The notes beneath the pieces are model-generated. The model saw nothing but the letters and a program-made list of their open reading frames with translations, ran no database searches and had not been told where the DNA came from. From NCBI GenBank assembly GCA_016180645.1, contig JACPAV010000024.1, positions 62,001 to 126,000 on the forward strand: a DNA stretch of 64,000 bases, read 5' to 3'. The DNA is from Nitrospirota bacterium (GTDB lineage: Bacteria; JACPQY01). This document shows positions 1 to 64,000 of the stretch, piece by piece; positions within the stretch are counted from its first letter, which is position 1, and every line of letters begins with the position of its first letter. A program made the translations under genes and the position numbers.

Positions 1-2156
1 GCACGCCCGCCCCGTGCGGCTCTCCCGTTGAATTCACCGTCAGCCAGGGAGCCCACGCGTTCAGCGTCTACGCCGTTGACCAGGCGGGAAACAATGACCC
101 GACCCCGGCCGGCATTACCTGGACGGTCGATACCCCTCCGACGGTCCGGCTGCTGACGGCCCCTCCGCCGTGGACAAACACGGCTGAAGCCACGTTCGCG
201 TTCTCCGCCTCGGAAGAGGGCTGCCTGTTCGAATGTGCACTGGACACCGAATCCTTCTCACCGTGCGTGTCGCCTTTTCCCTCGCCCGCCCAATCGGATG
301 GCAACCATGCCTTCCACGTGAAGGCGACCGACACGGGCGGCGCCGTGTCCCCTACCGTGCATCACACCTGGTCGGTGGATACGGTCGTTCCTGATACCCT
401 CATGACTCCTGATCCCCCCCTGACGACGGGACCCGACGCGACGTTCGGATTCGTCTCGTCCGAGCCGAGCACGTCGTCGTTCGAATGCTCCCTGGATGGG
501 GGGCTGTATCGGGCGTGTGTGCCCGCCGCGTCCTACACCTTCCTGCCCGCGGGGAGCCACGCGTTTTCGGTCCGCGCGCGCGACCTCGCCGGGAACGTGG
601 ATCCCATGCCCGCCTCGCATGCGTGGACCGTGGATGTGGAGCGGCCGAGTTTCGGAGGAGTGATTTCTGCGACCGCCATTTCGGCGTCCATGATGGCGCT
701 TTCATGGGAGCCGGCAACGGACAACCTCAGCCCATCGGATCGGATCTCGTACAGAATCTGTCAGTCGTCTTTCTCCGGCGACTGCGGGTCGAATTTCGTC
801 GCCACGGCCACGGCCCCCTCCGGCGCCACGTCCTATTCCCAAGAGGCATTGATGGCCTCAACGTCCTACTTCTTCGTCGTTCGCGCCGTGGATGAAGCCG
901 GGAACGAGGATTGGAATGTCAATGAGGTCACGGCCCGCACCCTTGCTGCGCCCGGCTCGCTGCTCATGACCCTGAATGGCGATCGCGCCGGCGGGAACTT
1001 CGGCACGGCGGGGACGGTTCTGGGCGACATCGATGGGGATGGCAAGGATGAGTTCGCCGTGAGCCAGCCCGGTTCCTGGGATGGGTCGGGCCAAGTCTTT
1101 GTGTATTCCTGGGCGGACCCGATGGCCTCGCCAAGTGGACTGGACCTGCGCTATCAGATCCCGAATCCGGGCAATTCCAGGGCTTTCGGCGACATGGTGC
1201 AAGGGGGTGGGGATGTCAACGGGGACGGCACGCCCGACCTCCTCATCTCGGGGCGGTGGGATACCGAAGGCGGTGACAGCGTGTACGTACACTCCGGTCG
1301 CGATGGCTCGCTGCTGTTCCGGCTGCAATCGCCCGCCTTGGACGATGGGTTCGGCTGGTCGGCCGCGATACTTGACGATCTCGATCGAGACGGCCATGCC
1401 GAGGTTCTGGTCGGCGCGCCCCGCGCCTATGACATGTTCGGGCGGGCCGGCCTCGCCTACCTTTACTCCGGAGCCGACGGCACACTTCTGCGTGCGCCGT
1501 GCAACATGGCGTACAGCGAGACCGAATTCGGGTACTCCGTGTCAGCGATCGGCGACGTGGACGGCGATGGCACGGGCGACTACGCCATCGGTGCGCCGCG
1601 CGACCTTTCGGACGGTCCCTCGCCGAATCGGACCGGTGTGGTCTGGGTATTCTCCGGGGCGGAGGGCAATCTGCTGTACCACAAGACCGGGACGAACGAC
1701 TTGGAGAGATTCGGGCACGTCGTCTCCGGCGGTTTCGATTTGAAGGGGGATGGCTCACCGGACTTGGTGGTGGCTTCCTCCCAGTGGGGAAACGTCACGC
1801 TTCATGCCCTCTCGGGTAGGGACGGATCGGTGCTGTGGCAGAAGACCGATGTCGCCCTGCCCATCTCCATCTCTCGCGACCTCAACGGCGACGGCTTTGC
1901 CGACATTCTGATCCGATCCAACGCCTTGTCCGGCGTGGACGGCTCGTGGCTTTTCAACATGCCGATGCCCGTCCCATCGATTCAGCCCATGATGGGAGAT
2001 GCGGACTTTGGGCACTTTGTGAGTCCGGCCGGCGACGTGAACGGTGATGGCTTCACGGATGTCCTCATCGGCGCGCCCGGTACGACGGTTGCGTCCCCAT
2101 GGGGCAATCTGGATTTCGCCGGCGCCGCCTACGTATTCACCGGGGGCAGGCCATGA
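1..2156 (+). CDS. Ig-like/FnIII/FG-GAP repeat surface protein, 5' end outside window
   Basis: The reading frame is open from base 3 with no start, so the gene begins upstream of the window. The visible part has three Ig-like repeats of the form SxFECSLDGG..C.SP...AGN.DP, an FnIII domain (about 650-940, ending SYFFVVRAVDEAGNED), and seven FG-GAP/integrin-alpha-like Ca-binding repeats (DIDGDGKDEF, DVNGDGTPDL, DVDGDGTGDY and others), enough for one seven-bladed propeller. It ends about 300 bp before two genes of the same architecture, so the three are probably diverged tandem duplicates. It is likely exported and surface-exposed, with a structural or adhesive role by family. The internal ATG at 267 is not the real start because the domain pattern continues upstream of it. 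Confidence 0.85.
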   Translation, partial: TPAPCGSPVEFTVSQGAHAFSVYAVDQAGNNDPTPAGITWTVDTPPTVRLLTAPPPWTNTAEATFAFSASEEGCLFECALDTESFSPCVSPFPSPAQSDGNHAFHVKATDTGGAVSPTVHHTWSVDTVVPDTLMTPDPPLTTGPDATFGFVSSEPSTSSFECSLDGGLYRACVPAASYTFLPAGSHAFSVRARDLAGNVDPMPASHAWTVDVERPSFGGVISATAISASMMALSWEPATDNLSPSDRISYRICQSSFSGDCGSNFVATATAPSGATSYSQEALMASTSYFFVVRAVDEAGNEDWNVNEVTARTLAAPGSLLMTLNGDRAGGNFGTAGTVLGDIDGDGKDEFAVSQPGSWDGSGQVFVYSWADPMASPSGLDLRYQIPNPGNSRAFGDMVQGGGDVNGDGTPDLLISGRWDTEGGDSVYVHSGRDGSLLFRLQSPALDDGFGWSAAILDDLDRDGHAEVLVGAPRAYDMFGRAGLAYLYSGADGTLLRAPCNMAYSETEFGYSVSAIGDVDGDGTGDYAIGAPRDLSDGPSPNRTGVVWVFSGAEGNLLYHKTGTNDLERFGHVVSGGFDLKGDGSPDLVVASSQWGNVTLHALSGRDGSVLWQKTDVALPISISRDLNGDGFADILIRSNALSGVDGSWLFNMPMPVPSIQPMMGDADFGHFVSPAGDVNGDGFTDVLIGAPGTTVASPWGNLDFAGAAYVFTGGRP

Positions 2157-2214
2157 TCATCGTTCAGGGGAAACGGATTCCCCGAAGAACCTAATCCGCT
2201 TATCCACCTCTCCA

Positions 2215-2253
2215 AGGGCCACGGTTCGATTGCGGACCGTGGCCCTATTTTCT
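2215..2253 (+). terminator. Rho-independent terminator after the first FG-GAP gene
   Basis: An 11-bp perfect stem AGGGCCACGGT / ACCGTGGCCCT with a 10-nt loop is followed by ATTTTCT. It lies 60 bp past the stop at 2156 and separates this gene from the next transcription unit. Confidence 0.85.
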
Positions 2254-2286
2254 ATGTTGTACTATGCAACGGACATAGGATATGCA

Positions 2287-2302
2287 ACAACGGTACCGTT
2301 GT
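2287..2302. promoter_or_regulatory. 16-bp perfect palindrome, putative operator upstream of the lipoprotein pair
   Basis: ACAACGGTACCGTTGT is a perfect 16-bp palindrome in the AT-rich leader (2254-2400) between the terminator and the start at 2455. It has no T-tract, so a dimeric repressor or activator site fits better than a terminator. The rest of 2157-2454 holds the terminator and an AT-rich, promoter-like stretch; no gene is seen there. Confidence 0.4.
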
Positions 2303-2454
2303 AATGATCATCATATTGATACGGAACTAATAGTAACAGATTATATGAACTATTATATCCATACAGAAGCGGTCTTGAATGTTGGCCGTCCTCTTGCTTT
2401 TCTCCAGGAATGAAACAAGCGAATTCAACTTTGGAGAGCAGGTGGAGGTGTTAC

Positions 2455-4761
2455 ATGAAAAGACGAATGAGCGTGATTTTCGGATTGGTGTTGTTGCTTG
2501 CAGGTTGTGCGGAGGATGACAATCCCAACGGCCAACTGGAAGCGCAACTTGAAAGCCGGCCGGTGCAAGTATCGGAAGAGGCGAAACCGGAGAATATTGT
2601 TCCACCCCCGGTGATTGAAGTCAGGCCGGAGCCCAAGGGAGTTGTCCAGGAGATCACTCCTCCGGTCACGGAGCCGACGCCCGAGGTTAGTCAGCCATCT
2701 CAGCCTGCTGCGGAGCAGCCCGTGGAGAGCCGTCAGCCCGTGGTCGTGCCGCCGGTTGAAGCCGTTGTGGCGAGCAGCGTGGCACAAGCGACAAACGGAA
2801 CCACGGCGATTTCGGCTCTCCCTGCCCCCGAAACCGGCTCCACCATACAGTGTTCAGTGGACGGGGGTCCGTGGGCGGAATGCAAGAGTTCGGACACGCT
2901 GAGCTTGGCCGAAGGGACTCATTCCCTTTCCGTCCGGGCGATCGATGCAGAAGGGAAGGTAAGGACTCTCGCGGCCACGTTCACGTGGATCGTGGACACG
3001 ACCCCCCCCGAAACGAGCCTGACAAGTGATGTGCGGGAAGCGACGAACAAGACATCGGCCACGTTCACGTTTGCGTCTCCCGATGCGACGGCGACGTTCG
3101 AGTGTTCAGTGGACGGTGGTCCATACGCCTCCTGCGCATCTCCGGTCACCGTGAATGCCGTCGAAGGATCTCACACGCATTCCGCTCGCGCGACCGATCC
3201 TGCCGGGAACACCGGGGCGCCTGCCTCCGTCAAATGGACCGTGGACATGACACCGCCGACGTTCGACGGCCTGCGCGAGGCAACAGCCGTCTCGTCGGTC
3301 CGCGCCGATCTCTCCTGGAATCCCGGGCCGGAAGCGGATGCTGTTTATCATGTTTGCCGGAGTGCCGTGGCGGGCGCCTGCGCCTCGGCATTTACGTCCT
3401 CGTACGTGACTGCTCCCGGTGAGTCGAGCTATTCCATCACGGGCCTTACCCCGTTCGCCACCTATTTCTTCCTCGTGAGAGCGGAAGATCCCGCTGGGAA
3501 TGTGGATTCGAACGAGGTCGAGAAGTCCGCGAGAACGCACTTGGTCCCAACCTTGGCTTACCAGGTGGATGGAGAGGCGGAATTCGACGGACTGGGTTGG
3601 GATGTATCCTTGATGAGCGATCTCTACGGCGACGGCATCCCCGAGATCCTAGCCGGGGCCCCGGGGGAGAACTCCCCGATCGGGGTGGAATATGCGGGGG
3701 CTGTCTATGTCCTTTCGGGTGCGGATGGGTCGGTTCTTCTCACAACATGTGGGACCCAGGTGTCGGGACAGCTGAGCTATGTCTTTTCGCCGGGCGATCT
3801 GAACGGTGATGGGCTGGCCGACTACGGCGCCTCTGAATGGAGTGGACGCGCCGAGAAAGTGACCCGGATGTTCTCGAGCCGGGATGGCTCCGTATTGGCG
3901 GCCAGGAAAAGAGACAGCTGGATGCCGGCGCAGTACGACGTCGCACCCTTGGGGGACGTTGATGGGGATTCGAAGGTGGACTGCGCGTGGGGACATACGG
4001 GGTTTGATGAGACGGCAGGCACCTATGTGGGGGGGGTGGAGGTGGGGCCCTGCCTTGGCGGACGGGAGGCTGACCTATACACGCTCCGAAGCGAGCAGGC
4101 CGGCGATTTGTTCGGGACAGTGATTGCCTCGGCAGGCGACGTCAACGGCGACGGCAGGCCGGACCTGCTCGTGGGAGCTCCATATAGTGACGTGGAATTC
4201 GTTCCAGGGGTCGGACGAGTGTACTTGTTCTCCGGTGCGGATGGATCCCTCGTCCTGAAGATAAACGGCTCTCAGACCATAGGCAAACTTGGTAGCGCTA
4301 TCGCTTCGTTGGGCGATGTGGACTCCGACGGTGTTCCGGACTTCGCCGCAGGAATACCTGGGGCGACGGTCGAAGGTCAGCGAGGGGTGGGGCGTGTCTG
4401 TGTCTACTCCGGCAAGAACGGCCGGACAAAGTTCTGTGTGGATGGCGAGATCGCTTCCAAGCGGTACGGGGAGACTCTCACGGCCATCGGCGATCTTGAT
4501 GGGGATGGTCTACGCGAGCTTGCCGTGACGGTGTTGACGACTAAAGCGGACGAAAAGGATCGCGTAGACATCCGATCGGGCAAGGACGGTCGCCGACTGC
4601 TCACGCTGAACCGTCCCGAGGTGGAGACAAGCTTCGGTCAGGCGATTGCCTCGGGCGATCTGAACGCTGACGGAAAGCCAGACCTCGTCATTGGCGCCCC
4701 GAACGCGAAACCGAACGGACTGCAAGGGGCCGGAAGTGTGTACGTCTACATTGCGCAATAG
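2455..4761 (+). CDS. Ig-like/FnIII/FG-GAP repeat lipoprotein
   Basis: The start is placed at ATG 2455 because GGAGGTG sits 4 nt upstream and the product then opens with a lipoprotein signal (MKRRMSVIFGLVLLLAGC, lipidated Cys18). An in-frame ATG at 2410 would bury this signal. Residues about 20-100 are a Pro/Glu/Val-rich linker. Two Ig-like domains follow (about 100-270, TFECSVDGGPYASC pattern), then FnIII (about 275-365), then seven FG-GAP repeats forming an integrin-alpha-like propeller. The third repeat carries an extra Cys pair (DCAWGH ... VEVGPC) shared with the next gene. The protein is predicted to be anchored in the outer membrane and exposed. The downstream homologue starts 11 nt after the stop with its SD overlapping this stop codon, so the two are translationally coupled. 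Confidence 0.88.
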   Translation: MKRRMSVIFGLVLLLAGCAEDDNPNGQLEAQLESRPVQVSEEAKPENIVPPPVIEVRPEPKGVVQEITPPVTEPTPEVSQPSQPAAEQPVESRQPVVVPPVEAVVASSVAQATNGTTAISALPAPETGSTIQCSVDGGPWAECKSSDTLSLAEGTHSLSVRAIDAEGKVRTLAATFTWIVDTTPPETSLTSDVREATNKTSATFTFASPDATATFECSVDGGPYASCASPVTVNAVEGSHTHSARATDPAGNTGAPASVKWTVDMTPPTFDGLREATAVSSVRADLSWNPGPEADAVYHVCRSAVAGACASAFTSSYVTAPGESSYSITGLTPFATYFFLVRAEDPAGNVDSNEVEKSARTHLVPTLAYQVDGEAEFDGLGWDVSLMSDLYGDGIPEILAGAPGENSPIGVEYAGAVYVLSGADGSVLLTTCGTQVSGQLSYVFSPGDLNGDGLADYGASEWSGRAEKVTRMFSSRDGSVLAARKRDSWMPAQYDVAPLGDVDGDSKVDCAWGHTGFDETAGTYVGGVEVGPCLGGREADLYTLRSEQAGDLFGTVIASAGDVNGDGRPDLLVGAPYSDVEFVPGVGRVYLFSGADGSLVLKINGSQTIGKLGSAIASLGDVDSDGVPDFAAGIPGATVEGQRGVGRVCVYSGKNGRTKFCVDGEIASKRYGETLTAIGDLDGDGLRELAVTVLTTKADEKDRVDIRSGKDGRRLLTLNRPEVETSFGQAIASGDLNADGKPDLVIGAPNAKPNGLQGAGSVYVYIAQ

Positions 4762-4771
4762 GAGGTGACTC

Positions 4772-6946
4772 GTGAAACTTTGGACGAGTTCAGTATGGGT
4801 TGCGATGGTGCTCTTGGCGGCTTGCGAATCAGGGGAGAATACGGGAGGTCAACCCGCACGCACCGTCGAGAGCTCAGAAACCGATCTCGCTTCCCCGACA
4901 CCGCCGGAATCCGGGCAGGGGACCATTATCGTCGAGGGCAGGAGGGGCTTGGAGCCGGTGGCCTCCTCAAACGAGCCGGAGCCGGTGGTCATCGCGGCCA
5001 TTGAGCCACCCCCCGTTGTGAACGCAGCGCAGGTCGTTGTTCCGGTCCCCGTCACTACGCCCGTTGTGTCCGCAACGGTCCCTGCCGCGCCGGTGAACAC
5101 CGAACCGCCCGACACGGTGCCGCCCGAGACCGCGTTTCGGAAAACGCCGTTACTCGTGACACGTGACACGTCGCACGTGTTCGAGTTCTCCTGCACTGAC
5201 CCGGTAGCCGCACCCTTTATGGGTGCGTCTTCGGACGCAGGGGTAAAGCCTGCGCCTACCTGCACCTTCTTCTGTGAACTGGACGTGGGGACTCCTACCT
5301 CTTGCGTGTCGCCTGTTACGTTGTCACCCGTCACGGAAAGGAACCACACGTTTTCCGTGTACGCGGTAGACAAGGCTGGAAACAAGGATGCGACTCCATC
5401 GACCTTCACGTGGACGGTGGACCTCACTCCACCCGCGTTTGCCGGTCTGAAATCGGCGAAAGTGATTACGACCACGCAAGCCGACCTGTCATGGGATGCC
5501 TCGCCGGAATCGTCCGCTGTGTACCACGTTTGCCAGAGTGCGGTGCCGGGCGCGTGCGCATCGGCATTCGCCTCCACGTTTCTGACGTTACCGGGCGCGC
5601 CAGGCTATTCTGTGAAGGGGCTCACTCCGTCGGCCTCCTACTACTTCGTGGTCCGGGCTCAAGACGCGGCCGGCAACATCGATTCAAATGAGGTTGAAAA
5701 GTCCGTGGTCATGGCTTTGGGGCCGACCCTCGCGTTCCAACTCGACGGGAATGCGGTTCAGGACATGTTCGGCACCTCGGTGGCCATCCTGGATGATGTC
5801 AACGGCGACGGCCGCCCTGAGATCCTCGTTGGTGCGTCCGGTGTCAAAGCCGGCGAGTTGGAGGTTGCCGGCTCGGTTTATATGTTTTCCGGCTCCGATG
5901 GATCACTCCTTCTCCAGGTGGCGGGCAGCGCCGTTGGAGATCAGTTGGGATTTGGGATCTTCCCTGCGGGAGACGTGAATGGGGATGGCACACCCGATTT
6001 CGGCGCGGGGGCGCCCACCGTCGGATCGGAACAAGCGCCCTTTACCGGGGCCGTTCGAGTGTTTTCGGGACTGGATGGATCGCTCTGGAGCGAAAGAAAG
6101 GGCGAACCCATGAGCATGCTGGGTGTGAACGCCGCCCGCCTTGGCGATGTGAATGGAGACGGCCAGGACGATTGCGCGTGGGGACACAGCCGACTTGACG
6201 CGGAGACTTGGACCCTGACGGGTGTCGTCGAGGTCGGTCCGTGCGGGGGAGGGGAGGGCTCACTTCTCTTCACGGTTCAGAGCGAGACCGTTGATGATGA
6301 ATTCGGCGTTGCGGTCTCGGCGGTGGGCGACGTGGACGCGGACGGAACCCCGGACTTTCTCGTAGGTGCTCCAAAGACGGAGGTGGGGGCGCTCGAAGAC
6401 GCGGGTCGCGTGTACGTCTACTCCGGCGCCAACGGCGTTCTCATCCGAAGCATAGACGGCACTGAAAACTTCGGTGAGATCGGCACGTCATTGGCGAAAC
6501 TTGGCGATGTGAATTCGGACGGAGTTCCGGACTTCGCTTTCGGTGCGCCGGGGGGCGGTGAGTCGGACGGCATGGACGGTGTCGGACGAGTGTGTGTGTA
6601 CTCCGGGACCGATGGTCGGAAGATTTACTGTCGGCTGGGCGATCCGGCCTCCCTCATGTTTGGGATGGTCGTTGCCTCGGTGGGGGATTTTGACGGAGAT
6701 GGCAGCCCGGATCTCGCCGCCGCCGCGCTGGATCCGGCCAACACTCAGGTGGAGATTCTTTCGGGCAGGGACGGATTTCCACTCTTCACGCTGGGCGATC
6801 CGGGAATCGCCACTGTATTCGGTCAATCCATTGCCGCGGGCGATCTGAATGGTGATGGCAAGCCTGACCTGGTGATCGGCGCTCCGCAGGCATCGCCGAA
6901 CGACCGCCAGTTCGCCGGCAGCGTATTGGTGTATCTTACGCGGTAG
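4772..6946 (+). CDS. Ig-like/FnIII/FG-GAP repeat lipoprotein carrying an in-frame REPIN
   Basis: The GTG start at 4772 has GGAGGTGA at 4761-4768, overlapping the previous stop. The product opens with a lipoprotein signal ending MVLLAAC (Cys18). A Pro/Val-rich linker is followed by one Ig-like domain, FnIII (about 225-315) and seven FG-GAP repeats (about 325-724), colinear with the upstream paralogue. Inside the Ig-like domain, residues about 145-163 (VAAPFMGAS...VKPAP) are encoded by a complete GTAG-type palindromic repeat. Removing 18 codons restores the CxD-xxC-TxxC-xLD pattern of the family. The domain stays in frame and the rest of the protein is intact, so the insertion is tolerated. An outer-membrane-anchored surface structural role is inferred. 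Confidence 0.88.
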   Translation: MKLWTSSVWVAMVLLAACESGENTGGQPARTVESSETDLASPTPPESGQGTIIVEGRRGLEPVASSNEPEPVVIAAIEPPPVVNAAQVVVPVPVTTPVVSATVPAAPVNTEPPDTVPPETAFRKTPLLVTRDTSHVFEFSCTDPVAAPFMGASSDAGVKPAPTCTFFCELDVGTPTSCVSPVTLSPVTERNHTFSVYAVDKAGNKDATPSTFTWTVDLTPPAFAGLKSAKVITTTQADLSWDASPESSAVYHVCQSAVPGACASAFASTFLTLPGAPGYSVKGLTPSASYYFVVRAQDAAGNIDSNEVEKSVVMALGPTLAFQLDGNAVQDMFGTSVAILDDVNGDGRPEILVGASGVKAGELEVAGSVYMFSGSDGSLLLQVAGSAVGDQLGFGIFPAGDVNGDGTPDFGAGAPTVGSEQAPFTGAVRVFSGLDGSLWSERKGEPMSMLGVNAARLGDVNGDGQDDCAWGHSRLDAETWTLTGVVEVGPCGGGEGSLLFTVQSETVDDEFGVAVSAVGDVDADGTPDFLVGAPKTEVGALEDAGRVYVYSGANGVLIRSIDGTENFGEIGTSLAKLGDVNSDGVPDFAFGAPGGGESDGMDGVGRVCVYSGTDGRKIYCRLGDPASLMFGMVVASVGDFDGDGSPDLAAAALDPANTQVEILSGRDGFPLFTLGDPGIATVFGQSIAAGDLNGDGKPDLVIGAPQASPNDRQFAGSVLVYLTR
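5204..5259. repeat. REPIN (GTAG-type palindromic pair) within a coding frame
   Basis: The 56-bp element starts GTAG and ends CTAC. It contains two hairpins, GCACCC-TTTAT-GGGTGC and GCAGG-ggtaa-aGCCTGC. This is the layout of two inverted REP sequences with the GTAG tetranucleotide typical of REPs mobilised by RAYT (TnpA-REP) transposases. Nearly identical copies lie at 35311, 46436 and 63825. Here it is translated as part of an Ig-like domain. Confidence 0.8.
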
Positions 6947-6976
6947 CAACCGTCGGCCGGAGAATCAGGCCGGCGC

Positions 6977-7831
6977 TCAGACCTGAATCGCCAGGCCCTC
7001 GCGGGCGACGAAGCACTCCATCGAAACGCCCTGCTTGGAGAGCTCGGCGGCTTTGGATTGGAAAAGCTGGTCCATGAACTCGTCGGAGTGGGTAGGGTCG
7101 TGATGAAAGAGGGCGAGGGCTTTCACGTGCGCGTGGGCGGCCAGCCGGAGGACGTCGTCGATGATCGAATGGCCCCAGCCCTTCTTCCCCGAGTGGTATT
7201 CATCTTTGGTGTATTGCGTGTCGGCGATCATGAGGTCAACGTCCCTGACGAAATCCGCAAGCGCTGCCGCCGAAGGGGGAATGGGCCCGTCGGGCGATTC
7301 AATGGGAGCGAGTTCATTGTCGGTGATGTAGGCGACCGAATGATTGTCGAGAGTGAAGCGGTAGCCGATCGCGCCCCCCGGATGGGTTAGCCCGGCCGAA
7401 AGAACCTGGACTTTCCCGACATGGACGCGTGATCCCGGCTGCAATGAAACGAAGTGGAGCTTGCCGCCCATGGCGGTGAGGGGGACGGGGAAGTAGGTGT
7501 TGGACATCTGGCCGTGGAGCGCGCCTTTGATGTCTCCGGGTCCGTGAAACGTGAATGCGTTTCCGGATTGAAAGGCGGGCGTGAAGAAGGGGATGCCCTG
7601 AATGTGGTCCCAATGCGTGTGGCTGATGAATACGTGGGCCTCGATGGGCTTGTCCTTGAATTCCGTCAATAGAGATTGCCCCAGTTCGCGGATCCCGGTG
7701 CCCGCATCGCAGACGAGGATCTGACCGTCGTCCGTCCGGATTTCCACGCACGAAGTATTGCCGCCGTACTTCTCCGTCCGACGGCCCGGTGTCGGGATGG
7801 ATCCGCGCGTTCCCCAGAACTTGATCTTCAT
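6977..7831 (-). CDS. Metallo-beta-lactamase-fold hydrolase
   Basis: The 284-residue protein opens MKIKFWGTRGSIPTPG and has the metal-binding HTHWDH motif near residue 92, a later His in SAGLTHPGG, an Asp in ADTQY and a C-terminal HH pair (LFHHDPTHSD). This matches the single-domain ribonuclease Z/PhnP-like MBL hydrolases with GTRGS N-termini. The substrate is unknown. No signal peptide is seen, so it is cytoplasmic. The ATG follows directly on the stop of the upstream FHA gene (TAA-ATG), so the two are co-translated. Members of this group often sit beside phosphopeptide-recognition or signalling domains, which suggests a role in signalling or nucleotide turnover. The function is inferred only from the fold. 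Confidence 0.85.
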   Translation of the reverse strand: MKIKFWGTRGSIPTPGRRTEKYGGNTSCVEIRTDDGQILVCDAGTGIRELGQSLLTEFKDKPIEAHVFISHTHWDHIQGIPFFTPAFQSGNAFTFHGPGDIKGALHGQMSNTYFPVPLTAMGGKLHFVSLQPGSRVHVGKVQVLSAGLTHPGGAIGYRFTLDNHSVAYITDNELAPIESPDGPIPPSAAALADFVRDVDLMIADTQYTKDEYHSGKKGWGHSIIDDVLRLAAHAHVKALALFHHDPTHSDEFMDQLFQSKAAELSKQGVSMECFVAREGLAIQV

Positions 7832-8218
7832 TTATTTCGTGCTGGTTATCGTCCGCAGGACTCTGAATCGCAACACGGTTTGACCGATCTGGATGATGTC
7901 CCCGTCGTGCAGGGTACACTCTGCCACGCGCACCTGGCCCACAAACGTTCCGTTGGTGCTTCCAAGATCGTGAAGGCGATACTCTCCCTCGTGGTGAGCG
8001 ATTTCGGTGTGACGTCGGGACACCTTCGCATCCTGCAGGCAGATTTCGCACTCGGCGGCCCTCCCGACCACGAACGGTCGGTCACGATCGATTCCGAACA
8101 TGCGCCCGACATGTTCTCCCTGGATCGGCTCGACATATGCCGTTTCGTGGGCCTTGGGTTTGTATGAAGCGCGCACGGCCTCGAAAATAGTCGTCCGCTC
8201 ATTCGAATCTTCGCTCAT
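7832..8218 (-). CDS. FHA-domain protein
   Basis: The 128-residue protein has a forkhead-associated domain at about residues 45-125: FVVGRAAECEICLQD, then VSRRHTEI, then LGSTNGTFV. It shows the conserved GR, SxxH and N residues for phosphothreonine binding. The N-terminal 40 residues are a flexible, charged tail that could itself be phosphorylated. The gene is first in a two-gene minus-strand operon with the MBL hydrolase. It probably recruits a phosphorylated partner; a Ser/Thr kinase domain exists at 28156-33459 but any link is speculative. Confidence 0.88.
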   Translation of the reverse strand: MSEDSNERTTIFEAVRASYKPKAHETAYVEPIQGEHVGRMFGIDRDRPFVVGRAAECEICLQDAKVSRRHTEIAHHEGEYRLHDLGSTNGTFVGQVRVAECTLHDGDIIQIGQTVLRFRVLRTITSTK

Positions 8219-8437
8219 GACTCACCTATCTGTGTTGTGGGTGATTGTGGGTGAGCACCCAGCTCGATCTGCTCTCTTCATGCTCGCCATATTCAGGGTC
8301 GCCGCCATGGTGTGAAGGCTGATTGCCGAGCGCACAGTATAAGCTTTTTTTCAGTCGAGTCGAGAGGAATCCGTCGCATCAGCTCTGCGCGTTGCGCGAT
8401 CACACGCTTCGTGGCGCGGCCCCACAGCGACCGCCTC

Positions 8438-8453
8438 TGTGACGATCGTCACA
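8438..8453. promoter_or_regulatory. Perfect CRP/FNR-family-like operator upstream of the giant lipoprotein
   Basis: TGTGACGATCGTCACA is a perfect 16-bp inverted repeat matching TGTGA-N6-TCACA. It lies 125 bp before the ATG at 8578, in the 359-bp divergent region 8219-8577 between the FHA operon and the giant gene. The rest of that region shows only a short GTGGGTGA direct repeat near 8240. Related sites are at 33526 and 46566. Confidence 0.6.
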
Positions 8454-8577
8454 TTTTGTTCGAAAGTCTTGTGCATTCAGGGCATTGGCACGAACGGGGG
8501 TGATGGTACGGCCGTTGCGCTTGAGAGGGCATGGCGACGAGATGCGATCCTTGTTCGTATCCCACGAGGAGGTGCCC

Positions 8578-11500
8578 ATGAACGTTTATCGCGGGGAACC
8601 GGTCATCGCCGGCCTGCATCCATCCGGTCTGTCGATCCTCATTCTTGCTCTGCTACTCGCGCTCCTGTTGGCGGGATGTGAGGGAAAGGGTGGGCGGGTG
8701 TTGGGTCGGGGTCAGGATCGGAGTCCTGGGGCGCCCGCAAAAGGCATCATCTTCAACAAACCTTTCGATGCGGGCCACGTTGTGAAGGACCCTGCCACGG
8801 AACAGGACGTGGTGCGAGACGAGATTCTGGTGACGGTCAAGGAGGGAACGTCTCAAGCTGACGTCGAGTCCCTGGCCAAACGCTTGGGCGGCAAGGTCGT
8901 CGGTTTCAACTCGGTTGCGGGCCTGTACCAGATCCAATTACCTCCGAACGTGACCCCAGCGGAGGGCATACGGCAGATCCAGGCCGATCCGCGTGTCGCC
9001 GGGACGGCGGTCCACCCGGTGTTCACGCTCGATTCGGAGAGAAAGTCCCGTCGTGCCGTCCCGAGGAAATCACCTCACCTCGCGATCCCGGAGGGTGTTG
9101 ATGCGAGACACGTGGTTGTGAAATTTGTTGAAGGCACGGCGGTGCGATTGCGCGAGGGCGATTTTGTGTCCGAGGCGAAGGCCGATCTTGTCCCTCTGGA
9201 AGCGGCTCTGGGGGCATTCTCCGGTATTTCAGCCGAACGACATTTCTCGCAAGATGAGACCGCGATCCAAAAAGAGAGGACCGCCGCCGAATCGTTCTCG
9301 GATCAATCCCTGCCCGACCTCAATCTCTACTACAGCTTCAAGTTGTCCGATTCCGTGGACCCCGAGGCTTTCATCAATGCCCTGAGTGCGCTCGACGTGG
9401 TGGAAGTGGTCTACTTCGAGCCGGTGCCCGAGCCGGCCCACACGACCGGAGACAATCCTCCACAGACCCCTGACTTCTTCCCGAAGCAGGGATACCTGAA
9501 TCCCGCGCCGCAGGGGGTGGATGCGCTCCACGCTTGGACGATCGCAGGTGGCAAAGGCGACGGGATTACGATCTATGACGTGGAGGGGGCGTGGGCCACC
9601 CATCATGAGGACCTGGACGTTCACGAGACGGATATTTTCGGAACGCCGACCACGGATCCGGGCTGGCTCCACCACGGCACGGCCGTTCACGGCGAGATGG
9701 TCGGCTTGGAGAACGGGTATGGCATCAAGGGCATCGTGCCGAAAGCGAAGGCCAAGGGAGTCTCGGTCTTTGCGTACGGTACGGCGAGTGCGATCAGTCT
9801 GGCCGCGAGCAAGGCGAAACCGGGAGACCTCATCCTGATCGAACTGCACGCCAAAGGTCCCTCAAGCGGTCAAACGTGCACGTGCAATTGCGGTCAGTTT
9901 GAGCTCATCGCGATGGAGTACTGGCAGGCGACGTTCGACGCGATTCAGGTGGCGGTGGCAAAGGGTGTGGTGGTGGTTGAAGCGGCAGGGAATGGGTCGA
10001 TGAATCTGGACAACCCCATCTATGGCGGCGCCTTCGACCGGGCGAAGCGGGACTCGGGTGCGATCCTTGTGGGCGCGGGCGACAACGTGGCCCACGCGCC
10101 GGAATGCTGGACCAACCACGGTTCGAGGGTGGACGTGCAGGGGTGGGGACGATACGTGTTCACCACCGGTTATGGGGATGCGTTTGGCGGAGATTCGAGC
10201 CAGCTCTACACGAACAGTTTCGGGGGTACATCGAGCGCGTCGCCGATTGTTACCGGCTCGGCCGCGGCCTTGGAGGGCATCTTCCAGCAGAAGAAGGGAA
10301 CCGCCCTTCTGCCGGCGGATCTCCGGAAGATTCTGGTGGAAACGGGAACCCCGCAATCCACGAGTGCGAAAAACATCGGCCCGTTGCCCAACCTCAAAGC
10401 GGCTGCGGCGAAATTGGACGGCGGCCAGGGCTGCTCGCCGGGGGCGTTCCCCAACGACCCGAATTTCCAGAATTGCGATCCCCAGGATGATTGGGGCTAC
10501 ACGAAAATCGACGCTATCGCGGCGTGGAAGACGCCGGCAAAATCGTCAGACATCGCCGTGGCCATTCTGGACACGGGCGTGCAGTCCACCCACCCGGAAT
10601 TCCAAGGGCGGATGCTGAAAGGGAAAAACTTCGTGACGGGAGGCGACCATACCGAGGATGGTCACGGCCACGGAACGCACGTGGCGGGCACGGCGGCGGC
10701 GAAGGGACACAACGCGCTCGGTATGGCAGGGGGTTGTTGGGACTGCAAGATCCTCCCGGTTAAGGTTCTGGGCGATACGGGGAGCGGGAGCTATATCGGC
10801 ATCCTGAATGGGATCACGTATGCCGCGGATGCCGGCGCCCGGGTCATCAACATGAGCCTCGGCGGGGGACGGTCAGATGACGTTTACAACGCTTTCGTGA
10901 AGGTGATCGACGATGCGCGGAACAAGGGAGCCGTTGTGATTGTGGCGGCGGGGAACAACGCGGGAGATGCCTCACTAAAGGTACCCGCGGCGGTGCCTTC
11001 GGCTGTTACGGTCGCCGCGACCGGTCCGGATGACACCCGGGCATACTTTTCAAATTATGGGTCCGTGGTGGACCTCGCCGCGCCGGGTGTGAATATCTGG
11101 GCGACCGTTCCGACGAACGGGTACCGGTACATGAGCGGCACTTCGATGGCAACGCCGATGGTAAGCGGGGTGGTTGGCTGCATCGCGAGCCGCAATCCGC
11201 AGCTCACGGTGGAGGAAATCGAATCGATCCTGGTTTCCACGGCGGACAAGATCGCGACGGACAAACCCGTGGGTGCGGGGCGGATCAATCTGGGTCGGGC
11301 GTGCGCTTTCAATCCGAACCATCCGCCCGTGGTGACCGTGAAGGCCGATCCGGCCTCCGCCAAACCAGGCGCGACCTCGCTGCTCACTGCAACCGCAGCG
11401 GATGCGGACGGAGATCCGATGACCTTCGCGTGGTCGGCAAGCGCGGGGACGGTCGTCGGCGCCGGGGCATCCGCGACCTGGACGGCCCCGCAGACGATCG

Positions 11501-14500
11501 GCATTCAGACGGCTAAGGTGACCGTGAGCGACGGGAACTACAGTGTGCCGGCAGAGGTGTCGATCTCCGTCCTGACAGGGGAGGTCTTTAACCTGGTCAT
11601 CCGGCCGGGCTTCGCGAAATTGGCCAAGGGGGCCTCCCAGCAGTTCTCCGCGGAGATTTCCGATGAGGTGGGCCGGCGAGTGACGGACTCGGTGCAATGG
11701 AGCGTGGACGGGATCGCGGGGACGGTCGATCCCAACGGTCTCTTCGCAGCGACCCAGGCGGGCGAGGGACATGTTAAAGCGACGTACCAGGGCCATTTCA
11801 ACACGGCGAAAGTGAGCGTGAACCATCAGCTGCCGACGTGTTCAGCCTCGGCACAGCCGCTCAAAGGCCACGTGCCCCTCACGGTCAACTTCTCCGCCAT
11901 TTCCTCCGACCCCGATGGGAAGATCGTTTCCACGATCTGGTTGTTTGGAGACGGGGGAACGACGACGACCCCTGCCGCGACCCACACCTACGCGACTTTC
12001 GGGAACTACACGGCAACCTTCACGGCGACGGATGATGACCAGGGGACCTGCGTGAAGGAGATGGCGATTGTGGTCGAGCCGCCCAATCGAGCGCCCACGT
12101 GCGAAGCCTTGGCGACCCCGCAGAAGGGCAAGGCGCCGCTCACCGTCAGTTTCGCGACCGTCGCCAAGGACGTTGACGGCACCCTTGTTTCGTATGCATG
12201 GTCGTTCGCCGATGGCGGTTCCTCGGCCCTCGCGCATCCCAAGCACGTGTACACCGGTCAGGGGTCCTACAAGGCTATTGTGACGGTGAAGGATGATGAC
12301 GGTACCGTGTGCGTCGATGATGTTCTGGTCAACGTCGATCCCCCGAACACACCCCCGGCGGTATCCGCAAGGATCGAACCTGGCTCCGGGGATGAACCTC
12401 TGGCGGCGAAGCTTACCGCCACGGCATCCGATCTTGACGGGACGATTTCCTCGTATGCCTGGAATACAGGTGACGGCGGCACTTTCTCCCAATCCTCGTT
12501 TTCGTACACCTACAAGCGGGACGGCATCTTCACAGCGAAGGTGACCGTAACCGACAATGACGGCGCGACTGCGAGCGCAGCCGTTCAGGTAACCGTCCAC
12601 CAAGTCATTAAGCCGCCCACGTGCACGGCCACGGCCAGTCCTACGAATGGAAAGGGGCCGCTGGCTGTCGGCTTCAACGGGAGCGCGACCGACCCGGATG
12701 GCTCGATCCAATCGACGGTCTGGACGTTCGGCGACGGCGCCTCCGCAAATTCCCCCGCGATCCAACACATCTACCATAAGGAGGGGGCGTTCACGGCGCT
12801 GTTCCGAGCGACGGACAACGACGGAGCCTCCTGTGAGAAGTCTTTTCCGGTCAACGTCCATGCCCCCAACATCGGCCCACAGGCTTTCGCTTCGGCCGAT
12901 CCGTACGAAGGTACCGCGCCCCTGTTCGTAAACTTCGTGGGCTTCGGCGTGGACCCGGATGGAACCATCATGGCGTTCCACTGGGACTTCGGCGACGGCA
13001 CAACGAGCGCCCTCCAGAACCCGAACCACGTCTACAACCAGTGCGGCTCATACACGGCCAAGCTGACGGTGACGGATAACGACGGCGCGACGGGCTCCAC
13101 GTCGCTCAAGAATGCGGTCCAGTGCTCCTCCAACGCCACGGCCTCCGACTGGCCGATGTTCCAGCACGATGCCTTCCAGACCGGGCGGGCGGTTGCCTCG
13201 ATCACGCTCCCGCTCGCGAAGCGGTGGGTCTTCAGCGTGCCGGTCCCGACGTCCATTTCGCCCACGGAGTGGACGGCGCAGATTCTCTCGCCGTCGGCGG
13301 CGGAGAAGAAGGTCTTCATCGCTTCCAAGATGGGGCTGCACGCGCTGGATACAAACACAGGCAAGAGCCTGTGGCACTTCCCGGTGAAGGACAACGCAGA
13401 CGATCCGACGCCGGCCTACGGCGATGGTCGCGTCTACTTCACCGATGGGAAACGGCTCTACGCCGTGAGTTCCGCGGATGGATCGATCGCATGGACCAGC
13501 GTCCTTGGGACCTGCACGGAATCGACGTCTCCCGTGTTCGAGTCGGGCGTGGTCTACATCGCCTCATGCGAGGGAACGGTCTTCGCCTTCGACGCGAAGA
13601 CCGGCGCCAAGATTTGGACCTTTGTGACGCCGGACGGCTCTCATTTCATGACACCCTGGGCGGCCCCGATGGTGGCATCCGGTCGCGTGTTCGCCGTCAC
13701 CATGGGGATCGCGGGCAGTTCCGGCTCGGGCTATGTCAACAGCCGTCTCCACGTGATCGACGCCAAGACGGGCAAGTCCGTCAAATTCAAAAACATCGGA
13801 GACTCTTTCTGGGCGAGCGCGTCGTTCGAGAACGGGATGCTCTACCTGGCGAACATGGACGGCAAACTTTACGCCGTTGATCTCCAAACGCTCGACGTGG
13901 TGTGGCAGACGCTTCTTGGGGGGCAGCTCCAGACCTCCCCGGCGATCACGGAAAAGAGGGTCTTCGTCGCATCCACCGACCACTTCGTGTACGCGGTGGA
14001 CAAGGCCAGCGGCAAGGTGGCCTGGAAAAAGGACCTCAAGGGCCAAATCCGCTCGTCCATCGCCGCGGCAAGCCAAATGCTGTTCGTCGGCTCGTCGGAC
14101 AACAGCCTATACGTCCTTCAACAAGATTCCGGCGACGTTCTCTACACCCATGCGACGGGCGGCATGATCTGGTCGTCACCGGCCATCGCGGAGAACATGA
14201 TCTTCATTGGGTCGGAGGACGGCAAGGTCTACGCGTTCGGCACGGGCGGAGCGACGGTCGCCCGCGTCTGGCCGATGTTCCGCCATGATCCGCGTCACAG
14301 CGGCGCATCCCAGTTCGAGGCGTCGCACCTGCCGAGGGTCCGCTGGGCCTTGGACGCGGGAAATTGGGTCCACAACTCCGTGAGCCTTGCGGACGATGGC
14401 ACGGCCTACTTTGTCAATTTCTCGGGCGTGCTCAAGGCGGTTGCCCCCGATGGAAAGGTCAAGTGGGAGAACAACACGATCGGCGATACCCACGCTTCGC

Positions 14501-17500
14501 CGACGATTGCAGCGGACGGCACGATCTACGTCACGGGCCGCGACAACGGAAACCTGTTCGCCTTCAGTGCTGACGGCTCGCTCAGGTGGAAATTGGGCCT
14601 GGGGGATCCGTACTTGGAGTCCTCGCCCGTCATCCTCTCCGACGGAACGCTGGTGTTTGGCGGCTCGATGAGCGCCGTGTACGCCGTCTTCCCGGATGGA
14701 AAACTTCGATGGAAGTTCACACCGCAGGGGGTGACCGCCGTGCCGTCCCCTACCTCGCTCACGGAATCGGCGCGCCTATCCGGAACCGAACCGGCCGCCG
14801 CAACCGACAGCTTCTACTCCTCGCCCGCCCTGGACGATCAGGACCGGATCTATATCGGCGGGTTTGGCGGCACCCTGTACGCGCTCTCGCCGGCCGGGGA
14901 CCTTCTTTGGAGCTATGGCGCCGGTGCTCCGATCGTCGGTTCGCCGACCGTTACCCCAGACGGGCGCGTGGCCGTCATCTCCACCAAGGCCGTCTCCACC
15001 GATGTAAATCGGCTTCATGTCGTAGACCTCAACGGGAAGCAGGTCTGGAAGAAGGATCTCGGCGGCGTCAAAACCAACGAATCGGTTCCGGCGGTGGACG
15101 CACAGGGGCGCATCGTTGTGAACGACAACAACGCACTCCTGGCCCTGGACGCGTCCGGCAGGGAGATTTTCAGATTTGATCCTGGCACGTCCTGTGATTC
15201 AGACACGGCGGTCGCCTCGCCCACGATGACGTCGGACGGCCGCATCCTATTCAAGACGCGTGCCTGCGGAAGCACGCGGAATCTGTACGCGATCAAGCCG
15301 GACGGCATCGTCGAATGGCAGTTGCCGGTGGAGGAAGACTTCGCCTATCGCAGGTGGGACTCGTCTCCGTCCGTAGGCGAGGACGGCACGATCTACCTCG
15401 TGGGCGGAATGACACTTGTCGCGATCTACGGCACGGGCACGAACCAAGCGCCGACCTGTGCGGCCACGGCCGATCCGACGAGCGGCGTGGAGCCTCTCGA
15501 TGTGAAATTTGCGGCGACGGCTTCCGATCCTGAGAAGGACCCGCTTACGTACGCGTGGGACTATGGCGATGGCTCGACGGGAGCCGGCGCACAGGCAGCG
15601 CACAAGTTTGCGGCGGTCGGCACGTACGCAGCGGTCCTCACCGTCACCGACGCCCTCGGCGCGAAGTGCCAGGGCAGCGTCCAGATCACGGTAAACCCGA
15701 ACCGCGCGCCGGTCTGCGCAGCCTCCGCTACGCCGACCACCGGGGCCGTGCCTCTGGCCGCGTCGTTCCTCGGTTCCGCAACCGACCCGGATGGCGGAAC
15801 GCTCACCTATGCCTGGACCTTCGGCGACGGCTCCTCCGCGAACCTCGGTCAGACGCAGCACACCTACGCGGCCGTCGGTTTGTACAACGCGCAGTTCAAG
15901 GCGACCGATCCCCAAGGCGCCTCGTGCTCGAATACGGTGGCGATCGCCGCGAATCCGAATCGAAACCCCGTCTGCTCGGCGTCGGCGACTCCGCTCGCGG
16001 GCATTGCGCCGCTCTCTGTGGCGTTCAGCGGAACGGCCTCAGATGCCGATGGCGTGATCAAGGCCGTCCTGTGGACATTCGGTGATGGCTCAAGCTCAGG
16101 ATCGGCCCAATCGACGCACGCCTACTCGGTCCATGGCGCGTACACGGCCGAATTCCGGGCCGATGACGACAAAGGTGGCGTCTGCCATTCGACCGTGGGG
16201 ATTCAAGTCGACAAGCCCCCGAACAAGCCGCCGACGTGCTCGCTCTCGGTTTCACCCCAGAGAGGGAAATCTCCTCTGGCGGCCCAGTTCGCCTCCGCGG
16301 CGGCCGATACGGATGGTTCCATCGTGAGTTACGAATGGACATTTGGCGACGGCACGCCGGGATCGAACATCCAGAATCCATCCCACGCCTACATCCTCAT
16401 CGGCACCTTCACCGCCTCGCTGACCGTGCGCGACAATGAGGGCGCCCCGTGCATGGCCACCGGAACGGTGACCGTGCTGCCGCCCAACAAACCGCCTGCG
16501 GTTTCGATCCAGGCGGTACCGGAGAGAGGGCCGGAGCCTCTCTTGGTTCAGTTCAAGACCACCGCCTCCGATCCGGACGGAACAATCGTTTCGTATGCGT
16601 GGACGCTGGGTGACGGCGCAACCTCGACGGGCGTTGAGCCGTCTCACTCCTACCAGAACGACGGCGCCTACACGGCAACCCTCACGGTGAAGGACGACGA
16701 TGGCGCATCCGCCAGCGCGAGCGCCAAGGTCACGGTCGAGAGAGTGCTGATCCCGCCGACGTGTTCGGCTAACGCGACGCCGCTCAAGGGCCACGCGGCG
16801 TTGAACGTTTCCTTCAACGGTTCTGCGACGGATGCCGACGGATCGATTGTCGTGACAGGCTGGACTTTCGGCGATGGGACCAACGCTTTAGGGTCGCAGG
16901 TGAGCCACGTATATCCAGCGCAGGGAACTTACACCGCGGTCTTCAAGGCCACCGACAATGACGGAATGTCCTGCGACAAGATGCTGACGATCCTCGTCGA
17001 ACCGCCGAACAAGCCGCCGGTGGCGGTCATCTTCGCCGATCCCGTTAAAGGTTTCGCGCCGCTCGACGTGGGGTTCAAGGGTGATTCGAGCTTCGACACG
17101 GACGGAACGGTGGCCGCGTACGCCTGGGACTTTGCCGATGGAGCGACGGCCGCAACCGCGAAGGGTCCGCACTCGTTCACGAAAGATGGAGTCTTCAACG
17201 TGAAGCTCACCGTCACGGACGACGATGGAGCGACCGGCACCAGCACACTCTCCATCGAAGTCCTGGAGGGTGATCCGGGCGACCCCTACGTATGGCCGAT
17301 GTTCGGGGCGAGCGCGGGGCACACGAGCTACTCGCCCGCGATGCTGCCGGCCCACGTTCAGGCGGTGTGGAAGAGCGCGATTGGCAACGGCGGATTCGGA
17401 GGGACGGAGCTGAATGTGAAAGTCCTCGGCCCGGCGGTATCCGATGGGCTTCTGTTCACCACATCTCTGAATGAACTGGTGATGCAAGATGCCCTGACGG

Positions 17501-19443
17501 GCAAGGACTTCTACCGAAAGAGCGTTCCATACGCCTCGGACGATCCTACGCCGGCGGTGGCGAACGGCAAGATCGTTTTCACGACGGGCAATGAATTGTA
17601 CGCTTTCGATCTGGCCACGCGAAAGCTCCTCTGGGGACCGGTGAATCTCGCGACGTGCAGCGATTCGACCTCGCCAACCCTCGCGGAGGGGGTGGTCTAC
17701 ATCGCGGGCTGTGACTCGGCCGTGTACGCGTTTGCGCTCGCGGATGGCCGCCTCAAATGGAAGTATTCAGATGCGGAGGGGCAACGGATGAACACGCCCC
17801 AAGGCAGCCCGACCGTGTACAGAGGACTGGTGTACCAGCCAACGCTCGGCATTCCGTCCGGGCAGAACTACGTGAATCCGAAGGTGTTGGTCCTCGATGC
17901 GTCCACCGGAGTCGCGAAGGCAGCTTTTGCGATGGCGGGGTCGGTCTGGTCGGCGCCCTCGGCAAAGTACGACACGCTGTTCGTGGCCGATCAGTCGGGA
18001 GCACTTACGGCCTTCGACGTAAAGTCGCGTGCGACCCGGTGGCAATTTAGGGCGTCGGCCGGCTTTTCCACGTCGCCGTCCGTCGTTCGGGGCAGAGTGG
18101 TCGTGGGAGCGTGGGACAAGAACGTGTACGGCCTTGACGCCTTCAGTGGCCAGTTGCTCTGGCAGGCGGCCACGGACGGCGAGATCCGTTCGAACGCGGC
18201 GGTTACATCGAATGAGGCGGTCATGGTGACGCGACCGGGCACGGTATTTCGCCTGAACATGGCCGACGGCTCGCAGATCGAATCGATCCCCCTTGACGTG
18301 GAAGTCTGGTCTTCGCCTGCCCTGGCCCACTCGATGATCTACATCGGTGCAACCGACGGCAGGGTCTACGCCCTCGGCGATCCCGCGAAACAGACCCTGC
18401 TGGCGAAGACGTGGACGAGCTTCGGCGCCGACAGCCGGCACAGCGGGCTTGCCCCCACGCTGGGGCCGACGACCATCGCGCCGAAGCTCGCGTTCAATTC
18501 CGGGGGCGGCGTGAACGGCAGCCCCGTGTTGGACGATGCGGGCAATATCTACGTGGCCACGGCCTCGGGAGTGCTCTATGGACTGGAGCGGGACGGTACC
18601 GTGCGCTGGACCTACAACACGGGACTGGTGCTTGGAAGCCCGACCGTGGATACCCAGGGCAACGTGTTCGCGGCATCGCAGGGCGGGATCGTTCACAAAT
18701 TCAACGCGCGGGGTCAGTTGCAATGGACCCACTGGGTGGCCAATACCATACAGGCGTCTCCGTGCGTGGGGCCGGATGGATCGGCATACATCGGTGACAA
18801 CGGGGGAAACTTCTTCGGAATTGACCCGACCGGCAGTCGGACATTCAAGATTTCGATCGGGGACGCCATGCGGAACGCGTGCGCCGTGGACGAAGCGGGG
18901 AGCGTCTACGTGGGAGGCGGCGATGCGAGCCTAAGAAAGTTCAGCCCGAGCGGTTCCTTATTGTTTTCGCGCTCCCTCCGGGAAAGGATTCTGTCGACCC
19001 CTGCCATCGCGGAGAATGGGACCATCATCGCGAGTACCTACAACAGCTACACCTACGCCCTTTCAAGTGGCGGCGGCCTGCTGTGGTGGGCGCCGGTGAG
19101 CGGTTCGGTGTCCACTGCCCACGGACGGGTGTACATTCAGTCGTCGGATGGACTCCATGTGTACACGGTGGGCGGTGTGCCCGTTTGGACGTTCGGCGCG
19201 CCTGGGACGTGCTCCGATCCGATCGTTGAAAGTCCGGCAGTGGATATCGACGGGAACGTGTACTTCAAACACCTCGGAAGCGGCTGTGGCGGCAGTGGGA
19301 CGATCTACGCCTTGGATCCTGACGGCAAGCTTCACTGGTCGCAATCGGTTCCCGGCGGCTCGCGTTCATCCCCATCGCTCGGCCGGGGCCGCGCCCTCTA
19401 CATCGGTTCCGGAGCCGGCCTCCACATCTTCGGCTCGGAATAG
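8578..19443 (+). CDS. Giant lipoprotein with two subtilisin domains, 12 PKD domains and four PQQ-like propellers
   Basis: ATG 8578 is chosen over in-frame ATG 8485 because GAGGAGGTG lies 3 nt upstream and the product then starts with a lipoprotein signal (lipobox LLAGC, Cys34). Of 3621 residues: two fervidolysin-like prodomains (about 60-285). S8 peptidase 1 is at about 307-614, with a divergent Asp motif YDVEG, HGTAVHG and GTSSASP. S8 peptidase 2 is at about 634-911 and canonical (LDTGV, HGHGTHVAG, GTSMATP). A PKD-like and a Big-type domain (about 914-1084) follow. Five PKD domains (about 1084-1515) precede PQQ-like propellers 1-2 (1521-2285). Seven PKD domains (2289-2898) precede propellers 3-4 (2904-3621). 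Each propeller pair opens with a WPMF..D..HSG-type motif. The repeated PKD-propeller-propeller block indicates internal duplication. It is predicted to be a cell-surface protease with substrate-binding arms. Confidence 0.9.
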   Translation: MNVYRGEPVIAGLHPSGLSILILALLLALLLAGCEGKGGRVLGRGQDRSPGAPAKGIIFNKPFDAGHVVKDPATEQDVVRDEILVTVKEGTSQADVESLAKRLGGKVVGFNSVAGLYQIQLPPNVTPAEGIRQIQADPRVAGTAVHPVFTLDSERKSRRAVPRKSPHLAIPEGVDARHVVVKFVEGTAVRLREGDFVSEAKADLVPLEAALGAFSGISAERHFSQDETAIQKERTAAESFSDQSLPDLNLYYSFKLSDSVDPEAFINALSALDVVEVVYFEPVPEPAHTTGDNPPQTPDFFPKQGYLNPAPQGVDALHAWTIAGGKGDGITIYDVEGAWATHHEDLDVHETDIFGTPTTDPGWLHHGTAVHGEMVGLENGYGIKGIVPKAKAKGVSVFAYGTASAISLAASKAKPGDLILIELHAKGPSSGQTCTCNCGQFELIAMEYWQATFDAIQVAVAKGVVVVEAAGNGSMNLDNPIYGGAFDRAKRDSGAILVGAGDNVAHAPECWTNHGSRVDVQGWGRYVFTTGYGDAFGGDSSQLYTNSFGGTSSASPIVTGSAAALEGIFQQKKGTALLPADLRKILVETGTPQSTSAKNIGPLPNLKAAAAKLDGGQGCSPGAFPNDPNFQNCDPQDDWGYTKIDAIAAWKTPAKSSDIAVAILDTGVQSTHPEFQGRMLKGKNFVTGGDHTEDGHGHGTHVAGTAAAKGHNALGMAGGCWDCKILPVKVLGDTGSGSYIGILNGITYAADAGARVINMSLGGGRSDDVYNAFVKVIDDARNKGAVVIVAAGNNAGDASLKVPAAVPSAVTVAATGPDDTRAYFSNYGSVVDLAAPGVNIWATVPTNGYRYMSGTSMATPMVSGVVGCIASRNPQLTVEEIESILVSTADKIATDKPVGAGRINLGRACAFNPNHPPVVTVKADPASAKPGATSLLTATAADADGDPMTFAWSASAGTVVGAGASATWTAPQTIGIQTAKVTVSDGNYSVPAEVSISVLTGEVFNLVIRPGFAKLAKGASQQFSAEISDEVGRRVTDSVQWSVDGIAGTVDPNGLFAATQAGEGHVKATYQGHFNTAKVSVNHQLPTCSASAQPLKGHVPLTVNFSAISSDPDGKIVSTIWLFGDGGTTTTPAATHTYATFGNYTATFTATDDDQGTCVKEMAIVVEPPNRAPTCEALATPQKGKAPLTVSFATVAKDVDGTLVSYAWSFADGGSSALAHPKHVYTGQGSYKAIVTVKDDDGTVCVDDVLVNVDPPNTPPAVSARIEPGSGDEPLAAKLTATASDLDGTISSYAWNTGDGGTFSQSSFSYTYKRDGIFTAKVTVTDNDGATASAAVQVTVHQVIKPPTCTATASPTNGKGPLAVGFNGSATDPDGSIQSTVWTFGDGASANSPAIQHIYHKEGAFTALFRATDNDGASCEKSFPVNVHAPNIGPQAFASADPYEGTAPLFVNFVGFGVDPDGTIMAFHWDFGDGTTSALQNPNHVYNQCGSYTAKLTVTDNDGATGSTSLKNAVQCSSNATASDWPMFQHDAFQTGRAVASITLPLAKRWVFSVPVPTSISPTEWTAQILSPSAAEKKVFIASKMGLHALDTNTGKSLWHFPVKDNADDPTPAYGDGRVYFTDGKRLYAVSSADGSIAWTSVLGTCTESTSPVFESGVVYIASCEGTVFAFDAKTGAKIWTFVTPDGSHFMTPWAAPMVASGRVFAVTMGIAGSSGSGYVNSRLHVIDAKTGKSVKFKNIGDSFWASASFENGMLYLANMDGKLYAVDLQTLDVVWQTLLGGQLQTSPAITEKRVFVASTDHFVYAVDKASGKVAWKKDLKGQIRSSIAAASQMLFVGSSDNSLYVLQQDSGDVLYTHATGGMIWSSPAIAENMIFIGSEDGKVYAFGTGGATVARVWPMFRHDPRHSGASQFEASHLPRVRWALDAGNWVHNSVSLADDGTAYFVNFSGVLKAVAPDGKVKWENNTIGDTHASPTIAADGTIYVTGRDNGNLFAFSADGSLRWKLGLGDPYLESSPVILSDGTLVFGGSMSAVYAVFPDGKLRWKFTPQGVTAVPSPTSLTESARLSGTEPAAATDSFYSSPALDDQDRIYIGGFGGTLYALSPAGDLLWSYGAGAPIVGSPTVTPDGRVAVISTKAVSTDVNRLHVVDLNGKQVWKKDLGGVKTNESVPAVDAQGRIVVNDNNALLALDASGREIFRFDPGTSCDSDTAVASPTMTSDGRILFKTRACGSTRNLYAIKPDGIVEWQLPVEEDFAYRRWDSSPSVGEDGTIYLVGGMTLVAIYGTGTNQAPTCAATADPTSGVEPLDVKFAATASDPEKDPLTYAWDYGDGSTGAGAQAAHKFAAVGTYAAVLTVTDALGAKCQGSVQITVNPNRAPVCAASATPTTGAVPLAASFLGSATDPDGGTLTYAWTFGDGSSANLGQTQHTYAAVGLYNAQFKATDPQGASCSNTVAIAANPNRNPVCSASATPLAGIAPLSVAFSGTASDADGVIKAVLWTFGDGSSSGSAQSTHAYSVHGAYTAEFRADDDKGGVCHSTVGIQVDKPPNKPPTCSLSVSPQRGKSPLAAQFASAAADTDGSIVSYEWTFGDGTPGSNIQNPSHAYILIGTFTASLTVRDNEGAPCMATGTVTVLPPNKPPAVSIQAVPERGPEPLLVQFKTTASDPDGTIVSYAWTLGDGATSTGVEPSHSYQNDGAYTATLTVKDDDGASASASAKVTVERVLIPPTCSANATPLKGHAALNVSFNGSATDADGSIVVTGWTFGDGTNALGSQVSHVYPAQGTYTAVFKATDNDGMSCDKMLTILVEPPNKPPVAVIFADPVKGFAPLDVGFKGDSSFDTDGTVAAYAWDFADGATAATAKGPHSFTKDGVFNVKLTVTDDDGATGTSTLSIEVLEGDPGDPYVWPMFGASAGHTSYSPAMLPAHVQAVWKSAIGNGGFGGTELNVKVLGPAVSDGLLFTTSLNELVMQDALTGKDFYRKSVPYASDDPTPAVANGKIVFTTGNELYAFDLATRKLLWGPVNLATCSDSTSPTLAEGVVYIAGCDSAVYAFALADGRLKWKYSDAEGQRMNTPQGSPTVYRGLVYQPTLGIPSGQNYVNPKVLVLDASTGVAKAAFAMAGSVWSAPSAKYDTLFVADQSGALTAFDVKSRATRWQFRASAGFSTSPSVVRGRVVVGAWDKNVYGLDAFSGQLLWQAATDGEIRSNAAVTSNEAVMVTRPGTVFRLNMADGSQIESIPLDVEVWSSPALAHSMIYIGATDGRVYALGDPAKQTLLAKTWTSFGADSRHSGLAPTLGPTTIAPKLAFNSGGGVNGSPVLDDAGNIYVATASGVLYGLERDGTVRWTYNTGLVLGSPTVDTQGNVFAASQGGIVHKFNARGQLQWTHWVANTIQASPCVGPDGSAYIGDNGGNFFGIDPTGSRTFKISIGDAMRNACAVDEAGSVYVGGGDASLRKFSPSGSLLFSRSLRERILSTPAIAENGTIIASTYNSYTYALSSGGGLLWWAPVSGSVSTAHGRVYIQSSDGLHVYTVGGVPVWTFGAPGTCSDPIVESPAVDIDGNVYFKHLGSGCGGSGTIYALDPDGKLHWSQSVPGGSRSSPSLGRGRALYIGSGAGLHIFGSE

Positions 19444-19475
19444 AGGAGGTCGGAGAATCCGCCTCTTGAGGCTGG

Positions 19476-19573
19476 GAGCCTATCCCAAAACGTATCGCGG
19501 ACCCCGCCGGAGCGGCAGAGCCTTTAGGCTCCGCGGAACCCGCTCCGCTTCCGCCGGGTTTTGGGACAGGCTC
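19476..19573. mobile_element. MITE-like element or complex bidirectional hairpin
   Basis: The 98-bp element has 16-bp terminal inverted repeats (GAGCCTATCCCAAAAC / GTTTTGGGACAGGCTC, 15 of 16 matching). Nested inside are GAGCCTTTAGGCTC and CCGCCGGAGCGG/CCGCTCC...CCGGCGG arms. No transposase is present and no clear target duplication is visible. It begins 33 bp after the giant gene's stop, so it may also act as a terminator. Confidence 0.5.
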
Positions 19574-19668
19574 TGAGATCGACTTTTGGCATTTTTCCGT
19601 GCTGTGTGAACATCGCTCAGAATCTCGCTCGGATGGGAAGGCATCTTCAGACACCGCTCAAGCGATTC

Positions 19669-19739
19669 GTAGGGGAGCATCTTCAGATGCTCCCTCTTGT
19701 CGGGAGGGTTGTCGGGAGGGTCTGAAGACCCTCCCCTAC
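19669..19739. repeat. REPIN of a second family, copy 1
   Basis: The element starts GTAG and ends CTAC. Hairpins are GGAGCATC-TTCA-GATGCTCC and GGGAGGGTC-TGAA-GACCCTCCC. A 12-bp segment (gtcgggagggtt) is partly duplicated in the spacer, making this copy longer than copy 2. It shares flanks with copy 2, so the whole unit was tandemly duplicated. Confidence 0.75.
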
Positions 19740-19813
19740 GCATAATGACCAAACATAAACCTTTCAAAAAATGGCAAAAGTCGAGCTGAGAGCCTCTGAC
19801 AGAATGCCGATTC

Positions 19814-19872
19814 GTAGGGGAGCATCTTCAGATGCTCTCTCTTGTCGGGAGGGTCTGAAGACCCTCCCCTAC
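19814..19872. repeat. REPIN of a second family, copy 2
   Basis: This 59-bp element has the same hairpins as 19669-19739. Both copies are preceded by cgattc and followed by a shared run of about 50 bp (catratgaccaa...ataaacctttca...aatggcaaaagtcgagctga), so the duplicated unit is larger than the REPIN. Confidence 0.75.
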
Positions 19873-20046
19873 GCATGATGACCAACATAAACCTTTCAGA
19901 AAATGGCAAAAGTCGAGCTGAGCCTCGGGAGACTGTTTCGTTGACCCACTCGCATGCCCGGCGTACCCTCCTGGGATACTGCTCGCCGCACTTCTCGCGG
20001 ACCGCAGACAGCAATGTCCGTGTCCGGGATGGAGCCTGGCGTTCGG

Positions 20047-20102
20047 CCGCCCTTTCCGCGAAGGGCAGGCATCCCTGCCTGCGCGCAATGTCGAAAGGGC
20101 GG
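20047..20102. repeat. Nested inverted repeat
   Basis: Outer 10-bp arms CCGCCCTTTC / GAAAGGGCGG enclose a GGCAGGC/GCCTGC hairpin. It is followed at once by TTGACATCCTGTCAA, another small palindrome. No adjacent gene is evident, so it is probably another palindromic dispersed repeat. Confidence 0.45.
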
Positions 20103-20117
20103 TTGACATCCTGTCAA

Positions 20118-20157
20118 GCCGGAGTGGCGGAATGGCAGACGCAAGGGGCTGAAAAGC
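20118..20157 (+). pseudogene. 5' fragment of tRNA-Leu
   Basis: Bases 20118-20146 match the first 29 nt of the intact tRNA-Leu at 21689 with one mismatch (acceptor strand and D arm, GTGGCGGAATGGCAGACGCA). The sequence then diverges: there is no paired anticodon stem and no matching 3' acceptor strand downstream. It marks the left side of a 1.57-kb segment whose right side is the intact tRNA, which suggests a relic of integration or tRNA-targeted duplication. Confidence 0.6.
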
Positions 20158-20603
20158 GATAGCGGACAGTGAGTCAGTAGTACCCCATGTCACTGCAACG
20201 GAAGACGATTCCTCGGAGTCGTAGGGGATTGCGCTTCACGGCGCTGCAAGTTGCGCCGATACACGTTCGGCGTAGTTCGGCGGGGGGGTTCCGTACGTGC
20301 CGGAAGCCTGCCGGAAGTGGATTTCTCGCTGCTCCGCGGAAGGGATGCGCCGTGAAATGGCCGATTGCTGGCCCGTGGCGCGGTTTCATTTACGCGGCCG
20401 AGGATCGATCATCCGCCAGGCCGGATCGCGCCCACGCGCCAGCCGCCGGGGAAGGCGCTACGGCTTGACAAGGCCCGCATGATCGGCGCACCATTCAAGG
20501 GCCACGGGGGAGGCCCACAAAAGCCCACATAGCCCTGGTCCCCACGCTCCCCCGTATCCTCGCTGGGGGCCGGGGCGCTTCTTTTCGGTTCTCCTCACCT
20601 TGA
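20158..20603. other. Non-coding stretch, no gene recognised
   Basis: No ORF here has a convincing start, SD or protein pattern. A CCGGAAGCCTGCCGGAAGTGGA-like string near 20300 recurs near 21625 just before the intact tRNA-Leu, adding to the duplicated-end picture of this segment. Confidence 0.4.
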
Positions 20604-20999
20604 CTGGACTCTTACAGACTCGGTGCAATTCCTCCCAATGGACAAGGATGTACCATCCCGCACGGGGGCGGGGAAGAAGATGCCGACACGCGAATCGGTT
20701 TGTTGCGCAGGGAACTTCAACTTCACCCCCGGTTTGAGTTCAGGTTCAACAAGTGCTCCAAGGCGATCCGAACGGAGTTTCTTCGAGGCGTGGCTCGGTA
20801 CGAGTTCTTCTACGATGCCATCGCCGTCAACAAGGAGCCTGGGCAACTATGGGGAGAAGGGTTTAGGCACAAGGAGTCATTCTACATGTACACCTGCAAC
20901 CTCGTTTTTCAGAATGCGAAGCCGCATCTGGCGGATGCCGTTGTGGTCATCGATGGAAGTGGAAGCCGTGACTTCCGGCTTCAACTTGAGCACTACTCA
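20604..20999 (+). pseudogene. DUF3800 family protein, truncated and frameshifted
   Basis: The frame encodes LHPRFEFRFNKCSK, RTEFLRGVARYEFFYDAIAVNK, then SFYMYTCNLVFQNAKPHL and ADAVVVIDGSGSRDFRLQLEHY, the central pattern of DUF3800 proteins (an RNase H-like fold common in mobile and defence loci). The N-terminal YFxDESG strand is missing: a stop lies just upstream and no start is suitable. After about 20999 the frame continues open but no longer resembles the family, so a frameshift or join is likely. The apparent 263-residue ORF (20700-21491) is therefore not an intact gene. Confidence 0.55.
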
Positions 21000-21269
21000 G
21001 GCGGGGGTCAATTCCGAGGGCATTATCCCCCGGCCGGCACAAAAACTTCAATGGCAGGATTGGGGATGCCGTTAGTGGGACGAAGCAGCGGTTCGCCCCC
21101 CGGACCCTTGATCTTCTCGGTGCGCAGAGAGGGATACGCAAGATCAACCGACACAAGCCTACAGGTTTTGACGAAGCGAACCTTGAGGCTTTTGTCCCAC
21201 GAATCAACCGTGTCCCAGGCAGACGGCGGCACGAGAATGTGTAGGCGAGACAAGAACGAATCGGATCGG

Positions 21270-21425
21270 CTAGAGGGAAGTTCGGCGCGTCTTGCGGAGC
21301 ATGGCCCACTCTTCCGGCGTGAAGGCTTCCTTCCACGTGCGGTAGTGAATCTCCGGGAGCTTGTCCAGCATCTTCTTGATAGCGAGGGATTCCTTGAAGG
21401 TGCGCCCGTAGTTGGGGACCTTCAC
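21270..21425 (-). CDS. Small hypothetical protein (51 aa)
   Basis: A GTG start at 21425 is preferred because a purine-rich GGGAGAGGAAG lies about 9 nt upstream. The product (VKVPNYGRTFKESLAIKKML..., ending KTRRTSL) is basic and helical, with no membrane segment or known motif. It faces the DUF3800 relic and may be part of the same degraded element. Its family is not recognised. Confidence 0.35.
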   Translation of the reverse strand: MKVPNYGRTFKESLAIKKMLDKLPEIHYRTWKEAFTPEEWAMLRKTRRTSL

Positions 21426-21688
21426 GGATTTTCTTCCTCTCCCGTTCTTCACGCTTTCAGTGTACTCCCGGCCCGGAAGCCGGTCAATTGAAAGGGGGAA
21501 AGTAATGCCAAGACCGAGACTCAACTTTGCAAAGGCGCTGGGCATGAAGCAGAATATGGCCCGTGCGCTCTCTGGGGAGAAGGCATCGGCTGAACCCGAA
21601 AAGGTGGGGTTTTCCGCGCCTACCGGAAGCCTACCGGAAGTGGAAAAGCTTGCTTCCGGGATGCCATCTAGCGCATTGATATTTCAAG

Positions 21689-21775
21689 GCCGGGGTGGCG
21701 GAATGGCAGACGCAAGGGACTTAAAATCCCTAGTCCCGTAATGGGGGCGTGCCGGTTCAAGTCCGGCCCCCGGCA
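21689..21775 (+). tRNA. tRNA-Leu (anticodon UAA)
   Basis: The 87-nt class II tRNA has acceptor arms GCCGGGG / CCCCGGC plus discriminator A. The D arm contains GGCGGAATGGCAGACGC, the anticodon loop is CTTAAAA in a GGGA/TCCC stem, the variable arm is long (TAGTCCCGTAATGGGGGCG), and the T arm is GCCGG-TTCAAGT-CCGGC. The 3' CCA is not encoded. A 5' fragment of the same tRNA lies 1.57 kb upstream. Confidence 0.95.
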
Positions 21776-21925
21776 TCATTGAAGTGGATTTCGAGCCGAA
21801 GCGCCTTGCGGGTACGCCATCTGTGCGATGTGATGCGAATGGCGGTTCTCATGACCATGTCGAAGGGGCACCCAAGGTGATGGGTTTTCTGCAAATCGTC
21901 AGATACTTTTTCTGACCGCCCGCGC

Positions 21926-22273
21926 CTATCCGGCGAGAGTGAACAATGCGGATATCTTGCTGCTCACCTCCGCCTGCCTGCCGGGAGACAGAGTGCCCAA
22001 CTCCCTCCGAATTAGGCTCGATGACACGGTCATGAGGCGATGCAGGCGTACCGTGGACGCGACTCGCAGCCCGGTCGACGGAAAATCGGGGTGATCGGCG
22101 GGAAGCACGAGGTCGGTTGCGACAGGATCGGGCGGGATCCGACTGGTAATGAAGGCGATGATGACGTGTCGCTGGACGCCGATCGGATCAGTCAGGCATA
22201 GCGCCGGTCTGACCTTTGTTCCAGAGAGATCATCGAATGGGAAAGGGACGAGGACGATCTTATGCCGCGTCAC
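21926..22273 (-). CDS. PemK/MazF-family endoribonuclease toxin
   Basis: The 115-residue protein opens KIVLVPFPFDDLSGTKVRPALCLTD, the beta-barrel start of PemK/MazF toxins (PF.d...g.KxRPalvl). It also has VIIAFITSRIP and the later DHPDFPSTGLRVASTVRL strand pair. Such toxins cleave mRNA. The start overlaps the upstream antitoxin gene by 14 nt, so translation is coupled, and autoregulation by the toxin-antitoxin complex is usual for the family. The length and motif order are intact, so the pair is probably functional. Confidence 0.85.
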   Translation of the reverse strand: MTRHKIVLVPFPFDDLSGTKVRPALCLTDPIGVQRHVIIAFITSRIPPDPVATDLVLPADHPDFPSTGLRVASTVRLHRLMTVSSSLIRRELGTLSPGRQAEVSSKISALFTLAG

Positions 22274-22502
22274 GGAACGGCTTCCCGTCGGCAGGATCGT
22301 AGATATCCTCGGCCGGATCCTTCAGGAAGTCGAAGGCTTCGTTCGCCGACGCACTCCGGAGCCATGCGGATTCTGGCAGATCGTCGTCCTTCTCTCGTAG
22401 GCCTTCGACGGTGACGTAGACGCGCGCCTGCTCCGCGAGCGGCAACGGCTTGGACAGCCTGAGCGTCCCGTTTTCGTACACGGCTTCCGTTTTCCGTTTC
22501 AT
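22260..22502 (-). CDS. Antitoxin of the AF2212/DUF104 type
   Basis: The 80-residue protein begins MKRKTEAVYENGTLRLSKPLPL, then RVYVTVEGL, the short beta-hairpin pattern of AF2212-like (DUF104) antitoxins. The acidic C-terminal tail (FLKDPAEDIYDPADGKPF) would wrap the toxin. It is the first gene of the two-gene TA operon; the PemK-like toxin start lies within its last codons. Pairing of this antitoxin type with PemK/MazF or PIN toxins is common. Confidence 0.75.
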   Translation of the reverse strand: MKRKTEAVYENGTLRLSKPLPLAEQARVYVTVEGLREKDDDLPESAWLRSASANEAFDFLKDPAEDIYDPADGKPFRDAA

Positions 22503-22693
22503 GAGAATAGGATACGACCACCGGTGTGGGAAAGCAATGACAGCAACGAAGCGTTCACTTAGACTGAAAGATACTTGCCTCTAGAGAAACGCTCCTCCAC
22601 AACCCATTTCGACACGACCGGTGGCTTTCCGGCATACACTCTAATGTCAAGATGCGGCCCTGATTCCGACCCGCTCGCCATTCCGGAGTTCTG

Positions 22694-24979
22694 ATGGTTC
22701 CTCGTGCTCTGTGGCTGCTACCAGAGAGAGACAAGTCGCCTTCCCAAATCATATACCGTGGCCAGACGGGCACCCCTCGTCGATGGGAAGAGCCCAATAT
22801 TCTTCGGGCGAGATATTTGGGGCCTAGTGATGCCAAGGAGCTCCGCTCGATCTTGGATATCGGCAGGGGCAGGGCCCCCGCGCTGTTCCTCTCGATTGAG
22901 GAGCGTTCCGACGGTGCAAGAACAGGTGTTCTCTACGGGTGGCTCTCCGAAGAGGCGCTTAGATGGCATACTGGGAGTCAGTGGAAGGAGTCTGTCGGTG
23001 CGATGAAGTATGTGTCGCAGGACAGGAACGGGCCTTGGCAGTGGGAAATTGATGAGCGATCAGGCCGACAGGGATTTGTAGCGTTCTCCGGGCGGAGGGG
23101 AATGTGTCGGGTGTTGAGGGTCGAGACGCATGCAGAGGGTTACCCGGTTTTCATCCTCGGCCCGCCTGGGTTGGAATCGGACCACTCCGAAGCAAGACAT
23201 TCTGGCGGGGAAGTGAGTAGGGATGGTGGGTTCGAGCCGGAGGAGCAATTGCAGGTCATGATTAGTTCAACGATTGGAGACTTGGAGAAGGACCGAGAGA
23301 TCGCTGAACAAGTTGTGAAGCAGCTTGGACACAAGGTGTTCAGAAGCGACAGGGAACATGCTCGACCCCAATCGTCGGTGCAGGTGTGTATCGAGAAGTC
23401 GCAGGGGTGCGACATTTACGTAGGGATACTCGGTGCCCAGTATGGTTCGTTCGTTCCGGATCGACAGGTCTCGTTCGTGGAAATGGAGTTTGATGAGGCC
23501 CAGGGCTCAGACCCGACGAAGGTACTGATCTTTGCTAGAAACATGCCGGCCGCTGATGATCGTCAGAAGGCGTTCAGGGACCGAGTGCTCCAAGGCCCGA
23601 AGGGGTATTTCGCAACCATGTACCAAGCACCAGAGCAACTTGAGCGGTCGATTCGTGGGGCGCTCGTTGATTGGATTGCCAAACGTGTTAGGGCGACGGC
23701 CCAGAAGGGGCGTCTGGGAGGAGGTGACGCGGTCCAGGGGGTGCCGCTTCCCGTGGTCGCCTCCGCAGGCTCACTTCCTGCGCTTGAGGTGAAACACGAG
23801 CTTGAGGGACATGGAGTTTCCCGGGGTCCGGAAGGCACAGCGTACAACCTCTACGTCAAGCTGGGGGTTCACAACCCTCACCTGGGCGTCACAGCGAGGA
23901 GCGCCTTGGTCCGCTATGGGTGCAAGTCGCATCACAGACTGGACATGGACGGCGGTGTCGACGGGAACGGCCAATTCCCCTTCCCGCGGGTCCCTGGGAC
24001 GTCGGACCAATTCGAGGATGATGGACGTCACCCCATTCGAGGTGGCCAGACGCGGTGGGTCATCCGCATTCCGGTGGAAGTTCGTGAACCGGCAATGGCG
24101 GTTGAGGATTTCGAAGTGGAATTTGATGTAACGGCGGAGGGGTTTGGGCGTGCAGAAGGTCGTCTGACCGTTCCCAGGGGTGAGATCTTGAAACTCATTG
24201 AGGAGAATTATGGGGGTCCAAAGAAAGAATCGCTGAGTGAGGAAAGGCCGTTCGTTTGGTATAGCTTTCTTGTTTGCCCTGCGGGGGAGTTCTCATTTGC
24301 AACGCTCGCGCGGCTTCATGATGCTATCAAGGTGGCCAAGTTTGCGTTCAGAGGAGGCGATTCTTCTTCCAGGCGGATCACATTTCCCCCAGGCCGGATC
24401 ACTGCGATCGGGGGTGGGAAATCGATCTCCTGGTCCCATTCGGTGACCGACACGGACGTTCAATCCAGGATGACGTTTGAGTGCGAGGCGACGCTGGATG
24501 GCTCGTTTCGTTTTGTTGTGCAGGAGGAGCCGATCGACCAGAGCCATGGGAGGAAGGATGTTATCCCGGTCCGAGTGGCCACGATTCTGTCCTATAGCCT
24601 GCTGGTGCTGGTCCTTGCAGATCGACTCTTTCCCCGATTGCGTACGGAGAAGTTGGAGCTGGATCTGACAGTGGAAACCGCCGGACCTTGCCCGTTGGAT
24701 ACGCTGCCTTTCGAAGCCATGGCCACATCGGCCATGTTGCACGTGGCAGATCGGCGCGATCTCAGGTCGAGGGTACGGATTCCCCGCAAGATGATACGTA
24801 GTAGGGACGCGTTGGAAAACGGTGAAGGAGTGGAATCGCTAAAGGATCTGCTGGATGGCATCACCAATGCGTTTCAATCAAGCACCGGACTCGCAAGTGT
24901 GAGTAGCGAGGACCTCCATCAAGAGGTGAAGCGCTTTCTGGATGGAGTGGTGCGAGGGGACGGTAGCCGTGGAGCGTAG
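22694..24979 (+). CDS. DUF4062-domain protein, candidate defence or stress sensor
   Basis: The 761-residue protein starts at ATG 22694 with GGAG 6 nt upstream. Residues about 1-165 form an unrecognised N-terminal domain. Residues about 185-320 match DUF4062: LQVMISSTIGDLEKDREIA, CDIYVGILGAQYG, SFVEMEFDEA. This is a TIR/flavodoxin-like domain usually fused to NTPase (STAND/NACHT) proteins in signalling and defence. Residues about 350-761 are a large uncharacterised region with beta-rich then alpha segments. No P-loop NTPase is visible, so this is not the usual fusion. It stands alone next to a TA pair and a tRNA-Leu-flanked relic, a context typical of defence islands. Function is inferred from domain and context only. 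Confidence 0.7.
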   Translation: MVPRALWLLPERDKSPSQIIYRGQTGTPRRWEEPNILRARYLGPSDAKELRSILDIGRGRAPALFLSIEERSDGARTGVLYGWLSEEALRWHTGSQWKESVGAMKYVSQDRNGPWQWEIDERSGRQGFVAFSGRRGMCRVLRVETHAEGYPVFILGPPGLESDHSEARHSGGEVSRDGGFEPEEQLQVMISSTIGDLEKDREIAEQVVKQLGHKVFRSDREHARPQSSVQVCIEKSQGCDIYVGILGAQYGSFVPDRQVSFVEMEFDEAQGSDPTKVLIFARNMPAADDRQKAFRDRVLQGPKGYFATMYQAPEQLERSIRGALVDWIAKRVRATAQKGRLGGGDAVQGVPLPVVASAGSLPALEVKHELEGHGVSRGPEGTAYNLYVKLGVHNPHLGVTARSALVRYGCKSHHRLDMDGGVDGNGQFPFPRVPGTSDQFEDDGRHPIRGGQTRWVIRIPVEVREPAMAVEDFEVEFDVTAEGFGRAEGRLTVPRGEILKLIEENYGGPKKESLSEERPFVWYSFLVCPAGEFSFATLARLHDAIKVAKFAFRGGDSSSRRITFPPGRITAIGGGKSISWSHSVTDTDVQSRMTFECEATLDGSFRFVVQEEPIDQSHGRKDVIPVRVATILSYSLLVLVLADRLFPRLRTEKLELDLTVETAGPCPLDTLPFEAMATSAMLHVADRRDLRSRVRIPRKMIRSRDALENGEGVESLKDLLDGITNAFQSSTGLASVSSEDLHQEVKRFLDGVVRGDGSRGA

Positions 24980-25188
24980 TTGGAGTATTGGCTGATGGGG
25001 TCAAGCTTAATCCTATCACCATTCGTAGAGGCTTGAGGGGGACTTGGCGCCAATTCTCGCGCATCCGCTTCTGAACTTCGTCGGGATACGTCGTAAATCT
25101 GCTGCCCTCGATGAGGCCTGGGGCGATGCAATTGAAGGGTCGCCCGCTTCCAAGTCCCGGGCCAAACTGGTAGGCTGATCCGGTCGAT

Positions 25189-25998
25189 ATGCGCGATATT
25201 CAGCGCAACGAGCTGGGGCGAACGGGGATCAAGGTCTTTCCGCTGGGACTCTCCGCCACCTACCGTCCGGGGAAGGATACGGTGTTCAAAGCCTTGGACG
25301 AGGGCGTCAACCTCTTTTTCTGTTTCGGCTTCGATTCCCACATGATCAAGGTCCTCCGCGGGCTGTCTCATGATCATCGTCATGACGTTGTGATCGCCAC
25401 GGGGGCGTACAATCTGCTCTGGGGCCATCCCAATCTCCGTCGAACGCTGGAGAAACGGCTCCGGCAGCTCCGGACGGATTACATCGATCTGTTCCTGTTT
25501 CTGGGCGTGACAAAGCCGAAACACCTCACGGATGATGTGCGCGAAGAGATGGCCCGCTTTCGTGAGGAAGGGAAGGTGCGCGCGATCGGCATCTCCACGC
25601 ACAACCGTCCCTTCGCAGGTCAGCTATGTGCGAACGGAGCCTTGGACGTCATCATGATGCGCTACAATGCAGCCCATCGCGGCGCGGAGGAGGACATTTT
25701 TCCCCACTTGGGCGTCCACGACCCGGGGGTGGTGGGCTACACGGCCACGCGGTGGAGGTATCTGATGCGCAGACCGACGGCCTGGCCATCGGAGGGACGC
25801 ATTCCGACGGCGGGGGAGTGCTATCGTTTCGTTCTGTCCAATCCCAATGTAGATGTGTGTCTCACGGCTCCTCGGAATCGCAAGGAATTGGGCGAGAACC
25901 TGGCCGCCGTGCGCCGCGGGCCATTGACGGACGATGATCTCGGGTTCATGCGGCAGTTCGGCGACGCCGTGCACCACACGAAGAAATGGTTCATGTGA
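25189..25998 (+). CDS. Aldo/keto reductase-fold protein lacking the catalytic tetrad
   Basis: The 269-residue protein follows the AKR pattern: NELGRTGIKVFPLGLS start, ALDEGVN, RRTLEKRLRQLRTDYIDLF, EEMARFREEGKVRAIGISTHN and a C-terminal NVDVCLTAPRN. Each of the four active-site positions is changed. The Asp/Tyr segment (usually FFDTAxxYG) reads LFFCFGFDSH, the Lys (usually ATK) reads ATG, and the His (usually DLYQIH) reads DLFLFL. It is therefore probably not a standard NADPH-dependent reductase and may be a binding or regulatory pseudoenzyme. The neighbours at 26115 and 26972 (methyltransferase, SDR) are on the same strand but separated by 116 bp. Confidence 0.8.
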   Translation: MRDIQRNELGRTGIKVFPLGLSATYRPGKDTVFKALDEGVNLFFCFGFDSHMIKVLRGLSHDHRHDVVIATGAYNLLWGHPNLRRTLEKRLRQLRTDYIDLFLFLGVTKPKHLTDDVREEMARFREEGKVRAIGISTHNRPFAGQLCANGALDVIMMRYNAAHRGAEEDIFPHLGVHDPGVVGYTATRWRYLMRRPTAWPSEGRIPTAGECYRFVLSNPNVDVCLTAPRNRKELGENLAAVRRGPLTDDDLGFMRQFGDAVHHTKKWFM

Positions 25999-26114
25999 GC
26001 GGCTCTCGCGCCAACTCCTGAATCTTCACCGAACAGATCCCCTCTGGCGTGGTTTGACATAAGGACCGGGCGGGTCTACGACTCTCAGGAACCGCATTTC
26101 AAGGGAGGTGTCTC

Positions 26115-26975
26115 ATGGCGAACATGAATCCGCAGGAAATGATCGCGGCGCAGAGGGAAGAGTGGACCCGCGTGGCTCCGGCGTGGGAGAAGTGGGATGA
26201 GGTGTTCGATCGGAACACGTCGTTCGTCAACTACAGACTACTGGCGGAGGCCCGCCTTCGACCGGGCTACCGCGTCCTGGATCTTGGCTCCGGCACGGGC
26301 TACCCGGCGCTCTTGGCGGCCGAAGCGGTGGGCCCGACGGGATCCGTGATCGGCCTCGATCTCTCAGAAGCCATGCTGAACGTTGCCCGCCGTAAGGCGA
26401 ACGCCAAAGGCCTTGCCAATGTTGAGTTCAGAACGGCCGATGTGTGTGCGCTTGATTTCGATGACGGATCCATCGATGCCGTGACGAGCCGTTTTTGCCT
26501 GATGTTCCTTCCGGATGTTTCCAAGGCCGCAAGGGATATCGCGTGCGTGCTGCGACCGGGCGGATATGTAGCGGCCGCCGTCTGGTCGGCGCCCGAAAAG
26601 AATCCGATGACCTCCACGCCGATGGGTGTGCTCAGGAAAATGATGACGCTGCCCCCGCCCGATCCGAACCAACCGGGTATTTTCAGGCTGGCGAAACCGG
26701 GCGATCTCCGAGGGATCATGGAATCGGCCGGTTTGGAAGTGGTGTCGGAAGATGAGACCGAGGGGGAATCGTTGTTTGATTCGGTGGACGAATACTTTCA
26801 GGCCCTCATGGAGATTGCGGCGCCCCTCCAGACGCTGTTCGCGAAGCTCACCGCGGAGCAGCGGGGAACGGCGGAATCGGAGATCAAGCAGTTGATTTCG
26901 AAGTACCGAAGGAATGGCAACGTGGCGCTACCGACGGCCGTGCGAGTCGTCGCCGCTCGAAAGCGGCTGGTGTGA
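26115..26975 (+). CDS. Class I SAM-dependent methyltransferase (UbiE-like)
   Basis: The start at ATG 26115 has GGGAGGTG 4 nt upstream. The 286-residue protein has motif I VLDLGSGTGYPAL (about residue 54), GLDLSEAMLNVARRKA, the acidic loop ADVCALDF and the post-motif LRPGGYVAAAVW, in the order of UbiE/Coq5-type small-molecule methyltransferases. The substrate is not apparent. The stop overlaps a GTG start of the SDR downstream, so the two are probably one operon and may modify the same compound. Confidence 0.85.
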   Translation: MANMNPQEMIAAQREEWTRVAPAWEKWDEVFDRNTSFVNYRLLAEARLRPGYRVLDLGSGTGYPALLAAEAVGPTGSVIGLDLSEAMLNVARRKANAKGLANVEFRTADVCALDFDDGSIDAVTSRFCLMFLPDVSKAARDIACVLRPGGYVAAAVWSAPEKNPMTSTPMGVLRKMMTLPPPDPNQPGIFRLAKPGDLRGIMESAGLEVVSEDETEGESLFDSVDEYFQALMEIAAPLQTLFAKLTAEQRGTAESEIKQLISKYRRNGNVALPTAVRVVAARKRLV

Positions 26976-27844
26976 TCGACGCCCGTGGCCGGGTGGAACC
27001 CACGATGACGGGGAAGACCTGCATAGTGACTGGCGCCAATTCGGGGGTGGGGTACTTCACCGCCCTGGGGCTGGCGAAGACAGGCGCACGGGTGGTGATG
27101 GTCTGTCGAAGCCGCGAGAGGGGCGGAGAGGCTCTGGATACGATCCGCAAGGAGACGGGGAGCAAGTCCGTTGAGCTGATGATCGCCGACTTTTCGTCCC
27201 AAACCTCCATTCGGACATTTGCCGGGGAGTTTGTGAAACGTCATCCGCGGCTTGACGTGCTGATCAATAATGCCGGAATCATCGCGGGTCCTCGGGTGGT
27301 GACCCCGGAAGGGTTGGAGTACACCTTCGCGCTGAATCACATCGGATACTTTTTGACGACAGCACTGTTATTGCCCCACCTGAAGAAAAGCGCGCCGGCG
27401 CGGATTATCAATGTGGCGTCGGAGGGCCACCGGATGGGGCGGATTCGTTTCGACGATCTCCAGATGGAGCGGGGATACACGGCTATGAAGGCGTATAACC
27501 AATCGAAGCTGGCGAACGTCCTTTTCACTTACGAATTGGCGCGGCGGCTGGAGGGAACCGGTATCAGCGCCAACTGCCTGCACCCCGGCGCGGTGGGTTC
27601 CAATTTCGGCGGCACTTCCGTGTGGTGGATGCGGGTCGGGATGAAACTCGGGAAGCCGTTTCTGTTGACGCCTGAGAAGGCGGCGCGCGGGCCCGTCTAC
27701 CTGGCGACTTCCTCGGAGGTGGCGAACGTGACCGGTAAATATTTCTGGAACAAACGCGTCATGCCATCGTCGGGGCGATCCCATAATAATGAAGATGCAG
27801 GAAAGTTGTGGGAGGTGAGTGAGAGGTTGGTGGGGGTGAGATAA
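26972..27844 (+). CDS. Short-chain dehydrogenase/reductase, retinol dehydrogenase-like
   Basis: The protein shows the full classical SDR set: TGANSGVG nucleotide-binding motif, LINNAGI, the catalytic Ser in NVASEGHR, YNQSK (YxxxK) and HPGAVGSNFGG. Length and order match the retinol dehydrogenase/WW-oxidoreductase-like subgroup that uses NAD(P)H on hydrophobic alcohols or ketones. The GTG at 26972 overlaps the preceding TGA. ATG 27005, with GGGTGG 8 nt upstream, would start at MTGKTCIVTG and is an equally likely start. It is probably co-transcribed with the methyltransferase. Confidence 0.87.
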   Translation: MIDARGRVEPTMTGKTCIVTGANSGVGYFTALGLAKTGARVVMVCRSRERGGEALDTIRKETGSKSVELMIADFSSQTSIRTFAGEFVKRHPRLDVLINNAGIIAGPRVVTPEGLEYTFALNHIGYFLTTALLLPHLKKSAPARIINVASEGHRMGRIRFDDLQMERGYTAMKAYNQSKLANVLFTYELARRLEGTGISANCLHPGAVGSNFGGTSVWWMRVGMKLGKPFLLTPEKAARGPVYLATSSEVANVTGKYFWNKRVMPSSGRSHNNEDAGKLWEVSERLVGVR

Positions 27845-27860
27845 GAGACTTCCTTCGATG

Positions 27861-27929
27861 GACGCGGGCTGAAGCCCGCAGCCACCAAGATGCAGATCAG
27901 GGGTAGGCGCAGGCTTTAGCCCGCGGACC
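27861..27929. repeat. Two partial REP units, tail to tail
   Basis: GGACGCGGGCTGAAGCCCGC followed by agccacc is one hairpin ending with the complement of GTGG. GTAGGCGCAGGCTTTAGCCC at 27903 is another starting with GTAG. Both resemble the right half of the REPINs at 5204, 35311, 46436 and 63825, but face outward, so this is a rearranged remnant between the SDR gene and the 5S rRNA. Confidence 0.6.
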
Positions 27930-27931
27930 TT

Positions 27932-28086
27932 CCATGGTCCGTCCGGTGGTCTTGGCAGCGACCTACTCTCCCATCCACCTAAGGCGGATAGTATCATCGG
28001 CCCTGAGGAGCTTAACGACCGTGTTCGGAATGGGAACGGGTGTTTCCCCCTCGGCATGACCACCAAGACCACCTGACGGACCATGG
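27932..28086. other. Extended inverted repeat enclosing the 5S rRNA
   Basis: Perfect 12-bp arms CCATGGTCCGTC (27932-27943) and GACGGACCATGG (28075-28086) flank the 5S gene and stack onto its terminal helix with one mismatch. A precursor stem of about 23 bp would result, like the double-stranded processing stems of rRNA precursors. Confidence 0.65.
27947..28071 (-). rRNA. rrf: 5S ribosomal RNA
   Basis: The minus strand reads GGTCTTGGTGGTCATGCC at the 5' end. Conserved loop sequences include CACCCGTTCCCATTCCGAAC and a 3' GGGAGAGTAGGTCGCTGCC, followed by the complementary closing helix. The ends are accurate to a few nt. No 16S or 23S gene lies within the window on either side: the neighbours are protein genes. 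The gene is therefore unlinked from any rRNA operon within at least 27 kb on each side. It has its own promoter-like sequence on the minus strand. Confidence 0.93.
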
Positions 28087-28100
28087 GCCGAGCGCCGCTC

Positions 28101-28128
28101 TGTATAGCACGTCCCACGATATTTGCAA
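28101..28128 (-). promoter_or_regulatory. Predicted promoter of the 5S rRNA gene
   Basis: On the minus strand TTGCAA (28128-28123), a 16-bp spacer and TATACA (28106-28101) precede the 5S precursor. A start about 7 nt downstream would fall just before the 12-bp flanking arm. Confidence 0.5.
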
Positions 28129-28155
28129 GACGCCGCCGGCGGAGGGGCGCCGGGG

Positions 28156-31100
28156 CTAGGAATCTTTGCCCTTGAGCTTCAGCTTCTTGACCCAGATGGA
28201 GAGCTGGGAGCGATCTACCCCGAGATCGCGGGCGGCCTCGGAAATATTGTTCTCCGCGCGGCGAAGGGATTCGATGATCAGTTCCCTCTGGTACTCCAGC
28301 ACGGCGCTCTTGAGATTCTGACCTCTCCTCCGCCCCTGTGGCATTTCGGGAGTAGAAATGCCTTCGCCCTGGGCCAAGTCCTGGACGTCGATTTCGGCTT
28401 CACGCGCAACGACGTGTGCCGTCCGCAGGAAGTTTTCCATCTCACGGATGTTGCCGGGCCACGGCCGGCCCATGAGAGCGGACAGGGCGCGTTTGCTGAT
28501 CTTCTTGGGCGATTCCTTTTCTTCCACAGCGATCTGATCCAGAAAAGCGCGGGCGAGCGCGGGGATGTCCTCCCGCCGCTCACGCAAAGGCGGGATCTGG
28601 ATCCGGTACACGCCCAGGCGGTAGTAGAGATCTTCCCGGAACGTTTTCTCCGCCACAAGGGTTTTCAAATCGCGGTTCGTGGCGGCGATGATGCGAACGT
28701 CCAACTTTCTTTCGCGCGTGTCTCCCACCCGTCGTATGACGCCATCTTGAAGAACCCGGAGGAGTTTGACCTGGAGGGGGAGGGGCAGCTCCCCGATTTC
28801 ATCCAGGAACAGAGTTCCCCCTTCAGCCACTTCGAACAGGCCCGGTTTCTCCCGATCCGCCCCGGTAAACGCGCCCTTCACGTGTCCGAAGAGTTCGGAC
28901 TCGAAGAGATCCTGCGGCATCGCCCCGCAATTGACCGGCACGAACGGTTTGTCTTTGCGCGGCGAATTGAAATGGATGGCTCGGGCCGCCAGTTCCTTGC
29001 CCGTTCCGCTTTCCCCTTGGAGGAGGACGGGGACTCGACTCTCCACGGCCCGATCCACGGAGAGGAGGACGCGCCGGAGGGCCGGACTCGATCCGACGAT
29101 GCGTTCATACTTGTATTTCGGCTGTTCCTCGCGGATCAAGACACTGAGCTTTTCTTCGGCCTCCTCCAGCCGGGTTTCCTGTGAGGCCAATTGGTCCTTG
29201 AGTTTCCGATTCGCCTCCTCCAGTTGGTGGTTCAGCGTCTCAATCTGATCCTTGGAATCTTTCAGTTCACGAACCGTTTTTCTCAACTCGCGCTGGTCAC
29301 GCACGTTTTGAGCGATCAGTTGGGCCTTGTAGATCGCCACGGCGGCAAGTTCGCTCAGGACGGAAAGCAACGGGACGTCCTGCTCGGTGAAACGTCCCGC
29401 CTTCAGACGCGTGTCCATGTACAGGGCGCCGATGGCCTCGCCGCGCATGAAGAGGGGAACGGCAATGACGGAGCGGAGCTGGAGCTGGTAGATGCTGGCG
29501 GAATCCTTGAATCGCGGATCCTTCATGGCGTCCAGTGCGATGACGGGCTGGTGCGCTTCGAGCGTTTCCTGGGCAACGGTGAGAGAAAAGTTCTCCGCGG
29601 TGTCGCGGATGTCCTTCTTGTCATGGGACCGCGCGACGCGGACCACCGGCGCACCGTTTTCCATGAGGAGGAGAAAACCGCGCTCGGCATCGGTAAACGC
29701 CAGGAGGGAATCGACGATGTCGACAAGAAGATCCTGGAGATCCAGGGCCGAATTGATCTTGCGTGCCACATCAAGGAGGTTGAAGGCCTCCGTGTCGGTC
29801 CTCCGGCGGTGGAGTGGGGGGTCAGCCGACGGTTGGGGTGGATCGGCGGGTGTGACCGTGGGTTGGACCGGAACCTGCCGTGTTCCACCGGGTTCCGGTT
29901 CCTGACCTTTGGATGGATTCCCGGCGGACCCGCCGATCACGATTCGTGACGACATGAGGGTTTTGCCTTCGGATGACATAGGGACCTCCTCGGACGGTTC
30001 GGAAGAAGATGGGGAAGAGACTCGCTCCGGTGGCGTGAGAGCCGACCACTCGCGAACGATCTTTTCCCGGATCAACGGGTCTTTCGAGGGCGACTGATCC
30101 AGCGTCGTGAGGGCCTTTTCGAAGCAGGCACGGGCCGAGCGTGGATCGGTCTGTCGAAGAGACTTGCCCTTGGCAAAGAAGAATCGAATTTGAACGAGGG
30201 GGGGCGATGCCTCCCCCACCTGCGGCTCGCACGCGGCCAACTCCGAGTGGGCTTCGCGGAGGAGGCCGCGGTCGGCGCGGATCTCGGCCAGTTTGAGACG
30301 GGAGAGCATGAGATCGTCGGGCATGCCGAGCCGCTGAAACAGGTCGATCGCCTGCTCGCACTCCCGTTCCGCACGGTTGAGATGGGATCGCTGCTCGAAG
30401 CATTCAGCCAGTTCGAGCCGGAGAGCGGCCTCGAGGTGGATCATCCGCAGATCTTGAGCCAGGCGAAGGGCCTCTTCATACGCATTCTCAGCGCCGGCCA
30501 TGTCCCTCGCCTGCGCCCGGAGGATGCCGAAATTGTACAGCGCGCGGGCCTCATCCGTCCGGTCTGAAATTCTTCGGAAAATCGTGAGGGCTTTCTCGTA
30601 ATGCTTCGATGAAACGTCGATGTTCTGGGCTTTGTGGAAGGCGACGCCGAGGTTGACGTAGGCGAGCGCCGTTCCCCGAAGATCGCCGATTTCCTGGCTA
30701 AGGGTAGCGCACGATTGGAACAGGGAAACGGCTTCATCCAGGCGCCCCTGGGCGAGATGGGCGACGCCCAGTGAATTCAGCGCGAGGGCGTGACGGGCCG
30801 AGCGTCCGGAACCCTTCGTCTCCTCCGCATTCCGGTGAAAGAGGGGAATGGCGGACTCCATCTCTCGCCGGTAGAGATGAAACTTGGCGAGGACATGGCG
30901 AAAGGCCAGCCGTTCATCATCCGGGCATGACTTGCCTCCCGACAGATAGGAACGGCAAAGGGCGGCGGCCTCATCGTATTGGGATTGTTCCAGAAGGATG
31001 TCGGCAAGAAGCGCATCCAGGACCGGCAGCCAACGGGAATCGAGAGCCAGTCTGGACGTGATTCCCCGGATCGCCTCGGCGGCTTCGTTCAAACGCCCCC

Positions 31101-33459
31101 CATGTCGGTAGGCGTGGGCGAGCCCCGAGGTGAGTTCGGCGCGCGCATCGAGCCCTTCGGCTTGATTGAGGAGTTGCCGGAAAGTTTCAATGGCATCCGG
31201 AAAGCGGGCGGTGGCGGATTGGGCCTGGGCCAGGAGCGTTCGGTATGTGATGGCGTCGGCCGGGGGCAAAGGCGCCGCGGCGTCGGCGTGCTCTTCGAGA
31301 AAGCGCAGGGCGGGTCCCGGCTGATGGAGCCGGACGAGGAGTTGGAGGTCCGGACGCGCAAGGGCGAACGCCTGGGCCGGTTTCCCGGCGAGGAAATATT
31401 CATGGGCCCGATCGAAGGCGGACATGCGACCATCCGCGTTGGTCTCGTTCCGACCGAAGGAGAGCTGGGTCCAGCGTTCCGCGAGCTGGAGGTGTTTGGC
31501 GGCCCGCTCCGACGGATTCATTTGCGACAGGACGGCTTCGCGGCGCACGTCACTCGCGAGCTGGGAGCCCTCCGGCCCCTGGCGGACCCAGCCGAGATCT
31601 TGAGTCCGGCGCAGATGGCTCGTGCCCAGGCCACTCAGGAGAGGATCGAGGGATTCGAGATCCTCGGCCATCATCCCTTTGGGTGACACACAGAGCCATT
31701 CCAGAATCGTCCTTTCCGGTTTGCTCAACCGCTTGAGTTCTTCCGCGAACCAGACAGAGAGATTGAGCGTGGCGTCGAGCCGGCTCCAATCCAACGTCTC
31801 GAGTTGGGCTTCGAGGTCCTCCCCGGGCCGGAGGACCTTTTCCACCAGGAGCCTGAGATACTCGACGAACAGCCCCGGCACGCCCTCCGTCTTGTCCATC
31901 AGGCGCCTCAGAAGACGGCCGGGTGGATCGGCGACTCCGAGGAGGGATTTCAACACGCCTCCGGCTTGCTCGTCGCTCCACGGCCCCAGCATCAGGGTCC
32001 GATCCAGAACGAGCCGGATCGGAAGCGCTTCCTCCGATGCGCTTGTCACCAAGAGGAAGGTGGAGCCGTCGGCCTTCGTATTCGGGTCTTCACCCAGTGT
32101 CATGCAGTAGTAGGACAGGAGTTCGCGGACATCCGCCTTCCGATCCAGGTCATCCACCAAGACGATGAGATTTCGCCGGACCGTGAGGACACTTAGCGCG
32201 GCGGCGAGTTTCTCGAGGAATTGGACGTGCTGCATGTCGGGAGTGGTTTCGAGCGACGGGGGATCGGGGGCCTCCTTGAATGTTTCCGGGAGGAGGGCCT
32301 TGAGATAGGGTGCATAGGGCCGCAGGGCAGCCGCATCCTGCGTTACCGGCAGCCTCTCGAACAATTCCGGAAGACCTGATTTCTGATCGGCGAGCGAAAC
32401 GACCCTTTCATCGCGGAGTTCGGCCCATCGCCGGAACTCATCGAGAAGTTCGGATTTTCCCGTCTCCGGCCGACCCACGATGGCGCCCACGAAGAGGGGC
32501 TGGAAGGCGTTTCGGCATTCGTCGAACCATGCGCACATCTCTTTCAAGGGCGACTCCAATCCCGAGAGCATCGCCGTGGCCTTGTCCGGCAACCGCTGAC
32601 GGCCGGGTTCGAGGGCGTAGCGCGTGGAGGAGCGAGCGTTGATCCGAGAAATCACCTGGTTGGCCGACCAGAAACGGTGCCTTGGATTGGGCTCCAGAAG
32701 GGTGACCAGGATTTCCCGGAACAAATCCGGCACGTCGGCGCGGAAGGCTTCGGGTGGAGGAGGCACTCGCCCGACGGTCTCCCGTACGAGTTCCTCGATG
32801 CTCTTTCCGGTGGAGCCGGCACTCGATGCCGAATCGTCCTCCGGGATTTTCTTGAAGGTCCGGCTGAACATGACCGCGAGCGAGTAGAGGTCGGCACGAC
32901 CGTCCACCTGCTCGCCGAGGGCCACCTCCGGCGCGATATACGGGAACGTTCCTGCGATCAGCCCCTTTTGATTGAACCGGCTGATTTCATCGGCGATACC
33001 GAAATCCAGAATTTTGACTTGAGGGGGCATGCTGCCGGAGCCGGGGTTGACGAGCACGTTGGAAGGCTTGATGTCGAGATGAATGACGCCTTGGCGGTGG
33101 AGAAATTCGAGGCCTTGGAGAATCTGGACGAAGGCTTCCCATCGCGAAGGCCACGAGGCATCCCGGAGAAACTGAGAGAGGCTCGGCCCAGCCACGAGGT
33201 CTTCCGTGAGGTAATGGGTGCCTGTCGCATCATCGATCAGCAGGTCATGCACTTGGACGAGCGCCGGATGATGGAGATGGGAGAGGAGCCGCATCTCTTT
33301 GCGAAAAGATTCGTCCCCCCACTCGGTAACGTCCTTGAAGAACTCCTTGACGGCCACCTCGCGATTGAGCGTGCGATCGAACGCCCGATGGACGCGACCG
33401 AATTGTCCTTGGCCGAGGCTGTTCAATATTTCGAGCCGGCCGAAGAGCATTGTACCCAT
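28156..33459 (-). CDS. Ser/Thr kinase - AAA ATPase - TPR - GAF - sigma-54 activator - Fis HTH fusion
   Basis: The frame is open to 33495, but the kinase domain fits a start at ATG 33459 or the next ATG 9 nt on; no SD decides it. Domains follow in order over about 1770 residues. Kinase (about 1-280): GQGQFGRV, VAVKE, HLDIKPSN with Leu replacing Arg of HRD, DFGIAD. ATPase (about 320-620): GRPETGKS and a VDDLDRK acidic strand. TPR-like repeats run to about 1150. GAF is at about 1240-1410. A coiled coil precedes the AAA+ sigma-54 activator (about 1480-1720; GESGTGKE, GAFTGA, LFLDEIGELP). The C-terminus is a Fis-type HTH (EAARDLGVDRSQLSIWVKKL). All key sigma-54 motifs are intact. It probably integrates a ligand or phospho signal and activates sigma-54 promoters. 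A CRP-like site lies 67 bp upstream. Confidence 0.92.
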   Translation of the reverse strand: MGTMLFGRLEILNSLGQGQFGRVHRAFDRTLNREVAVKEFFKDVTEWGDESFRKEMRLLSHLHHPALVQVHDLLIDDATGTHYLTEDLVAGPSLSQFLRDASWPSRWEAFVQILQGLEFLHRQGVIHLDIKPSNVLVNPGSGSMPPQVKILDFGIADEISRFNQKGLIAGTFPYIAPEVALGEQVDGRADLYSLAVMFSRTFKKIPEDDSASSAGSTGKSIEELVRETVGRVPPPPEAFRADVPDLFREILVTLLEPNPRHRFWSANQVISRINARSSTRYALEPGRQRLPDKATAMLSGLESPLKEMCAWFDECRNAFQPLFVGAIVGRPETGKSELLDEFRRWAELRDERVVSLADQKSGLPELFERLPVTQDAAALRPYAPYLKALLPETFKEAPDPPSLETTPDMQHVQFLEKLAAALSVLTVRRNLIVLVDDLDRKADVRELLSYYCMTLGEDPNTKADGSTFLLVTSASEEALPIRLVLDRTLMLGPWSDEQAGGVLKSLLGVADPPGRLLRRLMDKTEGVPGLFVEYLRLLVEKVLRPGEDLEAQLETLDWSRLDATLNLSVWFAEELKRLSKPERTILEWLCVSPKGMMAEDLESLDPLLSGLGTSHLRRTQDLGWVRQGPEGSQLASDVRREAVLSQMNPSERAAKHLQLAERWTQLSFGRNETNADGRMSAFDRAHEYFLAGKPAQAFALARPDLQLLVRLHQPGPALRFLEEHADAAAPLPPADAITYRTLLAQAQSATARFPDAIETFRQLLNQAEGLDARAELTSGLAHAYRHGGRLNEAAEAIRGITSRLALDSRWLPVLDALLADILLEQSQYDEAAALCRSYLSGGKSCPDDERLAFRHVLAKFHLYRREMESAIPLFHRNAEETKGSGRSARHALALNSLGVAHLAQGRLDEAVSLFQSCATLSQEIGDLRGTALAYVNLGVAFHKAQNIDVSSKHYEKALTIFRRISDRTDEARALYNFGILRAQARDMAGAENAYEEALRLAQDLRMIHLEAALRLELAECFEQRSHLNRAERECEQAIDLFQRLGMPDDLMLSRLKLAEIRADRGLLREAHSELAACEPQVGEASPPLVQIRFFFAKGKSLRQTDPRSARACFEKALTTLDQSPSKDPLIREKIVREWSALTPPERVSSPSSSEPSEEVPMSSEGKTLMSSRIVIGGSAGNPSKGQEPEPGGTRQVPVQPTVTPADPPQPSADPPLHRRRTDTEAFNLLDVARKINSALDLQDLLVDIVDSLLAFTDAERGFLLLMENGAPVVRVARSHDKKDIRDTAENFSLTVAQETLEAHQPVIALDAMKDPRFKDSASIYQLQLRSVIAVPLFMRGEAIGALYMDTRLKAGRFTEQDVPLLSVLSELAAVAIYKAQLIAQNVRDQRELRKTVRELKDSKDQIETLNHQLEEANRKLKDQLASQETRLEEAEEKLSVLIREEQPKYKYERIVGSSPALRRVLLSVDRAVESRVPVLLQGESGTGKELAARAIHFNSPRKDKPFVPVNCGAMPQDLFESELFGHVKGAFTGADREKPGLFEVAEGGTLFLDEIGELPLPLQVKLLRVLQDGVIRRVGDTRERKLDVRIIAATNRDLKTLVAEKTFREDLYYRLGVYRIQIPPLRERREDIPALARAFLDQIAVEEKESPKKISKRALSALMGRPWPGNIREMENFLRTAHVVAREAEIDVQDLAQGEGISTPEMPQGRRRGQNLKSAVLEYQRELIIESLRRAENNISEAARDLGVDRSQLSIWVKKLKLKGKDS

Positions 33460-33525
33460 CTGGATGGATGATAACCGGACCGTTGTGTATTGCAACAGTA
33501 ATCGTTATGGCAGGTCACACACCTA

Positions 33526-33541
33526 TGTGACGAAAATCACC
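33526..33541. promoter_or_regulatory. CRP-like operator in the kinase/RCC1 divergent region
   Basis: TGTGACGAAAATCACC matches TGTGA-N6-TCAC. It lies between the kinase-activator gene (minus strand) and the RCC1 lipoprotein (plus strand). The region 33460-34020 otherwise contains only weak ORFs. Confidence 0.5.
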
Positions 33542-33688
33542 AAGCATTGAACGATCATGGATATCATATCGTCATTACATGCAGAACAGCGCGGAACTCA
33601 TGCCATACAGTTGGAACGCCGATTGCGAATGCGGGGGTATGGAAACGATCAGAACTTGCAGACAAGTGGTACAGCATGGAGGTGAAGG

Positions 33689-33928
33689 ATGAGGAGCATT
33701 TTATCGATGCTGGCGGGAGTCTCGTCGCCGGGAACATCCGTCATGATCTGGACGTTGCAGGATTGTGCGCATGGAGCGCCCCATCACGACGGACAAGTGA
33801 CAGTGAGTCACCCACCTGCGTCGGCCGGTGCGCCTCAAACGAAACCGGCGGCTTCACCCGAATCCGGACCTGCGGAGAGCCATATGGTGGATCGAGGCGA
33901 TCACCGAAAGAGGAAGAATTCTCGATGA
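33689..33928 (+). CDS. Possible small protein (79 aa) upstream of the RCC1 lipoprotein
   Basis: GGAGGTGA lies 4 nt before ATG 33689, an unusually good SD, and the product starts MRSILSMLAGVSS with a short hydrophobic run. The rest is His/Pro/Ser-rich with no recognised domain. It is the only ORF in the 560-bp divergent region with a convincing start. It may be a leader peptide or a decayed first exon of the lipoprotein family. Confidence 0.3.
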   Translation: MRSILSMLAGVSSPGTSVMIWTLQDCAHGAPHHDGQVTVSHPPASAGAPQTKPAASPESGPAESHMVDRGDHRKRKNSR

Positions 33929-34020
33929 TCGTGCCCCGTTTTGCCTTGAAGCGATGGGGTACCCCCCGTACACTGCGATACGGACGGATGCAAGACTCAC
34001 CTTGGACAGGAGCCACGGCA

Positions 34021-37000
34021 TTGAATGGAGATTGGCTCTACCGGATTTTGATATGCGGGCTCGCATTTTTTCTGGCGATCGGATTCTCCGGGTGCGGACT
34101 GACCGGCAAGGCGGGGCGGTCGGAATCGGCGAAGCCACCCGAAGCCGTGGATCCCGGCACATTGAAGGTGGAGGCGGTGTTGCCGCTGACGGTCGAGCAG
34201 GCTGCGATGCTGGAGGCGGTGAATCAGGGGTTGAGGTCGGGTGTTCGGGGTGCGGGGAAGGATGCGGGCGTGCTTGCGGATGTGCTCTGGGACGAGCAGG
34301 TTGTGGCTGAGGGTGTTCCCGCGGCGGTGCGCGGGGGAGTGAGGGGCGGCGTGCGTGGATTTGGAGAGCCCGTGGGATTGCCGGGTGCGCCGGCTCGCCC
34401 CAATGGAAACATTCCGAAATCAAAAAAGCGACAGTCCTCCGATTCGGGGGACCTCGGGATCGAGATTTCCGCCGCCGTGCCGAGATCCATTCTTTCACCG
34501 GGCTTGCATGCCTTGGGCATCCGCATTCGAGTGGCCTCGCGCCCGGAAATGGTTCTTGCCAGTACGCTGCTTCGGACGGAAGTCGGACTGGGCGGGGGTG
34601 TCCCAGGAACGGAGACGATTGTGGAGCGCCCGGTGGAACCGGGTGAGATCCAACTGCCCGATGCGGACGGGGACGGAGTGTCGACCCTGATGGAGATTGT
34701 TGTGATTCAAGCCGAGGTGGGTTTGGAGGCCGCGCTTCTCATGGCTGCGGATCCCGCGAGCGCACCGGCTCCGGAGCAGGCGGAAAAAGTTTTTCTTGTG
34801 CTCCAAAAAGACCTCAAGCCGTTCCTGACGAAGCAGGGGGTGCCGGAATCGTACGAACTGCCTTCGCCGGACTTGACGCCGCCGGACACCGCCGTCGTCA
34901 GTCGTGAGCCGTCAGTCGAAAGTGGTCAGGAGGTTGTTGCTGCCTTCTCGTGCAACGAGGACTTCTGCGCGTATCGCTGCTCACTCACGGGACCGGAGCG
35001 TTTCGAGGCAAGGCCGTGCACATCACCGTTTGTCCTGAGGCTGTCGAAGGACGGTGCGTATGACCTTGCGGTCCAGGCGGCCGATGGCTTCGGCAATGCA
35101 GACCCCACACCGGCCCGATTCTCGTTTGTCGTTCTCCCCACCTGCGTCCCCAGCGTGGAAATCTGCGACGGCAAGGACAACGATTGCGATTCCGAGATCG
35201 ACGAGGGGAACGTATGTGACACGACGCCTCCCGAGACAGCTATCAGCGTTCAGCCGTCAGCGGTCAGCAACAGGACTTCGGCCGGGTTCGAGTTCTCCTG
35301 CACTGACCCGGTAGCCGCACCCTTTATGGGTGCGTCTTTGGACGCAGGCGTAAAGCCTGCGCCTACCTGCTCCTTCTTCTGCCAATTGGACATTGGCACG
35401 CCTTCTTCTTGCGCGTCACCCCTTACGCTCTCTCTCCTCTCGGACGGCAGCCACACCTTCTCCGTCCACGCCGTCGACACGGCGGGGAACAAGGATCCCA
35501 CACCGGCGACGTTCACGTGGACGGTGGACACGACGCCCCCGGACACAGCGATCAGCGATCAGCCGCCGGCGGTCAGCAACCAGACCTCGGCCACCTTCAA
35601 GTTCACGTCGCCTGACACGGCGGCAACATTCCAGTGCTCCACGGACAATGGAACGTATTCTGCCTGCGTGAGCCCGCTCGTCCTGAGCGTGTCGAAGGAC
35701 GCGGGCCACACGTTTGCCGTGCGGTCCATCGATCCTGCGGGGAACACCGACCCCACGCCGGTTTCCTATGCGTGGTCGGTGGACACGACGGCGCCAACCG
35801 TAGCGATCAGCTCTCAGCCGTCAGCTATCAGCGGATCAACGACTGCGACGTTCACGTTCACGTGCAACGATTCTTCCTGCACGTTGGAGTGTTCACTCGA
35901 CACTGCGGCCTTTGCGGCATGCACCTCGCCGAAGAGTTACACGGGGCTCTCGGGGGGATCGCATACGTTCCAAGTGCAGGCGAAAGACGCGGCGGGGAAC
36001 ACGGGACCGGCGGCCTCCTCCACGTGGACAATCGATGTAACTCCTCCGACGTTCTCGGGTCTGGTCTCGGCCACCGCGGTTGCGACGTACCAGATCAACC
36101 TGGCGTGGTCCGCGGCGACGGACAACGTCAGTGCGAGCTCGAGCCTCGTGTACAAGATCTGCATGAGCACGACGAGGGGAGCGTGCGGCAGCTCGTTCGT
36201 AACGTCCTACACGACCTCCGCCGGTGCAACGAGCTACTCCGTCAGCGGCCTGAGCACCGGGACCTCCTACTACTTCATGGTCAAGGCGGTGGACACGGTG
36301 AATAATGCGGATGCAAATGGGACCGAGAGGTCGGCCATGACGTGGGGCACGAGGATAGCCCAGGCCGTCACCAATCACTTTGGGCAGCATGCCTGCACGT
36401 TGCTGTCGAACGGAACCGCCCGGTGCTGGGGCGACAATGTCTACGGACAACTGGGTGACGGTTCGTCCGTCAGCATGCAGACCGCTCCGGTGGCCGTAAC
36501 AAGTCTGACCGGTGCCGTCGCGCTGTCGGGGGCTCGAAATCATACGTGCGGTCTGCTGGCGGACGGCTCCGTCCGGTGTTGGGGAAAGAACGACTTTGGA
36601 CAATTGGGTGACGGATCGACGGTGTTGAGGTCCGTGCCTACGGCCGTCTCATCCCTGACGAGCGCGGTGCAGGTTGCGGGAGGCCACTTTTTCTCCTGCG
36701 GGTTGGTGTCGGGCGGCTCGGTCCGGTGCTGGGGCAGCGATCAGTACGGGCAGTTGGGGGACGGATCGTCCAACAACAGCAAGAGCACGCCCGTGGCGGT
36801 TTCGAGCCTGACGAACGCGATTGCCGTGGCATCGGGAGGCTATCACACTTGCGCGTTGTTGCCTGATGGCACGGTCAAGTGCTGGGGATGGAACAATTAT
36901 GGAGAGATCGGCGATGGTTCCACGGTGGACAAGACGACGCCGATTGCGGTCTCATCACTGACCAACGCCGTTTCCCTCGCGGCCGGCGGCAATCACTCCT

Positions 37001-38559
37001 GCGGACTCGTATCGGACGGCACGGTTCGATGTTGGGGGTCCAACCTGTTCGGTCAGCTCGGGGATGGCACCACGGTCGACAGGTGGACCTCCGTGGCTGT
37101 CTCCACGCTCACCAACGTGGCGGCGGTTGCGGGCGGCATAGACCACACCTGTGGATTGCTTTCGGATGGGACCGTGAAGTGCTGGGGACTCAACGGCAAT
37201 GGTCAGCTTGGAGATGGCACTTCGAACAATAGCTGGACGCCTGTCGCCGTGTCGAGCCTCACGGGGGCCGTGGCGGTTGCGGGTGGCAACAACTTTACGT
37301 GTTCACTCCATTCGGATGGCTGGGTGCGGTGCTGGGGAATCAATACTGCGGGCGGGCTGGGCGACGGGACCGTAACCGAGCGGTTCACTCCTGTTTCAGT
37401 GACCATGCCCGCGGGCCCCCTCGGGGCAAAGCTCCCGCGAGTCAGAGATACCGCCGCCACCGGCGCATCCGCACGCCCGTTCCGCAAAGGGCTTGATGGA
37501 GGCACCCTCCATATGTGCGCCCTGGTCTCGGAAGGGACCGTCCGGTGTTGGGGCGGCGGGAACGTCGGCCAGCTCGGCGATGGCGGCACGACCGTCGCCG
37601 CCGGAAGCCCCGTCGTTCCCTCTTCGCTCACCGGGGTGGTGGCGCTGGCGACCGGGACTACCCATTCCTGCGCCGTCACGAGCGACGGCGGGGTCAAGTG
37701 CTGGGGCAACAACGGCACCGGCCAGGTCGGTGATGGAACGACAACGACTCGGCTCACTCCGGTGGCTGTGACCGGCCTCAGCAATGCCGTCGCGATTGAC
37801 GCCGGGAAAGCTCACACTTGCGCGCTGGCTGCGGAGGGTTCCGTGAAGTGCTGGGGCCTGAACTTTGCCGGCCAACTTGGCGATGGGACCTCGTTGAGCA
37901 AGAACACGCCGGTGGCGGTCTCGACGCTGACCGGAGCGGTGGCGGTAGAAACCGGCGGCGGGTACGACGTGACCAGTGGTCACACCTGCGCCCTGATATT
38001 CGATGGAACGGTGAATTGCTGGGGATATGGAGCGAGAGGTGCCCTGGGTAACGGCTCCGGCATCAACAAACACTCCCCTGTGGCCGTCTCATCCCTCACC
38101 AACGCCGTCTCGGTTATGGCCGGCGTCGAGCACAGTTGCGCCCTGCTCGCCGACGGTGCGGCACGATGCTGGGGGCGGGACAACTACGGGCAACTCGGTG
38201 ACGGCACAACCACCAATGCTTCTGTGCCCGTGGCGGTCACTTCCCTCACCAATGCCATTGCGATGGCTGGCGGTTACACCCACACCTGCGCGCTGCTTTC
38301 GAACGGCGCGGTGAAGTGTTGGGGACGCAACAACAGCGGGCAGCTTGGTGATGGAACAACAACCGACAGTTTGATCCCCGTGAACGTGACTTCACTCAGC
38401 TCGGTGGTCGCCCTTGGCGGTGGCGAGGAGTTCACCTGCGCCATGATCTCCGATGGCACGATCAAGTGCTGGGGAGAGAACAACCTCGGCCAGATCGGTG
38501 ACGGCGCCGATTCGCCTACGAACAAGAGCATTCCTACCCAAGTCCTCAACTTCCCGTAG
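34021..38559 (+). CDS. Lipoprotein with MopE-like motif, Ig-like, FnIII and 14 RCC1 repeats
   Basis: The frame is open from 33547, but TTG 34021 has AGGAG 8 nt upstream and yields a lipoprotein signal ending IGFSGC (Cys25). In order: an EF-hand-like DADGDGVSTLMEI, an Ig-like domain, a MopE-type putative metal-binding motif CDGKDNDCDSEIDEG (about residue 380), three more Ig-like domains, and FnIII (about 673-775). Then come 14 RCC1 repeats of about 50 residues (C.L..G.v.CWG.N..GQLGDG), with a 35-residue linker between repeats 7 and 8. This equals two seven-bladed propellers. The third-family feature is that palindromic dispersed repeats are translated in frame at 35032, 35311 and 35680. It is predicted to be an exposed outer-membrane lipoprotein. 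Confidence 0.87.
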   Translation: MNGDWLYRILICGLAFFLAIGFSGCGLTGKAGRSESAKPPEAVDPGTLKVEAVLPLTVEQAAMLEAVNQGLRSGVRGAGKDAGVLADVLWDEQVVAEGVPAAVRGGVRGGVRGFGEPVGLPGAPARPNGNIPKSKKRQSSDSGDLGIEISAAVPRSILSPGLHALGIRIRVASRPEMVLASTLLRTEVGLGGGVPGTETIVERPVEPGEIQLPDADGDGVSTLMEIVVIQAEVGLEAALLMAADPASAPAPEQAEKVFLVLQKDLKPFLTKQGVPESYELPSPDLTPPDTAVVSREPSVESGQEVVAAFSCNEDFCAYRCSLTGPERFEARPCTSPFVLRLSKDGAYDLAVQAADGFGNADPTPARFSFVVLPTCVPSVEICDGKDNDCDSEIDEGNVCDTTPPETAISVQPSAVSNRTSAGFEFSCTDPVAAPFMGASLDAGVKPAPTCSFFCQLDIGTPSSCASPLTLSLLSDGSHTFSVHAVDTAGNKDPTPATFTWTVDTTPPDTAISDQPPAVSNQTSATFKFTSPDTAATFQCSTDNGTYSACVSPLVLSVSKDAGHTFAVRSIDPAGNTDPTPVSYAWSVDTTAPTVAISSQPSAISGSTTATFTFTCNDSSCTLECSLDTAAFAACTSPKSYTGLSGGSHTFQVQAKDAAGNTGPAASSTWTIDVTPPTFSGLVSATAVATYQINLAWSAATDNVSASSSLVYKICMSTTRGACGSSFVTSYTTSAGATSYSVSGLSTGTSYYFMVKAVDTVNNADANGTERSAMTWGTRIAQAVTNHFGQHACTLLSNGTARCWGDNVYGQLGDGSSVSMQTAPVAVTSLTGAVALSGARNHTCGLLADGSVRCWGKNDFGQLGDGSTVLRSVPTAVSSLTSAVQVAGGHFFSCGLVSGGSVRCWGSDQYGQLGDGSSNNSKSTPVAVSSLTNAIAVASGGYHTCALLPDGTVKCWGWNNYGEIGDGSTVDKTTPIAVSSLTNAVSLAAGGNHSCGLVSDGTVRCWGSNLFGQLGDGTTVDRWTSVAVSTLTNVAAVAGGIDHTCGLLSDGTVKCWGLNGNGQLGDGTSNNSWTPVAVSSLTGAVAVAGGNNFTCSLHSDGWVRCWGINTAGGLGDGTVTERFTPVSVTMPAGPLGAKLPRVRDTAATGASARPFRKGLDGGTLHMCALVSEGTVRCWGGGNVGQLGDGGTTVAAGSPVVPSSLTGVVALATGTTHSCAVTSDGGVKCWGNNGTGQVGDGTTTTRLTPVAVTGLSNAVAIDAGKAHTCALAAEGSVKCWGLNFAGQLGDGTSLSKNTPVAVSTLTGAVAVETGGGYDVTSGHTCALIFDGTVNCWGYGARGALGNGSGINKHSPVAVSSLTNAVSVMAGVEHSCALLADGAARCWGRDNYGQLGDGTTTNASVPVAVTSLTNAIAMAGGYTHTCALLSNGAVKCWGRNNSGQLGDGTTTDSLIPVNVTSLSSVVALGGGEEFTCAMISDGTIKCWGENNLGQIGDGADSPTNKSIPTQVLNFP
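35032..35052. repeat. Dispersed GTCCT...AGGAC repeat in coding frame, copy 1
   Basis: This 21-bp sequence begins GTCCTGAGGCTG and ends TCGAAGGAC, close to the GTCCTTCGACAGGCTCAGG repeat seen in many bacterial genomes. It is translated VLRLSKD within an Ig-like domain. Confidence 0.5.
35311..35366. repeat. REPIN (GTAG-type) within a coding frame, second copy
   Basis: The 56-bp element is nearly identical to 5204-5259 (GTAGCCGCACCC ... GCGCCTAC) and is translated in the same frame as VAAPFMGAS...VKPAP. It sits at the same place in an Ig-like domain as in the lipoprotein at 4772. Confidence 0.8.
35680..35700. repeat. Dispersed GTCCT...AGGAC repeat in coding frame, copy 2
   Basis: This 21-bp sequence begins GTCCTGAGCGTG and ends TCGAAGGAC. 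It differs from copy 1 at few positions and encodes VLSVSKD at the equivalent place in the next Ig-like domain but one. Confidence 0.5.
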
Positions 38560-38681
38560 CACACCCCCGGCCATCTTGGTGGGGGGTGATCCGAAAGTGA
38601 ATAATGGGTGACGGCGGTCATGAAAAAAAACTTGATGGGCGTCATTTCGGGGTAGGACCGGGTTGGGTACCGTGACGGTCC

Positions 38682-41600
38682 ATGAACGACCCGAAATCGG
38701 TTTCGAGTAGCCCTAATCTTGACAATAACGATCATAATAAGAGCGACGAATCACCCTCTCGAAGAACTTTTCTCCAATTGATGGCCGGCGCGGGCGGATC
38801 GCTCGCGTTCATGACGAAAGACGCGTGGGGAAGCGTGTTCACCTTCTTCGAACCGTTCGACACGCCGAATCCACTCGCGCAGTACCCGAATCGCGGATGG
38901 GAATCGGTGTACCGCGATCTCCTTGCCTACGACAGCACGTTCAGTTTTCTCTGCGCCCCGAACGACACGCACAACTGCCTCCTCCGCGCCTACGTGAAGA
39001 ACGGCGTCATCACGCGCCTCGGTCCCACCTACGGTTTCGGCAAGGCCGTGGACCTCTATGGAAACAAAGCATCGCACCGTTGGGAGCCGCGCTGCTGCCA
39101 GAAGGGACTCGCGCTCGTCCGCCGGTTTTACGGCGACCGCCGATGCAAATATCCGCTCGTGCGGGCCGGATTCCGGCAGTGGGTGATGGACGGATTCCCC
39201 CGCGATCCGGAAACCGGCCGAGTACCGTCCAAGTACGTCAATCGGGGGCGCGACGGCTGGCTCCGAGTGTCCTGGGATGAAGCGTTTCAATTCTCCGCGA
39301 AAGCGATGGCCAACATTGCGGAGACATACTCGGGAGAGCAAGGCGTGAAGCGGCTGAAGGCGCAGGGGTACGACGAGGCCATGGTCGAAGCCGTCGGTGG
39401 AGCGGGCGTGCAGACGATCAAGTTCCGCGGCGGAATGGCCGCCCTCGGGGCCACGCGCATTTTCGCGCAGTACCGTCTGGCCAACAGCATGGCCCTCCTC
39501 GATGCCAAAATCCGAAACGTCGGTCCCGACAAGGCGATCGGCGCGCGCGGGTGGGACAACTACTCGTGGCATACGGATCTCCCGCCGGGCCATCCCATGG
39601 TGACCGGCCAGCAGACGGTGGACTGGGACCTCGTGTGCGTGGAGAACGCGAAGCTCGTCATCGCCTGGGGAATGAATTGGATCGCCACCAAAATGCCGGA
39701 CGCCCACTGGTTGACCGAGGCTCGCCTCAAGGGAACCAAAACCGTGGTGATCGCGTGCGAATACAGCGCCACGGCGAACAAGGCGGATGCCGCACTTGTC
39801 GTTCGTCCCGGCACCACTCCCGCTCTGGCCCTCGGACTGGCCGGCGTAATCCTCAAAGAGAAGTTGCACGACGAGGAGTACATTCGCCGCTACACCGACC
39901 TTCCGTTCCTCGTCCGCATGGACAACCTGAAACTCCTCCGCGCGGCGGAAGTCTGGCCGGATCGGAAAGCGTCGACGCTCCGGAACTACGTGTCCGTCGA
40001 GGCCTCGGGCGCGAAGTCGCCTCCGAATCACCTTCAGCCCACTCCGATCGTCCCCGAAGCCCTCCGGAACGAATGGGGCGATTACGTCGTATGGGACGAG
40101 ACGGCCAAGGGGCCGAAGGCCGTCAGCCGGGACGAATACGGAAAGAAAGCGGCCGCGCTCAAGCCGGCCGTGTCGGGAGCGTTCACGGTGAAACTGGCGT
40201 CCGGGGAAAGCGTGGCGGTGAGAACGGTATTCGATCTCCTGTCCGAGTATGTCGAGAAGAACTTCAACGTGGAGCAGACGAGCGAAATCACCTGGGCGCC
40301 GAAGGAGGGGATCGAATGGCTGGCGCGGGAGATCGCGAAGAACAAGGCCGCCACGCTGTTCGCCGTGGGCATGGGCCCGAACCAGTTTTTCAACAATGAT
40401 CTCAAGGACCGCGCGATCTTCTTCCTCGCCGCCCTCACGCGGAACATCGGGCTCATCGGCGCGAACGTGGGCAGTTTCGCGGGCAACTATCGCGCCGCCT
40501 TCTTCAACGGCCTGCCGCAGTTCATCGCGGAGAACCCCTTCGACCTGGAGCTGGACGGCGCCAAGCCATCCCGCCCCAAAGGCTACTCGAAAGCCGAATC
40601 GGTCCATTACTTCAACGACAGCGAGCACGTCCTCCGCGCGGGCAAGACGCTGATTACGGGGAAGAGCCACATTCCTACGCCCACCAAGGCGATCCACGTC
40701 ACGAACAGCAACTCCCTCATCGGCAATGCAAAGGGACACTACGAATCGGTGATCAACGTGTTCCCGCGCGTGGAGTTCATCGCCGTGAACGAGTGGTGGT
40801 GGACGGCCTCCTGCGAGTACGCCGACGTCGTCTTCCCCGTCGATTCCTGGGCGGAGTTCAAATATCCGGACCTCACCATTTCCGTGACCAATCCGTTCCT
40901 CTACGTTTATCCCCGGTCGCCGCTCCCGCGAATTTTCAACACGCGATCCGATCTGGAAGTGGCCGCCGGACTCTCGAATGCGATGGCGGACGTGACGGGC
41001 GATTCGCGGTTCCGCGACATGTGGAAGTTCGTGAACGAGGGCACCGCGGAGCCGTACCTCCAACGCGTGCTCGATCACAGCAGCGCCACGCGCGGATACA
41101 AGATGAACGACATCGAAAAGAAAGCGCAGGAGGGCGTCCCATCGATTCTCCTGAGCCGCACGTATCCGAAAGCCGCCGGATGGGAGCAGTCGAACGAAGA
41201 CAAGCCTTGGTACACGAAATCCGGCCGGCTGGAGTTTTATCGCGACGAACCGGAATTCATCGACAGCGGCGAGAACATGCTGGTCTACCGGGAGCCGGTG
41301 GATTCCACCTTCTACGAGCCGAACGTCATCGTGTCGGCGCCGCACCCGGCCCTCAAGCCGAAATCCCCGGAGGATTATGGCGTGAATCGCGCCGAGTTAT
41401 CCGGCGACAAACGCCAAACCCGCCACGTGGTCAAGCCCTGGAGCGACGTCAAGAACACGCAGCATCCGCTTATGAAGGAAGGGCACCGGTTCATCTATCA
41501 CACCCCCAAGTATCGTCACGGCGCACACACAACGCCGGTGGATACGGACGTCGTGGCCGTGTGGTTCGGCCCGTTCGGGGACGTGTACCGGCACGACAAG

Positions 41601-42209
41601 CGCAAGCCGTTCGTGGTCGAGTCGTTCGTCGACATCAATCCGCTCGACGGCAAGGAACTGGGAATTGAGGATGGGGATTACGTGTGGATCGACGCGGACC
41701 CGGCGGACCGGCCCTATCGCGGTTGGAAGAAGGGTACCGAGGAATACAAGTTGGCGCGGCTCCTGTTGCGTGCGCGGTACTATCCCGGTACACCGCGCGG
41801 CGTGGCGCGAACCTGGCACAACATGTTTGGATCGACCTACCAGAGCGTGAAGGGGCACGAGACGAATCCGACGGGCTTGGCGAAGGGTCCGGAGACGGGC
41901 TACCAGTCCATCTACCGGTACGGCAGCCACCAGAGCTGCACGCGCGGCTGGCTCAAGCCGACGTGGATGACCGACTCGCTCGTGCGAAAGGATCTCCTGG
42001 GCCAGAAAATCGGGAAGGGTTTCATGCCGGACGTCCACTGCCCCACCGGCGCGCCGCGTGAAAGTTTCGTCAAGATCACCAAGGCCGAGGACGGTGGGTA
42101 CGGAGGCGAAAAACTCTGGAAGCCTGCGAAGGACGGGTTCCGGCCCGGATATGAGAATGATTCCATGAAATCCTTCTTGCAGGGCGGTTTCGTCAAGGTG
42201 AAGGCGTAG
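38682..42209 (+). CDS. Molybdopterin oxidoreductase catalytic subunit, Nxr/pNar/Ebd-type (DMSO reductase family type II)
   Basis: The 1175-residue protein has a twin-arginine signal (SRRTFLQLM, Arg27-28), so the folded enzyme is exported. The FS0 cluster region reads CAPNDTHNC (C91, D95, C99) with PRCCQKG (C138/C139): Asp stands where most relatives have Cys. [31 protein letters not shown] and [12 protein letters not shown] follow the family pattern. The length exceeds Ebd/Ddh/Ser/Clr alpha subunits (roughly 900-980) and is near periplasmic Nxr-like proteins. It likely carries bis-MGD molybdenum and oxidises or reduces an oxyanion or hydrocarbon; the substrate cannot be read from sequence. 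It heads the operon alpha-beta-gamma-chaperone. No cytochrome c partner is adjacent. Confidence 0.88.
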
Positions 42210-42217
42210 GCGAAGCG

Positions 42218-43345
42218 ATGCCGAAGGTGAAGAATTGGCAGATTCGGCGCGAGATGGAGTACCCCTACGAGGAGTCGCGCCCCAAGAAGCAGGTCGCCTA
42301 CATTTTCGATACCAACAAGTGCATCGAGTGCCAGACGTGCTCCATTGCCTGCAAGACGACGTGGACCTCCGGGAAGGGCCAGGAGTACATGTTCTGGAAC
42401 AACGTCGAGACGAAGCCGTACGGGTTTTATCCGCTCGGGTGGGATGTCAAAATCCTGGAGAAGCTCGGTCCGCAGGAGTGGAACGGCGGCGCTTACGCAG
42501 GGAAAACGGTTTTCGAAGCGGCGGCCCCCGGCGAACGCGTGTTGGGATATCAGCCGCAAGAGGAGGACTACGCCTCACCGAACGTCGGCGAAGACGATGT
42601 ATCCGCGGTCGTCGAAAAGGGCGCGTTCTTTCAGGGGATCCACAAGACGTGGATGTTCTACCTCGCGCGGATCTGCAATCACTGCACGTATCCCGCGTGC
42701 TTGGCGTCGTGCCCGCGGAAGGCGATCTACAAGCGTCCGGAGGACGGCGTGGTATTGATCGATCAGTCGCGGTGCCGCGGCTACCGTGAGTGCGTGAAAG
42801 CCTGCCCGTACAAGAAAGTGTTTTTCAATCTCATGACACGGGTCTCGGAGAAGTGCATCGCCTGTTACCCGCTTCTGGAACAGGGGAAGCAGCCGCGATG
42901 CGTGGAAACGTGCATCGGGAAGATCCGACTCCAAGGCTGGCTCAGCAAGCCGGGCGAGGAGAAGAAGGACAATCCGATCGACTATCTCGTTCGCATCAAG
43001 AAAATCGCCGTGCCGCTTTATCCTCAGTATGGATTGGAGCCGAACGTCTACTACATTCCACCGATCCACGTTCCGCGCGAATTCCTGCTCCAGATGTTCG
43101 GACCGGCGTTGGACCCGGCGGTCGCGGCCTATCGCGCCGCGAAGGACGACAAAGATCTGCTCGCGGCGCTCCTCTTGTTCGGATCATCGGACCAGACCTT
43201 GGGATCGTTCCGGCGCGAGGGAGAGATGGCGGTGGGACTCAACACGAACGGTCAGGAGGTGGTGCGTGTTCCTCTCAAGGAACCGGTCTACATCCGCCCG
43301 TATTTCGACAAGGAAAACAATGTCTACCGGCACAATATTTCGTAA
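42218..43345 (+). CDS. Iron-sulfur (beta) subunit of the molybdoenzyme, NxrB/NarH-like
   Basis: The 375-residue protein contains four Cys clusters: [11 protein letters not shown] (35-45), [26 protein letters not shown] and CIACYPL...CVETC. In the third, Tyr replaces the second Cys, as in NarH-type subunits that hold a [3Fe-4S] there. The opening [15 protein letters not shown]...[10 protein letters not shown] and [10 protein letters not shown] are typical of the NxrB/periplasmic NarH group. It would carry electrons between the molybdenum site and the heme b subunit. It has no signal peptide and is probably exported with the alpha subunit. It begins 8 nt after the alpha stop and overlaps gamma by 26 nt. 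Confidence 0.92.
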
Positions 43346-44222
43346 CGTCGCAGGGACGATCCTCGCGTTGTTCATGGTGGCGCCCGCGCCGATGGCGGGC
43401 GATTTCGAGGTGGAATCGAAGAACATTGGACCCAAGCCCGTTCCGTCCGGTCCGGCCGACGACGCATGGGGTTCGGCGCCGGAAACAGAGCTTGCGCTTC
43501 TGCCGCAGAACATGATCGCGCCCTCGCTGATCGAACTCACCATCCCGTCGCTGAAAGTCCGCAGCCTCCATAACGAGACGGACATCGCCATCCGCCTGCA
43601 GTGGCCTGACAGGACGCGTGACAGCATCCAGGACATCGGCCGTTTCTCGGATGGTTGCGCGATCGAATTCCCGATCGGCCCGGCGGACCCTTCGCCGTTC
43701 ATGGGTCACGCGTCGCCCGGTCCGGGCCAGCCGGCAGGCCGCGTTCACATCGTTCACTGGAAAGCCACGTGGCAGGATGACATGGACCTCGGATTTCAGG
43801 GGGTTGCGAAGATCTATCCGAACGGATGGTGGGACGTTTACCCCTTTCTGAACGGCGCGTATCCGTTCCTGACGGAGGACAGCCTGACGGGCCGACAGAC
43901 CATGAACTACTCGCCCGGAACGTACGTCGGCAATCCGGTCTCCCTGATGAAGCGAAAGGTGCCGGTCGAGGAGTTGATCGCGGAAGGGTTCGGGACGCTT
44001 ACCACACAGCCGCGGCAGGACGCGTCCGGCCGGGGCGAGTGGAAGAGTGGTGCGTGGACGGTCGTTCTCATCCGCCCTCTTGTGTCGAAGGACGCGATGG
44101 ACAGCGTCCTTCCCTTTGACGGCGAATCGAAAATCGCGTTTGCGCTGTGGAACGGATCCGATGAGGACCGCGGCGCGCGCAAGCACTACTTCCCATGGAT
44201 TCCACTCAAGATTCAGAAGTAG
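43320..44222 (+). CDS. Heme b (gamma) subunit, ethylbenzene dehydrogenase-related
   Basis: ATG 43320 follows AGGA and gives a Sec signal ([21 protein letters not shown]); the longer open frame from 43029 lies inside the beta gene and is not used. The 300-residue protein shows [21 protein letters not shown], the candidate heme-ligand Met in [15 protein letters not shown] and [15 protein letters not shown], the pattern of EbdC/DdhC/NxrC-like subunits with a single heme b bound by Met and Lys. It is periplasmic and passes electrons to or from a soluble carrier. It overlaps beta by 26 nt and the chaperone gene by 28 nt. Confidence 0.87.
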
Positions 44223-44947
44223 GCCGGCCTGCGGTCGGCGGCATCGGTCCGGTCGGCCATGACGAGGTTAACCGCTGGATCGTTTGCGCCGATGTGTATC
44301 GCTTCCTGGCGGGGTGCTTCCGCTATCCCGAGACGGATGTGATGGCGACGAATCTTTCAGTGCTGGCGCTGGGGCTGGAGAAAATACAGACCGTTCCCAA
44401 ATCCGTCCGAGCCCACATGCATCGGATGGCCGGCCTGCTGAATGGGGTGGGGGGACAGGATCTCCGTATCGAGCACGAACGCTTGTTCGGGACAAACCCG
44501 CTTTGTTCACCCTATGAGACTTCGTATTGCCCGGCGCGGAAGGAACGGATCCTTGGAGATTTGGCGGGCTTCTATCGGGCGTTCGGACTCCTGCCGGTCG
44601 CGGCTCGACCCGACATGCCGGATCACATTTGTGCGGAGATGGAGTTCATGTCAGTCGTCCTCCTCAAGGCGGCGTATGGATTGCGCCGAGGCGCCCGCGA
44701 AATGTCGGAAGTGTGCTTGAACGCCCACCAATCCTTCCTCGCCGATCACGTCGGCCGCTGGTACGCGGCCTTTGCGGATGCAGCGGAGGAACGGACGGAC
44801 CTGGACGTATTCCGGAGCACAGCCGATCTGCTTCGTGAGTGGGTCGAGACCGATCTTCGCCTCTCCCACGTGAGCGCTACCTCCTACTCAGCCTCCCCTA
44901 CCATCCCCTTCGGCGATTCCTCCCCCGCCTGCCCGATCGTTTCCTGA
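44195..44947 (+). CDS. TorD/NarJ-family molybdoenzyme assembly chaperone
   Basis: The 250-residue, mostly helical protein contains CADVYRFLAGCFRYP, LRIEHERLFG, CSPYETSY and PDHICAEMEFMSVVL, the signatures of TorD/DmsD/DdhD-type chaperones. These bind the Tat signal and apo-alpha subunit during cofactor insertion. It is the last gene of the operon; its ATG lies inside the gamma gene. The alpha subunit's Tat signal is the expected target. The C-terminal 25 residues are Ser/Pro-rich and not conserved. Confidence 0.85.
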   Translation: MDSTQDSEVGRPAVGGIGPVGHDEVNRWIVCADVYRFLAGCFRYPETDVMATNLSVLALGLEKIQTVPKSVRAHMHRMAGLLNGVGGQDLRIEHERLFGTNPLCSPYETSYCPARKERILGDLAGFYRAFGLLPVAARPDMPDHICAEMEFMSVVLLKAAYGLRRGAREMSEVCLNAHQSFLADHVGRWYAAFADAAEERTDLDVFRSTADLLREWVETDLRLSHVSATSYSASPTIPFGDSSPACPIVS

Positions 44948-45264
44948 GCCGACCGGAGAATATTCACTTGAGATCCCATCCCGTAGCTTGGACAGAATGC
45001 GCGAACCACGGGGCCACGGCTCTGGAGAACTTCGGGCTCGACGCAGATCCTTGGAATCGAACCCTGAAACCCATTGTAGCCATTGTCGGCGGTCACCTGA
45101 CGGGTAGATAGTCCTGACGAGGGCGTGGCTTGCGGGGCATGGCAGAGAGGATGCAGGCTGAAGCCCCATGCCAAGGAGGGTATGGGGCCATGATATGTTG
45201 CCGTGCCATGGAGGGCATGGCATGGAACATGGCCTGCGGCTACCAACCAGGGAGGGGGGAGCGG
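44948..45264. other. Intergenic repeat-rich stretch between convergent genes
   Basis: No gene is seen. Bases 45187-45240 form a long imperfect hairpin (CCATGATATGTT ... TGCCATG-gagg-GCATGGCA ... AACATGGC) ending in GGCTAC, the reverse complement of GTAGCC. Bases 45123-45170 contain decayed REP-like pieces (GCAGGCTGAAGCCCC). The hairpin could terminate both the molybdoenzyme operon and the ABC gene. Confidence 0.5.
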
Positions 45265-46368
45265 TCAGGAGGAGTGGTTGAGGGTGTCCAGGTGGGCGAG
45301 GAGGCGGTCGCGGGCGTGTTCTGAGACTTCCACGAACTGGCCGCGGACTTGAAAACCGCGGTCTTCCAAAGCCGTCAGCCCCAAAACGCGGCAGAGCAGG
45401 GGCACCGGCTGATCCTGCAAAGAGAGCGAGAGCGCCATGAGATCGCCCTCCTCGAGAGGCGAAGGCGTGAATGCGAGAAGACCGTCCGTGCTCAGATTGA
45501 TCATGTCGGCCTTTTCCAAGGGGAACAGGTCGTCCTTCATGATCCGTTCGACCGAGGCCCGATCGCTCCGGCTGAACGGGATGCGCTTGAACGAGAACGC
45601 GCCGTTGGCATCGAGCCTGACGAACCGCAGCTTCTCCATGACGCCCTTTGGAGGGGACTTCGGCTCAATGTTCAGACCGTCGCGGGACACCGCGGCATCC
45701 TGGATTCGACCGTCGCGAAGCTGAAGCACGCGCCGGGCGTGGAACGCGACGCTCTGATCGTGCGTCACCACGATCACCGTCACCCCGTGCTCCTGGTTGG
45801 CGGAGACCAGGGCTTCGAGTACTTTTTCGGCGGAGGAGGTATCGAGGTTCCCCGTCGGTTCGTCGGCCAGAATCACCTCGGGCGAATTGGACAACGCGCG
45901 GGCGATCGCCACCCTCTGACGTTCTCCGCCCGAGAGTTGATGGGGACGAAAATGGAGCCGTTCATGGAGGCCGAATTCATCGAGGAGAGAGACGGCGCGA
46001 TGCGACCGCTCGGCAACGTCCACTTCGGTCGCCATCATGGGAATTTGCACGTTTTCCAGAGCGGTAAGCGTGGGGATCAGGTGAAAAGCCTGGAAAACGA
46101 AACCGATCTTGCGGGACCGGAAGTCGGCGAGATCGGTCTGGCTGAACAGGGTGCGTCCCTCGAACAGAATCTCCCCGGCTTCGGGTGGCTCCAGCGCGCC
46201 CAGGATGCTCAGGAGAGTGGATTTCCCGCTTCCGCTCGGTCCCATGATGGCCATGAACTCGCCGCTCTCCACGGTGAGGTTGACGTCGCGGAGAGCCTGC
46301 ACGCGGCCTCCCTCGAAGGATTTTGAGACGTTCTTCGCGATGATGATGGGTTGTTTCTTCGTTCCCAT
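45265..46368 (-). CDS. LolD/MacB-type ABC transporter ATPase with C-terminal PilZ domain
   Basis: The start is placed at ATG 46368: the longer frame to 46452 runs into a REPIN and over a TATAAT box at 46383-46378. Residues about 1-225 are a complete ABC ATPase of the LolD/MacB/FtsE type (GPSGSGKST, Q-loop FQAFHL, LSGGERQR, ILADEP, VTHD). Residues about 265-365 resemble PilZ, the c-di-GMP-binding domain (MINLSTDGLLAF with the NxSxxG core, then GDLMALSLSL, and a GQFVEVSEHARDRLL helix); the upstream RxxxR is only loosely present (SRSDR). No permease is adjacent. It may couple c-di-GMP to a lipoprotein or peptide exporter encoded elsewhere. The EAL gene beginning 250 bp upstream, on the opposite strand, supports a c-di-GMP link. 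Confidence 0.8.
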   Translation of the reverse strand: MGTKKQPIIIAKNVSKSFEGGRVQALRDVNLTVESGEFMAIMGPSGSGKSTLLSILGALEPPEAGEILFEGRTLFSQTDLADFRSRKIGFVFQAFHLIPTLTALENVQIPMMATEVDVAERSHRAVSLLDEFGLHERLHFRPHQLSGGERQRVAIARALSNSPEVILADEPTGNLDTSSAEKVLEALVSANQEHGVTVIVVTHDQSVAFHARRVLQLRDGRIQDAAVSRDGLNIEPKSPPKGVMEKLRFVRLDANGAFSFKRIPFSRSDRASVERIMKDDLFPLEKADMINLSTDGLLAFTPSPLEEGDLMALSLSLQDQPVPLLCRVLGLTALEDRGFQVRGQFVEVSEHARDRLLAHLDTLNHSS

Positions 46369-46435
46369 GGAAGGGGGATTATACTCCGGTTGGCGTTGAA
46401 TGGGGCGGGAAAGGCTTGGGTCCGAGTCGTGTCCG

Positions 46436-46490
46436 GTAGGCGCACCCTTCATGGGTGCGTCTTGGGACGCGGGCTGAAGCCCGCGGCTAC
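46436..46490. repeat. REPIN (GTAG-type), intergenic copy
   Basis: The 55-bp element starts GTAGGCGCACCC and ends GGCTAC, with hairpins GCACCC-TTCAT-GGGTGC and GCGGGC-TGAA-GCCCGC. It lies between the divergent ABC-PilZ and EAL genes, upstream of the EAL promoter. Confidence 0.75.
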
Positions 46491-46565
46491 CCCGAGCGAA
46501 TCGAGGTATTCACGCTGAGCGGCCAGCTTAATTGCCGCAACGTGATGCCGCAATGTAGCGTCAAT

Positions 46566-46610
46566 TGTGACGTAAATCACGTTTGACAAATACTGCCCTC
46601 TGGTTACAAT
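46566..46610 (+). promoter_or_regulatory. CRP-like site and sigma-70-type promoter of the EAL gene
   Basis: TGTGACGTAAATCACG (46566-46581) overlaps the start of a consensus TTGACA (46583-46588). A 16-bp spacer and TACAAT (46605-46610) follow. The site centre is about 43 bp before the predicted start, a class II activator position. The ATG at 46620 is only 9 nt after the -10 box, so the mRNA should be leaderless or nearly so. Confidence 0.7.
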
Positions 46611-46619
46611 GGGTTAGAT

Positions 46620-47873
46620 ATGCCCTCCGAGCAGGATGATCTACTCAAGGATGGTCTGACCGGTTTCCCAAGTCTGCCGGCGGCACTTCCCAAAGTAAAG
46701 GATCTGCTCGCAAACCTCCGCCAACTCGGTCTGATTTACGTGGACCTCACCCAGTACAGCCGCTTCGAAGAAGAGGCCGGACGGGAGAATTTCGATCACT
46801 TGGTCAAGTTGGTCTCCGCGAAGTTTGAAGAGTTCATCGGGGAGCTGTCGTCAGAGCACGTTCTCACGGTGGACTGGCCGAGCGGGGGCGACCTCATCGC
46901 GTTCGTGGGCTTCCGGGACGAATCGGTGGATCGAACGGCCATGCACGAAATCTGCCAGATGCTCAACTTCGAATTGATGGCCGTGCTCGAATCACAGTTG
47001 AATCGAAACGGGGGGGGGCGCCACGGTGTGTTCGTGGGCTATGACGTGATCGAGCACAATCCGCTTGTCCGCTTCGAACGGCTTGTCCATCGCGGGATCA
47101 ACGAAGCCCTCCACATGGCGTTGAACGAGGATGTGCGCGAGCGGAATTACCGCGCGGAGCGGCTGCGGGACATTGTGCGCCGCGGCGACTTGCGCCCGAT
47201 GTTCCAGCCGATCGTCAATCTTCAGAAAGGGTACGTCCTTGGATACGAAGTCCTGATCCGCGGTCCCGAGAATACGAAGTTCGAAGATCCTTCCATTCTT
47301 TTTTCGACGGCCCATACGTGCAGTCTCACGCTGCCCCTTGAGCAGGCCGGGCAGAAGCGCATGGTGGACATGCTGAGGGGCAACGGCAAGCACCTGTACT
47401 TCATCAACGTCGAGCCGAACATCATCGAGAGCGGCGATTTCCAGCAACTGCCGATCCTCCAGGACAAAACCCTGCCCCTTCACCGGATTGTCATCGAGGT
47501 CACCGAGCGCGCCGCGATCAAGGACCCGGAGTCGTTCGCGCGCATCCTGAAGCAGATCAAGGCGCGCGGACTGCGAGTGGCGGTGGACGACGTGGGGTCC
47601 GGATACTCGTCCATCGAGTCGGTCGCTTTCCTCAAGCCGGATTTCATCAAGATCGACCACATGCTTGTCCACGGCATTCACGAAGACTCCACGCGGCGGG
47701 AGATCGCCACGACCATTCTCCAGCTCTCCCAGCGCATCAACTCCAACACCATCGCGGAGGGCATCGAGAGGGCGATCGATTTCGAAACGCTCGTCAACCT
47801 CGGTGTGGAATTGGGCCAGGGATTTCACATCGGGCGTCCGCGCTCCGAGCCGTACCAGCCGCAGTTCCGATAG
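46620..47873 (+). CDS. Degenerate GGDEF plus EAL-domain protein (c-di-GMP phosphodiesterase or receptor)
   Basis: The 417-residue cytoplasmic protein has an N-terminal region (about 35-150) resembling a decayed GGDEF domain (SGGDLIAFVG). The EAL domain (about 185-410) reads EVLIRGP instead of EAL. It keeps NVEPN, the Glu in EVTER, DDVGSGYSS, KIDHMLV, IAEGIE and QGFHIGRP. Metal-binding Glu, Asp-Asp and Lys positions are thus present, so hydrolysis is possible. The ATG has no SD, in keeping with a leaderless transcript. It is divergent from the ABC-PilZ gene, and the two may form a signal and effector pair. Confidence 0.85.
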   Translation: MPSEQDDLLKDGLTGFPSLPAALPKVKDLLANLRQLGLIYVDLTQYSRFEEEAGRENFDHLVKLVSAKFEEFIGELSSEHVLTVDWPSGGDLIAFVGFRDESVDRTAMHEICQMLNFELMAVLESQLNRNGGGRHGVFVGYDVIEHNPLVRFERLVHRGINEALHMALNEDVRERNYRAERLRDIVRRGDLRPMFQPIVNLQKGYVLGYEVLIRGPENTKFEDPSILFSTAHTCSLTLPLEQAGQKRMVDMLRGNGKHLYFINVEPNIIESGDFQQLPILQDKTLPLHRIVIEVTERAAIKDPESFARILKQIKARGLRVAVDDVGSGYSSIESVAFLKPDFIKIDHMLVHGIHEDSTRREIATTILQLSQRINSNTIAEGIERAIDFETLVNLGVELGQGFHIGRPRSEPYQPQFR

Positions 47874-47927
47874 CGATCCGCCGCGGCCCACCGAGACGCG
47901 CGGGGTCGGTTGCGGTAGACTCTCCCC

Positions 47928-49340
47928 ATGGCTGACGATTCTCTTCCTCTTTTCGAAAAGCGGGCCGTGAAAGGTGGAATTCCGCCTGCCGCCGCTCCCC
48001 TCGCCGAGCGAATGCGACCCGTCATGCCGGATGAGGTGCTGGGACAGGAGGCCGTGCTGGGAGAGGGATCGCCCCTTCGAGAACTGATCGCAAGGGACAC
48101 CGTGCCGTCGGCCGTTCTCTGGGGGCCTCCGGGATCGGGGAAAACGACCGTTGCCCGGCTGGTACAGGCGGCGACGAAGAAAAGCGTCGTTTCATTTTCT
48201 GCGGTCGCATCGGGGACGAAGGAAGTCAGAGCCGTTCTGGAACGCGCCACCCAGGAGTGGAAAAGCCTCGGACGGGGAATCTTGGTTTTTGTAGACGAGA
48301 TCCACCACTTCAACAAGACCCAGCAGGACATTTTCCTGCCGCACGTGGAGGAGGGTAGCGTCACGCTGCTGGCCACCACCACGGAGAATCCATCCTTCTA
48401 CATCATCAGCCCGCTGCTCTCGCGGTGTCAGGTTTACGTTTTCAATCGGCTGGACACCGAGCACGTCGAGAAGATCCTCCGGCGGGCGATCCACGATGCC
48501 GAGAAAGGGCTGGCCAAACAGGGGGTCCAGGTTCCGGATTCCGTGGTTCGCGAAATCGCGGAGCGGGCGGATGGGGACGCTCGACGCGCCCTGAACACGC
48601 TTGAGGTGGTATCCCGATTGGCTGCTCCGGGATCGGCGGTGACCGCGGAGATACTGCAAAAAGCGCTTGCGGGGAAAGTCTATCGCTACGATCGCGATCG
48701 CGAGGAACACTACAATGTCATTTCGGCCTTCATCAAGAGCATGCGCGGAAGCGACGCCGATGCCGCGGTCTACTGGCTCGCGCGGATGCTGGAAGCGGGC
48801 GAGGAGCCACTTTTCATCGCACGGCGATTGGTGATCTTTGCGTCGGAGGACGTTGGGAACGCCGACCCGCAAGCCATTCAGGTCGCCGTGTCGGCCATGC
48901 AGTCGCTCGATTTCGTCGGGATGCCCGAGGGGTATCTCCCTCTTGCTCAGGCCACCACCTATCTGGCCACGGCCCCAAAGTCGAACGCGTCGTACAAGGC
49001 CTACTTAGAGGCCAAGGGGGACGTAAAGCGCATGGGAACGCTCGATGTGCCGGTCCATCTCCGGAATGCGCCGACCGAATTCATGGAGGGCCTGGGGTAC
49101 GGGCGCGATTATGTCTATCCGCACGATGCGTCGGCGGCCGGAGTCCGCCAATCTTACTTGCCCAAATCACTGGAGGGTAGGCAGTACTATCGGCCGAAGC
49201 CGGTGGGTTACGAAGAGGAGATCGCCGAGAGGATGAAAGAATGGGATCAGATTCGAGAGAAGGCGCCCGATGGAACTCCCCGAAGCGGAAGTCGTTTGCC
49301 GACAGCTACAGGAAAAGCTGGCCGGTCGACGACTGAATGA
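47928..49340 (+). CDS. rarA: Replication-associated recombination protein A (AAA+ ATPase)
   Basis: The 470-residue protein has the RarA/MgsA/WRNIP1 order: RMRPVMPDEVLGQ, Walker A GPPGSGKTT, VDEIHHFNKTQQD (Walker B and sensor region), TTTENPSFY, LLSRCQVY, GDARRALNTLEV, and the C-terminal tetramerisation segment HYNVISAFIKSMRGSD...LARMLEAGEEPLFIARRLV. It acts at stalled replication forks with SSB and the clamp-loader family. The last 24 codons overlap the start of fpg, which explains a non-conserved tail. It opens the housekeeping run. Confidence 0.95.
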   Translation: MADDSLPLFEKRAVKGGIPPAAAPLAERMRPVMPDEVLGQEAVLGEGSPLRELIARDTVPSAVLWGPPGSGKTTVARLVQAATKKSVVSFSAVASGTKEVRAVLERATQEWKSLGRGILVFVDEIHHFNKTQQDIFLPHVEEGSVTLLATTTENPSFYIISPLLSRCQVYVFNRLDTEHVEKILRRAIHDAEKGLAKQGVQVPDSVVREIAERADGDARRALNTLEVVSRLAAPGSAVTAEILQKALAGKVYRYDRDREEHYNVISAFIKSMRGSDADAAVYWLARMLEAGEEPLFIARRLVIFASEDVGNADPQAIQVAVSAMQSLDFVGMPEGYLPLAQATTYLATAPKSNASYKAYLEAKGDVKRMGTLDVPVHLRNAPTEFMEGLGYGRDYVYPHDASAAGVRQSYLPKSLEGRQYYRPKPVGYEEEIAERMKEWDQIREKAPDGTPRSGSRLPTATGKAGRSTTE

Positions 49341-50094
49341 TCTCCACGTTCACACCGCCGGTTTCGTTCAGAATCCGGATCGGCTGGACCTGCGAGGGCT
49401 GGACGTCCGGGCGGTTCGGCGGATGGGGAAGCTTGGTGTCATTTCGCTTTCAAGAAACGGACGGGGCGAAAAACGGATCGTGGCGCTCCGGTTCGGCATG
49501 ACGGGGCAGCTTCGTTTTCAATCCAGTGGAGAAACGGCGCTGAATCACACGCACGTTCGCTTCGTTTTCGGCGCATCCGAATTGCATTTTCGGGATGCGC
49601 GCCGGTTCGGAAAAGTGGTGGTGTTCGGCCGGGATCGATGGGAGGAGTGGGCGCGTTCCACCCTCGGGCCGGATCCCTTTGAAGTGGACCCCGGCGAATG
49701 GGCTGCTCGAGTCCGGGCTCATCGTGCCCCCATTAAGCACATCCTCCTGAATCAGAAGATCATCTCGGGGGTGGGGAATATCTATTCGGACGAGGCCCTG
49801 TTCGAGGCCGGAATCCATCCGCTTGCTCTCGGCCATCGCCTGCCCGTCACAGCCTTGAAACGACTGCACTCGTCTCTCACGGAAATCCTTCGTCGCGCCA
49901 TTGCGTCGGGCGGGTCGACCATCTCAGACTTCGTCGACGTAGACGGCCATCCCGGACGGTTTCAGGAACAGCATCAAGTATATGGAAAATTCAGGCGGCC
50001 ATGCCCAAAATGCGGGCGGCCGCTCCAACGCGTCCGCGAACCCTCGCGGAGTTTCACGTATTGCGAAAAATGTCAGAGAAGACGTCCGAAGTGA
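49270..50094 (+). CDS. mutM: Formamidopyrimidine-DNA glycosylase homologue lacking the N-terminal proline
   Basis: The 274-residue protein matches Fpg/MutM throughout: LPEAEVV, VRRMGKLGVISL (Lys-57 equivalent), RFGMTGQL, FRDARRFGKV, the H2TH loop NQKIISGVGNIYSDEALF, and a C-terminal zinc finger CPKCG...CEKC. Family members start M-P-E-L-P-E, where Pro is the catalytic nucleophile. Here the start is M-E-L-P-E: the codon before ATG 49270 is CCG (Pro) but no start lies upstream in frame before a stretch with no start codon. The base-excision activity may therefore be altered. It overlaps rarA by 71 nt. Confidence 0.9.
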   Translation: MELPEAEVVCRQLQEKLAGRRLNDLHVHTAGFVQNPDRLDLRGLDVRAVRRMGKLGVISLSRNGRGEKRIVALRFGMTGQLRFQSSGETALNHTHVRFVFGASELHFRDARRFGKVVVFGRDRWEEWARSTLGPDPFEVDPGEWAARVRAHRAPIKHILLNQKIISGVGNIYSDEALFEAGIHPLALGHRLPVTALKRLHSSLTEILRRAIASGGSTISDFVDVDGHPGRFQEQHQVYGKFRRPCPKCGRPLQRVREPSRSFTYCEKCQRRRPK

Positions 50095-50137
50095 TCCATG
50101 GGGCCAAGCATCCTGCAAACTGGGGAACAATCCCCGT

Positions 50138-50166
50138 TTGACATTCCGCGTCAAACGTGAGATAAA
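50138..50166 (+). promoter_or_regulatory. Possible promoter of the pal-cpoB unit
   Basis: TTGACA (50138-50143) is 17 bp upstream of GATAAA (50161-50166). It overlaps a TTTGAC-N7-GTCAAA inverted repeat (50137-50155). The predicted start falls close to the ATG at 50176, so the -10 assignment is uncertain. Confidence 0.35.
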
Positions 50167-50175
50167 GTAAGGATC

Positions 50176-50931
50176 ATGAAGAGAAACGGATTTCTCTCAT
50201 TGGTTGCCGGTCTTTCCATTCTCCTTTATGCGTGTGGCCCCAAGCCTCCCACCCAGGAAATTTCCGATGCCCAGGCCGCGTTGGAAGCGGCGAGGAAGGC
50301 CGGGGCCGAAACGCTGTATGCCGAGGAGTACAAGACCGCGGAGGCCGCGCTGACGGAGGCCCTCGCCCGGCTGCGGGAGAAGAAATACGACGAAGCGAAA
50401 AAACTCGCCGTCGACGCGAAATCGAAAGCCGACGATCTCTCAGAGCGAATCAAGAAGCTGGCGCTGCCCCCGGTCGAAGCACCCACGGAGGAAGCCAAGA
50501 AAGCAGCCCCTCCACCTCCGGGTGTAGAAGCGGCCACCATCACCGGCGAGGGGAAGGTGCTGACGAGGGAGAACGCGTTTGTTCCGGACGAACAATTGGT
50601 CCTCAAGCGGGTTTACTTCCCCTACGACGACTACTCGCTTACGGAGGAGGCCAAAGGCGTCCTCCGGGCCAACAGCGATTGGCTGCTGTCCCATGCCGGC
50701 ATTCGGATCCAAATTGAAGGGCATTGCGATGAGCGCGGCACCAATGAGTACAATCTGGCCTTGGGCGAGCGGAGGGCACTCGGGGTGCGGGACTACCTCG
50801 TCGCGCTCGGGGTGCCCGCCGATCGCCTTTCCATCCTCAGTTTCGGAGAAGAAATTCCGCTCGACCCCGGACACGAAGAGTCGGCCTGGGCCAGGAACCG
50901 CCGGGCGCAGTTCGTTCACCTCGGCGACTGA
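50176..50931 (+). CDS. pal: Peptidoglycan-associated lipoprotein (Pal), OmpA-like
   Basis: ATG 50176 follows AAGGA. The lipoprotein signal ends LLYAC (Cys20). Residues about 25-95 are Ala/Glu/Lys-rich helices (DUF4398-like), followed by a Pro-rich spacer. The OmpA-C domain (about 140-250) contains VYFPYDDYSL, IEGHCDERGTNEYNLALGERRA and the RNRRAQFV end, the Pal-specific motifs for peptidoglycan (DAP) binding. It tethers the outer membrane to the cell wall. TolQRAB are not in the window, but the CpoB-like gene follows directly, the usual order at the end of a tol-pal cluster. Confidence 0.92.
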   Translation: MKRNGFLSLVAGLSILLYACGPKPPTQEISDAQAALEAARKAGAETLYAEEYKTAEAALTEALARLREKKYDEAKKLAVDAKSKADDLSERIKKLALPPVEAPTEEAKKAAPPPPGVEAATITGEGKVLTRENAFVPDEQLVLKRVYFPYDDYSLTEEAKGVLRANSDWLLSHAGIRIQIEGHCDERGTNEYNLALGERRALGVRDYLVALGVPADRLSILSFGEEIPLDPGHEESAWARNRRAQFVHLGD

Positions 50932-50947
50932 AATCGCCGCTTCTGGT

Positions 50948-51697
50948 TTGAGACTCCTTTTGCCGGTCCTGCTCGCCTTCGCGTCATCCTGTTTCCCCTA
51001 TCAGCGGGGGATCAAGGGTGAGGAGAACATGATCGATGCCCATGCCCGGATACGGGAGCTGGAGAAGAAGGTCGAGGTGTTGGAACGGGCGAAGGGGGCG
51101 CAGGCGGACGTTTTGGTTCGAATTGATCGGATGGGACAGGAAATCAGCCAGGTGCGGGGAAAAGCGGAGGAGATTGGGAAGCAGAAAGGGGGAGGGTCGG
51201 ACCCCCGCGTGCTCCAGCAACTCGACTTGTTGGAGGAAAAGACGCGGGCCCTCGAGGAGCGGATCCGCCAATTTGAGAAGGCACTGCTGAGTGAAACAAG
51301 TCCGGACGCTTCTCCGGACGTTCGTTCCGAGCAGGAAAGCTATGAAGAGGCGCGACGGCTTTACCTCCAGAAAAGGTATGGGGAGGCCATCGACAAGTTT
51401 GACGTCTTCCAACAGAGTCATCCGAAGTCCACGCTGATCGACAACGCTCTTTTTTGGCAAGGCATGAGCCGCTACAGCAACGAAGAATGGGAGAAGGCCA
51501 TCATCAAGTTTGAGGACGTACGGAACCGGTTTCCGGATGGGGACAAGGCGCCCGACGCCGCTTATTTCGAGGCGCTGAGCTTCCGGAAGATGAATGATTC
51601 AAAGAGTGCCAAGGCACTTCTTCAAGACTTCGCGAAGAAGTATCCCAAATCGGACAAGGTTCCATTGGCGGAGAAGCTGCTCAAGGAGTTGAAGTAA
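50948..51697 (+). CDS. cpoB: CpoB/YbgF-like tol-pal system protein
   Basis: The long open frame begins at 50579 inside pal, but that part is a shadow. TTG 50948, 16 nt after the pal stop, gives a signal MRLLLPVLLAFASSC. A coiled-coil trimerisation segment (about residues 35-110; ELEKKVEVLERAKG) is followed by three TPR-like repeats (YEEARRLYLQKRYGEAIDKFDVFQ; ALFWQGMSRYSNEEWEKAIIKFEDV; APDAAYFEALSFRKMNDSKSAK). This is the coiled-coil plus TPR order of CpoB/YbgF, which coordinates peptidoglycan synthesis and outer-membrane constriction in the periplasm. No strong SD precedes the TTG, so the start is tentative. Confidence 0.85.
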   Translation: MRLLLPVLLAFASSCFPYQRGIKGEENMIDAHARIRELEKKVEVLERAKGAQADVLVRIDRMGQEISQVRGKAEEIGKQKGGGSDPRVLQQLDLLEEKTRALEERIRQFEKALLSETSPDASPDVRSEQESYEEARRLYLQKRYGEAIDKFDVFQQSHPKSTLIDNALFWQGMSRYSNEEWEKAIIKFEDVRNRFPDGDKAPDAAYFEALSFRKMNDSKSAKALLQDFAKKYPKSDKVPLAEKLLKELK

Positions 51698-51699
51698 GC

Positions 51700-51805
51700 G
51701 TTCAGCCATCAGCAGTCAGTTCTCAGCTCCCGGTCAATGCACCGGAATCCCCGCTATTCACGCTTGCCTCAGAATCCGAGGCTGACGGCTGACCGCTTAC
51801 CAGCT
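51700..51805. repeat. Dispersed TCAGC/GCTGA repeat cluster
   Basis: The 120-bp gap between cpoB and tsaD is largely built from short repeats: TTCAGCCATCAGCAGTCAG and its complement-like GCTGACGGCTGACCGCT near 51780, which together form an imperfect inverted repeat. Similar TCAGC strings occur inside the RCC1 lipoprotein gene near 35240, 35550 and 35805. Confidence 0.5.
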
Positions 51806-51817
51806 AAGATAGCCTGA

Positions 51818-52834
51818 ATGCTGACCCTTGGGATCGAGACGTCCTGCGATGAGACCGCCGCCGCTATTCTCGAAGATCGACGGATCCGGTCAAGCATCAT
51901 AGCGTCACAGGCCGATCTTCATGGCCCGTTCGGCGGCGTCGTGCCGGAATTGGCCTCGCGGAGTCACGTGGAGGCCGTCGATACCGTGGTCCGATCAGCC
52001 TTGGAGAAGGCGGATTGCAGTGCGAGCGATATCGACCTCGTGGGCGTTACAGCCGGTCCCGGCCTCCCGGGTGCGCTGATTGTGGGTGTGGCCTTCGCCC
52101 GCACCCTGGCGTGGGCCCTCGACAAGCCGCTCCTGGCGGTCAACCACCTCGAGGGGCACATTCTGGCGGCGAGGATCGAGAATGAGGAAATCGGGTTTCC
52201 TTATCTGGCCCTGCTTGTTTCAGGAGGGCACACGGAGTTGGTGAATGTGCGCGGTGTGGCCGACTACGAGGTGCTGGGGCGGACTCGGGATGACGCCGCC
52301 GGAGAGGCGTTTGACAAGGTGGGCACTCTTTTGGGTCTGCACTATCCCGCGGGACGGGAGATTGAGGAACTGGCACGAAGGGGAGATCCGTCGCGCGTCA
52401 AATTCCCGCGCCCCATGGCCCGAAAGGAAGGAATGGACTTCAGCTTCAGCGGGCTCAAGACGGCCGTGGCGGTTGAACTGCGCCGACTTTCCCGGGAGGA
52501 GTTGGAGAGCCAGAAGCCGCATCTGGCCGCGGGATTCCAGGAGGCGGCGGTCGATGCGCTCTCCCGGAAATTGGAACTTGCGGTGGACCATCTTCATCCC
52601 AAGTGGGTTGTCGTCTGCGGCGGGGTGGCGGCCAATGGGCGCCTTCGTGAGAAAGTCCGGTATATGCTGAATGCCGTGCCGGGGGTCAAGGTTCATTTCC
52701 CCGCGCCCGCCCTCTGCACGGACAACGCGGCGATGATCGCGTACGCGGCGTTCGAGCGGTGGCGGGCGGGTCGGCGGGAAAGCGGGCCGTCCGAACCGGT
52801 GCCGAGGTGGGAGCTTGGTCAGGCCGCTGCGTGA
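51818..52834 (+). CDS. tsaD: tRNA N6-adenosine threonylcarbamoyltransferase
   Basis: The 338-residue protein has the TsaD/Kae1 signatures: GIETSCDETAAA, PELASRSHVE, VTAGPGLPGAL, metal-binding NHLEGH (HxxxH type), LLVSGGHTEL, DDAAGEAFDKV, and FSFSGLKTAV. With TsaB and TsaE it makes t6A37 in ANN-decoding tRNAs. The stop overlaps rsmA by 20 nt, so the two RNA-modification genes are coupled. Confidence 0.97.
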   Translation: MLTLGIETSCDETAAAILEDRRIRSSIIASQADLHGPFGGVVPELASRSHVEAVDTVVRSALEKADCSASDIDLVGVTAGPGLPGALIVGVAFARTLAWALDKPLLAVNHLEGHILAARIENEEIGFPYLALLVSGGHTELVNVRGVADYEVLGRTRDDAAGEAFDKVGTLLGLHYPAGREIEELARRGDPSRVKFPRPMARKEGMDFSFSGLKTAVAVELRRLSREELESQKPHLAAGFQEAAVDALSRKLELAVDHLHPKWVVVCGGVAANGRLREKVRYMLNAVPGVKVHFPAPALCTDNAAMIAYAAFERWRAGRRESGPSEPVPRWELGQAAA

Positions 52835-53711
52835 CGTTTTCCGGGAGACCGCCCTCCGGCCGTCGAAGTCGCTGGGGCAAAACTTTCTTCATCAGAAGGG
52901 CATCATCGAGAAGATCGTCTCGCTGGCGGAGGTGGATCGGGAGGATCGAATTCTGGAGATTGGGTCCGGGTCGGGGTTTCTCACGGAGGCTCTGGCGAAA
53001 CGCGCCCGGAAAGTGTGGGCCTTTGAGCTGGACCGCCGGTTGATCGAATCGCTGCGGCGGGAGATGGGGGCGTTTCCTAATGTGGAGGTCATTCACGCGG
53101 ACGCGATGGACTTCGAGAAATGGGTGCCCGGGGGGAGCGCGAACAAGGTTGTGGCCAATCTTCCCTATTCGATTGCGACGGTGTTGACGCTCAAACTGTT
53201 GTGGGCGTCGTCCCGCTGGGTCGCTTCCGGCGAGTCGCGGGACGGCCATGTCGTCCTGGCGCCGTCTGGACTGGAGCTGTTATGTCTCATGGTTCAGAGA
53301 GAGGTGGCGAACCGGATGACGGCCGCCGTGGGTTCGAAGGAGTATGGATTCCTCGGAGTCATGTGTCAGGCGTTTTCGGTTCCATCGATCGCGTGGAAAG
53401 TGTCCGCCGAGAATTTCGTTCCCCGGCCGGAGGTGGAGTCGGCTGTGGTGCTCTTCAGGCTCCCCGGCCCGTGGAGGGACGAAATTCCGGACCCGGAGGT
53501 CTTCCGAAAAATTGTATCGGCGGCATTCGGGCACCGTCGGAAGACGATCCTGAATTCCCTTCGGCGCGCGGACCCCAAACTGGAGTTGAGCGATGAGGTC
53601 ATTGAGATCATGATGAAGGCGGCCGGAGCGGGGAACTTGACGCGCGCTCAGGAACTTACCGTGGAGCAGTTCGTGCAACTTTCGAACGCCTACTCGCGGT
53701 CCCGCTCATGA
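52815..53711 (+). CDS. rsmA: 16S rRNA dimethyladenosine transferase
   Basis: The TTG start at 52815 is inside tsaD, with GGGAG just upstream. The 298-residue protein shows SKSLGQNFLHQKGI, motif I ILEIGSGSGFLTEAL, FELDRRL, HADAMDF, the catalytic NLPYSIAT and FVPRPEVESAVV, in the order of RsmA/KsgA, which dimethylates two adenines in helix 45 of 16S rRNA. A roughly 20-residue insertion (WVASGESRDGHVV) sits before the LMVQREVANRM helix. The stop overlaps the next ATG (ATGA). Confidence 0.95.
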   Translation: MVRPLRDVFRETALRPSKSLGQNFLHQKGIIEKIVSLAEVDREDRILEIGSGSGFLTEALAKRARKVWAFELDRRLIESLRREMGAFPNVEVIHADAMDFEKWVPGGSANKVVANLPYSIATVLTLKLLWASSRWVASGESRDGHVVLAPSGLELLCLMVQREVANRMTAAVGSKEYGFLGVMCQAFSVPSIAWKVSAENFVPRPEVESAVVLFRLPGPWRDEIPDPEVFRKIVSAAFGHRRKTILNSLRRADPKLELSDEVIEIMMKAAGAGNLTRAQELTVEQFVQLSNAYSRSRS

Positions 53712-55198
53712 GAAAGCTTGTTTTCCCCTTCTGGCTCCTCACGTTTCTCGCCTCACACCTCACGCCTGCCGGCGCGGAGCCCTTCAACTACGGGCAGGCC
53801 CCGCTGGGCGTGCAGTCGAGTGGACGAGGTGGGGTGAACGCCGCGTGGGGCGGGGATGCTTCGGCGGTGTTCTTCAATCCCGCGGGACTGGGTCTGTTGT
53901 CACCGGGACAGTGGAACGGCGTCGTGTCCGGTTTTGCGGAGTACGGGCAGGCAACGCAGAAGACGGTGTTTACGGACAAGGACGTGTCGGGGAAGACGTT
54001 GGACGGAATGCTGACGTACGCCGGCGCAGTTCGCGGCACATCCTGGGGCGGGGTCGGCTTGGCGTTCGTCGTTCCTGAGAGGCTTTCCGTTAAGACGCTG
54101 AAACGGTACGAGGATTTGAAGTTTGGAGAGGATCAGTCTGAACGACAGTTTCCAAGTGGGAGCGTGTCGATGAATACGGATGTGACCACGTTTCTCCTGG
54201 GGCCAGCCGCGGCCTGGCGGGCTTGGCCGGAGGTCCTATCCATCGGCCTCCACGGATTCTACTCGCTGAGGAGCGCCCACACCGGGCGCACGGTCTTCAT
54301 CAAAGTGGATCCCGATACGTCCGTCGGGCTCGAAACCGTCACTCAGCAGATCAGCCAGGCCTTTCAGGTGGGCTTGGGCTTTTGGGTTCGGCCGTTCCAT
54401 GCTCTTTCGCTGGGCGCGGCTGCGGACTACACCCTCCCTGTAAAGAATTCATTCACCGTTTCCCGAGCGCTCGTTTCCGTCGACAAGGAGCGCTTGCGAG
54501 AGTTGGCCGGCGAGGTGGTGACCGGACGGACGACGATCGACCAGGCGACCACTGAACTCGATCGGTTCATTGTGACGCCGGAGGTGTCTTCGACCCGCGA
54601 GGACTACCGCCAGCCCCTGAGCGTGCGGGTGGGACCGCGCGTCGACCTGCCGACAGGAACCAGCCTCGGATTCGATGTGGTCTGGTACGCGGCCGAGCGC
54701 CAATACACTCGCATGCGGGCGTTACCCGGATTTGATCCGGAAACCCAGGTGGTTTCCGAGCCGTGCGATCCGAAGGCGGAGGAGAAGAACCCATTCTTGG
54801 TGCCGGAAGTGCCCGCCCCGTTCCATTGTTCGAAGCAGGAGGCCATCGTAAACGTCCACTTCGGTGCGGAGCAGACGTTGCGGCCGGGACTGGTTGTGGC
54901 GGCGGGATTCTATACGGATTTCAGCAATCATCCGTCCATTTCGGCCTTGTTTGAAGAAGAAGGGGAAGAGAGGCGGGAGTTGACCGACCAGAGCGGTTTT
55001 CAGATCCAGGCCCCGAGCGAAGTGAATGTGTATCACCTGACGGCAGGCGTCTCCTTACGGAGGGGCGCGATGCTCGTTTCGCCGGCCCTGAGCTACGGTT
55101 GGGGAAGCGGTGCGACACTGTCCATCGCGCCGGTGCAGAAAAGGAAAGAGCTACGCCGGGATGTCCGCGCGGGTTTGGGCGTTTCGTTCGACTTCTGA
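53708..55198 (+). CDS. FadL/OMPP1-like outer-membrane beta-barrel protein
   Basis: The 496-residue protein starts with a Sec signal ending PAGAE. The mature N-terminus reads NYGQAPLGVQSSGRGGVNAAWGGDASAVFFNPAGLG, the FadL/OMPP1/TodX plug signature (NPAGL). It then has alternating barrel strands and ends VSFDF with a terminal aromatic, as needed for Bam recognition. It probably imports hydrophobic compounds. The ATG overlaps the rsmA stop by 4 nt. A strong hairpin follows, so it ends the plus-strand run. A helical insertion (about 245-285) occupies one extracellular loop. Confidence 0.85.
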   Translation: MRKLVFPFWLLTFLASHLTPAGAEPFNYGQAPLGVQSSGRGGVNAAWGGDASAVFFNPAGLGLLSPGQWNGVVSGFAEYGQATQKTVFTDKDVSGKTLDGMLTYAGAVRGTSWGGVGLAFVVPERLSVKTLKRYEDLKFGEDQSERQFPSGSVSMNTDVTTFLLGPAAAWRAWPEVLSIGLHGFYSLRSAHTGRTVFIKVDPDTSVGLETVTQQISQAFQVGLGFWVRPFHALSLGAAADYTLPVKNSFTVSRALVSVDKERLRELAGEVVTGRTTIDQATTELDRFIVTPEVSSTREDYRQPLSVRVGPRVDLPTGTSLGFDVVWYAAERQYTRMRALPGFDPETQVVSEPCDPKAEEKNPFLVPEVPAPFHCSKQEAIVNVHFGAEQTLRPGLVVAAGFYTDFSNHPSISALFEEEGEERRELTDQSGFQIQAPSEVNVYHLTAGVSLRRGAMLVSPALSYGWGSGATLSIAPVQKRKELRRDVRAGLGVSFDF

Positions 55199-55201
55199 TA
55201 C

Positions 55202-55258
55202 GGAAAAGGGGTCGGGAGTCTTTTCCCAGTCACAGAAAAGACTTCCGACCCCTTTTCC
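55202..55258. terminator. Long inverted repeat acting as bidirectional terminator
   Basis: Arms of 23 nt (GGAAAAGGGGTCGGGAGTCT... and its complement) match at 22 positions around an 11-nt loop. The T-runs and A-runs in the arms suit termination from either side, between the convergent FadL-like gene and the regulator at 55275. The sequence also resembles a dispersed repeat rather than a one-off terminator. Confidence 0.75.
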
Positions 55259-55274
55259 GGCTCCCGCGAGAGGG

Positions 55275-57167
55275 TCAGTTCTCGTCGCGGCGTTTGAGCG
55301 ATGTGACAGCGGGATCGAGAAACGGTCGGTACGTGATCCCGAAGTATTTCAGCTTAAGGCTGAGGTTCGGGGGGCTGAGACCGAGGGCTTTCGCGGCCTC
55401 CACGTTCGACTTGGACCTGTGGAGGTGGTACTCGATGAGCTTGGTCTGAAAGAGGCGTACGAGGGAAGCGTAGTCTTTAGCTTCCGAGAGAGAGGCCAGG
55501 AGGAACGGAAACAGATTCCCCCTCGCCTCCGGAAAACGCTCAAGAAGTTGGGAATCGATCAAGCCACGCACGTACCGGCTGGCTGCGATGGAAGTTTCCA
55601 CGATGCGCGTAATGGTGGCGGAGTCGACGGACTCAATCGCGTGGACTCCGAGCACCTGCTCCGGCCATGCAGCCGGAGAGGACGCGGCGGCGGGGGCGGC
55701 CTGACCTGTCACGACGAGCAGGGGGAGATTCGGGTTTAGATTGCGCAGCCGCAAGATCACGGAATCCGGCGTGACCGTTGACGATTCACCGGGGTGGATG
55801 ATCGCCAGGTCGAATCCGCCGCTCCGGACCTGGCGGGCATATCGACCGGCGTCCGCAACGAACTCCGTTTCCACACCTACGTTCCGCAACACCCCGCCCA
55901 GGGCCGCGAGTTGAGCTCGCGGATCATAAATCAGCACCCGCCGTTTGGCCGATCCCTGCACCCAGCCGCTCTGGGCCACGGCCATGGAGGTGGAGACGCC
56001 TTCGGCGGTCTGCCGGACTGGAAACGGCTGGAGCCGGGTAATCTTCACGATCATCTCCATCTGTCGGGCGATCATTTTCAGGAGGGCGAAATCCTGGCGC
56101 GAGAACAAGACGCCTTCGAACGATTCCCCGAGGCTCAGGACGCCGACGGGTTTCGTGGAGCTCCCGAGGCGGACCACCGCGGCCAGCCGCTTCTGCCGCA
56201 TCTCTTCCCGGTAGGGCGATGGCACCTCCGAGGCCCCGACAATAGGTCCGTTCTGGTAGGCCATGATCTCGGGGCTGGGCAGGGGCAGTTGGGTGTTGCC
56301 GACGACGGCGGTGGGTTGTCCCTGATCGTCGAGAACGGCCACATTGAAATCCCGGCTGTCGAAAGCCTCCTGCAGCGATTCAAAGACGGAGGGCAGGGTG
56401 AGCTCGGCATCGGGACTCATCACGGCTTCTCGCACGCGCACATGGAGGCGGTAGCGTTTCGTATTGAGGAGCGGGCCGAGGGCCACTTCGGGATCGAAGA
56501 ATTTCCTTCCGGCCACCGAATAAGCCGTGGCGAGAGCGCCGGGCAGGAACGCGTAAGGCCCGTAGAGATACGAATCCACGTAGCCGAACATCGGGAGTAG
56601 GAGATTCGGAACCGTCGTCAGGAGACCGGAAAACGCCATTCCCGCAAGAAGGATCTCGCTTCGGACCCGTTCGCGGTCGGAAAGGCGGCCGCTGATCCGG
56701 GCACATTCGACAAATGTGATGAATCCAAGAATTCCCAATCCGACGAGTTCGATGGGGTACGCTTTTCCGTACTCGAACGTTACGAGCGGGATGTCGGCCG
56801 TGGTGCCCCGGATCACTTCCGGATGAAAGGCGCCGGCGCCCAGGAGCCCGCTCAGGAATACAGCGGGGGCGAGCGCCCAATTGGTCGGGTGTTCGTCCCG
56901 CCGGGTTTCCAAACTGCGAACGACGAATCCCATGGCCGGGAACAGGAGGGCCATCCCGACGAAAGAAAGCCGGGCCCAGTTGGCGGCGGCCGCGGTAGAG
57001 ACATCCGCAGACGTCATGAGAAGACTCAGGCTCCACAGGGCAATCGAAAAGTGTACGCCAAGCGCCAGAAGTCGCGTCCTGTCTTTCGCTTGAGGAAGCC
57101 AAGTGGCCAATCCCAAGGCCACGTAAAGCCCCACGAGGTAAGGCAGGGCCGATTGCCAGAAGTTCAT
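55275..57167 (-). CDS. Membrane sensor regulator: 7TM - GAF - degenerate receiver - Fis HTH
   Basis: The 630-residue protein starts at ATG 57167 with AAGGGGG 5 nt upstream. Residues about 5-215 hold seven hydrophobic segments resembling the N-terminal 7TM sensor of histidine kinases. A GAF-like domain is at about 235-385. A response-regulator-like domain (about 415-520) lacks the phosphoacceptor: RVLIYD is kept, but the usual LxD reads AIIHPGE. A Fis-type HTH ends the protein (NVEAAKALGLSPPNLSLKLKYFGI). No kinase, HATPase or AAA+ domain is present. This suggests a one-component, membrane-anchored DNA-binding regulator. It follows the PaaK-like gene with 12 nt between them. Confidence 0.82.
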   Translation of the reverse strand: MNFWQSALPYLVGLYVALGLATWLPQAKDRTRLLALGVHFSIALWSLSLLMTSADVSTAAAANWARLSFVGMALLFPAMGFVVRSLETRRDEHPTNWALAPAVFLSGLLGAGAFHPEVIRGTTADIPLVTFEYGKAYPIELVGLGILGFITFVECARISGRLSDRERVRSEILLAGMAFSGLLTTVPNLLLPMFGYVDSYLYGPYAFLPGALATAYSVAGRKFFDPEVALGPLLNTKRYRLHVRVREAVMSPDAELTLPSVFESLQEAFDSRDFNVAVLDDQGQPTAVVGNTQLPLPSPEIMAYQNGPIVGASEVPSPYREEMRQKRLAAVVRLGSSTKPVGVLSLGESFEGVLFSRQDFALLKMIARQMEMIVKITRLQPFPVRQTAEGVSTSMAVAQSGWVQGSAKRRVLIYDPRAQLAALGGVLRNVGVETEFVADAGRYARQVRSGGFDLAIIHPGESSTVTPDSVILRLRNLNPNLPLLVVTGQAAPAAASSPAAWPEQVLGVHAIESVDSATITRIVETSIAASRYVRGLIDSQLLERFPEARGNLFPFLLASLSEAKDYASLVRLFQTKLIEYHLHRSKSNVEAAKALGLSPPNLSLKLKYFGITYRPFLDPAVTSLKRRDEN

Positions 57168-57179
57168 GGTATCCCCCTT

Positions 57180-58367
57180 TTACAGGAAGTAGCTGTTCTT
57201 GACCTTCTGTGGGTTGGAAGCAAGATGCTCGGATTCGAAGCCCACAATTTCGACAATCGGATCGGCCGAGGCCGGATTGTCCTTGTATGATTCCCTGAAA
57301 TCAGTATTCACGGTTAATAGTTTTTGAACGATAGCGCCCTTGCATTCAAGAGTCAATCCTTCTGACGGGGGGATTCCCTTAACCGCTTGAAGAAGGAATT
57401 TCAGCCGGGCCGTGCCGGCGGGGGTGTGCGTTACGCCCATTTTGAAGGTGCGGATCGTGGCGGCGGCGAGCGGGTGTTCCAGAAGCGCAGAGGCCACGGT
57501 ATCGGGATAAATGTTGGCCCCGTCGATGGAAACCGTACCGTCGCACCGGCCGAAAATAAAGAGAATGGGCAGAGCGAGCCGTTCAGCCGGGGCATCCACT
57601 CCGAGCGCTCGAAGGCGCGCGAAGGTGGCTTCACAATCGAGGACGCCGCCTTCGTCGCCCACGCAGAATGTCACCCGCGGCGAAACAGAGTGAGGGTTGA
57701 GCGTGGTCACTTCCACTTCGTTCTGGCCCGCTGCATTTCGCGTGGACCGGATGTAGTCGCCCGATGGATTGTACTGCCCGAGAAACACTGGCTCACGTTC
57801 CGTTCCCAGAATCTCCTTCCGCAAGGTGGGAGAGTCGAGGAGGATTCCGAGCAGTGCCTTGGAGCAGGGAGTTTCGGAAGCGATCCCGACTTCGAGATCG
57901 GAGGCGCCGTAGGCTGAGACGAGCCGCGCTCCGGGCCTGAGCCCCGATTCCATGAATGTCCGCCAGCCGGAGGGGAAGCCTTCGCCGCCGGACATCACGT
58001 CGACCCGAAACGACTTGACGTCGAATCCCGGCCGGGCGTGGAGGAAGCGGACCAATTCGGCCAGGAAGGGAGGATAGCCCGCCAGGAGATACCGCTCTCC
58101 GGGGCCGAAGATTTGCATGGCTGTCAGGGCGAACCGCCTGGAAATGAGGTGTGCCACGGCGGTGTCGGCGCTCTTGAGATAGGCTTCGATTCGCGCCGGA
58201 TTCCTTCTTGCCTGGCGAATCGCCCACCTCAGAATGGGGATGGGGATCCTGGAGTAGAGCGAATGAAGGGTCCTCCACCGAAGATTTGCGGGAAACATCA
58301 TCCAAGCTGCCTGAGAGGCCGATCGACATGAATGCAGCTTAAGTGAATGCATTTCGCTTGGGCACAC
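57180..58367 (-). CDS. Phenylacetate-CoA ligase-like adenylate-forming protein, N-terminally truncated
   Basis: The 395-residue protein matches the C-terminal three quarters of the PaaK/AMP-ligase family: LLAGYPPFLAELVRFL, VDVMSGGEGFPSGW, RLVSAYGASDLEVG, FLGQYNPSGDYI, LPILFIFGRCDGTVSIDGANIYPD (the hinge) and a C-terminal subdomain. The phosphate-binding SSGTTG-type motif and about 100 residues before it are missing, and the upstream DNA turns AT-rich and non-coding at once. It is either a truncated relic or a variant without normal ATP binding. It overlaps no neighbour but lies 12 nt before the membrane regulator, so transcription is probably shared. Confidence 0.75.
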   Translation of the reverse strand: MCPSEMHSLKLHSCRSASQAAWMMFPANLRWRTLHSLYSRIPIPILRWAIRQARRNPARIEAYLKSADTAVAHLISRRFALTAMQIFGPGERYLLAGYPPFLAELVRFLHARPGFDVKSFRVDVMSGGEGFPSGWRTFMESGLRPGARLVSAYGASDLEVGIASETPCSKALLGILLDSPTLRKEILGTEREPVFLGQYNPSGDYIRSTRNAAGQNEVEVTTLNPHSVSPRVTFCVGDEGGVLDCEATFARLRALGVDAPAERLALPILFIFGRCDGTVSIDGANIYPDTVASALLEHPLAAATIRTFKMGVTHTPAGTARLKFLLQAVKGIPPSEGLTLECKGAIVQKLLTVNTDFRESYKDNPASADPIVEIVGFESEHLASNPQKVKNSYFL

Positions 58368-58639
58368 ACATAGACTCTGTATTACAATGCCGACCTTATT
58401 TCAAGCATAATTAATATATTTTAATATTATTAACTATACTTCTGTGATCTGCATAATTCCATGGCTTCCGTGAGCAGGCATCGGATCTCCGGTCCAAAGC
58501 CACATGTCATTGACGCCATGCAGTAATGATGGTAATTGTGTCACTTAGTGACTATATTGAATTCGTATAAGTAATGTTACGTTAATGAATGGGTAGAACA
58601 CCCTAAATATATGGAAGTCTGCGATGGACGGGGGTTAGG
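58368..58639. other. AT-rich divergent intergenic region with a 13-bp palindrome
   Basis: This 272-bp stretch is far more AT-rich than the rest of the window (runs such as taatatattttaatattatt near 58415). It holds GTCAC-TTA-GTGAC at 58540-58552, a putative operator 90 bp before the sensor kinase. No gene is seen. It may be the divergent promoter region, or foreign DNA at a truncation point of the ligase gene. Confidence 0.5.
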
Positions 58640-60202
58640 ATGGGAGTGATCAGAGCCGGCCAAGAATTGAGAGTGCTCCATTTGGAAGACGATGCCGCCT
58701 ATCGGAAATTTGTGGTTAACTTGCTTCGGAGGGAGGGGATGGCCGTACGATTCTCGCACGCGGAGAGTTGCGAGGAGTTCGTCCATCTGCTCCAAGGGGA
58801 GCGATTTGACTTGGTGATTTCGGACTACACGCTTCCGGCCTTCGACGGCCTATCGGCGCTCAGCATAGCCAAGTCGATTCGACCGGAGCTTCCGTTCATC
58901 TTCTTGTCCGGCACGATGGGGGAGGAGCGGGCGGCCGAGGCGGTCCTGAACGGTGCAACGGACTACGTGCTCAAGGATCGGCCGCTTCGCCTCGTCAGCG
59001 TCATCCGCCGGGCCATCCGGGAAGAGGGCGAGAGGGAAGTGCGCCGGAGTTTGGAGGCTCAGCTCCTACAGGCGCAGAAAATGGAGTGCGTGGGGCGACT
59101 GGCCGGTGGGGTCGCGCATGATTTCAACAATCTCCTGACGGTCATTTCGGGGCGGGCGGACATGCTTCTCTCGGGGAAAGGCGAATTGGATCCCGACCGC
59201 GAAGACCTGGTGGAAATACGTCAGGCCGCAACGAGAGCCGCGGAGCTGACGAGGAGACTCCTTATGTTCGGCCGGGCGGATCACCCTCGCGCGCAAAGCC
59301 TGGATCCGAGGGTACTGGTCTCCGACCTTCTCAAGATGATCCGCCGCCTCATTGGGGAAGACATCGAGGTGGTCGCCGAGCTGGCCGAGGACGCCGGATG
59401 GATTCGGGTGGACGCGGCGCAGATGGAGCAGGTGTTGGTGAATCTCGCGGTGAACGCGAGGGATGCCATGCCGAGGGGTGGAAAGCTGATCATTGGGGTG
59501 AGGACTCTCGACCTCGATGAGGACTACGCCTCGCGGCACCTCGATGTCCTTCCGGGGCGATACATCGAACTCCGCGTGGAGGACAACGGCCAAGGCATCG
59601 CCCCCGAGGTACTTCCTCACATCTTCGAGCCGTTTTTCACCACGAAAGAGCCCGGAAAGGGAACGGGTCTCGGCCTGTCCATGGTGTATGGCGCCGTGCG
59701 CCAATGGGGAGGTCACGTGGAGGTTCGGACGTCGCCCGGTGGCGGCGCCGCTTTCTTGATTTACATGCCTCAAGCGGCGGAATCTGAGTTCTCCGTCTTG
59801 CCGACAGAGGCGCAGACGTGTCCACGCGGCTGCGAGACGGTCCTGCTTGTGGAGGACGATGACATGGTGCGAACCATTGCCTGCCGGATTCTTCGGGCGG
59901 GGGGATACGAGGTCATCGAGGCCTCGAACGCTCAGGAGGCGCTGGCGAGGATCGAAAAAAGCGGGCCGCGTCTGGATCTTCTGGTCACGGATGTGGTGAT
60001 GCCGGGAATGAGCGGTTGGGAACTCGTGGATCTCGTCCGGCAGAATAGTCCCAAGACCCGCGCGCTTCTGATTTCAGGTTACGAGGCCCATCAAATGCTT
60101 GAGAAGCGGATGTCCGATTCCTACATGCACTTTCTTCCGAAACCCTTTTCCATGAAGACCCTTTCCGAGAAAGTACGCGAGGTCCTGGACGCAGTCGAGT
60201 GA
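58640..60202 (+). CDS. Hybrid histidine kinase: REC - HisKA - HATPase - REC
   Basis: The 520-residue cytoplasmic protein has an N-terminal receiver (about 10-130: LEDDAAYRK, LVISDYTLP, FLSGT, VLKDRP). HisKA follows with H-box GGVAHDFNNLLTVISGRAD. The HATPase has N-box NLAVNARDAMP, G1 VEDNGQGIAP, and GKGTGLGLSMVYG. A second receiver is at about 395-515 (VEDDDMVRT, LLVTDVVMPGMSGWE, FLPKPFS). All phospho sites are present. With no transmembrane or PAS sensor, it probably receives phosphate or signal through its first REC. It diverges from the regulator/ligase pair across the AT-rich region. Confidence 0.92.
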   Translation: MGVIRAGQELRVLHLEDDAAYRKFVVNLLRREGMAVRFSHAESCEEFVHLLQGERFDLVISDYTLPAFDGLSALSIAKSIRPELPFIFLSGTMGEERAAEAVLNGATDYVLKDRPLRLVSVIRRAIREEGEREVRRSLEAQLLQAQKMECVGRLAGGVAHDFNNLLTVISGRADMLLSGKGELDPDREDLVEIRQAATRAAELTRRLLMFGRADHPRAQSLDPRVLVSDLLKMIRRLIGEDIEVVAELAEDAGWIRVDAAQMEQVLVNLAVNARDAMPRGGKLIIGVRTLDLDEDYASRHLDVLPGRYIELRVEDNGQGIAPEVLPHIFEPFFTTKEPGKGTGLGLSMVYGAVRQWGGHVEVRTSPGGGAAFLIYMPQAAESEFSVLPTEAQTCPRGCETVLLVEDDDMVRTIACRILRAGGYEVIEASNAQEALARIEKSGPRLDLLVTDVVMPGMSGWELVDLVRQNSPKTRALLISGYEAHQMLEKRMSDSYMHFLPKPFSMKTLSEKVREVLDAVE

Positions 60203-60334
60203 CCTCCGGTGGGATCGGGGCTGCGGGGAGTCTTTGGAGCGGAGCTTCCGCGCTCTTTGCGAGCGGCCGGCCCAGGCCCCCGGACTCGGTCGCGGCATGA
60301 TAGGCGTTTCAGCGCGGAGCCGACTCCGTATCAA

Positions 60335-61266
60335 TTATTGGGGTGTGAGGCGGGCTGAGTATAGGGTGTGTTGGATCGGCAAGTCGGCGGGATAGTCGAT
60401 CTTGCGCCGGGCTGCTTCGGTCATGAGGTGGTACGCGACCTCCACATCCAGGGTGTGGGATCCCGGCGCTCCGGCCACTCGTTCGGCGAATCTGAACGAG
60501 CGTTCCTTACCGGGGTGGAGCCGGTTGTCCCGAAGTTCGAGAATCATCGGACGCCAGAGGATCCATCGCTTCAGGGTATGAGTCTGCGTTCTGACCATGC
60601 TTCCGTCGGCTGCGTTCCGAAGCGTGAACGTGACCGTCACAAAGCGGTCGGGATCACCGGTCGGGAAAGTGTGACCTGCTCCTACGTTTGACAATTTCAA
60701 TTCAACGTCGATCGTGCCTCTCCCATTCTCAAACCGGCTGCGATCTTCCGGTTCGATGCTCACGGCCTTCCGGACCATGTCCCCATCATGCCCGCCTCTC
60801 CACAGGTGGCGTTTGGAAGGTCTCACCGGGCCGCCGAATGCCACGGGGCGCTCGACGGCAGGCATGTGACACTGGATGCAACCGTATCCCTGAACGGGGT
60901 CGTCCCTGACTTCCGCATAGGTTCCGCACGGCGGGCCGATGTAGAACATACCGGGGTCCTTCCCTTCCACCTCGTGGCAACGGCGGCACACACCGCCGCC
61001 ATCGAGAAATGAGGCATCCTGTCGAACCGGGTGAGGCGCCGCCGAATCCGCGTACGGGCCAACGATAACGCCGTCTTGAACGTGGCAGATAGCGCACGTT
61101 CCGAAACCGTGAAGATTCTCAGCGGGCCGAACAGGCGATAGCCCAGCGAACCCATCGACGCAACCAGCAGGGCGATCACCCCGATGGCGGCCTGACCGTG
61201 TGCGGACCATCCAACCCCGATCACCTTCCCCCACGGCGTTGTTGAATTCGGCCGGCTCCACAACAT
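60335..61266 (-). pseudogene. Triheme cytochrome c-like protein, frameshifted near the N-terminus
   Basis: The main frame encodes three CxxCH heme sites (FGTCAICH, VCRRCH, YGCIQCH), then a beta-rich C-terminal domain (NVGAGHTFPTGDPDRFVTV) common in periplasmic multiheme cytochromes. A start in that frame (ATG 61261) gives an Arg-rich, non-membrane N-terminus. The other frame from ATG 61266 encodes MLWSRPNSTTPWGK and a membrane anchor (AAIGVIALLVASMGSLGYRLFG) that should precede the heme domain. The two frames join near 61140, so a one-base indel (mutation or sequence error) is likely. It is the last gene of the leftward metal cluster, 13 nt after the selenoprotein gene. Confidence 0.65.
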
Positions 61267-61279
61267 CTTCAACGCAGCA

Positions 61280-61801
61280 CTAAGGCTTGAAGGAGAACGC
61301 ATCCAACGTGAGTGGCGGTTCCTTTTCGCCGGCGAATTCGAAGTGGCCGCGAACGGAAAGCGGCGATGGCCCCCGAGAGTGCGGGTCCGCCAGCAACTCG
61401 TGCAGCACTTCGTTTTGCGCCAAGCTCAAGCGTTGTTCACTGCCTGAGACGACGAAGAAGAACGAGAAACCTTGTCGGAGGAGGATTCCCTCGGCCTCGA
61501 TCCGCACCGCGCCGACTTTCTGCCCGGCCTTCTCTACCAATTGTCTTATCCTGGGGAAGTCGACGGGTTTCCCCGGCTTCGGGATGATTTCGGCCTTCTG
61601 CTTCTTGAGACTCACGTCCACGCGGTCCACGGTCGGTAACTTGGCGAGAGCCCGACGGGCCCCCAGCGCGCAGAACGGTCAGGTCATGCCGAGGACCTCC
61701 ACCTCGATCCGCATGATCTCGGCGCGGGATGGGAGGGGAACCGCCACGACGCTCAGCACGGAAGCGATGAAGAACATCTTGAAAAGGTCTCGGGGTTTCA
61801 C
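61280..61801 (-). CDS. Periplasmic MerP-like HMA-domain protein, predicted selenoprotein (TGA = Sec41)
   Basis: GTG 61801 has AAGGGA 7 nt upstream and gives a signal peptide (MKPRDLFKMFFIASVL...PSRAE). The HMA domain then reads VEVLGMT-[TGA]-PFCALGARRALAKL...VDRVDVSLKKQKAEI. The family consensus is GMTCxxC, so TGA (61681-61679) replaces the first metal-binding Cys exactly, leaving U-x-x-C. The same frame continues to 61280 with the HMA fold and a C-terminal domain (about 100-173). A bSECIS-like hairpin lies 22 nt after TGA. MerP/MerT-type selenoproteins are known from metagenomes. If TGA were a stop, the product would be a 40-residue fragment. Sec would make a soft-metal (Hg, Cu) site. Expression needs selABCD, not in this window. 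Confidence 0.82.
61645..61665 (-). promoter_or_regulatory. Bacterial SECIS-like stem-loop
   Basis: On the minus strand GGGGGCCC-GTC-GGGCTCTC folds into an 8-9 bp stem (with G-U pairs) and a GUC apical loop. The loop begins 22 nt after the UGA at 61679. Bacterial SECIS elements have a small loop with G in its first two positions 16-37 nt downstream of UGA, so position and loop both fit. Confidence 0.65.
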
Positions 61802-61814
61802 CGGTCGTCCCTTC

Positions 61815-62696
61815 TCAAAAGAGGGCGTACGCACCGGCGCGAATCTTCCGGTCCTGAGAAAGTTGTGTCCCATTCAAGTTCTCCCATAGTGGAAGTTGGT
61901 ATGAAATCTCGAAGGTGAAACGATCCATCAGGAAATACTGGATCCCGGGGGCCGCGAAGAGGGAGTTCCCACCCGAGTCGGTTATGGCCTGGTTGAAATG
62001 CCTTGACCGACCGGCGACCCCGCCGTTCAGTTCAAGCATGACATAGAATTCGGATCGCGCTTTTTCACTCGACAGCGCGAGGTATTCCGCGGAAAGGTTG
62101 ACGCCCACGACATGCCCTTGTCGCACCCCGCTGTTCGACCCGTTGAGTTGCCCGGCGGGTCCCGCGTAGATTCCCGCCTTCTTGTGTATGTACTGGAAGG
62201 GCAGGTCCCAGATGAAATCGTAGGAGCCGCTGCCGATGTTGTCTGCGCCCGTCGGGACTTTTACCCCGGCAGCCGGCCCGAATTGTAGGCGTGTCGAGGG
62301 GCCCAGACGTTTGAAGACATCCGGGGAATAGCGAGCGAGGAACACGGCTTCGCCGATTCCACTCGCCTCGCTGCTTGCACCGCTTGAATCGCGGGCTTCA
62401 GTTCGCACGTATGGAACAGCGGCCGCCAGGGTCAGATCTTCATTGACCGGGAATGCGCCCATGAGGCCGATGACCTGGGCTTCCATCTTGGGCCGGCTGC
62501 CGGGGATGTCCCCGGTGGTCCCAAGAAGCGTTTCCTTCCGAATGATGTCGGTGAAAACCCGCGCGAGTCCGACACCGGAAAAGAGCGTCTGGGCCGCCGA
62601 GCCTTGAATCGGCAAAGCGTGTGCCGTCGCCGCCATCGTAACCACAGCCCCCATCAGGAGCCCCAAAACGCGGGCCGGCCATTGGACGGATCTCAT
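61815..62696 (-). CDS. Outer-membrane beta-barrel, transporter-like
   Basis: The 293-residue protein has a Sec signal (VLGLLMGAVVTMAATAHA), a GVG..FT......-type N-terminus and repeated amphipathic strands (LTLAAAVPYVR; FLARYSPDVF; GPAAGVKVPTG; FTFEISYQLPLW). It ends AGAYALF with a terminal Phe, a Bam signal. It resembles the MetA/phenol-pathway 'transporter' barrels (PF13557-like) that often accompany metal or hydrocarbon genes. Start ATG 62696 has AGGA 5-8 nt upstream. It precedes the HMA selenoprotein by 13 nt in the same operon. Substrate unknown. Confidence 0.78.
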   Translation of the reverse strand: MRSVQWPARVLGLLMGAVVTMAATAHALPIQGSAAQTLFSGVGLARVFTDIIRKETLLGTTGDIPGSRPKMEAQVIGLMGAFPVNEDLTLAAAVPYVRTEARDSSGASSEASGIGEAVFLARYSPDVFKRLGPSTRLQFGPAAGVKVPTGADNIGSGSYDFIWDLPFQYIHKKAGIYAGPAGQLNGSNSGVRQGHVVGVNLSAEYLALSSEKARSEFYVMLELNGGVAGRSRHFNQAITDSGGNSLFAAPGIQYFLMDRFTFEISYQLPLWENLNGTQLSQDRKIRAGAYALF

Positions 62697-62744
62697 GCTT
62701 CCTGCATCCTCACGCCGCGCAGCAGGAGAGTTCCGCCATTTTCT

Positions 62745-62939
62745 TCAACTCCTCTCTTTGGTTTTTCCTGAGAAGATCCAGGCCGCGCCGATCAGGCCGA
62801 CGGCCGTGAAGAGGCCGAGGCTCAGGAGACCGCTCGCGCCGTCGCGGGGGCAGAATGCGCCGCAGGCCCACGCCGTTCCGGCGTCCGCCAGAACGCCCGA
62901 AGCGGCGGCCCATGCCGTTGCTTTCACCATGAATTCCAT
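62745..62939 (-). CDS. Small two-TM membrane protein with CxxxC motif
   Basis: The 64-residue protein has an excellent SD (AAGGAGGTGA) 5 nt before ATG 62939. The sequence MVKATAWAAASGVLADAGTAWACGAFCPRDGA carries a Cys pair (CGAFC) between hydrophobic segments, and the second membrane helix is LLSLGLFTAVGLIGAAWIF. Small Cys-bearing membrane proteins are typical of mercury and copper clusters (MerF/MerT-like roles), but no family match is recognised. It lies between the CopZ-like gene and the outer-membrane barrel, in the same orientation. Confidence 0.7.
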   Translation of the reverse strand: MEFMVKATAWAAASGVLADAGTAWACGAFCPRDGASGLLSLGLFTAVGLIGAAWIFSGKTKERS

Positions 62940-62943
62940 CAGG

Positions 62944-63021
62944 TCACCTCCTTTTCAAGAAACCGAGTTTGCGAGGGTTGCAGAACGCGTACACGACAAC
63001 GGAAGCACCGCCGAAGACCAT
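62944..63021 (-). CDS. Possible small membrane peptide (25 aa)
   Basis: ATG 63021 encodes MVFGGASVVVYAFCNPRKLGF ending in KRR; it is a single hydrophobic helix with one Cys. Its stop overlaps the SD of the next gene, as expected for a coupled operon gene. A GTG further upstream, overlapping the CopZ-like stop, could lengthen it. It has no clear SD of its own, so it is tentative. Confidence 0.35.
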   Translation of the reverse strand: MVFGGASVVVYAFCNPRKLGFLKRR

Positions 63022-63076
63022 CCATGCCGGTTTTCTTCGGCGGCCATAGCCAAGGGACCGAAGCCGACGAACAGAA

Positions 63077-63676
63077 TCAGCCGCATCCGCACGCACCGCC
63101 TCCGTCTTTCTTGGGAGGGTTCTCCGACCGTGGGGCACAGCATTCGGATACGTCGTTTGACGACCGTTCCGACGGCGCTTCGGTTTGGGACATAGCCTTT
63201 TGGACAACTTGTTTCACGTTGCCGAGGCAGCAAGCGCCTTGTGGATTAAGCTCTTCGCAGCGGTCCAACCCCTGACGGCATTTTTCGGCGATAGAGTCGA
63301 GCGCCCCGGATTTGCCCGTCCGCCGGACTTCCTCCTCGATGCTCCTAACGGTGTGCTCAAAGCAGTAGCAGACGGTCCTGGAATCTCCCGTCGATTTCTG
63401 AAACACGGGAACCTTGATGTCCCGGGCAACGAACCGGATGCCGTCGGCTTCGTGGAAATAGACGATTTCGCAAGCTCCGCCCTTGCAGAACCGATAACCG
63501 CCGGAACCGTTGAGGCACTTTAATGCGGCCTTGGTGAGCAAGGAAACAAGAGTGATCGTCTTGACCTTCCGCCCTTGGGTCCCGCAGGCGGGACAACGGT
63601 CCGAGATCACCCGGGTCGGTTCCGAAACGGATCGGTGGGGCGCGGTGTCTTCAGGATTCTCCATGGCGATCCCCAC
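63077..63676 (-). CDS. CopZ N-terminal-domain-like metal-binding protein
   Basis: The 199-residue protein shows RCPACGTQGRKVKTITLVSLL, GGYRFCKGGACEIVYF, IKVPVFQKSTGDSRTVCYCFEHTV, RRTGKSGALDSIAEKC and NPQGACCLGNV. These are the Cys ladders of the CopZ N-terminal domain of Archaeoglobus-type proteins, which binds zinc and a [2Fe-2S] cluster. There is no C-terminal HMA domain here; instead the tail is Cys-rich (ECCAPRSEN...GACGCG). The separate HMA protein at 61280 may supply that function. ATG 63664 is an alternative start. It overlaps the small membrane protein upstream by 26 nt. Confidence 0.82.
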   Translation of the reverse strand: MGIAMENPEDTAPHRSVSEPTRVISDRCPACGTQGRKVKTITLVSLLTKAALKCLNGSGGYRFCKGGACEIVYFHEADGIRFVARDIKVPVFQKSTGDSRTVCYCFEHTVRSIEEEVRRTGKSGALDSIAEKCRQGLDRCEELNPQGACCLGNVKQVVQKAMSQTEAPSERSSNDVSECCAPRSENPPKKDGGGACGCG

Positions 63677-63779
63677 TATTGTTCCGGCTCATGATCGAGA
63701 AGAAACCCAAGAGGAGAAGCATTCCGCCCCCCACGACGCAGCAAGCCAACCCTCCGCCGGACAGTGCTTCGAGATTCAT
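63651..63779 (-). CDS. Small single-TM protein with a CC pair (42 aa)
   Basis: ATG 63779 follows GGGGGTGA with 5 nt between. The product MNLEALSGGGLACCVVGGGM continues LLLLGFFSIMSRNN, a single membrane helix with two adjacent Cys at its start, resembling the CC-bearing helices of mercury/copper membrane proteins such as MerF. Its end overlaps the CopZ-like gene, so translation is probably coupled. It heads the visible part of the metal cluster. Confidence 0.6.
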   Translation of the reverse strand: MNLEALSGGGLACCVVGGGMLLLLGFFSIMSRNNSGDRHGES

Positions 63780-63789
63780 GAGCGTTCAC

Positions 63790-63922
63790 CCCCGCCCCTA
63801 CCCTCGTCCTTCAAGGGGGAGGAGGTAGGCGCAGGCTTTATGCCTGCGTCTGAAGACGCACCCATAAAGGGTGCGGCTACCATCCCTTCCCCCCTTGCGG
63901 GGGAAGGGGAGGATGAGGGGTC
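63790..63922. repeat. Composite repeat containing a REPIN
   Basis: A GTAG-type REPIN (63825-63880, GTAGGCGCAGGC ... GCGGCTAC, the reverse orientation of the 5204 copy) is set inside a second inverted repeat: CCTCGTCCTTCAAGGGGGAGGA on the left side and CTTCCCCC...GGGGGAAGGGGAGGATGAGGGG on the right. No gene is seen in 63780-63930. Confidence 0.65.
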
Positions 63923-63930
63923 CTGAACAG

Positions 63931-64000
63931 TTACCAAGATTCACGTCGGCCCCTCAACTTGCGCAACAGGAAAGCTTGGTTACGTCCCGCTTGAACGAGA
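63931..64000 (-). CDS. Possible C-terminus of a gene starting beyond the window
   Basis: One minus-strand frame is open from the window edge to a TAA at 63931 and reads LVQAGRNQAFLLRKL then RGRRESW. It is basic and helical, as at the end of many small regulators, but only 22 codons are visible and the family cannot be judged. Confidence 0.2.
   Translation of the reverse strand, partial: LVQAGRNQAFLLRKLRGRRESW

Follow-up and report, generated by a model that had tools for sequence, protein, structure and literature searches.

A predicted selenoprotein with HMA and OB-like domains in a mer operon of a Nitrospirota bacterium

Organization of the locus

At this locus the reading was extended 12 kb along the contig beyond the window, the whole stretch of 64,000 nucleotides (64 kb) that was analysed. 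A same-strand run of genes encodes a MerT-HMA fusion, MerA, a CopZ-type metallochaperone, a small ORF, a barrel-like protein, a protein with an in-frame UGA and a triheme cytochrome c. The 3' end of merA lies at 63954-64000 (minus strand); merA and the merT-HMA fusion extend beyond the window edge (contig C24, L041:3954-5983). MerA scored 521.9 bits against the TIGR02053 cut-off of 454. The MerT-HMA fusion fell below the NF033556 cut-off but had MerT and HMA matches, so that MerA and MerT stand in one gene run, as in a mer operon. The CopZ N-terminal-type iron-sulfur metallochaperone (63077-63676, minus strand) scored 102.4 bits against the NF047645 cut-off of 100 and also matched the zf_CopZ Pfam family. 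Between it and the barrel gene lies a small ORF (62745-62939, minus strand; 64 aa, one hydrophobic segment, two Cys, no family match), possibly a small membrane protein of the mer operon.

The outer-membrane beta-barrel-like protein (61815-62696, minus strand) has no Pfam match itself; its homologues in genomes G074 and G191 match Phenol_MetA_deg (PF13557), and it is a conserved partner of the HMA gene that follows it. Directly downstream of the HMA gene is the gene of a triheme c-type cytochrome with three CxxCH motifs (60335-61261, minus strand), which contains an apparent frameshift near 61100-61140. Over 60335-61302 (minus strand), the three CxxCH motifs are out of frame with the membrane-anchor sequence, whose frame runs from 61302; this suggests an indel, due either to an assembly error or to a broken gene. 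Outside the window, contig C24 also carries a gene for a DsbD-like protein (L041:7647-8696); its nearest selenoprotein family is TsoB (390 of 805 bits), and no Sec codon is visible in it.

The UGA-containing gene

The predicted selenoprotein gene occupies 61280-61801 (minus strand; GTG start, TAG stop, 173 codons); its start lies 13 nt beyond the gene before it, which has the same orientation. From the GTG at 61801 to the TAG at 61282-61280, the sole internal stop is the TGA at 61681-61679, residue 41 of 173. The metal loop of the HMA domain reads GMT-U-PFC, with the UGA at the position of the first Cys of CxxC. The Pfam HMA domain (PF00403, 61520-61699, minus strand) spans the UGA; with the UGA read as Cys, it was matched at E 2.4e-8 and 34.7 bits, against a gathering threshold of 24.8. 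Ahead of it lies a signal-peptide-like N-terminus (KPRDLFKMFFIASVLSVVAVPLPSRA, 61721-61801, minus strand), read from the sequence with a predicted cleavage site; the N-termini of homologues are similar. The sequence-only reading of this DNA, which had placed the TGA at the first Cys of an exported HMA motif preceded by a signal peptide, was thus borne out.

The G+C content by codon position was 0.62/0.35/0.85 before the UGA and 0.65/0.42/0.77 after it, two patterns of the same kind. Scanning all 64 kb of the window gave three TGAs with a coding-like frame on both sides. Of the three, the TGA at 61681-61679 is followed by the longest open frame and shows the strongest coding periodicity; homology was demonstrated for this one alone. 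An antisense ORF at 61287-61889 (plus strand) was rejected on its codon-position GC pattern.

In an AlphaFold2 model built from a two-row alignment (mean pLDDT 70), the protein shows an HMA fold followed by five strands and a helix. Residue 41 stands where helix 1 begins, in the usual metal loop, and among single domains oxidised MerP (1osd) matched the structure best. This match and the surrounding mer operon support the earlier label of MerP-like. The C-terminal domain (61283-61513, minus strand; about 75 residues, five strands and one helix, no Pfam match) was also modelled alone (pLDDT 78). Foldseek matched it weakly to OB folds, NlpE among them (E >= 0.03), so that the designation OB-like is tentative. 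The best NCBIfam match of the protein is NF041115 (E 3.5e-11), at 43.1 bits against an equivalog cut-off of 95, and its motif is UxxC rather than the UxxU of that family. For the MerP equivalog TIGR02052 the score was 26.6 against 92.55 bits. With scores below both cut-offs, the protein is classed here as a variant of the Sec-HMA kind and not as a member of either of these curated families.

Selenocysteine machinery and SECIS-like hairpin

The genome from which the window derives encodes tRNA-Sec with anticodon UCA (73.3 bits), SelA (477.7 bits), SelB and SelD (356.9 bits), and so holds the complete machinery for selenocysteine. The SelD gene itself contains an in-frame UGA in the motif CAGUAGK (MKRLTALARCAGUAGKIGP), the usual Sec site of SelD; this gene is thus an independent witness for UGA decoding in the source genome. 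The same genome has an ordinary tRNA-Cys and a 92-nt tRNA-Cys(GCA) with a long variable arm (C22:24197-24287; L002:1501-1592), which passes the threshold of the tRNA-Sec model and resembles published selC* tRNA-Cys.

Published constraints for bacterial SECIS elements (bSECIS) call for a loop of 3-9 nt, a stem of 4-16 bp, a G in the first two loop positions, a spacing of 16-37 nt and an energy of -7.5 or lower (PMC13188914). They were applied here in a strict version with a contiguous stem. The hairpin with a GUC loop that the sequence-only reading had described is real: it lies at 61665-61645 (minus strand), has 9 bp and -12.7 kcal/mol, starts its loop 22 nt after the UGA, within the bSECIS spacing, and agrees with all four published constraints (PMC13188914). 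As a background, the same model was fitted by 48 (2.7%) of the window's 1806 TGAs, with both strands counted. The folding energy of the GC-rich stretch around the UGA was no better than that of dinucleotide shuffles, and was unexceptional against synonymous shuffles (fraction 0.71). The hairpin is therefore taken as supporting and not as decisive; as general folding energy failed as proof of a SECIS element, the constraint model with its measured background was used alone. The model was fitted by 9 of the 14 homologous genes with UGA described below, versus none of four Cys homologues. A recurrent hairpin with a GGA loop was also seen about 32 nt after the UGA, over the L-E-G-V codons, in the UGA genes at L061, L062, L046, L060 and L130; it may be a SECIS form shared among several UGA homologues.

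Homologues with UGA and Cys

Homologues were searched by protein in 192 genomes and by profile in further phyla, together with one Deltaproteobacteria MAG (L046); the profile searches by phylum were small, as the relevant phyla hold few genomes. Including the gene in the window, 14 HMA genes with an in-frame UGA were found in eight lineages, ten of them independent (about half identical or less within the domain). In each of the 14, UGA takes one of the two CxxC positions or both of them, and none has an in-frame UGA elsewhere inside the HMA domain. The UxxC form occurs in the window gene (GMTUPFC) and in G109 and G195 (GMTUGLC), and CxxU in G099 and G192 (twice in each; CVFU and CEKU) and in L046 (CVLU). 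UxxU is found in G074 and G224 (GMVUPTU/GMVUPVU), in G191 (GMTUGGU) and in L046 (GMTUGRU), and UxxT in G196 (GVVUGST). The gene of G139 (L060:9558-9782) reads GMTUPFTUP, with two UGAs of which the second is one codon off the CxxC position. Cys homologues have the loops GLSCPFC, GLACPFC and GLSCSFC. The UGA of the window gene aligns with Cys or with UGA in the same column of its homologues, with homology on either side, and the homologues do not end at this codon. The UGA is kept in four congener pairs, where dN/dS downstream of it is about 0.19, 0.13, 0.16 and 0.07, indicating purifying selection on the sequence past the UGA. Plasmid records yielded ordinary HMA domains only.

Either tRNA-Sec or SelB was found in every tested genome with a UGA gene except G191, in a test that covered genomes other than that of L046. 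Genome G191 is 98% complete and has its UxxU HMA gene in a mer-type locus, and gave no match to tRNA-Sec or SelB. SelB is also present in most genomes with Cys forms only, so that the machinery does not discriminate between UGA and Cys genomes.

The pair of barrel and HMA gene recurs in G074 (UxxU), G139 (Cys), G177 (Cys) and G191, where a Cys gene and the UxxU gene lie on opposite sides of the barrel. In G177 the same run holds the pair together with MerR, a CopZ-type protein and a MerT fusion. In G109 the UxxC gene is flanked by MerT and a MerA-like gene and comes behind genes for MerR and a thioredoxin-like protein; MerR, MerT or MerA also adjoin other UGA genes. In the window operon it is not the MerT fusion, which has Cys, but the separate exported HMA protein that bears the UGA.

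Proposed function and alternatives

The UGA at 61681-61679 is very likely read as selenocysteine, because of the frame, the Sec machinery, the restriction of UGA to the metal loop in homologues, the downstream purifying selection and the bSECIS fit. The gene lies in a mer operon, and mercury binding and relay are therefore its most likely function. It is probably a mer-operon selenoprotein whose Sec-Cys pair binds Hg(II) and relays it via the MerT fusion to MerA. As predicted from the sequence, SelB and tRNA-Sec would read through the UGA, directed by the hairpin 22 nt downstream, and the product would be exported and fold as a MerP-like HMA domain with an OB-like domain. The Sec41/Cys44 selenol/thiol pair would capture Hg(II) in the periplasm; operon and fold point to this metal. 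Hg(II) would then pass by ligand exchange to the HMA domain or cysteines of the MerT fusion, in a presumed order of transfer, and reach cytosolic MerA, where it would be reduced to Hg(0). In general, Hg(II) is bound more tightly and exchanged faster by selenolates than by thiolates. The adjacent outer-membrane barrel probably admits mercury or works with the HMA protein at the envelope. The frame, the Sec machinery, the UGA homologues, the downstream selection in relatives and the operon are observed; that Sec is inserted in vivo, which metal is bound, in what order it is handed on and what the barrel and the cytochrome do are inferred. The UxxU gene of G191 without a match to the Sec machinery, the scores below the MerP and NF041115 cut-offs, the unexceptional folding energy around the UGA and the presence of SelB in most genomes with Cys forms only are points against this best reading.

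As the MerT of the operon already bears an HMA domain, a second carrier may do something else. Sec could be inserted and the Sec-Cys pair be a thiol/selenol redox couple instead of a metal carrier; it might, for example, reduce a disulfide in the barrel or in MerT, or pass electrons to or from the cytochrome c. A redox function is assumed for most known UxxC/CxxU selenoproteins (PMC13188914), the cytochrome c gene is just downstream, DsbD-like and thioredoxin-like genes are nearby, and an oxidised form of the MerP HMA domain is known (1osd). Such a role is nevertheless unlikely: the fold is that of HMA and not of thioredoxin, mer-type operons hold the Cys homologues and several of the UGA homologues, and UxxU, CxxU and UxxC all occur, as expected of a two-ligand metal site. 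There is only a slight chance that the bound metal is copper, silver or another soft metal and that the mer genes are mere neighbours. Binding of Cu(I) is common among such HMA domains, and a CopZ-type metallochaperone is within the operon; against this stand MerA above its equivalog cut-off with a MerT fusion in the same gene run, and the pairing of the gene with MerR, MerT or MerA in other lineages.

It is highly improbable that the UGA is a true stop, leaving a 40-residue secreted fragment or a decaying gene. This exact gene is carried by one genome only and its hairpin energy is unremarkable, but homology and coding periodicity run more than 130 codons past the UGA, UGA occurs in the same loop of ten independent genes, and the downstream sequence of relatives points to purifying selection. 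A Cys codon turned into TGA by a sequencing or assembly error is equally improbable; the apparent frameshift in the cytochrome gene means that the contig may contain errors, but chance would be very unlikely to strike the one codon at which relatives also carry UGA, in a genome that decodes Sec and ahead of a hairpin that fits the model. Decoding as cysteine by a selC*-type tRNA-Cys can practically be dismissed: the unusual 92-nt tRNA-Cys resembles tRNA-Sec and some selC* tRNA-Cys elsewhere bear a UCA anticodon (PMC7609411), but here the anticodon is GCA, which reads UGC/UGU, and the only UCA tRNA found is tRNA-Sec.

Beyond the mercury-binding selenoprotein proposed above, a wider and rather improbable scheme can be drawn. 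The barrel, the exported Sec-HMA/OB protein, the MerT fusion and the c-type cytochrome might form a selenium-dependent mercury relay at the envelope that differs from the classical uptake by MerT and MerP; the selenol would speed capture and hand-over of Hg(II), and Sec and Cys versions would interchange across lineages.

Relation to known systems

In 2008, a table drawn from ocean metagenomes named MerP with Sec, with two sequences (PMC2398784). NF041115 is listed as 'metal-binding protein (putative mercuric reductase)', a predicted selenoprotein with UxxU, and a 2026 review lists selenoproteins of the MerT type, P-type ATPases and UxxU metal-binding proteins, whose roles need investigation (PMC13188914). 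The unusual selenol/thiol metal site proposed in the sequence-only reading is supported as a prediction, while its novelty was overstated: Sec in an HMA metal-binding protein is not new and was already predicted for short relatives.

NF041115 shares with the window protein an HMA-type domain with Sec in the CxxC loop, but its model is a single 74-residue UxxU domain, whereas the window protein has UxxC and an extra OB-like domain. The ocean Sec-MerP (PMC2398784) likewise has a predicted Sec in a periplasmic mercury-binding HMA protein; the window protein is larger, and the ocean MerP is given there by name in a table. MerP (TIGR02052) is similar in its exported HMA domain, mer operon and MerP-like fold (1osd), and differs from the window protein, which has Sec for the first Cys and an additional C-terminal domain. 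The MerT/CopZ fusion-like heavy-metal transport selenoprotein NF045683 and the MerT-type selenoprotein PF02411 (PMC13188914) also have Sec in mercury or heavy-metal import genes, but in the membrane MerT or a fusion, unlike the separate exported HMA protein described here. In a literature search that lay largely outside subscription literature, no paper was found on the HMA/OB architecture or the barrel pairing, nor any biochemistry on such Sec-HMA proteins. New are the combination of HMA and OB-like domains and the conserved pairing of a barrel with an HMA protein, the latter with Cys or with Sec, in mer-type loci of distant lineages.

Selenium is one of the strongest biological ligands of mercury, and a main target of mercury toxicity. 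If the proposed reading is true, Sec in the metal loop of this detoxification protein would act as a metal ligand in transport instead of in catalysis, which is rare. Such a role of Sec was proposed by the 2026 review, which called it in need of study (PMC13188914). The natural series of UxxC, CxxU, UxxU and CxxC within one family would offer ready variants for measuring the contribution of selenium.
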